In this document: piece by piece, positions 1-36,016 of the stretch
Position numbering within the stretch: position 1 is the first letter of the stretch
How the letters are laid out: every line of letters starts with the position of its first letter
Source: Acidimicrobiaceae bacterium
GTDB lineage: Bacteria; Actinomycetota; Acidimicrobiia; Acidimicrobiales; Aldehydirespiratoraceae
Length of the DNA: 36,016 nt
Assembly: GCA_028819505.1 (NCBI GenBank)
Contig: JAPPLH010000119.1
Span: 1 to 36,016 of the forward strand
Direction of reading: 5' to 3'
Program-made: the position numbers and the translations under genes
The notes under the pieces: generated by a model
Seen by the model: the letters and a program-made list of their open reading frames with translations, nothing else
Told to the model about the DNA's origin: nothing
Databases searched by the model: none

Positions 1-45
1 ATGTGCGAGGCCCAGGGCCTGCCCCGCCCCAACGTCGTCACGTAG
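1..45 (+). CDS. possible C-terminal tail of an upstream gene (partial)
   Basis: Frame 1 is open from the left edge to a TAG at 43-45 and reads MCEAQGLPRPNVVT before the stop. It could be the last codons of a gene lying outside the window. Fourteen codons are too few to assign a family. The rest of the stretch up to 173 shows no convincing gene, hairpin or Shine-Dalgarno sequence. Confidence 0.2.
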   Translation: MCEAQGLPRPNVVT

Positions 46-173
46 CGGGACTGCCCGAAGAGGGGCTGCCGCCCGCATCGACCGCCGACGCCACCGTCGG
101 ATCTATCGCCGCTGGAAGGTCGCCGTGTGGACGCCTCGACCGCGCCAGTGCAGCCGGATAGCGTCACGACTTC

Positions 174-3100
174 ATGTCACCGCTGACGGGTTGGGCCGGT
201 CCGCACGACGAGTTGGGCCGCTACATCGCTGAGGAGTCACAGCGCACTCTCGACTCCTATCGCGCGCAGCCGAACTATGTCACCGAACACGCCAACCTCG
301 AGGCTGACACCGCCAGCGGCGGCTACCAGCGCCGCCAACTCTACGAGTTGGTGCAAAACGGTGCCGATGCGCTCGCGCCGGCCACTTGGGCCGATGACAG
401 GGCATGCAGTCCCCCGGCACCACGCGGTGGCCGCATCGAGGTCTGGCTGGCAGACGACTGCCTCTACTGCGCCGACGACGGTGGCCCTATCGACGAGGAC
501 GGCGTAAGGGCGCTGATGTTCTCGCACATGTCGCCCAAGCGAGCCACTAGCCAGATCGGAACGTTCGGTCTCGGATTCAAGTCGCTGCTCGGCGTGAGCG
601 ACTCGCCGGAGTTTCTGAGCCGCAGCGGATCCTTCCGCTTCGACAGGAACCGCTCGAACGAGCGCATCAGCCAGGTCGTCCCGGACGTCCCGCTGTACCC
701 CGTACTGCGGGTCGCCAATCCGATCGATCCCGCGGAGTGCCTCGACGACGAGGCCGGGCGCGAACTGATGTCCTGGGCCTCCAACATCATCCGATTGCCG
801 CTCAAGCCCGGCGCATACGAGGATCTTCACGCCCAGATGGAGGCATTCCCGGCCGAGTTTCTTCTGTTCGTCAAACATGTCAGGAGGCTCAGGATCACCG
901 ACGGCTCGCGAGTGCTCGACCGCGGCCTGGAGCTGTCCGACCTCGACGGTGAATGGCGCCTGCGCGACGACGGAACCGAGAGCGCGTGGAAGCTCTTCGA
1001 CAAGCACGTCCAACTGTCGCCAGACGCCGCCGCCGACCGCAGGCATGGAGAGTCGGCGGACGAAGTGAAGCTCTGGTGGGCTGCGCCGCTGGAGCGGCTC
1101 GACCAGCCGGGGACCTTCTGGACCTACTTCCCGACCGAAACGCAGAGCCTTGTGGCCGGAATCCTGAACGCGCCCTGGAAGACCAACGTGGACCGGCAGA
1201 ACCTCCTGACGGGCCCCTTCAACGAGGAACTGATCCACGCCGCAGCCGAGTTGATCGCGGAAGCTCTGCCACAGCTCGCAACCAGCGCCGACCCTGCCCA
1301 ACACCTGGATGCTCTGCCGCGCCGCCACGAGGCTGGCGATTCTCTCCACGCCGACGGGCTGCGGCACCATCTCTACTCGACCGTCCACGGGCGGGCCATC
1401 CTCCCCGATCAGGACGGGCGTCTTAAGCATGCGAATGAGATCGCCTACGCCCCCACGCTGCTCGCGTCAAGCCCCCGGACAGGGGAGGCTCTCGACCTAT
1501 GGACGTCGCACGATGCCCGACCGACGGACTGGCTCCATCACGCGGCACTGACCCGTAACAGGATCGCTCGAGTCAACGCGCTGTTCGAGTCCGACCCCGA
1601 GACTCCGTATCGCGAGGCGCCGCGAGCGACAGCAAGAGCGTGGCTTGAAGCACTAGTGCAAGCCTCCCGCTCGCGTGACCAGGTGCAAGCATCGAGCGTC
1701 GCCGTGCGAATTGCGGCACTCATGGACGTCTCAAGACTCAAGCCCGAGGGCCTCGGCAACATTGTGCTGACGGCGAACGGCGCTTGGAGGCTCCCCGATC
1801 CCGCGAGCCTCTTCCTGCCCTACGAGTCTCCGACAGTTGGCAACACAATCGACCCTCGGTCCTGCGTGCATCCGGCACTGGCGGCGGACAGCCGTGCGCT
1901 CGCGGCCCTCAGGAAACTGGGGCTTCGGGAGCAAACGGCCGAAACCGGCTTCAGAATGCTCGCTGACCGAGTTCTGCGACCTTGCCTCAGTCCCTCCGAC
2001 GAGGATTGGCGAACGTTCTGGGTTGCTTCGCGGCGTCTGGAGGTGCAAGAATCGCTGGGAGCCATTAGAGGGGGCCCGAATCGGGCGAGCGCTGGACGGC
2101 TCGGAGAGGTTCGAGTGCTCACACGATCGGGGGCCTGGGCGGCGCCGCACTCTGTGCTCCGGCCGGACTCGATCGTGCCTGAAGACGGCAGTCGAGACAA
2201 TGACGCGACCGTCGACATGGACTTCCACGGACCCGATGAGGCGCTACTCGAGCATCTGGGAGTGGTCAAGCAACCACGAGACGGGCGAGACCTTTCGATA
2301 GAGCCGTCGTACGGCCGTCATGAGGACGAGTGCAAGCAGTGCTATCGATCACGCGACGACCTCCCGCACACGCCTCGACAGGACTATCTGAGCTTTATGT
2401 CAAGCCGTGGACTCGGACCACTCAACGTGCTCACGCTCCTCTCGGATGAAGGTCGAGTGCTCTACACCGACGCCCTGCTGTCGCGCGACGACTGCTACGC
2501 GCCGCTGACGATGTGGCACACCGGAAGCAACAGAGAGCGGTATCCCGAGCAAGACTTCGAGTCGCTCGCCGTTCGAATGATCCGCGAGCAAGGGCGCATC
2601 AGGACCGCCGACGGCATCGTCGCGTTCGCCGATGCTCTCGGTGATCCTCCGCGCAACACCGATGCCCTCCTTTGCCTATTGCGCCATCCGAAGGCCGACA
2701 GCATCAAGGCCGCCTTCGACCTTGCCGATCCGGCGCCCGAGTTCTACGGAGTGCATGATCCGGTTCCGTTGACCGATGTGTGGCCCGGCCTGCAGGACTA
2801 TAGGCGCGGCAACGTCGAGTCGCTCCAACTCGTCCGCTGCGAGCGCATCCGGGTAGGCAACGAAGACCGGGCGTGCCTCCTCGATGGCGACGACGTGTAC
2901 CTCGCGGCTGCTTCAGACGAGGACGGACTCAGCGGCCTTCGACGGGTGGTGCAAGCGCTCGAACTCGATCTGAGCGGAACGGCGATCAAGGACATCGCTG
3001 CTGGGACGACACCGGCCGAGGTCGAGGGGCGTCGCGCCCGCGTGCGGCAGCGCACCACGGATGCCGGCCGCCTCTTGGCCGCTGTGGGCGAGAACAGCCT

Positions 3101-4652
3101 GCGCGCCGAACTGCCGCCGTCCCTGCTGACCGCCCTCGAGCACGACAGCTGCGGAGGGCTTTCGGGAACCGACATAGCCGAGGCGACAATCGCCACTTAC
3201 CACACCGACGCCCTCAGGCAACTGAGGCATCGACTGGGCCCGCTGAAGCCTCCCTCCAAGTGGGCCGGGTCCGCTCGGGCCATCGACTTCGTGCGCACGC
3301 TCGGGTTCACGGAGGAATGGGCGGGGGAGCGGAGTGCGCCCCGTCCTCCGTTCGAGGTTGTTGATGGTCCGTGGGAGTTGCCCGACCTGCACGACTACCA
3401 GCGCCACGTTGTCGGCAACGTGCGCGGGCTGCTGCGAGCGGAGAGTTCGGCGGGCAGAGGCAGACGCGGGATGATCAGCATGCCCACGGGATCGGGCAAG
3501 ACCCGTGTGGCGGTGCAGGCCATCGTCGAAGCCATCCGTGACGACGGGCTCACGGGCGGCGTGCTGTGGATAGCGGACCGCGACGAGTTGTGCGAGCAGG
3601 CAGTTGAGGCATGGCGCCAGGTGTGGGCGAGCGTCGGCAGCCGAGCCACACGGCTGCGCATCTCCCGCATGTGGCGCGGCCAGCCTCCACCCCTGCCGGT
3701 GCATGAACTGCATGTGGTGGTGGCCACGATCCAGACAGCCCACAGCAAGCTCTCGTCGCCGGGGTACGACTTTCTCAAAGGGTTCAGCCTGGTGGTCTTC
3801 GACGAGGCTCACCGGTCGATCGCGCCGACCTCGACAACGGTGTTCGGCGAACTCGGGCTGACGTTCCGCACGCGACACGACGAGCCGTTCCTTCTCGGCC
3901 TGACGGCTACCCCCTACCGCGGTCATGATGAGGCCGAGACCGCGCGGCTCGTCAACCGCTACGGCGGCAACCGCCTCGACGCAGGGGCGTTCAGCAACGA
4001 CGACCCGCAGGCCGTAATCGAGGAACTGCAGCGCAGCGAGGTGCTCGCACGGGCCGACCACGAACTGATCGACGGCGCAACCATCGAGTTGACCGCCGAC
4101 GAGCGCAGCCAGATGCGGCGCTTCACGCGAGGAGAGGCCGCGCCCGATGCGACCCCGAGCGCCGCCTGGCTCCCTCAGAGCGCCGAGGATCGCATCGCCC
4201 GGGACGCCGAGCGAACGAAGCGCATCATCGACGCCTTCGATGCTCACATCGAGCCCGACTGGCCCACCCTTGTGTTCGCCACCTCGGTCGAGCACGCCAA
4301 GACGGTGTCTGCGTTGCTCAACCGGAACGGGATCACCGCACGGGCGGTGAGCGGGGAAACCGACCACGCGACGCGGCGCCGGGTGGTCAAGCAGTTCCGC
4401 TCCGGCGAGATCAAGGCTCTCGTCAACTACGCCGTCTTCCGCGAGGGCTTCGATGCGCCGAGGACACGGGCCATCGTCGTGGCCCGCCCGGTGTACAGCC
4501 CGAATCTCTATTTTCAGATGATCGGTCGGGGCCTGCGTGGCCCGAAGAACGGCGGCAACCACCGCTGCCTCATACTCAACGTCCGCGACAACATCGAGAA
4601 CTTCGACCAGGCGCTCGCCTTCTCGGAGCTGGACTGGCTCTGGGCTAGCTAA
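174..4652 (+). CDS. sacsin/HSP90-like ATPase fused to DEAH-box superfamily 2 helicase, putative defence protein
   Basis: This 1492-residue protein has two recognisable ends. Residues 50-140 carry a GHKL (sacsin N-terminal-like) ATPase site: YELVQNGADAL with the N-box Glu and Asn, DDGG near 101-104, and GTFGLGFKS at 129-137. The C-terminal 400 residues are a superfamily 2 helicase, with Walker A MPTGSGKT at 1103-1110, DEAH at 1210-1213, LTATP near 1244 and motif VI QMIGRGLRG near 1448. The roughly 800 residues between have no fold I can name. No nuclease motif is evident. Proteins with sacsin-like ATPase or type III Res-like helicase domains are common in prokaryotic defence loci, and a decayed restriction system lies next door, so anti-phage defence is the best guess. 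The ATG at 174 is the first possible after an in-frame TAG at 159-161; no clear Shine-Dalgarno precedes it. Confidence 0.8.
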   Translation: MSPLTGWAGPHDELGRYIAEESQRTLDSYRAQPNYVTEHANLEADTASGGYQRRQLYELVQNGADALAPATWADDRACSPPAPRGGRIEVWLADDCLYCADDGGPIDEDGVRALMFSHMSPKRATSQIGTFGLGFKSLLGVSDSPEFLSRSGSFRFDRNRSNERISQVVPDVPLYPVLRVANPIDPAECLDDEAGRELMSWASNIIRLPLKPGAYEDLHAQMEAFPAEFLLFVKHVRRLRITDGSRVLDRGLELSDLDGEWRLRDDGTESAWKLFDKHVQLSPDAAADRRHGESADEVKLWWAAPLERLDQPGTFWTYFPTETQSLVAGILNAPWKTNVDRQNLLTGPFNEELIHAAAELIAEALPQLATSADPAQHLDALPRRHEAGDSLHADGLRHHLYSTVHGRAILPDQDGRLKHANEIAYAPTLLASSPRTGEALDLWTSHDARPTDWLHHAALTRNRIARVNALFESDPETPYREAPRATARAWLEALVQASRSRDQVQASSVAVRIAALMDVSRLKPEGLGNIVLTANGAWRLPDPASLFLPYESPTVGNTIDPRSCVHPALAADSRALAALRKLGLREQTAETGFRMLADRVLRPCLSPSDEDWRTFWVASRRLEVQESLGAIRGGPNRASAGRLGEVRVLTRSGAWAAPHSVLRPDSIVPEDGSRDNDATVDMDFHGPDEALLEHLGVVKQPRDGRDLSIEPSYGRHEDECKQCYRSRDDLPHTPRQDYLSFMSSRGLGPLNVLTLLSDEGRVLYTDALLSRDDCYAPLTMWHTGSNRERYPEQDFESLAVRMIREQGRIRTADGIVAFADALGDPPRNTDALLCLLRHPKADSIKAAFDLADPAPEFYGVHDPVPLTDVWPGLQDYRRGNVESLQLVRCERIRVGNEDRACLLDGDDVYLAAASDEDGLSGLRRVVQALELDLSGTAIKDIAAGTTPAEVEGRRARVRQRTTDAGRLLAAVGENSLRAELPPSLLTALEHDSCGGLSGTDIAEATIATYHTDALRQLRHRLGPLKPPSKWAGSARAIDFVRTLGFTEEWAGERSAPRPPFEVVDGPWELPDLHDYQRHVVGNVRGLLRAESSAGRGRRGMISMPTGSGKTRVAVQAIVEAIRDDGLTGGVLWIADRDELCEQAVEAWRQVWASVGSRATRLRISRMWRGQPPPLPVHELHVVVATIQTAHSKLSSPGYDFLKGFSLVVFDEAHRSIAPTSTTVFGELGLTFRTRHDEPFLLGLTATPYRGHDEAETARLVNRYGGNRLDAGAFSNDDPQAVIEELQRSEVLARADHELIDGATIELTADERSQMRRFTRGEAAPDATPSAAWLPQSAEDRIARDAERTKRIIDAFDAHIEPDWPTLVFATSVEHAKTVSALLNRNGITARAVSGETDHATRRRVVKQFRSGEIKALVNYAVFREGFDAPRTRAIVVARPVYSPNLYFQMIGRGLRGPKNGGNHRCLILNVRDNIENFDQALAFSELDWLWAS

Positions 4653-4670
4653 CCGAGACAGAGATTCGGC

Positions 4671-4696
4671 TCAGCCAGATGCTTCCACCGGGCTGA
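4671..4696. terminator. weak hairpin between convergent genes
   Basis: TCAGCC (4671-4676) and GGCTGA (4691-4696) can pair over a 14-nt loop. It lies in the 49-bp gap where the ATPase-helicase and the SDR converge, so it could serve both. There is no U-tract and the stem is short. Confidence 0.3.
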
Positions 4697-4701
4697 TCGA
4701 G

Positions 4702-5523
4702 TTACAGGCCGAAGGAACCGTCGAGGCGGGTCTTCCAGTTGCCGGAGGCCACGGTTCCGCCGTCGACGGGGATCGATGCTCCGTTGATGAAGCTGGCCAT
4801 GTCCGAGGCCAGGAACACAATGACGGCCGCGCACTCCTGAGCCGCGCCCATGCGCCGCAACGGGGTGGGGTGAGTGCCCTCGATGAGGTGGGTGCCGCCC
4901 TCGGCCAAGGCCGCGTCACCGGGGGTGGGAATCATGTCGGGGGCCACGCAGTTGACCCGGATGCCCCGATGCCCGTACTCGACGGCCAGGGTCTTGGTGA
5001 ACTGCTCGACCGCGGCCTTCATGGCCGCGTAGACCCCGAAGGCGGGCGCGGCGTGGTACGCCTCCACTGAGGTGACATTGATGACAGCGCCGCCGTCGGA
5101 CATGAGCGGGACCCCGTGGCGCACGCAGTTGGTGACCGTCGAGAAGTTCTCTCTGACGAGAGCCTGCTCCCCCTTTGGTGACACGTCGTCGAAGCGGGCC
5201 CGGAAGGTGCCGCCCGCGTTGTTCACCAGCACGTCGATGGGTCCGAGCCTGTCGCGGGCGCGCCGCAGGAACAGGGCCACCTCATCGCCGTCCCGGGCGT
5301 CGACGATGTCGCAGATGCAGCTGGATCCTGTGGCCACCACCTGCTGAACGGTGTCAGCGAGTCCTTCGTGCTCCTTGTCGAACACGGCCACATGAGCACC
5401 GAAGCGGGCCAGGGCCACCGCGGTGGCCGCCCCGATGCCGCGGCCCGCGCCGGTCACCACCGCGACCCGGTCGGTGAGAAGGATGCTGTCGGGGGCGGGG
5501 ACCGGCCCCTCGGTCCCGGTCAT
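4702..5523 (-). CDS. SDR-family NAD(P)-dependent oxidoreductase
   Basis: This complete 273-residue short-chain dehydrogenase/reductase has the cofactor motif TGAGRGIG at about 24-31, VNNAG in the middle, a catalytic Ser in NVTSVEA and the YxxxK pair in YAAMK. The end reads IPVDGGT, the usual SDR C-terminal pattern. The substrate is unknown; oxidation or reduction of an alcohol/ketone with NAD(P) is expected in the cytosol. Its ATG (5521-5523) overlaps the TGA of the damaged restriction gene upstream in an ATGA, so it may be translated by re-initiation after that frame. A metabolic enzyme this tightly joined to a restriction gene is odd. It may have arrived in a rearrangement. Confidence 0.85.
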   Translation of the reverse strand: MTGTEGPVPAPDSILLTDRVAVVTGAGRGIGAATAVALARFGAHVAVFDKEHEGLADTVQQVVATGSSCICDIVDARDGDEVALFLRRARDRLGPIDVLVNNAGGTFRARFDDVSPKGEQALVRENFSTVTNCVRHGVPLMSDGGAVINVTSVEAYHAAPAFGVYAAMKAAVEQFTKTLAVEYGHRGIRVNCVAPDMIPTPGDAALAEGGTHLIEGTHPTPLRRMGAAQECAAVIVFLASDMASFINGASIPVDGGTVASGNWKTRLDGSFGL

Positions 5524-8245
5524 GCCATCACCGAGGCGAACTGGTCCTCGCGGAAGACGATCTTGAACCTGCCCTTGGTCCGGCCGTTGTCGAGGCTGAC
5601 CTCGCCGCACTCGTAGGCCCCCTCGCCGTTGAGCGCGGCCTCGAGCGTGGCGAAGACCCTCGTCTTGTACTCGGTGTCGGCATTGCCGGAAAGGTGCTCG
5701 CCCTTGGTCTCGACCACCAGCAGCCGCGGCTTGCCGTCTCCGTTGCTGGACATGGCCACGAAGTCGGGCCAGATGCGGTCCTGGTTCCAGCCCCGCAGGT
5801 AGTACTCGCGCTGCTGGCGGACCGCGACCCGGTGCCACCACCGGATCGCCTCGTGCTGGTCGACGTAGAAGGCGAAGTCCTTCTCGAGATCGGAGTCGAA
5901 CTGGCCCTCGAAGACCGGCTCGAAGAGACTCTTCTGAACGGGCTTGAACCCTTTCTCCAAAGTGTGGTCGTCCGCACCGACGGGCAGGGTGAACTCCTCT
6001 TGCATCCTGTAGTTCGGTTCGCTCGCCTCCAAGTCGAACCGGATGTCGCCGGCTTGGAGCTTGCCGACGAAGACCTGTTCGGCCTGGCGTTCGATCTGAT
6101 CGGCGACGCTCTCGCGAAGCTGGGTCATCAAACTGCGTCGCTGGGCGAAGACGGCCGTCTCGTCAATGCACGCCGCCTGCAGCGACGCCGCACAGTCTCG
6201 CACGATGCGGGCGGCTTGCCAGGAGCTCGGCACAAGGTCGCTGATCCGGCGAGTCATCCACAACAGCACGGCCGACGCCTCAATCGCCGGATCGGCCTGA
6301 GTCTCGGTGCTGGCCGACGCCGTCGCAGTCCGGGAGCCGGCACCAAGATCGACGCTCGCGGTCTTCTCGGGCGCGGCAGGCCCGCTCCGGCTCACGAAGT
6401 CGCTCGGAGCGCGGATGCGGTCCCAGTCCAGCGGCCCGAGCACATGACGCCGGTACTCCAACTCGCACCACCCGCTCCCGTCGCCGTCTGCTGGGCGCTC
6501 GTCTCGGTGAAGCACTCTGGGAAGGAAGATGGTCTCGCCGCGGAAGCTCGCCCGCCTGCGGATCACCTGGGACTCCACATCGACGGCGTCGCTTCCTCGT
6601 ACCTCGTGGCCCAGGCCCGTCAAGCCCTCGTGCTCCAGGCCGCGCTTGACCTGCACGACGGCCTCGTCGACCGCGGTCTGCCAGCAGAAGACATAGCTCT
6701 TGTCCAGATCTGCGCTGTCGGTGAGCCGGGCCTGCGGCTGGCGCATCACCCGGCCCATGAGCTGTGTCACCGCCTTGGCACTGGAGGTGTTGTCGAGCAT
6801 CACGAGCACATAAGCGAACGGGCAGTCCCACCCCTCCATGAGCGCCGCCTTGGTGATGATCCACCGCACCGGTGACAACGGTGACATCAGATCCTCGCCG
6901 GCGATCTCGTCATCCTCGGAAGACTTGACCCTGACCGCCCTGGGCGATTCACCCATCTCTGGATCAGGAACTCGCGAGCGTCCTCGGCGTGGATGCGGTC
7001 CGCGCCACGTTGATCCTTCCCGGTTCTCTCCACCCGCACCACCGAGATCGGCCGGATGTGACGACCCTCCTCTGACTCGAGCAGCCGCGCCGCAGCCGTC
7101 AGGTCCTCGAGCGTGTCGTGGGCCCGGCTGAGGGTGTCGCGCCAGTCCCCGGACACCGACGTGACCTCCACCGGGAGCTTGATCATCTCCTCCTTCTTGA
7201 GGTCCACTCCGGAGATGTCGACGAGGAGGTTGCTGATGCTGGGGTTGGGGGTGGCCGAGAGCTCCACCACGAGCCGTGGGTTGAGCCGGTTGACGGCCTC
7301 CACGAACTCGGTCGCGCCCTTGCTGCCGTAGGCCTTGTGGGCCTCGTCGAGCACCACGACTGGACGCTGGACCTTCAACAGGTTGAAGAGGCTGTGCTTC
7401 ACCGCGCCGTCGGCTTCCAGGTCCAGGTCCGGGTTGGACTTCTTCACAGCCTCCATCGAGACGCGGTCGTCGCTGCGGGGCAGCAGGGTCGGGTAGCGGC
7501 CCGAGTCTCGGAACATTCGCAGGAACTCCCGTCCGCGCCGCCGGTTCGCAGCTGGGTACATCAACAGCATCACGCACAGGTGGCCGCTGAGGTCGTCGAG
7601 GCTGATCGCGTCGTCCTTCTCGAACACCTTGACCCTGCCGGCGCCGGCCACCTCGAGGCGCTCGCGGTAGGGATGGTCGCGCGACCTGAACGCCTTGATC
7701 GTCTGCGCGTAGATGGCCCGCGAGGGCACGATCCACAGAACCAGCCCAGCCTGCATCCGGGTGCGCTCCAGGGCTGCCACGCCAAGCAGCGTCTTGCCGC
7801 CACCGGTCGGCACCTTGAGACAGGCGTGCGGGATGGGCCGGCCAGCGCCGTCGCTGCGGCCGTCGTCGGACAGCAGTTCCTTCAGAAGGTGCAGGCGCGG
7901 CCACATCATGCACAGCCACTTGTCGTGGCGCAGCAGGTCCTCGGTGTCGACCAGGCCGTTCTCCCTCAGCCAGCTGCGCTGGACCGGGCCGTTGACGTTG
8001 TCGTTGTAGATCCAGCCCTCGTTGCCGGTGTTGTAGGGCGGGTCGATGTAGATGCACCTCACCCGGTCGGCGTAGCGGGGCAGCAGGGCCTTCAGGGCGT
8101 GCAGGTTGTCGCCGCGGATGATGAGGTTGTCGTCGTCGGGGCAGTCGCCGATGGACTTGTCGGCGTCGGGGACCAGCGGCCGGTGCGGCACGGTGTAGTG
8201 GTGGGCGTAGATGTGCCGTTTGCCCCTGAAATCAAGAGTAGGCAT
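5520..8245 (-). pseudogene. type III restriction-modification remnant: mod 5' end fused to res, with internal frameshift
   Basis: The start, ATG at 8245 with GGGAG just upstream, reads like a type III Mod methyltransferase: NLIIRGDNLHALKALLP, then IDPPYNTGNEGW (motif IV, about 8025-8045). The Mod similarity stops at LLKELLSDDG (about 7858), before the SAM-binding FxGxG motif that follows DPPY in this class. The frame runs straight into Res: KVPTGGGKT (Walker A, about 7790-7815), VVLDEAHKAYG (about 7330-7360) and ELSATPN. Near 6945-6960 the frame breaks between AREFLIQ and EMGESP. It resumes one frame over with KSSEDDEI and ITKALMEGWDCPFAYVL-like helicase motifs, and ends with a PD-(D/E)xK nuclease signature (WPDF near 5765, ETKG near 5705). 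A single internal deletion plus one indel explains this. Methylation must be lost. If the frameshift is a sequencing error, a Mod-Res chimera of about 900 residues would be possible. Confidence 0.85.
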
Positions 8246-8364
8246 CGAGACTCCCTGTGGATTACTCGGCAATAGCAACCTAGCACAGCGCTGAGACAGG
8301 GCGAGGATGCCTCAAGACGGGCTGCCCCTCGGCGCGTGCTGCCAGCTCAGGAACTCGCCGCACC

Positions 8365-8383
8365 CGCCCCGACCGGTGGGGCG
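8365..8383 (-). terminator. GC-rich hairpin after the DUF4143 ATPase gene
   Basis: CGCCCC and GGGGCG form a perfect 6-bp stem over a 7-nt loop. It lies directly after the stop of the leftward DUF4143 gene. There is no T-run, as is usual in GC-rich actinobacteria. The remainder of 8246-8364 holds nothing recognisable. Confidence 0.45.
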
Positions 8384-8385
8384 CG

Positions 8386-9576
8386 TCAGGCCGACCAGGC
8401 GGAGGCGCCGTGGTCGAAACGCTCCAGAGCCGCCGCGAACCGACCGACCGGCACCATGTCGCAGCCGCGGCGTGTCTGCGGGCCCGCGCCAGCATAGACG
8501 AGGGTTCTGGCGACCACTCCCGGCACCGCATCAGCGACGCGGTCCAGCGAACGGAAGAACTCCGAGGCGACCGTGGCGCTTGACTTGGCCTCGATGGCGT
8601 TGATGCCCCGGCCCTTCTCATAGAAGAGGTCACACTCAAGGCCACGCGAGTCGCGGAAGAACGAGAGCCGGGGAACGTCGCCGCGGTTGTAGCCGTGCTT
8701 GATCGCCTCGCTCACCACGACGTTCTCGAAGAGCGCGCCTCGCAGCGGATGCGTCGCTACCTGGCCGGGGCTCTCGATCCCGAGCAGGTAGCTGGCAAGA
8801 CCCACGTCGTGGAAGTAGAGCTTCGGGGACTTCACGAGCCGCTTGCGGATGTTCGCAGCGAACGGCGGCAGCAGGTACACGATGTAGCTGCGCTCCAGCA
8901 GGGTGAGCCACTGGCGGATCGTCGTGCGTGACACTCCGACGTCGTCGCTGAGCGAGGTCAGAGAAAGGAGCTGTCCGACCCGTCCGGCGCACAGGGCCGT
9001 GAACTGCGCGAACGCCGACAGGTTGGCGACGCCGCCCATGCGGCGCACGTCGCGCTCGACGTAGGTCTCGAAGTAGTCGCGCAGTGCCTGTCGAGGTTCG
9101 AGCCGCTGGTCGACGATCCGCGGGTAGAAGCCGGCGAACACTATGTCGCCGAGGGCCTCTCCAGCCCCGGCTCGCCGCCGCTCCGCCAGCGAGAACGGCA
9201 ACAGTCGCAGAAGCGCGGCGCGCCCCGCCAGCGACTCGCTCACCTCGGCCGCCAGCGTCAGGTTCTCGCTGCCGGTCAGGACGTACCGCCCATTGCCGCC
9301 GTCGGCGTCCGCAGCCTCCTTCAGGTAGGAGAGCAGCGAAGGAGCATGCTGGATCTCATCGATCACTGCCGGGGCGCCGATCCCGGCCAGAAAGCCTCGG
9401 GGATCGGACTCGGCGTAGGCTCGAACGTCGAGGGCATCGAGACTGCGGTAGGCAAGGTCGCTGAAGGCTGCCCGGCACAGCGTCGTCTTGCCTGCCTGCC
9501 TCGGTCCGGTCACGACCACGAACGGGTATTGCCTGAACAGCTTCGTCAATCGCCCCGTGATCTCGCGCTCGATCAC
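8386..9576 (-). CDS. AAA (AAA_14)/DUF4143 ATP-binding protein
   Basis: This 396-residue protein begins at a GTG. It has Walker A GPRQAGKT at residues 24-31, a Walker B-like stretch PAVIDEIQHAP, and LTGSEN shortly after, as in the AAA_14 domain. The C-terminal half has the DUF4143 pattern: the EYE/YVERDVRR-type segment, KLYFHDVGLASYLLG, and the late FFRDSRGLECDLF and AIEAKSS, which resemble a degenerate PD-(D/E)xK fold. The family is widespread, often in several copies, and its role is unproven; toxin-antitoxin or mobile-element links have been suggested. It stands alone between the restriction remnant and the enoyl-CoA hydratase. The start is supported by similarity rather than by a strong Shine-Dalgarno. 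Confidence 0.85.
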   Translation of the reverse strand: MIEREITGRLTKLFRQYPFVVVTGPRQAGKTTLCRAAFSDLAYRSLDALDVRAYAESDPRGFLAGIGAPAVIDEIQHAPSLLSYLKEAADADGGNGRYVLTGSENLTLAAEVSESLAGRAALLRLLPFSLAERRRAGAGEALGDIVFAGFYPRIVDQRLEPRQALRDYFETYVERDVRRMGGVANLSAFAQFTALCAGRVGQLLSLTSLSDDVGVSRTTIRQWLTLLERSYIVYLLPPFAANIRKRLVKSPKLYFHDVGLASYLLGIESPGQVATHPLRGALFENVVVSEAIKHGYNRGDVPRLSFFRDSRGLECDLFYEKGRGINAIEAKSSATVASEFFRSLDRVADAVPGVVARTLVYAGAGPQTRRGCDMVPVGRFAAALERFDHGASAWSA

Positions 9577-9719
9577 AGGGATCAGGGTAGCACAGTCCGA
9601 AACTCATAGTTACAGATTGTGCAGGGGAGGCCCGTTCGCTCGTTTTCGAGGCCTTGTGAAGATACCCGACCGGCGCCTCCGGTAGGGTCGCGAACCCGCG
9701 AGACACCGAGGAGACAGCC

Positions 9720-10496
9720 GTGAGCGAGTTCGTTCGAGTCGAGACCAGCAGCGGGGTGGCCACCATCCGCATCGACCGGCCCAAGATGAACGCCCTCAAC
9801 CCCCAAGTGCTCAGCGAGTTGACCGAGGCCGCCAACGCTGTCGGGGCCCACCGCGACGTACGGGCGGCCGTGATCTGGGGCGGGCCCCGGATCTTCGCGG
9901 CCGGCGCCGACATCGGCGGCTTCACCGGCCTCGCTCCGGCCGCGGCCCAGGCGCTGTCGCGCCAGTTCAACGACGCCTTCCTCGCGGTTGAGAACATGCC
10001 CCAGATCACGGTGGCGGCCGTGAACGGCTATGCGCTGGGCGGCGGCATGGAGCTGGCCATGGCCACCGAGTTCCGGGTGGCCGCCGACGACGCGGTGTTC
10101 GGCCAGCCCGAGATCAAGCTGGGCATCATCCCCGGCGGCGGGGGCACCCAACGCCTTCCCCGGCTCGTCGGCATCACCAGGGCCAAGGAGATCATCTACA
10201 CCGGCCGCAACGTGTACCCCGACGAGGCCCTCGCCGTCGGCCTCGTCTCTGCGGTGCATCCGGCCCAGGAGACCTACGACGCGGCCGTCGAGATGGCCGC
10301 GGGCTACGCGGCCGGACCCGCGGCGCTGCGCATGGCCAAGCAGGCGGTGATGGACGGCCTGCCCCTGTCGCTGGCCGACGCGGTGGCCCGCGAGACCGAG
10401 CACTTCGGCGAGTGCTTCAGCACCGACGACGCCACCATCGGTGTGGCCAGCTTCCTGGAGAAGGGCCCCGGCAAGGCGAACTTCACCGGCCGCTAG
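9720..10496 (+). CDS. enoyl-CoA hydratase/isomerase (crotonase family)
   Basis: This 258-residue crotonase would hydrate a trans-2-enoyl-CoA or isomerise a related CoA ester in beta-oxidation-like catabolism. The oxyanion-hole segments AGADI (61-65) and [11 protein letters not shown] (104-114) are intact. Both acid-base glutamates of true hydratases are present: Glu111 in GGGMEL and Glu131 in [17 protein letters not shown] follows. The length is typical. The start is the GTG at 9720, preceded by GAGGAG at a good distance. It is a single gene pointing at the ABC exporter operon and separated from it by a long hairpin. The chain-length preference is unknown. Confidence 0.93.
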
Positions 10497-10529
10497 CCAC
10501 CGGAGGGGTCAGAACCAAGGCCCTCTCCT

Positions 10530-10576
10530 GAATTGGCAGCACTATGCACGCACACCGTGCGTGACGCTGCCAATTC
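10530..10576. terminator. long two-part hairpin between convergent genes
   Basis: GAATTGGCAGC (10530-10540) pairs perfectly with GCTGCCAATTC (10566-10576). Inside, CACGCAC (10547-10553) pairs with GTGCGTG (10557-10563) over an ACC loop. The 18 base pairs lie in the 85-bp gap between the enoyl-CoA hydratase and the last exporter permease, so it most likely stops transcription from both sides. Confidence 0.7.
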
Positions 10577-10581
10577 CAGAA

Positions 10582-11370
10582 TCAGGCGACGTCGAGGCGG
10601 TTGAGCCTGACCGCGGCCAGGACCAGGCCGGCGACCGATACCGCGGCCAGAACCACGAGTGCAGTGGCGGTCGTGTAGTGGTCGAAGCCGTAGTCGATCC
10701 CGCCGAGGTGGCTCAGCACCGACCGTGTGTAGCCCCTGAGCGACAGGCGGGCTGCGAAGTCGCCCAGCCCGACGGCCAGGCCCTCCCACAGGAGCACGTA
10801 GCCGATGCCCCAGATGATCGGCTTCTTGAGGAGCAGCCCGAACAGCACGAACAGCGACGAGTAGGCGGCGGTGCCCAGGGCGGCCGCCACCGCGGCGGCC
10901 AGGGCCAGGTCAACGGACCCCGCGACCCCGTCGGCCGCCAGCCAGCCGCCCGCCGCGGTCGGGACCACCGTCAGGGGCAGCGCTGCCGTGGCCGCGGCGG
11001 CGGCCGCCCCGGCCACCACCGGGGCGCGGGCCATGGGGCGCAGCCAGAGGTAGACGAGGGTGCCGTCCTCGCGGGTCTCCCCCAGCACGGACGAGCCGAA
11101 CACCAGCGACACGATGGGCACGATGATGATCAGCCCGAAGCCGTCGGCGTAGCCGGCACCATCCCTCAGCAGCTCGGCCGCGCCCTGTCCCTCGTCGCCG
11201 GCGTTGAGGCCGACCAGCCAGCCGACCAGCATCATCAGCGCGCCCAGCGCCCCCAGCGCCACGATCCTCCCGGGGGTGAGGACCTGGCGGACCAGCACAC
11301 GGTAGGTAAGCGCCGCGGCCCGGAGGCCGGGCACGTGCCGGCGGCTTCGGGGCGGGTTCGTCGCAGTCAT
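10582..11370 (-). CDS. ABC-2 type exporter permease (second exporter)
   Basis: This is a 262-residue integral membrane protein with about six hydrophobic segments: IVALGALGALMMLVGWLVG, LIIIVPIVSLVFGSSVLG, an Ala-rich pair in the middle, AAYSSLFVLFGLLL, IIWGIGYVLLWEGL, and a C-terminal VVLAAVSVAGLVLAAV. GETREDGTLVYLWLRPM between the second and third is typical of ABC-2 permeases (short cytoplasmic coupling stretch). It should pair with the ATPase at 11542-12555. The ATG at 11370 (MTATNPP) is preferred over in-frame upstream starts because it lies in an ATGA overlap with a repeat-encoded micro-ORF and has GGGAGCGCGAGG just before it. The exported substrate is unknown. Confidence 0.85.
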   Translation of the reverse strand: MTATNPPRSRRHVPGLRAAALTYRVLVRQVLTPGRIVALGALGALMMLVGWLVGLNAGDEGQGAAELLRDGAGYADGFGLIIIVPIVSLVFGSSVLGETREDGTLVYLWLRPMARAPVVAGAAAAAATAALPLTVVPTAAGGWLAADGVAGSVDLALAAAVAAALGTAAYSSLFVLFGLLLKKPIIWGIGYVLLWEGLAVGLGDFAARLSLRGYTRSVLSHLGGIDYGFDHYTTATALVVLAAVSVAGLVLAAVRLNRLDVA

Positions 11371-11505
11371 CGCCTCGCGCTCCCGGAAGGGGACGGCTGA
11401 TGAGCCAACGCCCGATCCCGGAAGGGACACCGCTCAGTCATCGCCTCGCGCTCCCGGAAGGGGACGGCTGATGAGCCATCGCCCGATCCCGGAAGGGACA
11501 CCGCT
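11364..11505. repeat. 71-bp tandem duplication, 70/71 identical
   Basis: Copy 1 is 11364-11434 and copy 2 is 11435-11505. The only difference is at 11408 versus 11479, which changes an ATG to TTG on the minus strand. Each copy is built from two diverged units of about 35 bp starting with TCCCGGAAGG. Each copy also carries an ATGA plus the Shine-Dalgarno-like GGGAGCGCGAGG of the downstream permease start. Confidence 0.95.
11367..11441 (-). CDS. 24-residue micro-ORF in the repeat array, coupled to the permease
   Basis: It begins with MTERCPFRDRALAHQ and ends GSARR. Its ATG (11439-11441) overlaps the stop of the longer micro-ORF as ATGA, and its TGA (11367-11369) overlaps the permease ATG in the same way. 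It shares RCPFRDRA and HQPSPSGSARR with the preceding micro-ORF. It is hydrophilic and Arg-rich, with no known family. It may simply carry ribosomes to the permease. Expression is inferred only. Confidence 0.5.
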   Translation of the reverse strand: MTERCPFRDRALAHQPSPSGSARR

Positions 11506-11551
11506 TAGCCATCGCCCGATCCCGGAAGGCACACCGCTGAATCATCGCCTC
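11381..11551. repeat. five related units of 33-36 bp, each starting TCCCGGAAGG
   Basis: The core TCCCGGAAGG begins at 11381, 11416, 11452, 11487 and 11520, giving steps of 35, 36, 35 and 33. Units 1 and 3 are one subtype (followed by GGACGGCTGATGAGCC). Units 2, 4 and 5 are another (followed by G/C-ACACCGCT). The array fills the junction between the exporter ATPase and permease genes and overlaps the stop of the former. Confidence 0.9.
11438..11545 (-). CDS. 35-residue micro-ORF in the repeat array, coupled to the exporter ATPase
   Basis: It is made of peptide repeats: MIQRCAFRDRA, MAKRCPFRDRA, MAHQPSPSGSARR. The ATG (11543-11545) overlaps the TGA of the ATPase gene as ATGA, and its own TGA overlaps the next micro-ORF's ATG. 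The frame contains two further in-frame ATGs, one per repeat. There is no recognised domain. It could be a translational bridge or a small peptide; nothing here distinguishes these. Confidence 0.5.
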   Translation of the reverse strand: MIQRCAFRDRAMAKRCPFRDRAMAHQPSPSGSARR

Positions 11552-12555
11552 TCCACCAGGTAGCGGAACACCGACTCGAGGTCCTCGTCGAGGGGGACGA
11601 CCCGCGACAGGCGGGCCTCGAGGCGCTGCGCCAGCGGAGCGACCTCCCGTCCGAGACGGTCGACGTCGCGGGTGTCCACGACGAGGGAGTCCCGGCCGAC
11701 GCTGACTCCCACGGCCGTGCCCGACTCCACCAGGGCCGCCGCGAACTGCCGGGGCCGGTCCACGGCGATGCGGATGCGGTGGGGGCGGTCGTCCATGAGC
11801 TCGCGCAGCTCGCGGTAGTCGCCGGTGGCGGCCAGGCGTCCCTGGGCGATCAGGAGTATCCGGGAGCCGAGGCGGGCGACCTCCTCGAGGACGTGGCTCG
11901 ACACCAGCACGCACCGGCCCTCGTCGCCGAGGCCATGGAACAGCTCGATCATGCGGCGCCGCTGCACCGGGTCCAGCCCGGTGAGGGGCTCGTCGAGGAT
12001 CAGCACCTCGGGGTCGTGAACCAGCGCGGCGGCCAGCTTCACCCGCTGGCGCATGCCTTTGGAGAAGCCCGACACCCGCCTGGAGCCGTCGGAGTCGAGG
12101 CCCACCACTCCAAGGGCCCGCCGGGCGGCGGGCTCCGGCTCGGCCACCGCCTCGGTGGCCGCGGCCAGGGTCACGAACTCCCGCGCGCTGAGCCGGTCGA
12201 ACAGGCCGTCCTGCTGCGGCACGAGGCCGATGCGGCCCCGGACGTCGCGGTCGCGGCGGGCGTCGGCGCCCAGCACCCGGACGGTGCCCTTGGTGGGCGG
12301 GGTCAGCCCGCACATCACCCTGAACAGGGTGGACTTGCCGGCGCCGTTGGGCCCGAGCAGGGCGGTGACGCCGGCCCGGACCGAGAAGCTCACATCGGAC
12401 ACCGCCACGACGTCGCCGAACACCTTCGACACGCCGTTCACCTCGACCATGGCCGAACCGTCGGGCGGCGGGGGCGGAGGCGTCCCTCCGACCGGCGGTG
12501 CCGGCGGGGACACCGGAGGTCCCGGCGGCGGCGGAGTGGGCGGGCTGGTACTCAT
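11542..12555 (-). CDS. ABC transporter ATP-binding protein with Pro-rich N-terminus (second exporter)
   Basis: This 337-residue ATPase energises export by the ABC-2 permease downstream. It has Walker A GPNGAGKS at 68-75, Q-loop VPQQDGLF, signature VSGFSKGMRQRVKLA, Walker B LILDEPLTGLDP and the switch His in SSHVLEEV. The first 35 residues are almost only Pro, Gly, Ser and Thr, an unusual extension for this family. The conventional domain begins at Met36 (12450), which could be an alternative start. The ATG at 12555 is favoured by its ATGA overlap with the permease gene before it. Its TGA overlaps the first micro-ORF of the repeat array. The C-terminal 100 residues are a poorly conserved regulatory region. 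Confidence 0.9.
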   Translation of the reverse strand: MSTSPPTPPPPGPPVSPPAPPVGGTPPPPPPDGSAMVEVNGVSKVFGDVVAVSDVSFSVRAGVTALLGPNGAGKSTLFRVMCGLTPPTKGTVRVLGADARRDRDVRGRIGLVPQQDGLFDRLSAREFVTLAAATEAVAEPEPAARRALGVVGLDSDGSRRVSGFSKGMRQRVKLAAALVHDPEVLILDEPLTGLDPVQRRRMIELFHGLGDEGRCVLVSSHVLEEVARLGSRILLIAQGRLAATGDYRELRELMDDRPHRIRIAVDRPRQFAAALVESGTAVGVSVGRDSLVVDTRDVDRLGREVAPLAQRLEARLSRVVPLDEDLESVFRYLVERR

Positions 12556-13517
12556 CGGCTCAGCGCCAGTCGCCGGTAGCGCCACCACACCACGGCCGAG
12601 CCCAGGGCCACCCACGCGAAGTTGGCCGCCACCACGAACAGGGTGGACAGCTGTTCCCGTCCAGCCCCGGGCTGGAACACATCGTCTTCGGGGGACTCGG
12701 GCGCTCCAAAGGGATCCAGCCCCTCGACGCCGTAGATCCGGTTCTTGAGCTCGTCGGCGATCCCTCCGAGGTCGAAGGCGTAGACCTGCGCGCTCATGTC
12801 CGCGGCCTCCACCAGCGCCAGGGTCGTGAAGCCGCTGCCCCACAGCAGCACGACAACGCCGATGGTGGCGAAGAGCCGCCGGTCGGTGAGGCTGGCCGCG
12901 GCCAGGCTGGCCATGGTGAACGCCGCGGAGATGGCCGCACCGGCTGCGATGATGCGCACGAAGATCTTGATCCACTCGACGAGCCCGTCGGGCCCCGAAC
13001 CCTCGAGGGTGCGGGCCACCAGCAGGAACAGCACAGGCCCCATCGTCAACACGGCCAGCGCGGCCGCCACCGCCGCCGCCTTCGAAGCGAGATAGCTCCA
13101 CCGCTGCAGCGGGGTCGACAGGTACAGCTGGAGCATCCCGTTGCGGCGGTCGGCCACCAAGATGTCGGGCACGATGATGGCGCAGTAGAAGAACAGGGCG
13201 GTGGTGATGAAGCCGTAGTACTCGTGGTAGTCGGGCAGGATCTCGTCCTCGATCATGTCGATGTCGAGCACGACGGCCAGCCCCACGAACACCACCGCCG
13301 GTACCAGGGCGATGACCACCGCGAGCCACGGCAGGATCTTGTGCCGGGCCGCCCGGCCCAGCCCGAGGGTGTGGCGCACCGAGTAGCGCACCACCGAGCG
13401 GATCGATCCGGGCAGCCCGGTGCGGGGCCCTTCGTATGACCGGTATCCCCGGTCGATGATCTGAGCGGCCTCGGGGGCCGCAGCCGCATTGGAGTCCGGC
13501 ACCGGGGTGTCGCTCAT
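12552..13517 (-). CDS. ABC-2 type exporter permease (first exporter)
   Basis: This 321-residue membrane protein has a hydrophilic N-terminus of about 60 residues and then about six transmembrane segments: LPWLAVVIALVPAVVFVGLAVV, FITTALFFYCAIIVPDILV, an Ala-rich helix, FVRIIAAGAAISAAFTMASL, LFATIGVVVLLWGSGF, and a C-terminal FVVAANFAWVALGSAVVWW. DRRNGMLQLYLSTPLQR after the second segment is the typical ABC-2 coupling motif. ATGA overlaps join it to the ATPases on both sides. It probably works with the ATPase at 13514-14437. The substrate is unknown. Confidence 0.88.
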   Translation of the reverse strand: MSDTPVPDSNAAAAPEAAQIIDRGYRSYEGPRTGLPGSIRSVVRYSVRHTLGLGRAARHKILPWLAVVIALVPAVVFVGLAVVLDIDMIEDEILPDYHEYYGFITTALFFYCAIIVPDILVADRRNGMLQLYLSTPLQRWSYLASKAAAVAAALAVLTMGPVLFLLVARTLEGSGPDGLVEWIKIFVRIIAAGAAISAAFTMASLAAASLTDRRLFATIGVVVLLWGSGFTTLALVEAADMSAQVYAFDLGGIADELKNRIYGVEGLDPFGAPESPEDDVFQPGAGREQLSTLFVVAANFAWVALGSAVVWWRYRRLALSR

Positions 13518-14437
13518 CGGGCGGCGTCCTCGAAGAGGTCCTCGAGCGTGCGGCGCCGGGTCTCGAGGCGGCGGATTCGGGCTCCGGCGGCGGCCACCGC
13601 GTCGCGGGACCGGTCACAGAGATCCTCGAAGGCCGCGCCCCGCAGCGCCAGCGTGGCCTCGTGGCGGCGAACGTCGAGGCCGCCGGCCCGCAGCGCGGCC
13701 TCCACGGCGTCGACCGATCCGGCGGGCTCGGCCACATCCACCAGCTCGAGGGTGATGCCGTCGCCCGCGCCGACGAGGTCGCTGATGGGCCCGCAGGCCA
13801 CCAGGCGGCCGGCGTCCAGGGCCACGATGTTGTCGCACACCCGCTCGACCTCTTCGAGCTGGTGCGACGACAGCACCACGCTGATCGAGAAGTCCCGGCT
13901 GATCTGGCCGATGAGGGCCAGCATCTCGCTGCGCTGCACCGGGTCGAGCCCGTCGGTGGGCTCGTCGAGCAGCACCAGCTTGGGATCAGAGGCGATGGCC
14001 TGGGCCAGCTTCACCCGCTGGCGCTGGCCGGTGGACATGGTGCCCAGCGTCCGGAGGCGCTCCTCCCCCAGCCCGACCAGCCACAGCGTGTCGGAGGCGC
14101 GGTTGCGGGCCTCGCCGCGGGGCAGGCCCTGCACCTCGGCCAAGTGGCGGACGAAGTCGACGGCCCGCATCTCGTCGGGCAGCACGTTGCGCTCGGGCGC
14201 GAACCCCACGTTGGCCCTGAGCCGGTGGCCCGCCCTCTGCGGATCGTAGCCCAGCACGGTGAGCGAACCCGACGTCGGGATGCGCAGGCCCAGCATGGCG
14301 TTGAGCAGGGTGGTCTTGCCCGCGCCGTTGGCGCCCACCAGCCCGGTCACGCCGGGCTGCATCCGGAGGTCGAGAGCGTCGAGCGCCACAGTGGAGCCGA
14401 ACCGCTGCGTCAGCGCTTGCGTCTCCACGATGCTCAC
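13514..14437 (-). CDS. ABC transporter ATP-binding protein (first exporter)
   Basis: This 307-residue ATPase has Walker A GANGAGKT at 35-42, signature MSTGQRQRVKLA, Walker B LVLLDEPTDGLDP and switch SSHQLEEVERV, with a C-terminal domain of about 90 residues. The GTG at 14437 gives the normal family N-terminus (MSIVETQALTQRFG). In-frame GTGs at 14506 and 14512 would add a low-complexity extension and have no Shine-Dalgarno. A TATGAT lies 6 nt before this GTG, which suits a leaderless message. It is the first gene of a minus-strand operon of two ATPase-permease pairs, joined throughout by ATGA overlaps. Confidence 0.88.
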   Translation of the reverse strand: MSIVETQALTQRFGSTVALDALDLRMQPGVTGLVGANGAGKTTLLNAMLGLRIPTSGSLTVLGYDPQRAGHRLRANVGFAPERNVLPDEMRAVDFVRHLAEVQGLPRGEARNRASDTLWLVGLGEERLRTLGTMSTGQRQRVKLAQAIASDPKLVLLDEPTDGLDPVQRSEMLALIGQISRDFSISVVLSSHQLEEVERVCDNIVALDAGRLVACGPISDLVGAGDGITLELVDVAEPAGSVDAVEAALRAGGLDVRRHEATLALRGAAFEDLCDRSRDAVAAAGARIRRLETRRRTLEDLFEDAAR

Positions 14438-14443
14438 CCGCGG

Positions 14444-14449
14444 ATCATA
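14444..14449 (-). promoter_or_regulatory. -10 element of the ABC exporter operon, leaderless arrangement
   Basis: TATGAT on the minus strand ends 6 nt before the GTG at 14437, which places the transcription start on the start codon. The -35 region is weak by eye. There is no Shine-Dalgarno in this gap. Confidence 0.45.
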
Positions 14450-14610
14450 CGGCCACCCCGCTCCATTGATGCCCGCGGCCTGCGGCTGCGGGGCCGGCTC
14501 GTTCACTGGCACACCGTGCCCACCGGTCTGTCGGCGGCCAATCGGGGATGACCCTGAACTCCCCCCAGCACCGATTCCGCCTCGGGGTGAGCGACACAGT
14601 CATGTTGTGG

Positions 14611-14958
14611 TCAGAGACCCAGATGCAGCCTTATGGCGTCGTCGATGCGGTCCATGAGATCCAGCGGGACGAGACCCGTCGCTTCGCCTACTCGCTCGAC
14701 TGCGACCGATCTGATCTGCTCCGCCTGGACCTTGGAATCCAATCGCAGGCCGCTCTCGGTGGCGGCCAAGAGCACCTGGAACGGATGGACCACTTCCGTG
14801 TTGGACGTCGCCGGAACCACAGTCACGACCCCGCGCCCTAGCAGTGCTGCGATCGTGTTGGCACCGTCGTTGCTCACGATGACGGCCGGGCGATTGCGAG
14901 CGGCCTCAGCGCCCGCCGCGGGATCAAGGTCAACGAAGCGGATCTCTCCCCTTCGCAT
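14611..14958 (-). CDS. MazF/PemK-family toxin (endoribonuclease)
   Basis: This 115-residue PemK/MazF fold protein starts MRRGEIRFVDLDP and has the conserved NRPAVIVSND segment, VTVVPATSN and, late, VQAEQIRSV, as in MazF toxins. The family cuts mRNA, usually at short single-stranded motifs. The ATG (14956-14958) overlaps the TGA of the antitoxin gene as ATGA, the usual antitoxin-first order. The length is normal and no truncation is seen. The cleavage motif cannot be predicted. Confidence 0.88.
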   Translation of the reverse strand: MRRGEIRFVDLDPAAGAEAARNRPAVIVSNDGANTIAALLGRGVVTVVPATSNTEVVHPFQVLLAATESGLRLDSKVQAEQIRSVAVERVGEATGLVPLDLMDRIDDAIRLHLGL

Positions 14959-15182
14959 CAGTCCTCACCCAGACCGTCACCGACGACCGTGTCCCAGACC
15001 TTGTCCTCGCCGTCTTGGACCCATTCGGCAAAGGCGTCCGCGTAGTGATGCGAAAGCTCGGAGGCTCGCAGGAGCCGTATGGCCCGGTGCAGAGCGGCCG
15101 ACCGCGAGGCGATGCCGTGGCATCGCGCGTAGTCGTCCAGAAACTCGACATCGCTCTCGGGAATGCTGACGCTGACCTTCAT
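14958..15182 (-). CDS. ribbon-helix-helix antitoxin, MazE-like partner
   Basis: The 74-residue protein opens with MKVSVSIPESDVEFLDDYA, the ribbon-helix-helix pattern of a DNA-binding strand then helix, followed by SRSAALHRAIRLLR. The acidic C-terminus (DGEDKVWDT...) would wrap the toxin. ATG at 15182 is preferred to an upstream in-frame TTG at 15200. TAGTAT lies 7 nt ahead of it, suggesting a leaderless mRNA. It is expected to repress its own operon through the inverted repeat just upstream. Confidence 0.85.
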   Translation of the reverse strand: MKVSVSIPESDVEFLDDYARCHGIASRSAALHRAIRLLRASELSHHYADAFAEWVQDGEDKVWDTVVGDGLGED

Positions 15183-15185
15183 AGA

Positions 15186-15217
15186 AGCAATACTACCCAA
15201 GTAGGACGCCTATTGCT
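15186..15217 (-). promoter_or_regulatory. MazEF-like promoter with nested inverted repeats (operator)
   Basis: AGCAATA (15186-15192) and TATTGCT (15211-15217) are perfect inverted arms 18 bp apart. CTAC-CCAA-GTAG (15193-15204) is nested inside. The minus-strand -10 TAGTAT (15190-15195) lies within the left arm and ends 7 nt before the antitoxin ATG. This is the expected layout for an autorepressed toxin-antitoxin promoter. Confidence 0.6.
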
Positions 15218-15282
15218 ACTACCGGCAGGACGAGGAGAGGGTCGAACCCCACCACCACCGCCCGATGCCGGCGCTCTGCTCC

Positions 15283-15906
15283 CTACCGGACCTGGCGCAG
15301 ATGGACGGTGGCCACCATCTGGTCGAAGGCGTCGGGATCGAAGCCTGCGCCGGCCCAATCGCCCAAGAACTCGTGTTCGGGATGAGCGGGATCGGCGAGC
15401 GCGGCGCGGAGATGGTCGTAGCCGTAGACCCCGCCACAGTCCTCCGGCGGGCAGGCCCGCTCCCCCGCAGTGCATTTCGGGTAGCGCACATCGCGCGACG
15501 GCGCCTCGATCGCCTCGACGACAACGTCGTGCTCCCAGCCGTCGCCGAAGTCGTACGACCACCGCAGCTGCGACCCGACGCGGGGCAGCAGCTGTTCCAG
15601 TTTGATGTTTCGCTCGTCGATGATGTCGGTGCTGAATTCGTCTGACCGCCCGATGCGGAGGTCGGCGACTCCGAACATGTGCAGGTGGTAGCCCTCCCAG
15701 CCCATGACGGCTTCGAGCATTCGGTTGAACTTCGGCAGCTTCGTCTCCGACGGCACTACGAACCGCCGCCACACCATCGGCTCCACATACAGCAGATCGA
15801 TCCGCAGCGCATGGACACTCGGACCGCCCAGGAACGGGCGGAATGTCCCAGGAACAGAGCTGCCCTCAGTCATCGGTTCCGAGTATGCCGGGTATGTCGG
15901 GGCCAT
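15283..15906 (-). CDS. plasmid pRiA4b ORF-3-like family protein
   Basis: The 207-residue protein matches the pRiA4b ORF-3-like pattern: LRIDLLYVEPMVWRRFVVP, then FNRMLEAVMGWEGYHLHMF, YDFGDGWEHDVVVE, YPKCTAGERACPPEDCGGVYGY, and EFLGDWAGAGFDPDAFD near the end. The two cysteines in the CPPEDCGG segment and the earlier one could bind a metal. The family occurs on plasmids and in IS1096-type contexts; its biochemical role is not established. ATG at 15906 is chosen because AGAGGA lies 8 nt upstream; ATG at 15873 is an alternative. The gene stands alone between toxin-antitoxin-like modules. Confidence 0.85.
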   Translation of the reverse strand: MAPTYPAYSEPMTEGSSVPGTFRPFLGGPSVHALRIDLLYVEPMVWRRFVVPSETKLPKFNRMLEAVMGWEGYHLHMFGVADLRIGRSDEFSTDIIDERNIKLEQLLPRVGSQLRWSYDFGDGWEHDVVVEAIEAPSRDVRYPKCTAGERACPPEDCGGVYGYDHLRAALADPAHPEHEFLGDWAGAGFDPDAFDQMVATVHLRQVR

Positions 15907-16016
15907 CCCCGAGATCCTCTGATCCACGACTGCGCCTCATCGCTACGGATGCCCATTGCCCGCCCCGCGGAGACGCCGAAGGCTAGATGAGCGACGAAGT
16001 TGCCGCTGGCGGGTGC

Positions 16017-16559
16017 TCACCACTGCGGGAGCAATCCTTGCTCATGCGCCCATGAGAACAGGCTCCGTCCATCGGTCGGTAGCCGCATGCCCGTCGCCCG
16101 AAGTTCATCGACCAATTGTTCAGCCGCCGAACGCCTCAGTTCGCCGCGTCGGACTCCCTGGACGACGAGCCATAGTGAGCCGTGGGCCATGATGCCGTCC
16201 CGTTGTGCTATGCGGCTCGCAGCGCGTTCGTCGATGATCGCCACGTCCCCATGGACGCCCGCCCACGCCAGTACGGCTGCCTCACCGGTGTTCTCCCTCG
16301 AACCGCCGCCCAGCAGCGTCTTGTAGCGAGCGAAGGCGGAGAGCTCGTGTGTCTCCGAGAGTTCAACCGACTCCAGCCAGTCCGCGGTCAGTACGTCGGC
16401 GAGGGCCGGTATCGCCGCAGTGCCGGCACGAATCTCGATTCGCACTTCCACTGGCGCAATGCAGCGAAACGGATCGACGAGCGACTCGAGTGCCGGCAGC
16501 CTTCCGGCGCAGGCGAAATGGCTCAAACATGTAGTGTCGAAGATCAGCGATGGACTCAC
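16017..16559 (-). CDS. PIN-like domain protein, likely toxin or effector partner
   Basis: This 180-residue protein begins LIFDTTCLSHFA, a typical PIN strand with Asp8. It also has Glu93 in TGEAAVLAWA and Asp110 in AIIDERAAS, spaced as in the acidic metal-binding site of PIN ribonucleases. The GTG start (16557-16559) overlaps the TGA of the XRE-ImmA gene as GTGA, so the two are one unit. Pairing of an XRE-COG2856 protein with a PIN-like protein fits predicted toxin-antitoxin pairs. RNase activity is inferred from the fold only. Confidence 0.75.
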   Translation of the reverse strand: MSPSLIFDTTCLSHFACAGRLPALESLVDPFRCIAPVEVRIEIRAGTAAIPALADVLTADWLESVELSETHELSAFARYKTLLGGGSRENTGEAAVLAWAGVHGDVAIIDERAASRIAQRDGIMAHGSLWLVVQGVRRGELRRSAAEQLVDELRATGMRLPTDGRSLFSWAHEQGLLPQW

Positions 16560-17644
16560 GCGAGCGGCTCGAACTCGCGCCTCCATGCTTCGAGCGGCAC
16601 CTCGTCCTGTGCGGGGAGCTCCCAACGATCGACGGTGCCCCACAGGAGTTCCACGGCGCGCGCTTCGGTGAGCTTCCCACGCCGATAAGCCGCGAGAACC
16701 CGTCTCCCGTAGAGCGGCGGCACGCTAGGCGGGACGAGTTCGGCAACCCAGCGCTCCCCCAACTCGATGAAGTCCGCCCGAGAGGGCGGGTGACTTGCGA
16801 GATCCTCGCGAGTCCCGGCATCGATGACGCCGACGTTCCGCAGTTGGGAGCATACGGCGGTCCAACTCAGCCGATAGCGCACCGCTGCCGCAACCGCCGC
16901 GAGACGGAGATCACGCTCGAACTCTGACCTGATCACTTCTGCGTCACGCCGGGGCAGAAGCAGATGGATCGCGAAAGCATTGATCAGCATCTCGTTCTCA
17001 TCCTGCGGAGAGAGCCCGACCTCCGGCGCGTACGCGTCCTGGAACACATGATGACCGAGTTCGTGAGCGAGATTAAAGCGGCGCCTCCCTGGCTCGAGCG
17101 CACCGTTGATGACTGCCACACCGACATCACCGACCGCCACATACGCGGCATCGCCACCACCCTCGCTGAGGTCGAGGGAGAACGCGAACAGGCCTGCTAG
17201 CTCAGCGCATCGTTGGAGGCCATGGAGAGGTCCGGCCGGCACCCCGAGCTTGACCCGCAACTCCGCAGCGGCTGCCTCGGACTCCTCGACGCTCGACGGA
17301 GGATCCATCACAATCCTCGTGATCTGTGGGAGTTCACCCTCGGCAGACAGAAAGTCGATGTCGCGAGCGATCCACTCAACCCGCGAGTCCAGCATCCGCG
17401 ACCGTCCTCCTACGACTGGATCTGACCGCCGACTCAAGACCGCTGGAGGGGATGCTCGGAAGAACCAGTCCACAGGCCGGTCGAGTGCTTCGGCGAACAC
17501 CACGAGTTCGGCCGCGGCGAGCCTCCTGGTTCCTGCCTCAATCTTCGCGATCACCGTCCGTCCGAGCCCCGTCGCCGCGGACACCTGCTCCTGTGTCAGC
17601 CCTGCGAGCTCGCGCGCCTCTGCGATCCGGCTGCTCAGCTCCAT
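16556..17644 (-). CDS. XRE-family regulator fused to ImmA/IrrE metallopeptidase
   Basis: This 362-residue protein has an N-terminal helix-turn-helix (RIAEARELAGLTQEQVSAAT, then GRTVIAKIEAG, residues 6-39) and a COG2856 zinc peptidase site, FNLAHELGHH, with HELGHH at 194-199. NEMLINAFAIHLLLPR follows and contributes the usual third-ligand Glu. Such proteins bind their own promoter and may be triggered to cleave a repressor or antitoxin. The gene is coupled by GTGA to the PIN-like gene, suggesting a stress-responsive or toxin-antitoxin unit. ATG at 17644 gives the normal N-terminus; TACAGT (17653-17658) lies 8 nt upstream as a possible -10. Confidence 0.87.
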   Translation of the reverse strand: MELSSRIAEARELAGLTQEQVSAATGLGRTVIAKIEAGTRRLAAAELVVFAEALDRPVDWFFRASPPAVLSRRSDPVVGGRSRMLDSRVEWIARDIDFLSAEGELPQITRIVMDPPSSVEESEAAAAELRVKLGVPAGPLHGLQRCAELAGLFAFSLDLSEGGGDAAYVAVGDVGVAVINGALEPGRRRFNLAHELGHHVFQDAYAPEVGLSPQDENEMLINAFAIHLLLPRRDAEVIRSEFERDLRLAAVAAAVRYRLSWTAVCSQLRNVGVIDAGTREDLASHPPSRADFIELGERWVAELVPPSVPPLYGRRVLAAYRRGKLTEARAVELLWGTVDRWELPAQDEVPLEAWRREFEPLA

Positions 17645-17652
17645 GGCACCAG

Positions 17653-17658
17653 ACTGTA
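17653..17658 (-). promoter_or_regulatory. possible -10 of the XRE-ImmA/PIN operon
   Basis: TACAGT on the minus strand ends 8 nt before the ATG at 17644, so the message would have almost no leader. The imperfect inverted pair CGTGTG / CGCACG just upstream (about 17665-17682) could be an XRE operator. Both calls are by eye. Confidence 0.3.
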
Positions 17659-17719
17659 GCATCGTGCGATTCTGGCACACGGCGCATCGAGGTGCCGGAT
17701 CCGTCCCTGCGGGACCGCC

Positions 17720-19738
17720 CTATACCAGAAGGGGGTCGGTGAGGATCTCCACCAGGGCGGGGCCCTGGTGGTCGAGGGCTGCCTCGACGGCGTCGTCGAG
17801 CTGGTCGGTGGACATGACCCGGAAGCCTCGAGCGCCGCACAGCTCGGCGAACGCTGCGAAGTCGGGGTTGTGCAGCGAGGTCTGCCACACGTCGAGCTCG
17901 GCGGCTCGCTGCTCCTTGGAGATCTTCCCCAGCTCGTTGTTGTTCAACAGAACGTGGGTGATGTCCATGCCGTAGGAGGCCGCGGTGGTGAGCTCCATGG
18001 CGTACTGGCCGAACCCCCCGTCGCCCGATACCGACACCACCGCCCGGCCGGCGTGCTCGGGTCGGCTCTGGGTGGCGGCCCAGCAGCCCATGGCTGCGGG
18101 CAGCGCAAAGCCGATGGAGCCGAGGTAGCCCGACATCAGCACGGTCTGGCCCCTGGTCTCGAAGTAGCGCCCGAAGGAGTAGGCGTGGTTGCCCACGTCG
18201 ACCGGCACGATGGCGTCGGCCGGGACCAGCCGGCTGAGGGCGTCGAACACCGACGCCGCATTCAGGCCCTCGCCCCGGTCGTCGGCGCGGCGGCGGGCCT
18301 TCTCGTCGCGCCAGATGGACCAGCGCTCGGCCACCTCTCCCCGCAGGTCCTGACAGTTCCGGTCGGCGGGTATCGCCTCGCCAAGGGCTCTGGCGGCCAC
18401 CCCGACCTCAGCCAGCACCGGCACGTCCACCGGGTGGAACCGGCCCAGGGCCATGGGATCGAAGTCCACCTGCACGGTCGGCTTGTAGTCGGCGATGCCG
18501 GTGTGGTTGGCGAATGACACCCCGAAGGTCAGCAGCAGGTCGGCCTCGTTCATGAACCAGCTGGCGATGGGCGTGCCCGAGCGGCCCAGCACCCCGCAGG
18601 CCAGCGGATGGCGGTCCCCGATCAGTCCCTTGCCCTTGAACGTGGTGGCCACCGGCGCCCCGATCAACTCGGCGAGGGCGACGATGCCGGCCATTGAGCC
18701 GCGGGCACCGTGGCCGACGATGATCAGCGGCCGGGCCGCTCCGGCCACCGCATCGACCGCCGCGGCCAGCGCCTCGGCGGGTGGCTCCACCGCCCGCGAA
18801 CCGGTGCGCCCCTGCGGAGAGCCCGGTGAACCGGCCGGGCCTTCGGGCGCCGGCAGGACCTGCACCTCGTCGGGAAGCACCAAGTGGCCCACATCCCGCT
18901 CGACGACGGCCGTCTTGCAGGCCAGCGTCATGAGTTCCGCGTAGTTGGACCCGGATTGCACCGTGGCCGAGTAGCGGGCCACGTCGGCGAAGGCGGCCGA
19001 CAGGTCGGTGTCCTGGAAGGCGCCCCGCCCCCGCACCGCGGAGGGCACCTGCCCCGACAAGGCCAGAACCGGGGCCCGGTCCATCTTGGCGTCGTAGAGG
19101 CCGGTGAGCAGGTTGGTCGAGCCGGGCCCGGCGATGGCGAAGCAGGCGGCTAGCCCACCGGTGAGCTTTCCGTAGGCGCAGGCCGCGAACGAGGCCGCCC
19201 CCTCGTGGCGGATGCCGATGAAGGTCAGGTCGCCCCGGGCCTCGGCGGCCCGCACCGCGTCGGCGAAGCCCAGGTTGGAGTGCCCCACCATGCCGAAGAC
19301 ATGGGTCACGCCCCAGGCCGCCATGGTCTCCACCAGCATGTCGGAGACGGTGCGTTCCCGGGGTCGCTCAACGGGCAGGGCCACGTACACGCCGTCGGCC
19401 CGCACCTCGGTGCGGTACGCGGCCGGGGCGTCGTCGAAAGGCGGCGGGGGCCGGCCGTTCTTGGGCGAGTAGTCGTAGCCGTGCCACGGGCAGCGCAGCC
19501 ACCCGCCCTCGATGGAGCCCTCCCCCAGCGGGCCGCCCTGGTGCGGGCAGGCGTTGCCGAGGCAGCCGTAGCCACCGTCGGCGGTGCGGGTGACGCACAG
19601 GCTCTCGTGCCCGACGGTCACGGTCATCGCCCGGCCCTCGCCCATCTCGTCGAGGTCGACCAGCTTGTGCCAGGCGTACTCGCCGTCGGGCAGCGCCGGC
19701 TCGGCGACGCTCGGTGTCGTGTCTGGGTTAGGGACCAC
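17720..19738 (-). CDS. Rieske [2Fe-2S] domain fused to ThDP-dependent enzyme (acetolactate synthase/pyruvate oxidase superfamily)
   Basis: This 672-residue protein has two parts. Residues 20-125 form a Rieske ferredoxin-like domain with C64-P-H66 and C83-P-W-H86, the full CxH...CxxH cluster motif. From about 128 on, a three-domain ThDP enzyme follows: SDMLVETMAAWGVTHVFGMVG, Glu179 in RHEGAASFAACAYG (cofactor-activating Glu), the middle domain around PLIIVGHGARGSM, and GDGGFGQYAMELTTA at 572 onward ending in LLNNNELG, the ThDP-Mg motif. The enzyme should act on a 2-keto acid, possibly passing electrons to or through the Rieske cluster. The GTG at 19738 is chosen because AGGAG lies 8 nt upstream; in-frame TTG 19774 would add 12 residues. 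It is divergent from the VOC gene next door. Confidence 0.9.
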   Translation of the reverse strand: MVPNPDTTPSVAEPALPDGEYAWHKLVDLDEMGEGRAMTVTVGHESLCVTRTADGGYGCLGNACPHQGGPLGEGSIEGGWLRCPWHGYDYSPKNGRPPPPFDDAPAAYRTEVRADGVYVALPVERPRERTVSDMLVETMAAWGVTHVFGMVGHSNLGFADAVRAAEARGDLTFIGIRHEGAASFAACAYGKLTGGLAACFAIAGPGSTNLLTGLYDAKMDRAPVLALSGQVPSAVRGRGAFQDTDLSAAFADVARYSATVQSGSNYAELMTLACKTAVVERDVGHLVLPDEVQVLPAPEGPAGSPGSPQGRTGSRAVEPPAEALAAAVDAVAGAARPLIIVGHGARGSMAGIVALAELIGAPVATTFKGKGLIGDRHPLACGVLGRSGTPIASWFMNEADLLLTFGVSFANHTGIADYKPTVQVDFDPMALGRFHPVDVPVLAEVGVAARALGEAIPADRNCQDLRGEVAERWSIWRDEKARRRADDRGEGLNAASVFDALSRLVPADAIVPVDVGNHAYSFGRYFETRGQTVLMSGYLGSIGFALPAAMGCWAATQSRPEHAGRAVVSVSGDGGFGQYAMELTTAASYGMDITHVLLNNNELGKISKEQRAAELDVWQTSLHNPDFAAFAELCGARGFRVMSTDQLDDAVEAALDHQGPALVEILTDPLLV

Positions 19739-19904
19739 TGCCGTCACTCCTGAATGGTTCCGTGGAAGCGTCAACCTACATTGGCCGCCGAGGCGGCGGA
19801 GTCGTTGCCGGTGCGTTCTCCCCTACTTTCTCCCACCCGCGACGTTGCACCTATCGTTGGTCGACCACCGACCCGAGCGCCGCGACCGACCAGCGGAGGC
19901 CCAG
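19739..19904. promoter_or_regulatory. divergent intergenic region with a 14-bp palindrome
   Basis: The 166-bp gap between two divergent starts must hold promoters for both. The clearest element is GCCGCC-GA-GGCGGC (19784-19797), a dyad that might be an operator. A minus-strand AGGAG supports the Rieske-ThDP start, and GGAGG supports the VOC start. No strong -10/-35 pair is visible. Confidence 0.35.
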
Positions 19905-20777
19905 ATGACCGACCCGACCTACCAGCTTCACCATCTCTGCATCTTCGAGAAGCAGCCCCGCGACGCCATGTGGAACTGGCTGCGCTGGCACCACGCCATC
20001 CCGGCCTACTACTGGGAGGGGATCCCCGACCTGCACCACACCGGCGAGGGCGGCGTGGACTACACGTTCCTGGCCTGCGGCGCCCCCTTCCAGATGCAAC
20101 TGGAGTCGCCGCCCTACCAGTTCGAGTACGAGCGCAACTGGTTCGCCGAGCACGACTCGGGCATCAACCACATCTGCTGGATCGTGCCCAGCGCCTACGA
20201 CACCGTCGACCATCTCCAGTCCAACGGCGCCACCGTGGCCATGCCCTACGAGGAGTTCGGCGACACCTACCACGGCTTCGTGGCCATCGACCCCGAAGGC
20301 CGCTGGGTGGAGATCATGTCGTACCCGGGCGAGTTCAAGACCCCCGACGTGGAGTTCCGACCGGTGGGGCATCCCGGCCTGCAGACCCTAGGCGTGGTGC
20401 AGCTGTGCCGCGACCTCGACAGCCAGGTCGAGTGGTACACCGATGTGCTCGGCCAGCGGATCATCCTCGACGCCCGCAGCGCCAACGACGGCCTCGTGTA
20501 CCTGGCCGACCACACCTACGAGGGCCGCCAGTGCGTGAACGCGCTGGCCACTCCCAGCACCGAAGCCGAGCACGCCCTGATGGAGCGCCACGGACCGGTG
20601 ATATCCACCGTGCTGTACCAGGCCGGCGACGTGGAGGCCGCCTGGCGCGACGCGCTGGCCGCCGGCTTCGGAGAGGTGGCCGCCCCTGTGCACGACGACC
20701 GCATCGGAGCCCGCACCGGCTACCTGCGCGAGCCCAGCGGCAACCTGGTGCAGGTGCGCGAGCGACTGGCTGCATAG
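19905..20777 (+). CDS. two-domain VOC-superfamily protein (extradiol dioxygenase-like)
   Basis: This 290-residue protein has two vicinal-oxygen-chelate modules. The N-terminal one keeps a metal triad: His9/10 (LHHLCIF), His89 (INHICWIV) and Glu136 (GRWVEIM). The C-terminal one (LGVVQLCRDLDSQVEWYTDVLG to GNLVQVRE) has lost the corresponding residues, so one active site per chain is likely. Extradiol dioxygenases of the usual type keep the triad in the C-terminal module instead. The reaction could be ring cleavage, epimerisation or another metal-enolate step. GGAGG lies 8 nt before the ATG. It abuts the next VOC gene with no gap. Confidence 0.8.
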   Translation: MTDPTYQLHHLCIFEKQPRDAMWNWLRWHHAIPAYYWEGIPDLHHTGEGGVDYTFLACGAPFQMQLESPPYQFEYERNWFAEHDSGINHICWIVPSAYDTVDHLQSNGATVAMPYEEFGDTYHGFVAIDPEGRWVEIMSYPGEFKTPDVEFRPVGHPGLQTLGVVQLCRDLDSQVEWYTDVLGQRIILDARSANDGLVYLADHTYEGRQCVNALATPSTEAEHALMERHGPVISTVLYQAGDVEAAWRDALAAGFGEVAAPVHDDRIGARTGYLREPSGNLVQVRERLAA

Positions 20778-21245
20778 GTGCGAATCAGGGGGATCCACCA
20801 CGCCGGTCTGGTGGTCCGCGACCTCGACGCGGCGGTCGCCTTCTACGGCGCGCTGCTCGATATGGAGATCATCGGGCGGGACCGGTGGCGGGCCCCGGAG
20901 CCCAACGTCGACAGCGCGGTGGGGCTGGTCGGGTCGTCGGCCGACGGTGTGATGATGCGGGGTTCCAACAGCTACCTCGAGCTGTGGCAGTACCACGCCC
21001 CGACCCGGGTCGGCGACGACCCCGCTGCTCGGGGCGCCCACGAGCTGGGGCTGCGCCACCTCGCCATCGAGGTCGACGACGTGCCCGCCGCCCTCGACCG
21101 TTTCGTCGAGCTGGGCGGCACCCGCATGGGCGACCCGCTCCGCTTCGACCACGGCGGCGACGCCGTCTACTGCCGCGACCCTTTCGGCACCATCATCGAG
21201 TTCATGTCGGTCGTGGGTACCCAGGACTCCCTCGACGACCTGTAG
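20778..21245 (+). CDS. single-domain VOC-superfamily protein
   Basis: This 155-residue VOC protein has one beta-alpha-beta-beta-beta pair and candidate ligands His7/8 (IHHAGLVV), Glu68 (YLELW), His94 (LRHLAIEV) and Glu141 (GTIIEFM). A His-Glu-His-Glu set is that of glyoxalase I and methylmalonyl-CoA epimerase rather than ring-cleavage enzymes, which use His-His-Glu. The reaction is unknown. GTG follows directly on the TAG of the previous gene, so the two are translated together. Confidence 0.82.
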   Translation: MRIRGIHHAGLVVRDLDAAVAFYGALLDMEIIGRDRWRAPEPNVDSAVGLVGSSADGVMMRGSNSYLELWQYHAPTRVGDDPAARGAHELGLRHLAIEVDDVPAALDRFVELGGTRMGDPLRFDHGGDAVYCRDPFGTIIEFMSVVGTQDSLDDL

Positions 21246-21290
21246 AACGGCCGGTAACGGTAGAGGCGGGCCGCGACGAAGGGAGCCTCC

Positions 21291-22433
21291 ATGAACGAGC
21301 CCGATCCCACCCGGGGCGGGGCGATGCTGCTCGAGGACCCGGACTTCCTGGAGCACTGCTACCGCCGGGTTCTGGGCGAGCTGGGCTTCTCGGCCGAGCA
21401 CGCCGAGGTGGTGGCCCGCTGCGTGTCCGACGGGGACCGCAACGGCAAGCTCACCCAGGGGATGGGCGTGTTCGAGATCCCGGTGCTGCTGGCCCGCACC
21501 GGCACCATGGACGTGACCGCGGTCCCTGAGGTGGTGGACGAAGGACCGGCCTGGCTGGTGATCGACGCCCGCCGGTCCTCAGGCCAGTGGGCCATCACCG
21601 TGGCCACCGAGGCGGCCATCGCCAAGGCCCGCGAGCACGCCATCGCCATCGCCTTCGTGCGGGACTTCAACGACGCAGGCGCCTTCGGCACCTACGTCCG
21701 GATGGCGGCCCGGGAGGGCATGATGGCCATGGCCACCAACAACAGCCTGCCGCTGGTCTCACCGTGGGGAGGGATGGAGAACATGCTGTCGGGGGCGCCC
21801 TTCGCGGCCGCGTCGCCCGGCGGCGAGCACCGGCCGATCGTCAGCGACATCCAGGCCATCGAGGTACACGACGGCGACTTGAGCGAGGCGTACTTCCAGG
21901 GCAAGCGACTGCCGGGACCGTTCCTGGTCGATCCTGACACAGGCGAACTCACCGACGACCCGGCCCCCTACTTCAAGCAGATGGAGGACTACGGCCGGAT
22001 ATCGGACTGCGAGGCGCCGTCGGTGTTCGGCTCGCCCCGCCTGTACGCCTTCAACCTGTTCACCGAGATGCTGGCCGGGATCATCAACCCCGGCGCTCGC
22101 CTCAGCCCCGAGATCGCGGGACCCCCGTCCTACTGGTTGAAGCCCCGGGACGAGGCCCTCACCGGCGGCGCCTGCGTTATCGTCATCGACCCGTCCCACT
22201 GGATGCCGGCCGATGAGGCCGGCCGCAAGTCGGACCGGCTGGTCGAGGCGGTGAAGGGGGCCAAGCGGCGCCCCGGAGTCGAAGAGATCTTCCTGCCCGG
22301 CGAGCGGGGCTGGCGCGCCATGGACTCCGACGGCCCGGTGGAGATCCTGCCGGCCCACTGGGAGTCGTTCGTGCAGATAGTCGAGAGCGTCGACTTGGAC
22401 ATCGACCGCCTCCGAGCCGAGTTCGCGGGCTAG
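21291..22433 (+). CDS. Ldh2-type (malate/L-lactate dehydrogenase family) oxidoreductase with altered active site
   Basis: The 380-residue protein has the Ldh2 layout: an N-terminal helical part, MAMATNNSLPLVSPWGG (nicotinamide-binding region) near 150, then FNLFTEMLAGIINPGARLSPE and LPGERGWR toward the end. Most family members have a DSHG motif near residue 45-50 and a catalytic His in a (N/S)HFGAAGYY motif. Here the first position reads GDRNGKLTQGMG and the second DFNDAGAFGTY, so both His residues appear replaced. Either the substrate differs from 2-hydroxyacids or catalysis relies on other groups. GGGAG lies 8 nt before the ATG. It sits within the VOC genes. Confidence 0.8.
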   Translation: MNEPDPTRGGAMLLEDPDFLEHCYRRVLGELGFSAEHAEVVARCVSDGDRNGKLTQGMGVFEIPVLLARTGTMDVTAVPEVVDEGPAWLVIDARRSSGQWAITVATEAAIAKAREHAIAIAFVRDFNDAGAFGTYVRMAAREGMMAMATNNSLPLVSPWGGMENMLSGAPFAAASPGGEHRPIVSDIQAIEVHDGDLSEAYFQGKRLPGPFLVDPDTGELTDDPAPYFKQMEDYGRISDCEAPSVFGSPRLYAFNLFTEMLAGIINPGARLSPEIAGPPSYWLKPRDEALTGGACVIVIDPSHWMPADEAGRKSDRLVEAVKGAKRRPGVEEIFLPGERGWRAMDSDGPVEILPAHWESFVQIVESVDLDIDRLRAEFAG

Positions 22434-22457
22434 GTCTGCAGCCGCTATGACGGTCCG

Positions 22458-23453
22458 GTGATGGACTTCCGCTTCGACCACGTCGGTTTCCTGACCCCCG
22501 ACGTGGACTACAGCTTCGGCGTGTACCGGGCGCTGGGCTGCCAGTTGACCGAGCGGACCTACCGCCGGGGCAGCCACGACGTGGCCTACGGCGGAGCCGG
22601 GACCGACGTGCTGCTCGAGTTCCAGGGCCCGCCGCTGCTGCGCGAGTCCGAGGACTACCTGGCCCGCCAGCCTTGGAGCATCGAGCGGGTGGCGCTGGTG
22701 TGCGATGACGTGGAGGCGGCCTACGCCCGGCTCATGGCGGCCGGCGTGCCGTCGGCCTGGGAGCCGGAGCCGTTCGCGGTCGACGGGGTGACCCTGGCCG
22801 TGGCCGCGGGAGTGTGGTCGCCCGAGGGACTCATGATCGATCTGGTCGAGCACCGCGACGTGGCCGTTCCCCGGCCCGCCCGGGGCCCCCGGGACGACTT
22901 GTCCCTGCATCATGTGTGCTTCGTCACCTCGGATCTGGCCCGGGCCGAGGCGTTCTGGGTCGAGCACTTCGGGCTGGTCAAGACCTACGACTTCACCGCG
23001 CCGCTACCTGGCGGCGGCAGGCAGGGGTTCGTGATGCTCAGCGACCCGTTCTTCGACGCGGCCGGCCACGAGTTCAGCCTGGAGATCATCGGCGGCGCCT
23101 TCGACACCATCGACGGGCCGGTGTTCGAGCGGCGGGGCAGCTGCTACGACCACATCTGCTTCACGACCGGCGACGTGGCCGGGACCTGGCAGCGGGCCGT
23201 CGATCGGGGCGTGGAGCCGCTGAGCGAGCCGGCCTACTATCCCGAGTACGACAGCACCATCGCCTGGCTCTACGACGCCGACGGCACCCATATCGAGCTG
23301 ATGGACCCGGTGCCGGCCGATCTGATGGTCGACGCCCACCGCCTCGGCCGGTGCGCCAACGGCTGGGTGGACGACTGGCAGCGCAATCCGGCCGTGCTCC
23401 CTCGCCGGGGAGACACCGGTCTGCAGGTCCGCCGCAACCCCAGCAACCAATGA
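22458..23453 (+). CDS. two-domain VOC-superfamily protein (extradiol dioxygenase-like)
   Basis: This 331-residue protein has an N-terminal VOC module (FDHVGFLTPD) that has lost some ligands. The C-terminal module has a full His-His-Glu set: His151/152 (LHHVCFVTSD), His232 (YDHICFTTGD) and Glu280 (THIELMDP). This is the classical arrangement of extradiol ring-cleavage dioxygenases and 4-hydroxyphenylpyruvate dioxygenase relatives, and it mirrors the VOC gene at 19905. A non-haem Fe(II) or Mn(II) dioxygenase is plausible. Either GTG 22458 or ATG 22461 could start it; Shine-Dalgarno is weak. The TGA overlaps an ATG (23450-23453) that opens the micro-ORF chain leading to the alcohol dehydrogenase. 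Confidence 0.82.
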   Translation: MMDFRFDHVGFLTPDVDYSFGVYRALGCQLTERTYRRGSHDVAYGGAGTDVLLEFQGPPLLRESEDYLARQPWSIERVALVCDDVEAAYARLMAAGVPSAWEPEPFAVDGVTLAVAAGVWSPEGLMIDLVEHRDVAVPRPARGPRDDLSLHHVCFVTSDLARAEAFWVEHFGLVKTYDFTAPLPGGGRQGFVMLSDPFFDAAGHEFSLEIIGGAFDTIDGPVFERRGSCYDHICFTTGDVAGTWQRAVDRGVEPLSEPAYYPEYDSTIAWLYDADGTHIELMDPVPADLMVDAHRLGRCANGWVDDWQRNPAVLPRRGDTGLQVRRNPSNQ

Positions 23454-23488
23454 CCGCCGGCAGGCCGCAGACTGGAGGAGGCCGATGA
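23450..23488 (+). CDS. 12-residue micro-ORF coupled to the VOC gene
   Basis: It reads MTAGRPQTGGGR. Its ATG forms an ATGA with the VOC stop, and its TGA (23486-23488) forms an ATGA with the next micro-ORF's ATG at 23485. The strong GGAGGAGG near its end would serve as Shine-Dalgarno for that next frame. It is related to the following micro-ORF by tandem duplication. Confidence 0.4.
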   Translation: MTAGRPQTGGGR

Positions 23489-23520
23489 CTGCCCGCAAGC
23501 CACCGACCGAAGGAGGCCAT
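23451..23520 (+). repeat. degenerate 35-bp tandem duplication carrying ATGA and Shine-Dalgarno
   Basis: Units 23451-23485 and 23486-23520 match at 26 of 35 positions. Each begins TGAC, has GCC-GC-A in the first third and ends in GGAGGCC. Each therefore repeats a stop/start overlap plus a Shine-Dalgarno, and the duplication has kept all junctions in ATGA register. Confidence 0.75.
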
Positions 23521-23529
23521 CGCACATGA
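23485..23529 (+). CDS. 14-residue micro-ORF coupled to the alcohol dehydrogenase
   Basis: It reads MTARKPPTEGGHRT. GGAGGAGG lies just upstream. Its TGA (23527-23529) overlaps the alcohol dehydrogenase ATG as ATGA, and AAGGAGG within it is that gene's Shine-Dalgarno. The peptide resembles the preceding one (MTA, then a shared R/K-P and T-x-G-G pattern). It may be only a translational bridge. Confidence 0.45.
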   Translation: MTARKPPTEGGHRT

Positions 23530-24560
23530 AGGCCGCCATCTACGACGCTCCCGGCCTGCCACTGCGCATCGCCGAAGTCCCCGATCCTCGCCCCGGACCG
23601 GGTCAGGCGGTGATCAGGGTGTCGGCGTGCGGGGTGTGCGGCTCCGACCTGCACGCCACCACCGCGGAGGGCGACCTGGCCCGCCGGGGCGCGGTGCTGG
23701 GCCACGAGGTGACCGGCGAGATCGTCGAGATCGGTCCCGAACCGGCCGGCGACTGGGCGGTGGGCGACCGGGTGTACGCGATCCCGATCGGATCGTGCGG
23801 GCGCTGTCCCTACTGCCTGCTCGACCGTCCCGAGGAGTGCCCGGAGCAGCTCACCTTCGGGGCGCTGGGCCCCGACGAACCCGACGGCGCCTACGCCGAG
23901 TATCTGACCGTGTCGCTCTCGGACCTGCTGGCGGTTCCCGAAGGCGTGTCCATGGACGTGGCCGCATTGTGCGAGCCGCTGGCCACCGGGCTGGTGTGCG
24001 TGCGCCAGGCCGCGCTGGAGATCGGCGACCGGGTGCTGATCCTGGGCGGGGGCCCCATCGGCCAGGCCGTCACCGTCTGGGCCCGGTTCCTCGGCGCTCG
24101 CCGGGTGGTGGTGTCGGAGCGGGTCGAGCACCGCCGGGAGCTGGCCCTACGCTTGGGGGCGACCGACACCATCGAGGCCGGACCGGACACCGATGTCGCC
24201 GCCCGCTTCGTCGAGCTGACCGGGGCCGAGCCCGACGTGGTGATCGAGGCGGTGGGCCGGCCGGGGATGCTCAACGCGGCCATCGCCGCGGTCCGGCCCC
24301 AGGGGAGGGTGGTGACCGGCGGGGTGTGCATGGAGCCGGACTCCTTCGACCACCTGCTCGGCTACTTCAAGGAGCCGGTGATCCGCACGGCCCGCGTCTA
24401 CACCAAGGCCGACAACGAGTTCATCATGGAGATGATCGCGTCCGGCCGCATCGACCCCGCACCGCTGATCTCGCACCGCATCGGCCTGGATGCGCTGCCG
24501 GAGGCCTTCGAGGCGCTGCGCACGCCCACCGACCAGTGCAAGGTCATGGTGATGCCGTAG
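23526..24560 (+). CDS. zinc-dependent alcohol dehydrogenase (medium-chain dehydrogenase/reductase)
   Basis: This 344-residue MDR enzyme has the catalytic-zinc Cys in CGVCGSD and GHEVTGE, the structural-zinc cysteines in GSCGRCPYC and the following PEECPE, and the cofactor-binding LGGGPIGQ followed by an acidic residue region (VVSERVEH). It should oxidise an alcohol or reduce an aldehyde/ketone with NAD(P). It most resembles sorbitol/threonine dehydrogenase-type MDRs, but the substrate is open. The ATG at 23526 has AAGGAGG 9 nt before it. It is reached through two ATGA-linked micro-ORFs from the VOC gene. Confidence 0.92.
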   Translation: MKAAIYDAPGLPLRIAEVPDPRPGPGQAVIRVSACGVCGSDLHATTAEGDLARRGAVLGHEVTGEIVEIGPEPAGDWAVGDRVYAIPIGSCGRCPYCLLDRPEECPEQLTFGALGPDEPDGAYAEYLTVSLSDLLAVPEGVSMDVAALCEPLATGLVCVRQAALEIGDRVLILGGGPIGQAVTVWARFLGARRVVVSERVEHRRELALRLGATDTIEAGPDTDVAARFVELTGAEPDVVIEAVGRPGMLNAAIAAVRPQGRVVTGGVCMEPDSFDHLLGYFKEPVIRTARVYTKADNEFIMEMIASGRIDPAPLISHRIGLDALPEAFEALRTPTDQCKVMVMP

Positions 24561-24597
24561 TGGACCACCCCGTCCTGCAGATCGCGGCTCGCTAGCC

Positions 24598-26232
24598 ATG
24601 ACGGCAGAGCGGGGCTCCTCCGAGGGGCAGTGGTTCACCTGGCTGGAGCGGATCGCCGCTGACGGCCCCAGCGCGGACCCGGAGGCGTTGGAGATCTGGG
24701 GCTACACCGACCGGCCGAGCTACGCCCCCGGCGAGACGGTGGGCCTCCACGTGTCCACCACTGCGCCGACATGGGGCTTCGAGGTCTGGAGGGACGGGCA
24801 CGCCTTCGAGAAGGTCCACGAGCAGAGCGGCCTGGCCGGAGCTCACCATCCGATCGGCGACGACGTGGTCGCGTCGGGCTGCGGCTGGCCCCGGGGCGCC
24901 TCATTCGAGGTCCCAGCCGGCTTGGCCACGGGCGGCTACATCGTCGTCCTGCGGGGCGAGCGGGACGGCCAACGGGTGACCCAGGACGCCTTCTTCGTGC
25001 TGCGGCCGTCAGCACCCGGCCGGCGCTCGAAGCTGGCCATGGTGGCGGCCACCTACACCTGGCAGGAGTACAACGACTGGGGCGGGGGCTGCGGGTACTT
25101 CTCCGACGAGTACGTCGACCACACCGCCGACCCGCTGGAGGTGCGTGAGAAGAGCTTCAAGCCACGCCTGAGCTTCGACCGGCCGTGGTCGCGGGGCCTG
25201 ATCCGCACCCCGGTCGGTGCTCCCCGCCTGGCCCAACCTCCCCCGCCGGTGGGTGCGGCGGTCGGGATCCCGGCGGCGGACTGGGCCATCAGCAATGGCT
25301 ACTCGGTGTGGACGGTGGCGGCCGGCTGGGCCCGCTACGACGCGCTTATGTTCCGCTGGCTGGAGGCCAACGGATACGAGCCCGAACTGGTGTCGCAGTG
25401 GGACCTCGACCGCGACCCAGGAGTGCTCGACGCCTACCAGGCGGTGGTCACCACCGGCCACGACGAGTACTGGACGGCCGCGGGCCGCGGTGTCCTCGAT
25501 CGGTTCATCGAGCGGGGCGGCCGCTACGCCCGCCTCGCGGGCAACATCGTCTGGCAGGTGCGCATGGAGGACGATCTGCGCACCCAGGTGTGCCACAAGT
25601 ACGCGGCCCACGCCGACCCCGAGCGCCACAGCGACGACATCGACCAGCGCACCGGGGCGTTCGAGGCGCACTACATCGACCGGCCCCCGGTCACCACCTT
25701 CGGCGCCAACGGCTTCCGGGGCGTGTACTCACGGATGGGTGGCCTGTCGCCCAGGGGCGCGGGCGGGTTCATCGTGTACCGGCCCGGCCATTGGGCCTTC
25801 GACGGGGCCGACGTCTACTACGGCGACGTCGTGGGCGGCGGTGTGCCCCTGGTGGGCTACGAGACCGACGGCGTGGCATACACCTTCCGCCGGGGGCTCC
25901 CCTATCCCACCGGCGACGACGGCGCCCCCCGAGGCCTGGAGATCCTGGCGTTGACCCCGGTGACTCTCGAGGAGGAGGACCACGGCCAGGCCGGGAACCT
26001 GATCTCGATCGCCGACGGCGACCTGGCCTTCGCGGCCGAGGCCCTCTTCGGCGAGGACACGCCGGAGCACCGCGACCGCATCCGCTACGGCAGCGCGGTG
26101 ATCACCGCCATGGCCAAGGGCTCAGGCGAGGTCTTCTGCGCGGGAACCACCGAGTGGTGCCACGCCCTGGCCCAGGGCGAAGTGCAGGTCGAGGCCATCA
26201 CCCGCAACGTCCTCAACCGCTTCCTCGACTAG
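24598..26232 (+). CDS. N,N-dimethylformamidase beta-subunit-like protein
   Basis: The 544-residue protein matches the DMFase large-subunit pattern: an N-terminal beta-rich part (EIWGYTDRPSYAPGETVGLHVS), then MVAATYTWQEYNDWGG, then the core VVTTGHDEYWTAAGR, RYARLAGNIVWQVR and FVYRPGHWAFDG-like segments. DMFases hydrolyse small amides at a mononuclear iron held by two tyrosines and a carboxylate; the GHDEYW tyrosine is a candidate ligand. The usual small alpha subunit and the large laminin-like insertion are not visible here, so this is a shorter homologue whose substrate may be another amide. Its end overlaps the NTF2-like gene in a CTAG. Confidence 0.82.
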   Translation: MTAERGSSEGQWFTWLERIAADGPSADPEALEIWGYTDRPSYAPGETVGLHVSTTAPTWGFEVWRDGHAFEKVHEQSGLAGAHHPIGDDVVASGCGWPRGASFEVPAGLATGGYIVVLRGERDGQRVTQDAFFVLRPSAPGRRSKLAMVAATYTWQEYNDWGGGCGYFSDEYVDHTADPLEVREKSFKPRLSFDRPWSRGLIRTPVGAPRLAQPPPPVGAAVGIPAADWAISNGYSVWTVAAGWARYDALMFRWLEANGYEPELVSQWDLDRDPGVLDAYQAVVTTGHDEYWTAAGRGVLDRFIERGGRYARLAGNIVWQVRMEDDLRTQVCHKYAAHADPERHSDDIDQRTGAFEAHYIDRPPVTTFGANGFRGVYSRMGGLSPRGAGGFIVYRPGHWAFDGADVYYGDVVGGGVPLVGYETDGVAYTFRRGLPYPTGDDGAPRGLEILALTPVTLEEEDHGQAGNLISIADGDLAFAAEALFGEDTPEHRDRIRYGSAVITAMAKGSGEVFCAGTTEWCHALAQGEVQVEAITRNVLNRFLD

Positions 26233-26735
26233 AGAGCGCGATCGATCGGGGCGTGGCGAGCCCTTCCGAGCTGGTCGAAGAGGGTGAGGTGCTCGACTAG
26301 GCCCTCGTCGAAGCTGGTCATCCAGCGGCCGGCGGCGTGGACCCTCGAGAACAGCCACTCACCGTCGACCCTGCGGTACTCCTCGGTGTAGGTGCCCGAG
26401 GCCCACAGCATCTGCTCGACGCCGTCGATCAGTTGAACCGACAGCAGAAGCGCCTGCCAGCGTCCCGTCGCGGTATCGCCGTCGACAGTGATGAGCGGGG
26501 TCACCGCGTAGTGGCGTGACCAAACGCATGTGGCGGAGTACTCCTCGTTCCACTCGACGATGGCGTCGCGGCCTACCAGGTGGCCGATGGGCTCCTCGAT
26601 GAACACGGCATCGTCGGTGAACAGTTCGGGGAAGCGGTGATGCTGGTCGGGATCGTCGCAGTACCAGCAGTAGCGGGCTTTGATGGCTTTGATGGCCTCG
26701 ATGTCGAGCAGCCGCTGAAGGTCGCGTTCGGTCAT
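26229..26735 (-). CDS. NTF2-like (SnoaL-type) protein
   Basis: This 168-residue protein begins TERDLQRLLDIEAIKAIKARYCWYCDDPD, then PELFTDDAVF, HYAVTPLITVDGDTATGRW and HAAGRWMTSFDEGL: the alpha+beta cone of the NTF2-like superfamily used as a cyclase, dehydratase, dehydrogenase partner or binding protein. No catalytic set can be assigned. It lies 24 nt downstream of the truncated SDR on the same strand, with a GAGAGGG before its ATG. Convergent with the dimethylformamidase-like gene by a 4-bp overlap. Confidence 0.8.
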   Translation of the reverse strand: MTERDLQRLLDIEAIKAIKARYCWYCDDPDQHHRFPELFTDDAVFIEEPIGHLVGRDAIVEWNEEYSATCVWSRHYAVTPLITVDGDTATGRWQALLLSVQLIDGVEQMLWASGTYTEEYRRVDGEWLFSRVHAAGRWMTSFDEGLVEHLTLFDQLGRARHAPIDRAL

Positions 26736-26759
26736 GGAAGCCCTCTCATTCCGGCACCG

Positions 26760-27263
26760 TCACTCCATGATCGCGGAGCCGTCGCGGATGGACCCGCCGA
26801 TGGCGGCCTCGATCATGCCGATGCTCATCCCGGCACCGAGACCTCCATCGACGCATAGGGCATGGCCGTTGACCATGGCCGCGTCGTCGGAGGCCAGGAA
26901 GTGAATGGCAGCAGCCACGTCGTCGACGGTGGCGAGCCGGTCGGTGTGCTGATTGGCCAGCACCTGCGACCGTACCGCCCAATGGCCCTGGTCCTCGCCC
27001 GCCATGGGGGTGGCGACTCCGGTCGGGTAGACGCAGTTCACCCTGATGCCGAGCGGGCCGAGTTCCACAGCTGTATGTCGGGTAAGCCCCACAACTCCCC
27101 ACTTGGAGGCCCCGTAGGCGCTGAGGCCCGGGAATCCCACGATCCCGGCCATGGAGGCGGTATTGACGATCGAGCCGCCCGGTTCCATCGCTCGCGACGC
27201 GTGCTTGGTGCCGTGGATCACGCCGAACAGGTTGACCTCCAGCATGCGGTGGGTTTCCTCCAC
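26760..27263 (-). pseudogene. SDR-family dehydrogenase missing its N-terminal half
   Basis: The readable frame (GTG 27263) begins EETHRMLEVNLFGVIHGTKHA and continues with NTASMAG, the catalytic YGASK, and HALCVDGG at the end, all normal for an SDR. The first ~90 residues, with TGxxxGxG and NNAG, are absent, so NAD(P) binding must be lost. Upstream of the break the DNA belongs to a cytochrome P450 running the other way. A deletion of the two 5' halves explains it, unless the assembly has collapsed here. Confidence 0.8.
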
Positions 27264-27663
27264 GCTGAGGCTCTACCCGCCCGTGCACGTGACCAACAGG
27301 GCCGTGGTCGCCGATCTCGACCTCGGCCCCGTCGTGGTGCCGGCCGGGTGGGAGATCCTGATCCCCGAGTACGTGCTCCTGCGGAGCAGCCGCTACTTCG
27401 AGCGGCCCTCGGAGTTCCTGCCGCATCGTTGGACCGATCACAGCCCGCTGCGTCTCGAGCGCCGGGCCTACTTCCCGTTTCTCACCGGGCCCAAGTTCTG
27501 TGTGGGCAGCCACTTCGCCCTGCTGGAGGCGACCGAGGCGGTAGGCCGCTTCCTGGACCGCTTCCAACACGAGATGCTCGACCCTGAGCCGCCTTGGGGC
27601 CGCGAGTTCGCGCTGTCATTCGCGCCCGACCGCCGGATGCCATGCAGACTGGCGCGACGATGA
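27262..27663 (+). pseudogene. cytochrome P450 C-terminal fragment
   Basis: The frame from 27262 starts TLRLYPPVHVTNRA, just after where the K-helix ExxR begins, then PAGWEILIPEYVLLR, PSEFLPHRW, and the haem-thiolate loop FPFLTGPKFCVGSHFALLEA with Cys at 27499-27501. The N-terminal ~300 residues, including the oxygen-binding I-helix, are missing. The fragment therefore cannot be a working oxygenase. Its TGA overlaps the ATG of the C45-type gene as ATGA, so translation of that gene probably once depended on the P450 frame. Confidence 0.82.
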
Positions 27664-28715
27664 TCCCCGAACTCACGCTCGCCGGTCCACCGCGGGACCG
27701 CGGTAGCCAGCACGGCGAGGAACTGCGCGGCCTGATCGCCGCCGCTGTCGACGCCTGGTTCGAGGATCTGGCTCCCCGCACCGAACCCGGAGCCTTCGTG
27801 GCCGAGGTCGCGGCCAGCGGCCTGCTTGCCGCCGCCGAGGCCCACGCCCCCGACCTGGTGGCGGAGGTAGCCGGCATCGCCGAGGGGGCCGGTCAGGGCT
27901 TCGACACCATGTTCGCCTGGCAGCTCATCGACGAGTGCTGGTGGTACCTCGACGACCTAGAGGCCGAGGGTGCCGCAGAGCGCAGCGGGCGTGAGCGGTG
28001 CAGCGCGCTGGCCGTGAACCACGCTGGACAGGGCTTCGTGGCCCAGACTCAGGACCTGTACCGCCACTGCGACAGCACACAGGTGATGCTGCGCTACCTC
28101 GACCAGTCGGGGCTCGAGGTCCTGGTGCCGTCACTGGCAGGCCTGCTGGCCCTGAACGGCGTCAACAGCGCCGGCGTTGCCGTCTGCATCACCACCTTGA
28201 GCCAGCTCGCCCACGGTTCCGACGGGATCGCCTCAGGCCTGCTTGTCCCCATGCTTCTGCGTTGCACCAGCATCGACGAGGCCCTGGCCCTGTTGCGACG
28301 GGTGCCTATCGCCAGCGGCAACAGCTTCGTGATCGGAGTCTGCCACCGGTCCCTGGCGGTGGAGGTGTCTTCTAAAGCGATGAGGGTGGTGGCCGACGGC
28401 GAACGGGCGCTGCACACCAACCACACCCTCGCGCTGGAGGCGGTGCACACTTTCGGGCGCTTCGAGAACTCTGTGCAGCGGCTGGCCCAACTGGACGAGC
28501 AGGTGCGGCCCGGCTCGACTCTGGACGACCTTGCCGCCGTGTACTCCTCCGGCGCGGTCTGCCAGAGCCGGGCCACGAACTCGCCGCTCATGAGCGTCGG
28601 CACCATGATCTTCGATCTGGGCGACGAGTTGGCGTGCCACTACGCGCCGGGGCCGCTCGACACCGACGAGCTGGTCACCTACCGGATGAAGTCTCGCGCC
28701 GGGGCGACGATCTAA
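27660..28715 (+). CDS. C45-family autoproteolytic acyltransferase/hydrolase
   Basis: This 351-residue Ntn-fold protein has the leader PPRDRGSQHGEEL, then Cys114 in RERCSALAVN, the likely N-terminal nucleophile exposed by self-cleavage, and LNGVNSAGVAVCITTL, a common C45 segment. Known members include acyl-coenzyme A:6-aminopenicillanate acyltransferase and many uncharacterised amidases. Here, the neighbours suggest amide hydrolysis. The ATG overlaps the P450-fragment stop as ATGA. The gene itself looks intact. Confidence 0.82.
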   Translation: MIPELTLAGPPRDRGSQHGEELRGLIAAAVDAWFEDLAPRTEPGAFVAEVAASGLLAAAEAHAPDLVAEVAGIAEGAGQGFDTMFAWQLIDECWWYLDDLEAEGAAERSGRERCSALAVNHAGQGFVAQTQDLYRHCDSTQVMLRYLDQSGLEVLVPSLAGLLALNGVNSAGVAVCITTLSQLAHGSDGIASGLLVPMLLRCTSIDEALALLRRVPIASGNSFVIGVCHRSLAVEVSSKAMRVVADGERALHTNHTLALEAVHTFGRFENSVQRLAQLDEQVRPGSTLDDLAAVYSSGAVCQSRATNSPLMSVGTMIFDLGDELACHYAPGPLDTDELVTYRMKSRAGATI

Positions 28716-28725
28716 CCTTCGAGCC

Positions 28726-29682
28726 GTGGCTGCACGAGGCATCGAGGTCGGCAACGACCCGCTGTACGAACCCCGCTACTCCGAGATCGCCACCTTCATG
28801 CGGGCCCCGTACGTGCCCGATCCCGACGATCTCGACATCGCCATGTTCGGGGTGCCCTTCGACGGCGGGGTGACTAACCGGCCCGGCGCCCGCCACGGGC
28901 CACGCGAGATCCGTAACCAGTCGTCGCTGATGCGGGCCATCAACCATGCCACCGGGGTGAACCCCTTCGATCTGGCCCGCGTGGCCGACATCGGCGACGT
29001 GCGCTTCTCGCGGGTGTTCGACAACGCCGCAGCCACCGCCGACATCGAGGCATTCACCCGGCGCATCATCGAGGCCGGCGCGCTGCCGCTGGCCGCCGGC
29101 GGCGACCATTCGATCACCTACCCGATCTTTCGGGCCCTGGCCAGCCCCGAGTCCCCCATCGGGATGATCCACATCGATGCTCACACCGACACCTGGGGGC
29201 CGTTCCGGGGCGAGAAGTTCCATCACGGAGCGCCCTTCCGCCTCGCCGCCGAGGACGGGCTGCTCGATCCGGCCCGATGCATCCAGATCGGTATCCGGGG
29301 CGCCCAGAACTGGGGAGACGGATGGGAGTTCTCCCAGAGCGCGGGCATGCGGGTGATGTTCATCGAGGAGTTCGAGGAACTGGGCGTGCAGGGCGTGGCC
29401 GCCGAGGCCAAGCGCGTCGTGGGCGACGGCCCCACCTACATCAGCTTCGACGTGGACGGCCTCGACCCGGTGTACGCGCCGGGCACCGGCACCCCCGAGG
29501 TCGGCGGCATCACCACCCGGGAGGCACTGTCACTGCTGCGCTGCTTCCGGCACCTGAACCTGATCGGCGGCGACGTGGTGGAGGTGGCCCCGCCCTTCGA
29601 TCCCTCGGGCAACACCGCCCTGGTGGGAGCCACCCTCATGTACGAGATCCTCTGCCTGCTGGCCGAGTCCCGCCGCGGCTGA
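28726..29682 (+). CDS. agmatinase-family ureohydrolase
   Basis: The 318-residue enzyme has the full binuclear manganese site: His128 in GGDHS, Asp151-Ala-His153-Thr-Asp155, and Asp242/Asp244 in FDVDGLDP. GTGTPEVGG near 253-261 is typical of agmatinase, guanidinobutyrase and guanidinopropionase. It would hydrolyse a guanidino group to urea and an amine. The exact guanidino substrate cannot be chosen, though the catabolic setting favours a small guanidino acid over agmatine. GTG at 28726 starts 10 nt after the C45 gene, suggesting one operon. Confidence 0.9.
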   Translation: MAARGIEVGNDPLYEPRYSEIATFMRAPYVPDPDDLDIAMFGVPFDGGVTNRPGARHGPREIRNQSSLMRAINHATGVNPFDLARVADIGDVRFSRVFDNAAATADIEAFTRRIIEAGALPLAAGGDHSITYPIFRALASPESPIGMIHIDAHTDTWGPFRGEKFHHGAPFRLAAEDGLLDPARCIQIGIRGAQNWGDGWEFSQSAGMRVMFIEEFEELGVQGVAAEAKRVVGDGPTYISFDVDGLDPVYAPGTGTPEVGGITTREALSLLRCFRHLNLIGGDVVEVAPPFDPSGNTALVGATLMYEILCLLAESRRG

Positions 29683-29705
29683 GCAGAAGCTGCCCGGCCC
29701 CGGAA

Positions 29706-29723
29706 CCCGCCGAGCGGGGCGGG
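29706..29723. terminator. GC-rich hairpin between convergent genes
   Basis: CCCGCC and GGCGGG pair perfectly over a 6-nt loop, in the 45-bp gap between the ureohydrolase and the LLM oxidoreductase. It could stop transcription from both directions. Confidence 0.5.
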
Positions 29724-29727
29724 ACGG

Positions 29728-30600
29728 CTAGTCCAGACCCTCCTCGATCATCTTCCAGGCCTGCTCCGTCTCCTCGGGGGTGCCGAGAATCTCGATCCCG
29801 ATCTCGTCCGCGCCCGCGGCCGCGTACCGGGCCAGTTCGGCCCTCACCGCGTCGGGGCGGCCCACCGCCACCAGGTCCATCATGTCGGCGATGCCCTCAC
29901 GCTCCACCATTGCCCGATACGACGGAAGGGCGGGGTAGATGGCGAGTTCCTCCCGGATCCTGCGCCTGGCATCGTCGACGTCAGCGGTGACGCACACCCC
30001 GACCGCGGCCGACACCATGGCGTCCTCACCGATGGTCGGGCGAACGTAATTCTCGATCGTGCGTGGCCCCGTGAACGCCAGCACGGTGCCCTCCGTGCGG
30101 TCGCGCGCCAGCGCCAGCATCCTCGGCCCCATCGCGGCCAGCATCACCCTCGGGGCGGGCCCGGGCACGTCGATCTCGGTGTGGTGGGACACCTTCGTGC
30201 CGTCGACATCCACCCGCTGGTCGGCCAGCAGCGGAAGCACCGCGTCCAAGTACTCGACCATGTGGCGGTACGGGCGGTCCCATTCCAGCCCCAGCACCCC
30301 TACCGCGATCGGCTCATGACTCGCGCCGAGACCCAGCGTGAAGCGGCCGTCGCTGATCTGGTTGAGCGTCCGGGCCTGCTGGGCTACGTGTTGCGGCAGC
30401 GTCGATTGGATGGCCATGACCGTGGTGGCCAACTCGATTCTCGGCACCCGGTCGGCAACCACCGCCAGCACGGCTACGCAGTCGGCCCGTTCGACCTGGG
30501 CGACCATGTAGCGGTGAAGGCCGGCGGCTTCGGCGCGGGCCGCGTTGCGTACTCCGTCGGCCGCAAGCCTGGGCATGTCCACCAGCGAATACACCGTCAT
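29728..30600 (-). CDS. LLM-class oxidoreductase, probably F420-dependent
   Basis: This 290-residue luciferase-like TIM-barrel protein has ELATTVMAIQSTLPQHVAQQARTLNQISDGRFTLGLGASH, a typical LLM segment, then PRVMLAAMGPRMLALARDRTEGTVL and GIEILGTPEETEQAWKMIEEGL at the end. Such proteins use F420 or FMN. F420 is common in actinobacteria and fits this context. The substrate is unknown. AGGAG lies 6 nt ahead of the ATG. It is divergent from the TetR regulator, which may control it. Confidence 0.87.
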   Translation of the reverse strand: MTVYSLVDMPRLAADGVRNAARAEAAGLHRYMVAQVERADCVAVLAVVADRVPRIELATTVMAIQSTLPQHVAQQARTLNQISDGRFTLGLGASHEPIAVGVLGLEWDRPYRHMVEYLDAVLPLLADQRVDVDGTKVSHHTEIDVPGPAPRVMLAAMGPRMLALARDRTEGTVLAFTGPRTIENYVRPTIGEDAMVSAAVGVCVTADVDDARRRIREELAIYPALPSYRAMVEREGIADMMDLVAVGRPDAVRAELARYAAAGADEIGIEILGTPEETEQAWKMIEEGLD

Positions 30601-30618
30601 GTCGAACTCCTGAAGCGG

Positions 30619-30654
30619 TTGACTTAAAGTGGGCCGCTACCCATAATAATGCAG
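30619..30654 (+). promoter_or_regulatory. TetR gene promoter, leaderless, with small dyad over the -35
   Basis: TTGACT (30619-30624), a 17-bp spacer and CATAAT (30642-30647) are followed by 6 nt and the GTG start at 30654. ACTT-A-AAGT (30622-30630) is a dyad overlapping the -35 and might be an operator for the TetR product, which would also see the divergent LLM gene. Confidence 0.65.
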
Positions 30655-31247
30655 TGCCCCGCGTAACTGAGGCGACCAGATCCGAACATCGGCGCAAGCT
30701 GCTGGAGGCCGCCACCGCCGAGTTCGCAGCCAAGGGCTTCGACGGAGCCCGGGTCGACGACATCTCCCTGGCCGCGGGACTGGGCAAGGGCACCATCTAC
30801 AACTACTTCGAATCGAAGCACGAGGTCTTCCGCGAGGCTGTGGCGGCCTGGTTCGCCCGCATCGTCGAGAACCTCGAACCGCTCCCTGCCGACGCCCCCA
30901 TCCGCGAGCAGTTGCTGGCGATAGTGCGAACGGACCTCAAGGTGTCGGCCGAGATCGAGGAGTTCGCCCGAGTCATGTACCGGGAGACCCTCAGGCCGAA
31001 CCGTGACGAGGTGGTGGCCCTCCTGCCGGCCGTCGACCCCTCCGACCAAGCGCTCGAGGTCGTCATCGGGAGAGGTCAGGAGACGGGAGAGGTCCGCGCC
31101 GACCGGTCGGCCTCCGAGTTGACCCGCGTCCTGCGCAGCCTGATCAGCGGCCTGATCTTCGAGCGTTGGATGCCCGAGTCCACCCTCCAGCTGGACGACA
31201 TTCCCGAACTGGCCGTCGACCTCTTCTTGCAGGGTGTAGGGACCTAG
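30654..31247 (+). CDS. TetR-family transcriptional regulator
   Basis: This 197-residue protein has the TetR N-terminal domain: RRKLLEAATAEFAAKGFDGARVDDISLAAGLGKGTIYNYFESKHE pattern across residues 13-57, followed by an all-helical ligand-binding region. GTG at 30654 sits exactly where transcription should begin, so no Shine-Dalgarno is needed. It is divergent from the LLM gene and upstream of the SDR and lipoyl-E1alpha genes, and probably represses one or both directions until a pathway compound is bound. Confidence 0.9.
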   Translation: MPRVTEATRSEHRRKLLEAATAEFAAKGFDGARVDDISLAAGLGKGTIYNYFESKHEVFREAVAAWFARIVENLEPLPADAPIREQLLAIVRTDLKVSAEIEEFARVMYRETLRPNRDEVVALLPAVDPSDQALEVVIGRGQETGEVRADRSASELTRVLRSLISGLIFERWMPESTLQLDDIPELAVDLFLQGVGT

Positions 31248-31297
31248 TGCAGCCGGCGTCCAACTCCAGTCCCGATCGCGCAGAAAGCAGGGATGCA

Positions 31298-32068
31298 ATG
31301 TTCTCAGTCACAGACAAGGTGGTGCTGGTCACCGGCGGCGGCAGCGGGATAGGTCTGGCCACCGTGAAGCGCCTGCTGGCCGCGGGGGCCTCCGTCGCCT
31401 TCTGCAACCGCTCGGACCACTCCGAGCTGGCCGACCGGTTAGGGGCCACCTTCATCCGGGCTGACGTGAGCGACGAGGAGCAGGTCCGGGCCCTCATGAG
31501 CCAGGTAAGCGACCGGCTGGGATCCATCGACGTCCTGGTCAACAACGCCGGCGTCTGGGACTTCGACTGCCCTATCACCACCGGAGACACCGGAGCCTTC
31601 CGGCGTGACCATGAGGTCAACGTGATGGGCACGGTCTACTGCATCAAGCACGGCGCGCCGGCCATGAAGGACGGCGGGGTGATCATCAACGTCTCCTCCC
31701 TGGCGGCCCACATCTCGCTGCCCGAGTACGGCCCCTACAGCGCATCCAAGGCGGCGGTGGACGCCGTCACCCGCAGCGCGGCCATCGAACTCGGCGACCG
31801 CGGCATCCGGGTGGTGGCCATCGCGCCGGGCACGGTGGCCACTGAGAGCCTGGCGGACGAGACCGACTCGGAGGCCGAGGTGGCCGCCTTCAACCGGCTT
31901 ACCCCCCTACGGCGGGTCTGCGAGATGGACGAGGTGGCCGCCACGATCCACTTCCTGGCCTCCGACGACTGCCGCTACATCAGCGGCAGCTCGCTGCTGC
32001 TCGACGGCGGAATGTTGGCGGGCCTCTCGGTCGGCCTGTGCGAGATGCTGATTTCGGCCGGCGAGTGA
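31298..32068 (+). CDS. SDR-family NAD(P)-dependent oxidoreductase
   Basis: The 256-residue enzyme has TGGGSGIG at 12-19, VNNAG, catalytic Ser in NVSSLAA, YSASK, and LLLDGGML near the C-terminus. FCNRSDHS after the second strand suggests NADP(H) preference, since Arg follows Asn at that position, but this is weak. It has a normal length and intact active site. ATG at 31298 follows AGGG. It precedes the lipoyl-E1alpha gene by 5 nt and is probably co-transcribed with it. Confidence 0.9.
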   Translation: MFSVTDKVVLVTGGGSGIGLATVKRLLAAGASVAFCNRSDHSELADRLGATFIRADVSDEEQVRALMSQVSDRLGSIDVLVNNAGVWDFDCPITTGDTGAFRRDHEVNVMGTVYCIKHGAPAMKDGGVIINVSSLAAHISLPEYGPYSASKAAVDAVTRSAAIELGDRGIRVVAIAPGTVATESLADETDSEAEVAAFNRLTPLRRVCEMDEVAATIHFLASDDCRYISGSSLLLDGGMLAGLSVGLCEMLISAGE

Positions 32069-32073
32069 CCCCC

Positions 32074-33639
32074 ATGAGCGAAGAGGTACTCATGCCCAAG
32101 GTCGGCATGTCGACCAGCGAGATCGTCCTCAACGAGTGGCTCGTCTCATCGGGCGACGAGGTCGTCGAGGACCAGGTCATCGCCACCGTCGAGAGCGAGA
32201 AGACGGTGGTCGAGGTCGAGGCCGTCTGCGACGGTTTCATCGACATCCGGCTCGACGAGGGCGAGGAGGCGAGACCGGGCGAGCTGATCGCCGTGATCGG
32301 CGAGAGCGCGGAGGCGGCCAGAGACGCCCGCGGCCCGGCGCCAGCGCGGGCGCCTGCGACCGTGAGCACCGTCGTCGCCGCTGAGCCGGTCGTCGTGTCC
32401 GATGACAGGGTCGTGATGCTCGACGGCGCGCCGCGGGTCGTCGCCACCCCCGCGGCCCAGAGACTCGCAGAGCAACACGGCCTCGATCTGTCGACTGTGG
32501 ACGCGACCGGCCCGAGGGGACGCGTCACGAAGGCCGACGTCGAACGCGCGGTAGCAGGCGCGGCGGCAGACCCCGCCCCTGTCCCGGACTCGCTCCCAAC
32601 CGCCGACGAAGCGCCCGAGCCCGTGAGCCGACCGGAGTCCCGACCGCGCCGAGAACGCCTGCCCGCCGGCAACGACCCCGATCTGCAGAGGGCCCTCCAT
32701 CGCGAGATGCTGCGGGCCCGCGCCCTGGACGAGGGTCACATGCGGTTCATCAGGCGGGGCCGGTGCGAGAGCATGTCCCACCCCGCCACCGGCCAGGAGG
32801 CGATCTCGGCCGGCATCACCGCCGCGCTCGAGCCCGACGACATCCTCTACCCGACGTTCCGGGGGTTCGGCGACTACCTCGGCCGGGGCACCGACATGAA
32901 CGCCCTCGTGGCCGAGTTGATGGGGCGACAGACTGGCATCAACCGCGGCGTCGGCGGCATTCATCTCGGCGACCGGGAGCACAACACCCACGGCGTGTCG
33001 GGCTGCCTGGGCGCCAACCTCACGATGGCAGCCGGATCGGCCCAGGCGGTCAAGATGCGCGGCGAGGCTCGGGTGGTGATGGTCCATGTGGGCGAGGGCG
33101 CCTTCAATACCCCGGACTCCCACGCCATGATGAACATGGCCGCCATCTGGGGCCTCCCGCTGGTGATCATCGTGGCCAACAACCAGGTCGTGGAGTTCAG
33201 CTACCACGATGTCCACTTCCCCCCAGAGGCCGAGGGCGTCGGGAGCCGGGCCGGCTACTACGGGATCCCCAACAAGTGCCTCGACGGCAACGACGTGGAG
33301 CTCGTTCACGGCGAGACCCTCGAAGCCGTCGAATCGGCCCGCCGCGGCGACGGACCGGTGTTGCTGGAGCTAATCACCTGCCGCATCGCCGGCCACTTCG
33401 ACGCCGACCCCCTCACCTACATCGACGACGACCTGGTCGAGGAGTGGAAGGGCAGGGACCCCATCAGCCGCTACGAGGCGGTCCTGATCCAGCGGGGAAC
33501 GATGGACACCGGCGCGATCGAGGCGGCCGGCGCCGCGGCCCGTGAAGAGGTCGACACCGCCTTCAAGCGGGCTCTCGAGGCCGAGCCGCCCAGCACCCGC
33601 TACCTGTTCGAGAATCTGGCCGATACCGGGGTGCTGTGA
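32074..33639 (+). CDS. lipoyl domain + E3-binding domain + ThDP E1-alpha fusion (2-oxoacid/acetoin dehydrogenase type)
   Basis: The 521-residue protein has three parts. Residues 1-77 form a lipoyl domain (EVLMPKVGMSTSEIVLNEW, lipoylated Lys43 in ESEKTVVEV). Residues 122-160 are a peripheral-subunit-binding domain (VVATPAAQRLAEQHGLDL, GPRGRVTKADVERA). After a Pro/Ala linker, residues 200-521 form an E1-alpha with SHPATGQEA, GGIHLGD, and the ThDP motif VHVGEGAFNTPDSH ending in IIVANNQ. Lipoyl and binding domains belong to E2 in ordinary complexes. The E2 acyltransferase domain is not present here or anywhere in the window. GTGA couples it to the E1-beta gene. Confidence 0.9.
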   Translation: MSEEVLMPKVGMSTSEIVLNEWLVSSGDEVVEDQVIATVESEKTVVEVEAVCDGFIDIRLDEGEEARPGELIAVIGESAEAARDARGPAPARAPATVSTVVAAEPVVVSDDRVVMLDGAPRVVATPAAQRLAEQHGLDLSTVDATGPRGRVTKADVERAVAGAAADPAPVPDSLPTADEAPEPVSRPESRPRRERLPAGNDPDLQRALHREMLRARALDEGHMRFIRRGRCESMSHPATGQEAISAGITAALEPDDILYPTFRGFGDYLGRGTDMNALVAELMGRQTGINRGVGGIHLGDREHNTHGVSGCLGANLTMAAGSAQAVKMRGEARVVMVHVGEGAFNTPDSHAMMNMAAIWGLPLVIIVANNQVVEFSYHDVHFPPEAEGVGSRAGYYGIPNKCLDGNDVELVHGETLEAVESARRGDGPVLLELITCRIAGHFDADPLTYIDDDLVEEWKGRDPISRYEAVLIQRGTMDTGAIEAAGAAAREEVDTAFKRALEAEPPSTRYLFENLADTGVL

Positions 33640-34619
33640 GCATGGCGCCGGTGAAGTACATGGATGCCTTAACGGAGGCGCTGCGCGAGGAGATGCAGCG
33701 CGACGACCGGGTGTTCCTGCTGGGCGAGGACATCCGGGTCTCCAACCTCGGGATCACGGCCGGTCTGGTCGAGGAGTTCGGCACCGAACGGGTCGTCGAC
33801 ACCCCCATCCACGAGAACGCGCTGGTCGGTGTGGCCATCGGTGCGGCGCTGGAGGGCATGAGACCCGTGGTCGAGATCATGTTCTCGGACTTTGTGCTGC
33901 TGGCCGCCGACCAGATCGTGAACCAGGCGGCCCAGTGGCGCTACATGACCCAGGGCCAGTACGAGGTGCCTCTGGTGATCCGCATGCCCACCGGCGGAGG
34001 CTTCGCCTACGGCCTGCACCACTCGCAGTCCACCGAGACCCACTTCTTCCAGACACCCGGCCTGCCCATCGCCATGCCGTCCACCCCGGCCGACGCCAAG
34101 GGCCTGTTGAAGACGGCCATCCGGTCCAACGACCCGGTCCTGTTCCTCGAGCACATGCTCCTGTGCCTCCAGAACGCGGAGGCGGAGGTGCCCGACGGCG
34201 ACCACCTGGTGCCGTTCGGGGAGGCGGCCGTCCGCCGGGAGGGCAGCGACGTCACCGTGGTCGCCTTCGGCGCCATGGTGAACCAGGCCTTGATCGCCGC
34301 TGAGACGCTGGCAGAGCAGGGGATCTCCGTCGAGGTGGTCGACCCGCGCACGATCGTCCCGCTCGACAGCGACACGATCTTCGCGTCGGTGGCCAAGACC
34401 AGCCGGCTGGTCATCATCGAGGAGAGCCGCATCCGCGGCGGCCTGGGGGCCGAGCTTGCCGCCCAGGCCGCAGCCGGCGACAACTTCTTCCTGCTGGACG
34501 CCCCTGTCGAGCGAGTGGCGGCCCCCAACATCCCCGTGCCGAGCACGTCACAGATGGAGCGGGCCTACCTCCCCGACGCAGGCAAGCTCATCGAGGCGGT
34601 CCACCGCACGCTGGCCTGA
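33636..34619 (+). CDS. ThDP-dependent dehydrogenase E1-beta (transketolase-type) subunit
   Basis: This 327-residue protein has GEDI early, TPIHENALVGVAIGAALEGMRPVVEIMFSDF, QWRYMTQGQYEVPLVIRMPTGGG and ESRIRGGLGAEL, all standard for E1-beta. It should form an alpha2beta2 decarboxylase with the upstream fusion and hand the acyl or hydroxyalkyl group to the lipoyl arm built into its partner. GTG at 33636 overlaps the E1-alpha TGA as GTGA; ATG at 33642 is an alternative. It ends 25 bp before the convergent HipA gene, where I see no clear terminator. Confidence 0.92.
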   Translation: MSMAPVKYMDALTEALREEMQRDDRVFLLGEDIRVSNLGITAGLVEEFGTERVVDTPIHENALVGVAIGAALEGMRPVVEIMFSDFVLLAADQIVNQAAQWRYMTQGQYEVPLVIRMPTGGGFAYGLHHSQSTETHFFQTPGLPIAMPSTPADAKGLLKTAIRSNDPVLFLEHMLLCLQNAEAEVPDGDHLVPFGEAAVRREGSDVTVVAFGAMVNQALIAAETLAEQGISVEVVDPRTIVPLDSDTIFASVAKTSRLVIIEESRIRGGLGAELAAQAAAGDNFFLLDAPVERVAAPNIPVPSTSQMERAYLPDAGKLIEAVHRTLA

Positions 34620-34644
34620 CATCTTCGGCGAGATGGGTTTGGTG

Positions 34645-36016
34645 TCACGCCGACGCCTCATCCTCATCCGATTCGGGAAGCAGCAGCTCGGTACCGGAAT
34701 GGGACTCGTCGAACATGACCCGTGCACCAGCGGCATCGAGCCCTTCGTCGGGGGATGCAGCGTCATCGGATGCGGGGCCGCCCCCTCGCCGATGGATGCG
34801 GGCGCGATTGGCCTCAACGGTGCTCGCGATGGCCTTGGCGCGGATGTTCAACCGCTCCAAGAGGCCGTCGACATCCAAGAGACCGCGCGCTTCGGCGCTC
34901 AACCCCTCAATCTCGGCCCGCATGGCCTCGTGGGTTGCATGGGCCAACTCTTCGGCGCGATCAATCAGCCAGATCGTGGGGAGCGACAAGCGCGCTGCCA
35001 CATCGGCGAGGCTGTGGTTGGACGACGCGCTGTAGAGGCTGTAGGTGCTGCCATAGCGCATGGCCATTTCCCGCTCACCGAGATGCTTGACTCCATAGGG
35101 CAGCGACGACTGGAGGTCGTACAGGGGTGCCATGTGGACCTCTCGGCCCAAGAGCAGCAGGCTGTAGTTGCGCGCATGGGCGTCACGGTTCACCGTGATG
35201 AGCGCCCACAGGAGACCGTCGGCGAACTTTCGCACATCCGTGTCGGGATCCAAGCAGTGGCGGTGCATGAAGTCCCCGATAACGCCCATGCCCGGGCCGC
35301 CGTCCCATTCGTGTCGGCGTCTCCCGTCGAGACCCAGTGCTTGGCACATGTCCTCCTGATGGCGACGCCGCCACGGGCCGTCCGGCCGATGACGGTCGTA
35401 GCGCTGGACCACTGTCACCGGATGGCCCCCGTGAAACTCGACATCGGTGACAACGGCGTCCAAGCCGACTCGGCGCGCCGTTGCCGCGCACAGATGCTCC
35501 ACCACGGCTGCCTGCCCGCCGTCTCGGTGGCGCGGCTTCAGGATGTGTGTAGTCGGAGCTGAACCATGGGGCCGAGCCCACCCAATCGGCGTCCGATGTA
35601 GGGCCATCTTGTTCTGGAAACCGGCCAGGCTGTAGCACGATTCGAGGTCGTCTGAGTCCCATTGGGCCGGATCCTCGGCCATCGCGTTGACGCGCTCGGC
35701 CATGTCCTCGGAGGTGAGCGGCGTCAGCCCACTTGATCGGTCCGACAGTTCGCTCAGTCGATCAGGACGGCAGAACTGGACTGCCCCAGCACAGTCATAG
35801 CCGATTCGGCTTGCCAGCAGGCCGAACGGCGACGACACGCCCTCCTTCTTGTACCAACGCTCCAGTGCCCTGGGATGGTCCGGCAGCAGCGAGGAGATCC
35901 ACCGGCTCGTAGCCGCTTCGCCGTATGGGCCTCCTCTCAGCGGCATCGACAGCGACAACGCGGGAGAGTGCGGCTTGGCCTCGTAGCCGGCGTCGTATTC
36001 GAGTCTGAGCCGACCT
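34645..36016 (-). CDS. hipA: HipA-family Ser/Thr kinase toxin (5' end outside the window)
   Basis: At least 457 residues are visible, and the frame stays open to the right edge: RLRLEYDAGYEAKPHSPALSLSMPL is HipA-type N-terminal sequence. YSLAGFQNKMAL, then THILKP (ATP-binding Lys), and NRDAHARNYSLLL with the catalytic Asp, then HMAPLYDLQSSLPYG, mark the kinase. In HipA the catalytic motif usually reads NxDxHxKN; the Lys here is Arg. The C-terminus is extended and acidic (ESDEDEASA). HipA phosphorylates tRNA synthetases or other targets. The antitoxin HipB, normally upstream, would be outside the window. Confidence 0.88.
   Translation of the reverse strand, partial: GRLRLEYDAGYEAKPHSPALSLSMPLRGGPYGEAATSRWISSLLPDHPRALERWYKKEGVSSPFGLLASRIGYDCAGAVQFCRPDRLSELSDRSSGLTPLTSEDMAERVNAMAEDPAQWDSDDLESCYSLAGFQNKMALHRTPIGWARPHGSAPTTHILKPRHRDGGQAAVVEHLCAATARRVGLDAVVTDVEFHGGHPVTVVQRYDRHRPDGPWRRRHQEDMCQALGLDGRRRHEWDGGPGMGVIGDFMHRHCLDPDTDVRKFADGLLWALITVNRDAHARNYSLLLLGREVHMAPLYDLQSSLPYGVKHLGEREMAMRYGSTYSLYSASSNHSLADVAARLSLPTIWLIDRAEELAHATHEAMRAEIEGLSAEARGLLDVDGLLERLNIRAKAIASTVEANRARIHRRGGGPASDDAASPDEGLDAAGARVMFDESHSGTELLLPESDEDEASA

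Follow-up and report, generated by a model that had tools for sequence, protein, structure and literature searches.

An ABC transporter operon in an Acidimicrobiaceae genome raises the question of whether a chain of micro-ORFs, joined to each other and to both neighbouring genes by ATGA stop/start overlaps, passes ribosomes from an ATPase gene on to its permease gene, or whether such a chain is simply what tandem duplication leaves behind at a gene joint. We addressed this question in a stretch of 36,016 nt (contig JAPPLH010000119.1 of assembly GCA_028819505.1), here called the window, and at gene joints of related genomes. We lean towards the former view, in which the array would be a ribosome relay that was born by tandem duplication, with contact-breaking spacers being partly removed by selection for coupling.

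The ATPase-permease joint

The window contains a minus-strand ABC operon of four genes (Table 1), which were predicted along with their starts by a purpose-made codon-usage gene finder. Joints 1 and 2 of this operon are direct contacts. The ATPase upstream of the third joint matched Pfam ABC_tran (8.7e-32) and had drrA as its top NCBIfam match (2.9e-60, under the drrA cut-off); the downstream permease matched Pfam ABC2_membrane_4 (2.0e-4, under the gathering score). Directly past the permease gene, at window positions 10530-10576, a palindrome-like interspersed element of ~47 bp (GAATTGGCAGC ... GCTGCCAATTC) was noticed by eye. Resemblances to it were seen, likewise by eye, in L188, L214 and L223, and in L188 (genome G010) two copies of the element lie within a 155-nt ATGA relay.

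Table 1. Features of the window and forms of the ATPase-permease joint in the genus
Feature	Position	Strand	Details
First ATPase-permease pair of the operon	12552..14512	-	ATPase 14512-13514, permease 13517-12552; inner joint and joint to second ATPase direct ATGA (-4)
ABC ATPase, DrrA-like, ABC_tran (upstream gene)	11542..12555	-	stop TGA 11544-11542 within ATGA 11545
Micro-ORF 1	11438..11545	-	35 aa, MIQRCAFRDRAMAKRCPFRDRAMAHQPSPSGSARR; two in-frame 33-bp units and one 38-bp-type unit (33+33+38 = 104 nt up to next ATGA)
Micro-ORF 2	11367..11441	-	24 aa, MTERCPFRDRALAHQPSPSGSARR; 33+38 = 71 nt up to next ATGA
71-bp unit, two copies	11505-11435 and 11434-11364	-	70/71 identical; one ATGA stop/start contact per copy
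ABC-2-type permease (downstream gene)	10582..11370	-	262 aa; start at 11370
Micro-ORF MTAGRPQTGGGR	23450..23488	+	12 aa; start overlaps stop of glyoxalase-domain gene (22458-23453)
Micro-ORF MTARKPPTEGGHRT	23485..23529	+	14 aa; stop overlaps start (23526) of zinc-type alcohol dehydrogenase gene
Joint in genus: direct ATGA			G013, G001, G009, G011, G007
Joint in genus: one 38-nt link			G015, G006, G010, G008, G014; peptides MTHQPSLSGIEKR-like
Joint in genus: one 71-nt link			G004
Joint in genus: two 74-nt links			G003
Joint in genus: links of 104+71 nt			source genome
Joint in genus: spacer ORF overshoots permease start			G002
Joint in genus: no ATGA, CTGA stop			G005, G012

The third joint extends over 171 nt from the ATPase stop to the permease start and is bridged by two micro-ORFs. 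All details that the original prediction gave for it were reproduced, i.e. ATGA at 11545, 11441 and 11370, a pair of micro-ORFs (35 and 24 aa), a 71-bp duplication with 70 of 71 positions identical, and a mismatch changing ATG to TTG. These three ATGA sites are the sole ones on the minus strand within 11350-11560, and each is preceded by a GAGGCG-type purine stretch. The single mismatch between the 71-bp copies (11479 A / 11408 T on the minus strand) affects an in-frame codon. TRF described the array as 71 bp x 2.2 with 96% matches and a score of 285, the top of 25 rows for the window, and a 33-bp period underlies the 71-bp repeat. The assembly is a draft, 94% complete, in which the copy number of an array of such length may be collapsed or miscounted. 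When the bases of the spacer were shuffled, an intact chain resulted in 1612 of 20000 trials (8%). Re-initiation coupling is the natural reading of this joint.

Searches of the 3.73-Mb assembly (167 contigs) with a 23-base pattern at up to 3 mismatches and with a 115-nt query revealed the unit nowhere else. The genome-wide TCCCGGAAGG arrays at gene junctions for which the original prediction had proposed a search did not turn up either; the arrays that we looked at consist of different units. The missing copies also bear on the idea that the array acts as an RNA or DNA element, i.e. a structured mRNA, a terminator or promoter array or a set of protein-binding sites, in which the ORFs would be incidental. 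A CCCTTCCGGGA-type motif is indeed repeated in the array. Against such an element, the fold energy is ordinary for the composition (z -0.25), the window has no Rfam match, and we found neither a promoter- or terminator-like site in 10300-15000 nor inverted repeats of at least 12 nt in 11200-11700. We therefore regard this explanation as very improbable.

The joint in related genomes

Permease matches were obtained in 93 of 149 related genomes, 16 of which, including the source genome, belong to the genus. Within the genus, the joint is a direct ATGA in 5 genomes, relayed in 8, register-broken in one and without ATGA in 2 (Table 1). Outside the genus, in G108, G148, G018 and G030, the ATPase reads straight into the permease. 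Of the nine genus genomes that carry a spacer, eight have an intact chain (38 to 175 nt, one or two micro-ORFs), and the intact spacers comprise at least three different sequences. By eye, the 38-type module of the window matches that of the five one-link genomes, while the sequences of G004 and G003 differ. The codon positions of the 38-nt micro-ORF have 1, 2 and 3 variable columns of 14 among five sequences, which are too few to judge.

The exception is G002. Its insert resembles, by eye, that of G004, and is one base shorter between the ATGA sites, so that the register is broken. A relative with a frame-breaking spacer at this very joint had been named in the original prediction as a result that would speak against selected re-initiation, and this one congener is such a case. 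The loss of register in G002 counts against strict selection.

The number of links is 0, 1 or 2 among the congeners, and the 70/71 identity of the window's 71-bp copies suggests a recent duplication. Both observations would fit a copy-number tuner, in which ribosomes are lost at each re-initiation, the permease:ATPase ratio follows from the number of links and slippage makes the locus phase- or dose-variable. The number differs between species without a known phenotype, and we consider a tuner unlikely; that link number might adjust the permease:ATPase ratio is speculation from the sequence.

In most of the relatives with a 38-nt link, a direct repeat of GAGAAGCGATGACT flanks the insert on both sides. 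Such repeats could be a target-site duplication, as expected if a dispersed mobile element of the type of the mycobacterial interspersed repetitive units (MIRUs), with which the joint shares its geometry, had inserted at the ATGA and had then been amplified. The flanking repeats fit a tandem duplication equally well, and against an origin from a mobile element speak the searches of the assembly, in which no further copy was found, and the mostly unrelated units at different joints. We give this origin very little credence.

A second chain at the glyoxalase-ADH joint

The window holds a second two-link chain at 23450-23529 on the plus strand, with the order ATGA-MTAGRPQTGGGR-ATGA-MTARKPPTEGGHRT-ATGA, built as an imperfect 35-bp tandem copy. 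The second of its micro-ORFs has orthologues in 8 other genomes, each exactly 45 nt long. Among 14 close orthologous loci, the 45-nt micro-ORF contacts both neighbours in nine, the upstream neighbour in the source genome being the first micro-ORF; at four loci, including two in G006, the genes meet directly at -4 instead, and in G001 a longer spacer contains an ORF that stops 2 nt short of the start. This count leaves aside three of the 16 genus genomes (G004, G005 and G012), which gave distant matches only and no close orthologue. The upstream contact is ATGA in four cases and TGATG in five, so that the upstream stop lies 3 nt apart between the two groups without loss of the contact.

The nine 45-nt sequences, eight of them distinct (those of G015 and G007 are identical), vary in 26 of 45 columns. 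By codon position, 9, 10 and 7 of 15 columns are variable, and the conserved peptide expected of a functional small-protein gene is not seen. The unvarying stretches include ATG, AAGGAG and ATGA. Preservation of the 45-nt length and of the contacts, but not of the peptide, is the pattern expected of a relay that carries within it the ribosome-binding site of the following gene. For comparison, among 55 orthologous pairs of relay-free spacers of 20-150 nt, 42 are unequal in length; these pairs were drawn from four genomes only, and predicted starts add noise to the count. For a selective filter, this conserved micro-ORF of 45 nt provides the strongest single argument.

A further interspersed repeat, GCGGCCCGTGAGCGAAGCGAACAAGAGCGGGAAA-like and partly tandem, was observed in L160 (17866-18055), in L212 (6816-6901) and in L116 upstream of the alcohol dehydrogenase gene. 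It also sits in the longer spacer of G001 at this joint.

Tandem arrays and further chains

We surveyed 716 kb of the source genome and 400 kb each of three congeners (G009, G010, G011) and of one member of the same family (G022). Non-coding or stop-spanning tandem arrays numbered 68 in 0.714 Mb of the source genome and 10, 17, 12 and 11 per 0.4 Mb in G009, G010, G011 and G022, respectively. Compared to the three congeners (39 arrays in 1.2 Mb), 68 arrays in 0.71 Mb amount to an approximately three-fold excess (p 6e-8). Sampling of the source genome was not random, as stretches on contigs C17, C21, C35, C36, C98 and C102 were picked for the hits of one earlier search and stretches on C15, C80 and C91 for those of another. 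The excess persists in each of the two batches, after removal of the window, and on contigs not picked through the former search (32 arrays in 0.31 Mb, p 2e-6), which indicates that short tandem duplications are generated or retained in unusually large numbers by this species. Seven array units were compared in 21 pairs, and only the pair of the window's 71-bp unit and the 35-bp unit of the ADH joint beat all 60 shuffles, a weak similarity.

Further chains were seen at other joints of the source genome. At the joint between ilvB and ilvN (L160 8868-8985; also L141-L143), a 35-bp unit stands three times in tandem and forms a 12-aa micro-ORF each time, MTGSDSPRRLQR occurring twice and MTGSDSPRRSQR once, so that four ATGA follow in series. 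This array, on C98, was already visible before C98 was picked, and no close orthologue of the chain was found in the sampled congener stretches. In L166 (7219-7366), six micro-ORFs of 6-12 aa with a spacing of 17 and 35 nt lie between two co-directional genes. Some chain members are real small genes that the gene finder had missed; an 80-residue ORF in one chain looks, by eye, like a biotinyl/lipoyl domain.

GC-rich arrays with 75- and 35-bp units (CGGCAGTCCCCGGATCGGGCCGGTGCGCTGACGGC) were seen in L165 at 12442-12808, the first of them spanning a predicted gene end. At L161 ~16435-16673 and L217 ~1293, N runs lie in or beside tandem arrays at gene joints. Such runs, be they assembly gaps or masked sequence, make array copy numbers in this draft genome uncertain.

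The excess of non-coding arrays would also be expected if the chains were a neutral by-product. Short tandem duplications between genes would then accumulate, about a third of those in which an ATGA contact is copied would chain automatically, and the micro-ORFs would have no role. The permease would be initiated independently from its own ribosome-binding site, for which the purine stretch before each ATGA could serve. We regard this as a genuine possibility, though short of a probable one, and the tests of the reading register described below bear on it from both sides.

Possible selection on the reading register

When 193 direct -4 junctions were duplicated in simulation with units of 14-75 nt, the chain was kept or relayed in 25129 of 35898 cases (70%). 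It was kept in 93%, 15% and 99% of cases with unit lengths of 0, 1 and 2 mod 3, respectively, and a relay made up 56% of the non-direct outcomes. Tandem duplication thus readily yields ATGA chains, as the neutral explanation supposes, and one preserved array is weak evidence for selection. Unit length itself was dropped as a test for selection. Lengths of 1 mod 3 are rare near (A/G)TGA stops. They make up 6 of the 42 arrays situated in short co-directional gaps, and convergent or divergent gaps within the genus have about as few (4 of 29 arrays); this period bias outside co-directional gaps again agrees with a neutral origin.

To compare chains with a control, non-direct junctions after an (A/G)TGA stop were set against junctions at which CTGA or TTGA was followed as a pseudo-start; pairs with an overlap of >60 nt, with N near the junction or too near the end of a stretch were left out. 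In the source genome, relay chains were found at 27 of 58 junctions as compared to 20 of 90 in the control (Fisher p 0.0035), and chains of at least two links at 11 of 58 compared to 3 of 90 (p 0.0027). The three congeners yielded relay chains at 26 of 68 versus 35 of 163 junctions (p 0.013) and no excess of multi-link chains (1/68 versus 8/163); in G022, of the same family, relay chains occurred at 8 of 24 versus 18 of 80 (p 0.29). If only ORFs of up to 60 aa were admitted, the contrast was stronger both in the source genome (26 versus 13, p 0.0001) and in the congeners (25 versus 26, p 0.0009). Since pseudo-start controls chain at ~22% of non-direct junctions, the raw figure of 18 in 177 co-directional pairs from a first sample of the source genome was not used.

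The excess in the full samples argues against a purely neutral origin. However, the genome-wide chain excess is fragile. Without the window and L160, relay chains in the source genome stood at 22/53 versus 20/87 (p 0.024), and chains of at least two links at 6 versus 3 (p 0.08). The second batch of source stretches alone gave 11/26 versus 9/33 (p 0.27). No excess was observed in the source genome when ATGA-only chains were compared to CTGA-only chains (6/25 versus 16/81, p 0.78); the same comparison in the congeners gave 11/35 versus 24/151 (p 0.05).

Orthologous junctions were compared as well. Out of 177 families, 54 contained a direct contact, and 23 non-direct orthologues divided into 12 relayed and 11 broken junctions. 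In this comparison the ADH joint of G011 was scored as broken only because the stretch ends there; the locus comparison shows it to be intact. When the orthologues of direct junctions were restricted to those lacking any possible start up to +12 nt, 11 were relayed and 3 broken; the list was read by eye, and rows with the nearest start below +12 (1 relay, 8 broken) had been set aside by hand. A share of 11 in 14 differs from the rate given by duplication alone (56%) with p 0.08 and from the pseudo-start rate (22%) with p 1e-5. The rows share ancestry, and without the two window joints, which supply 3 of the 11 relayed rows, the split is 8 relayed to 3 broken.

Taken together, the tests support moderately, but not strongly, the view that mutation drives the arrays and that a selective filter acts on them. 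In favour of the original claim that the register is under selection for re-initiation are the contact that congeners keep across several different spacers and the direct ATGA at the other two joints of the operon; the broken frame of G002, the ease with which simulated duplication retains chains and the fragile excess weaken it, and all three suit a neutral by-product. The neutral explanation has more difficulty with the ADH joint, where the length of 45 nt and both contacts are kept in nine loci despite divergence of the sequence, and with the frequent length differences among spacers that have no relay.

Discussion

In the reading we favour, that of a relay born by duplication and filtered by selection for coupling, the ancestral joint would have been a direct ATGA, judged from the distribution within the genus rather than from a tree. 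On the same grounds, a 38-nt spacer may have arisen in this lineage and grown by in-frame 33-bp units, after which a 71-bp duplication would have copied one ATGA contact. New spacers would stem from short tandem duplications, of which this species carries many, and spacers breaking the contact would partly be removed by selection. Ribosomes leaving the ATPase would pass by re-initiation to micro-ORF 1, from there to micro-ORF 2 and finally to the permease, and this serial re-initiation would allow coupling to survive a distance that otherwise breaks it. We infer from the sequence that the micro-ORFs are translated, in series; their peptides themselves probably do nothing.

A physical reason for a filter on spacers is given by the distance limit of coupling. 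According to PMC10666635, coupling was extremely distance-dependent in six native gene pairs, and in E. coli +38 nt nearly abolished it; PMC6728339 describes strict coupling for 13 of 14 tested pairs with -4/-1 contacts. The 38-nt insertion corresponds to +34 nt at our joint, and hence the permease is expected to be uncoupled unless the micro-ORF carries the ribosome across.

If this holds true, ribosome relays that are born locally and evolve rapidly would exist, including relays for the subunits of one complex. Where genes of an operon overlap, the joint could then absorb insertions of tens or even hundreds of bases with coupling retained, and tolerance of insertions would need no MIRU-type mobile element. 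Working relays would also offer a natural series of 0, 1, 2, 3 and 6 links for measuring the loss of ribosomes per re-initiation step, and they would be a warning for annotation, as short ORFs wedged between genes can be relays and not small proteins. The wider proposition that operon joints of this genus grow by tandem duplication, that coupling is kept by self-renewing, peptide-independent micro-ORF chains and that link number determines how much of one neighbouring gene product is made relative to the other appears doubtful to us as a whole.

Among known systems, MIRUs come closest; they are said to have been described by Supply and co-workers in 1997. A 2025 review (PMC12548453) has MIRUs appearing to insert at start codons, their ORF being coupled at -4, with a likely minimal impact on the gene, and a 2015 review (PMC4473831) characterises them by small ORFs that overlap, at both ends, the ORFs next to them. 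By these descriptions, the joints described here share with MIRUs short repeated units between co-directional genes and a small ORF that overlaps its neighbours in the same orientation at -4. In the array of the window, the ends of the micro-ORFs overlap contiguous ORFs of the same orientation at all three ATGA contacts, and dyad symmetry is absent, as seen from the lack of inverted repeats in 11200-11700 and the fold z of -0.25. In contrast to MIRUs, which form a dispersed and apparently mobile family, the unit of the window gave no further copy in the searches of 3.73 Mb, and the units of arrays at different joints are mostly unlike, which tandem duplication of the joint explains. Because no dispersed copies were found, the array is not counted as a MIRU.

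The stop/start overlap at each of the three contacts also resembles -4/-1 termination-reinitiation. Gene contacts by ATGA and TGATG often join subunits of one complex (Huber et al. 2019, 2023; PMC10666635), and the candidate relay joints found here likewise connect genes of an ABC-2 transporter and of acetolactate synthase. The known case is a direct contact of two genes, whereas here one to six micro-ORFs are interposed. The short ORFs of uORF systems and bicistronic designs lie upstream of a gene and are initiated de novo. They have in common with our micro-ORFs that the only task proposed for the short ORF is delivery of the ribosome to the next start (PMC12548453). In contrast, the micro-ORFs at our joints would receive their ribosomes from a full gene, and in series. 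Ordinary VNTRs are not known to require any relation to stop or start codons. Intergenic VNTRs and minisatellites are similar in being tandem arrays with units of 15-100 bp (PMC4473831). In the open-access literature searched, outside which most subscription papers lie, we met no description of locally duplicated ATGA micro-ORF chains, and MIRUs were the sole near precedent. The chains are thus best described as MIRU-like candidate relays of local origin, which seem to arise locally and repeatedly.

Follow-up and report, generated by a model that had tools for sequence, protein, structure and literature searches.

The gene at 17720-19738 of the window (the whole 36,016-nucleotide stretch of Acidimicrobiaceae DNA that was analyzed) encodes a Rieske [2Fe-2S] domain fused to a pyruvate oxidase-like, ThDP-dependent enzyme. 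Because this fusion is widespread and often lies beside a Rieske-tagged flavin enzyme, it is most likely one half of a putative, undescribed two-part electron-transfer system. The new element is this partner, a second Rieske-tagged protein with an FMN/[3Fe-4S] domain that is encoded near the fusion, often only a few bases away. No described enzyme of the Rieske-ThDP architecture was present in the libraries searched. The fusion was also not described in the literature searched, which took in few subscription journals; the two most promising papers pairing the two words concerned separate enzymes or a mere reference citation.

Domain architecture of the fusion protein

The features of the locus are:

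17720..19738, minus strand: Rieske-ThDP fusion gene, 672 aa, GTG start, stop codon at 17720-17722
19373..19672, minus strand: Rieske [2Fe-2S] domain with CPH-X16-CPWH ligands
19451-19672, minus strand: Pfam core of the Rieske domain, to which the structural model adds closing strands to about residue 122
17723..19354, minus strand: ThDP enzyme part (PYR, central FAD-type and PP domains), 544 aa
19747..19751, minus strand: AGGAG motif resembling a ribosome-binding site, 8 nt before the GTG at 19738

The gene is a single unbroken frame. An alternative longer frame (P0001, 684 aa) starts at an upstream TTG at 19774, and Pfam residue numbers are given in P0001 numbering. The Rieske domain spans residues 35-108 (E 1e-15; PF00355 score 57.8 bits against a cut-off of 20.3) and contains all four cluster ligands in the segment CPHQGGPLGEGSIEGGWLRCPWH (CPH-X16-CPWH). 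TPP_enzyme_N (142-258), TPP_enzyme_M (337-464), and TPP_enzyme_C (526-677) follow with E values of about 1e-30 to 1e-33, and their profiles are covered nearly end to end. The catalytic Glu is present in RHEGA and the GDG...NN Mg/ThDP motif is complete. With these domains and motifs the ThDP part belongs to the ThDP-dependent POX/AHAS superfamily and is homologous to pyruvate oxidase, PQO, and AHAS. An AlphaFold2 model built with 30 homologues has a mean pLDDT of 88 and a pTM of 0.86. The final Rieske strand closes near residue 122, the PYR domain's first helix begins near 131, and the inter-domain linker is therefore short. A first-pass annotation had claimed a complete CxH/CxxH Rieske domain fused to a complete POX/AHAS-type enzyme with both ThDP motifs, and both domains and their fusion are real: they share one frame here and occur in the same order in homologues. 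That annotation mentioned neither the partner gene nor the spread across phyla.

The nearest folds are Corynebacterium glutamicum PQO, LpPOX, PoxB, and AHAS, with TM values over the query of up to 0.72, and PoxB and LpPOX are the best sequence matches in a PDB profile search at E 1e-20. The fusion reaches none of the NCBIfam equivalog cut-offs. Its scores are 371 bits against 742 for PRK08611 and 296 against 792 for PRK09124 (pyruvate oxidase/PoxB), and 269 against 538 for the AHAS equivalog TIGR00118 (acolac_lg). It shares the PYR-central-PP fold, the catalytic Glu, the FQ motif, and GDG..N with C. glutamicum PQO (9ev3-9ev6) and Escherichia coli PoxB (3ey9/3eya), but is only about 27-28% identical to them and adds the N-terminal Rieske domain. 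The alignment with PoxB ends at about PoxB residue 526-532 of 572 with few query residues beyond, and the last ~40 residues of PoxB are therefore absent; the fusion lacks the C-terminal membrane/quinone-binding tail of PoxB/PQO. LpPOX (1pow, 2ez4) has the same fold and ThDP motifs but no Rieske domain. AHAS shares the fold and the central domain, and the GxSFxNHTG segment of the fusion resembles the GxRFDDRVTG motif of AHAS; in contrast to AHAS, the fusion carries a Rieske domain and scores half of the family cut-off. The 2-oxoacid:ferredoxin oxidoreductases are alike only in the working principle of coupling ThDP chemistry to an iron-sulfur cluster. Pfam detects no POR-type domain in the fusion, only the TPP_enzyme_N/M/C and Rieske-type families, and the cluster is a Rieske [2Fe-2S] rather than [4Fe-4S].

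Conservation and distribution of a single Rieske-bearing clade

The Rieske ligands are all present in the aligned fusion homologues. The distance from CPWH to RHEG is 89-92 residues in 104 of the 105 homologues measured, with a single outlier at -35. The clade is marked by G[MI]VGHSN in 106/106 sequences, which makes the GHSN loop invariant, by LGKI[ST]KEQ in 101/106 (the other 5 frames did not match the pattern), and by Glu179 and FQ at 241-242. TPP_enzyme_M, the central domain, is intact and keeps its GxGAR motif, and the equivalents of LpPOX Arg264 and Glu483 are retained. The position of LpPOX Phe479, mapped through the LpPOX F479W chain (2ez4), is Phe in PoxB as well but Lys in the fusion clade; therefore, the substrate or the electron path may differ from those of the pyruvate oxidases. 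The Lys and a His in the active-site motifs suggest a substrate more acidic than pyruvate. In haloarchaeal members, the second Asn of the Mg motif is replaced by Asp.

The first-pass annotation had proposed looking for the same domain order across genomes, and this order recurs in relatives, on plasmids, and in a broad scan of contigs. Matches were found in 43 of 149 relatives; most are full-length, have the domains in this order, and are 57-94% identical, and three are partial. Five plasmids (four haloarchaeal, one mycobacterial) carry copies at 57-60% identity, annotated merely as "thiamine pyrophosphate-binding protein". A scan of the contigs of 84,980 species gave at least 529 genome-contig loci with relatives of the fusion in over ten phyla. 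Among 80 of these loci are Actinobacteria, Acidobacteria, Planctomycetes, Myxococcota, Gemmatimonadota, Cyanobacteria, Proteobacteria, Nitrospirae, Bacteroidetes, Chlorobi/Ignavibacteria, Chloroflexi, Verrucomicrobia, and others. The scan was queried with Rieske-motif patterns and is thus biased toward Rieske carriers, so that the frequency of Rieske-less forms cannot be read from it. An unbiased test used the ThDP part alone as the query against 296 genomes of the phylum. The matches split into a group of long frames at ≥59% identity and a group of mostly shorter frames at ≤40%. Reading upstream revealed the Rieske motif in 7/7 tested members of the first group and 0/21 of the second. Across the homologues, those with at least 57-59% identity always bear the Rieske domain and those at or below 40% never do. 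In a midpoint-rooted tree, the 87 tips that bear the Rieske domain form one monophyletic group with respect to 21 others (support 0.96). Hundreds of full-length homologues rule out a frame or annotation artifact or a chance fusion. A phage origin was considered and set aside, as no match was found in 50,697 phage records. The window genome contains a further Rieske match, which lies in an open frame of 677 aa (L008:1501-1749; contig C151:2754-3002).

A Rieske-tagged glutamate synthase-like partner

At 40 of 85 loci, in at least 10 phyla plus haloarchaea, a Glu_synthase (FMN) domain protein is encoded within 8 kb of the fusion. This count leaves out one weak match (33%) and three hits that fell on the fusion gene; neighboring genes at genome-contig loci were predicted with a simple script. 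About half of the 85 loci have no partner within 8 kb, and several of those are short contigs. Pfam analysis of examples places an N-terminal Rieske domain on the partner in most cases. The partner resembles glutamate synthase GltB (1ea0, 1ofd) in its FMN/[3Fe-4S] domain, with the C-x5-C-x4-C [3Fe-4S] ligands and GGTGAAP kept, but differs in having no glutaminase domain and in carrying the N-terminal Rieske or a double CDGSH. The two genes are separated by 2-26 nt in 13 of the 19 near-relative pairs measured. Among the relatives, 26 have both genes, 7 the partner only, 17 the fusion only, and 99 neither (p 8e-12, uncorrected for kinship). The phylum sample contains 5 with both, 4 with the fusion only, and 2 with the partner only, and the partner is also present on 3 of the 5 fusion-bearing plasmids. 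Halorubrum salinarum is one cultured haloarchaeon with both genes. In the window genome the partner is on another contig, C5, beside a MacB-type ABC transporter (L179:7696-9303). In a congener (L188:4545-8385) a 95%-identical partner directly follows a 91%-identical fusion gene; the pair thus looks split in the window genome, where the contigs are fragments and the distance is uncertain.

The putatively paired [2Fe-2S] modules are Rieske and Rieske, with CDGSH in one lineage. In an Escarpia endosymbiont (L081:7731-11498), a CDGSH-Rieske-ThDP triple fusion adjoins a CDGSH-tagged glutamate synthase-like protein. Two CDGSH motifs replace the Rieske domain of this partner and the ThDP protein has gained a CDGSH region, one case in which the [2Fe-2S] modules of both proteins changed together. 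Vibrio plasmids encode a CDGSH-type partner but, in the stretch examined, no fusion gene; in one such plasmid gene, close to a Dps gene, two CDGSH motifs are fused to a Glu_synthase domain (L199:6689-8239).

Other neighbors vary. A Rieske-tailed, MsrQ-like heme-b membrane protein, with its Rieske domain at the C terminus, occurs at 14 of 85 loci, and a ~254-aa protein found at 14 loci accompanies it in 14/14. At L106:5344-7986 the membrane protein has neighbors of 156, 254, and 130 aa, none with a Pfam match. DUF5996 (17 hits) and a cation:proton antiporter also recur, and the copies on haloarchaeal plasmids are surrounded by genes for MerA, DsrE, pirin, TauE, and cupin proteins. In the window, the region between the fusion gene and ABC genes (14614-17680) contains a PemK/MazF-like toxin gene preceded by a small ORF, together with a pRiA4b ORF-3-like gene and an HTH plus IrrE-peptidase gene; the ABC genes directly follow the fusion gene in a congener (L181). 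On the other side, genes for glyoxalase-fold proteins, Ldh_2, a dehydrogenase-like protein, and a DMFA2_C protein form a divergent cluster at 19905-26229. This cluster adjoins the fusion gene in two close congeners only, and for that reason the window's own neighbors were not used to assign function.

Proposed electron path

Known ThDP oxidases, to our knowledge, deliver electrons either to FAD, from which they reach oxygen or quinone, or, in the ferredoxin oxidoreductases, directly to [4Fe-4S] clusters. The invariant ligands, the near-fixed spacing, and the Rieske- or CDGSH-tagged flavoprotein partner make an electron-transfer role for the Rieske domain likely, as judged from sequence. The fusion would be a soluble, FAD-containing, pyruvate oxidase-like enzyme whose ThDP part would decarboxylate a 2-oxoacid, probably other than plain pyruvate. 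Electrons from the ThDP intermediate would pass, most likely through FAD, to the protein's own Rieske [2Fe-2S] cluster, which would replace the membrane/quinone docking tail of PoxB as the electron exit. The cluster would then dock with and pass single electrons to the separate Rieske-tagged FMN/[3Fe-4S] partner and, in some lineages, perhaps also to the Rieske-tailed MsrQ-like protein. An oxidative 2-oxoacid decarboxylase with a Rieske exit to the Glu_synthase-like partner is put forward at even confidence. The electron-relay role itself is the best reading of the Rieske domain, with the balance equally poised, because the ligands are conserved, the spacing is near-fixed, the PoxB tail is absent, and the [2Fe-2S] module of the partner changed in concert once.

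The first-pass annotation had the electrons leave "without the usual flavin route". Its Rieske-ThDP fusion and likely electron-transfer role stand, but the flavin-free path does not fit a complete central FAD-type domain with GxGAR and the Arg264 equivalent in a protein whose nearest folds are FAD enzymes; a path from ThDP through FAD to Rieske is simpler. The placement of FAD on this path is suggested by retention of the central domain and by relatives that depend on FAD. Direct transfer, with the central domain an empty or ADP-binding relic and a radical intermediate reducing the cluster, is unlikely, even though the Phe479 position near the ThDP site is a conserved Lys and one-electron carriers do accept electrons from ThDP in the 2-oxoacid:ferredoxin oxidoreductases.

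Rieske domains can also be structural or regulatory, and the ThDP superfamily includes nonoxidative carboligases such as AHAS, in which FAD is merely structural. The protein could accordingly be a nonoxidative carboligase like AHAS or GCL, both of which hold FAD without net redox, or a nonoxidative decarboxylase, with the Rieske domain as a redox or iron/oxygen sensor gating activity or assembly. The ThDP part matches AHAS well too and the haloarchaeal plasmid setting is stress-like, but the partners that recur resemble redox enzymes and bear Rieske or CDGSH modules, and the closest characterized relatives, by fold and by bit score, are oxidases; this explanation is the strongest competitor and still a rather improbable one. 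Electrons might instead flow in reverse, from a membrane or ferredoxin donor through the Rieske domain into a reductive ThDP reaction. MsrQ takes its electrons from the quinol pool, and its heme-b relative at some loci would provide such a source, but this membrane protein is missing from most loci and we know of no reductive reaction of POX-type enzymes, which leaves reverse flow very improbable.

A broader proposal is offered tentatively and is weaker than the relay itself: a widespread two-protein system in which electrons from a 2-oxoacid would pass through paired [2Fe-2S] modules to a glutaminase-less FMN/[3Fe-4S] enzyme, coupling decarboxylation to a reduction. If true, a POX-type enzyme with a built-in Rieske cluster would be a further route for electrons off the ThDP intermediate, one that extends from Actinobacteria to haloarchaea and is paired with another flavoenzyme bearing a Rieske tag. 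Hundreds of genes currently annotated only as "thiamine pyrophosphate-binding protein" or "glutamate synthase-related protein" would also gain a function open to testing.
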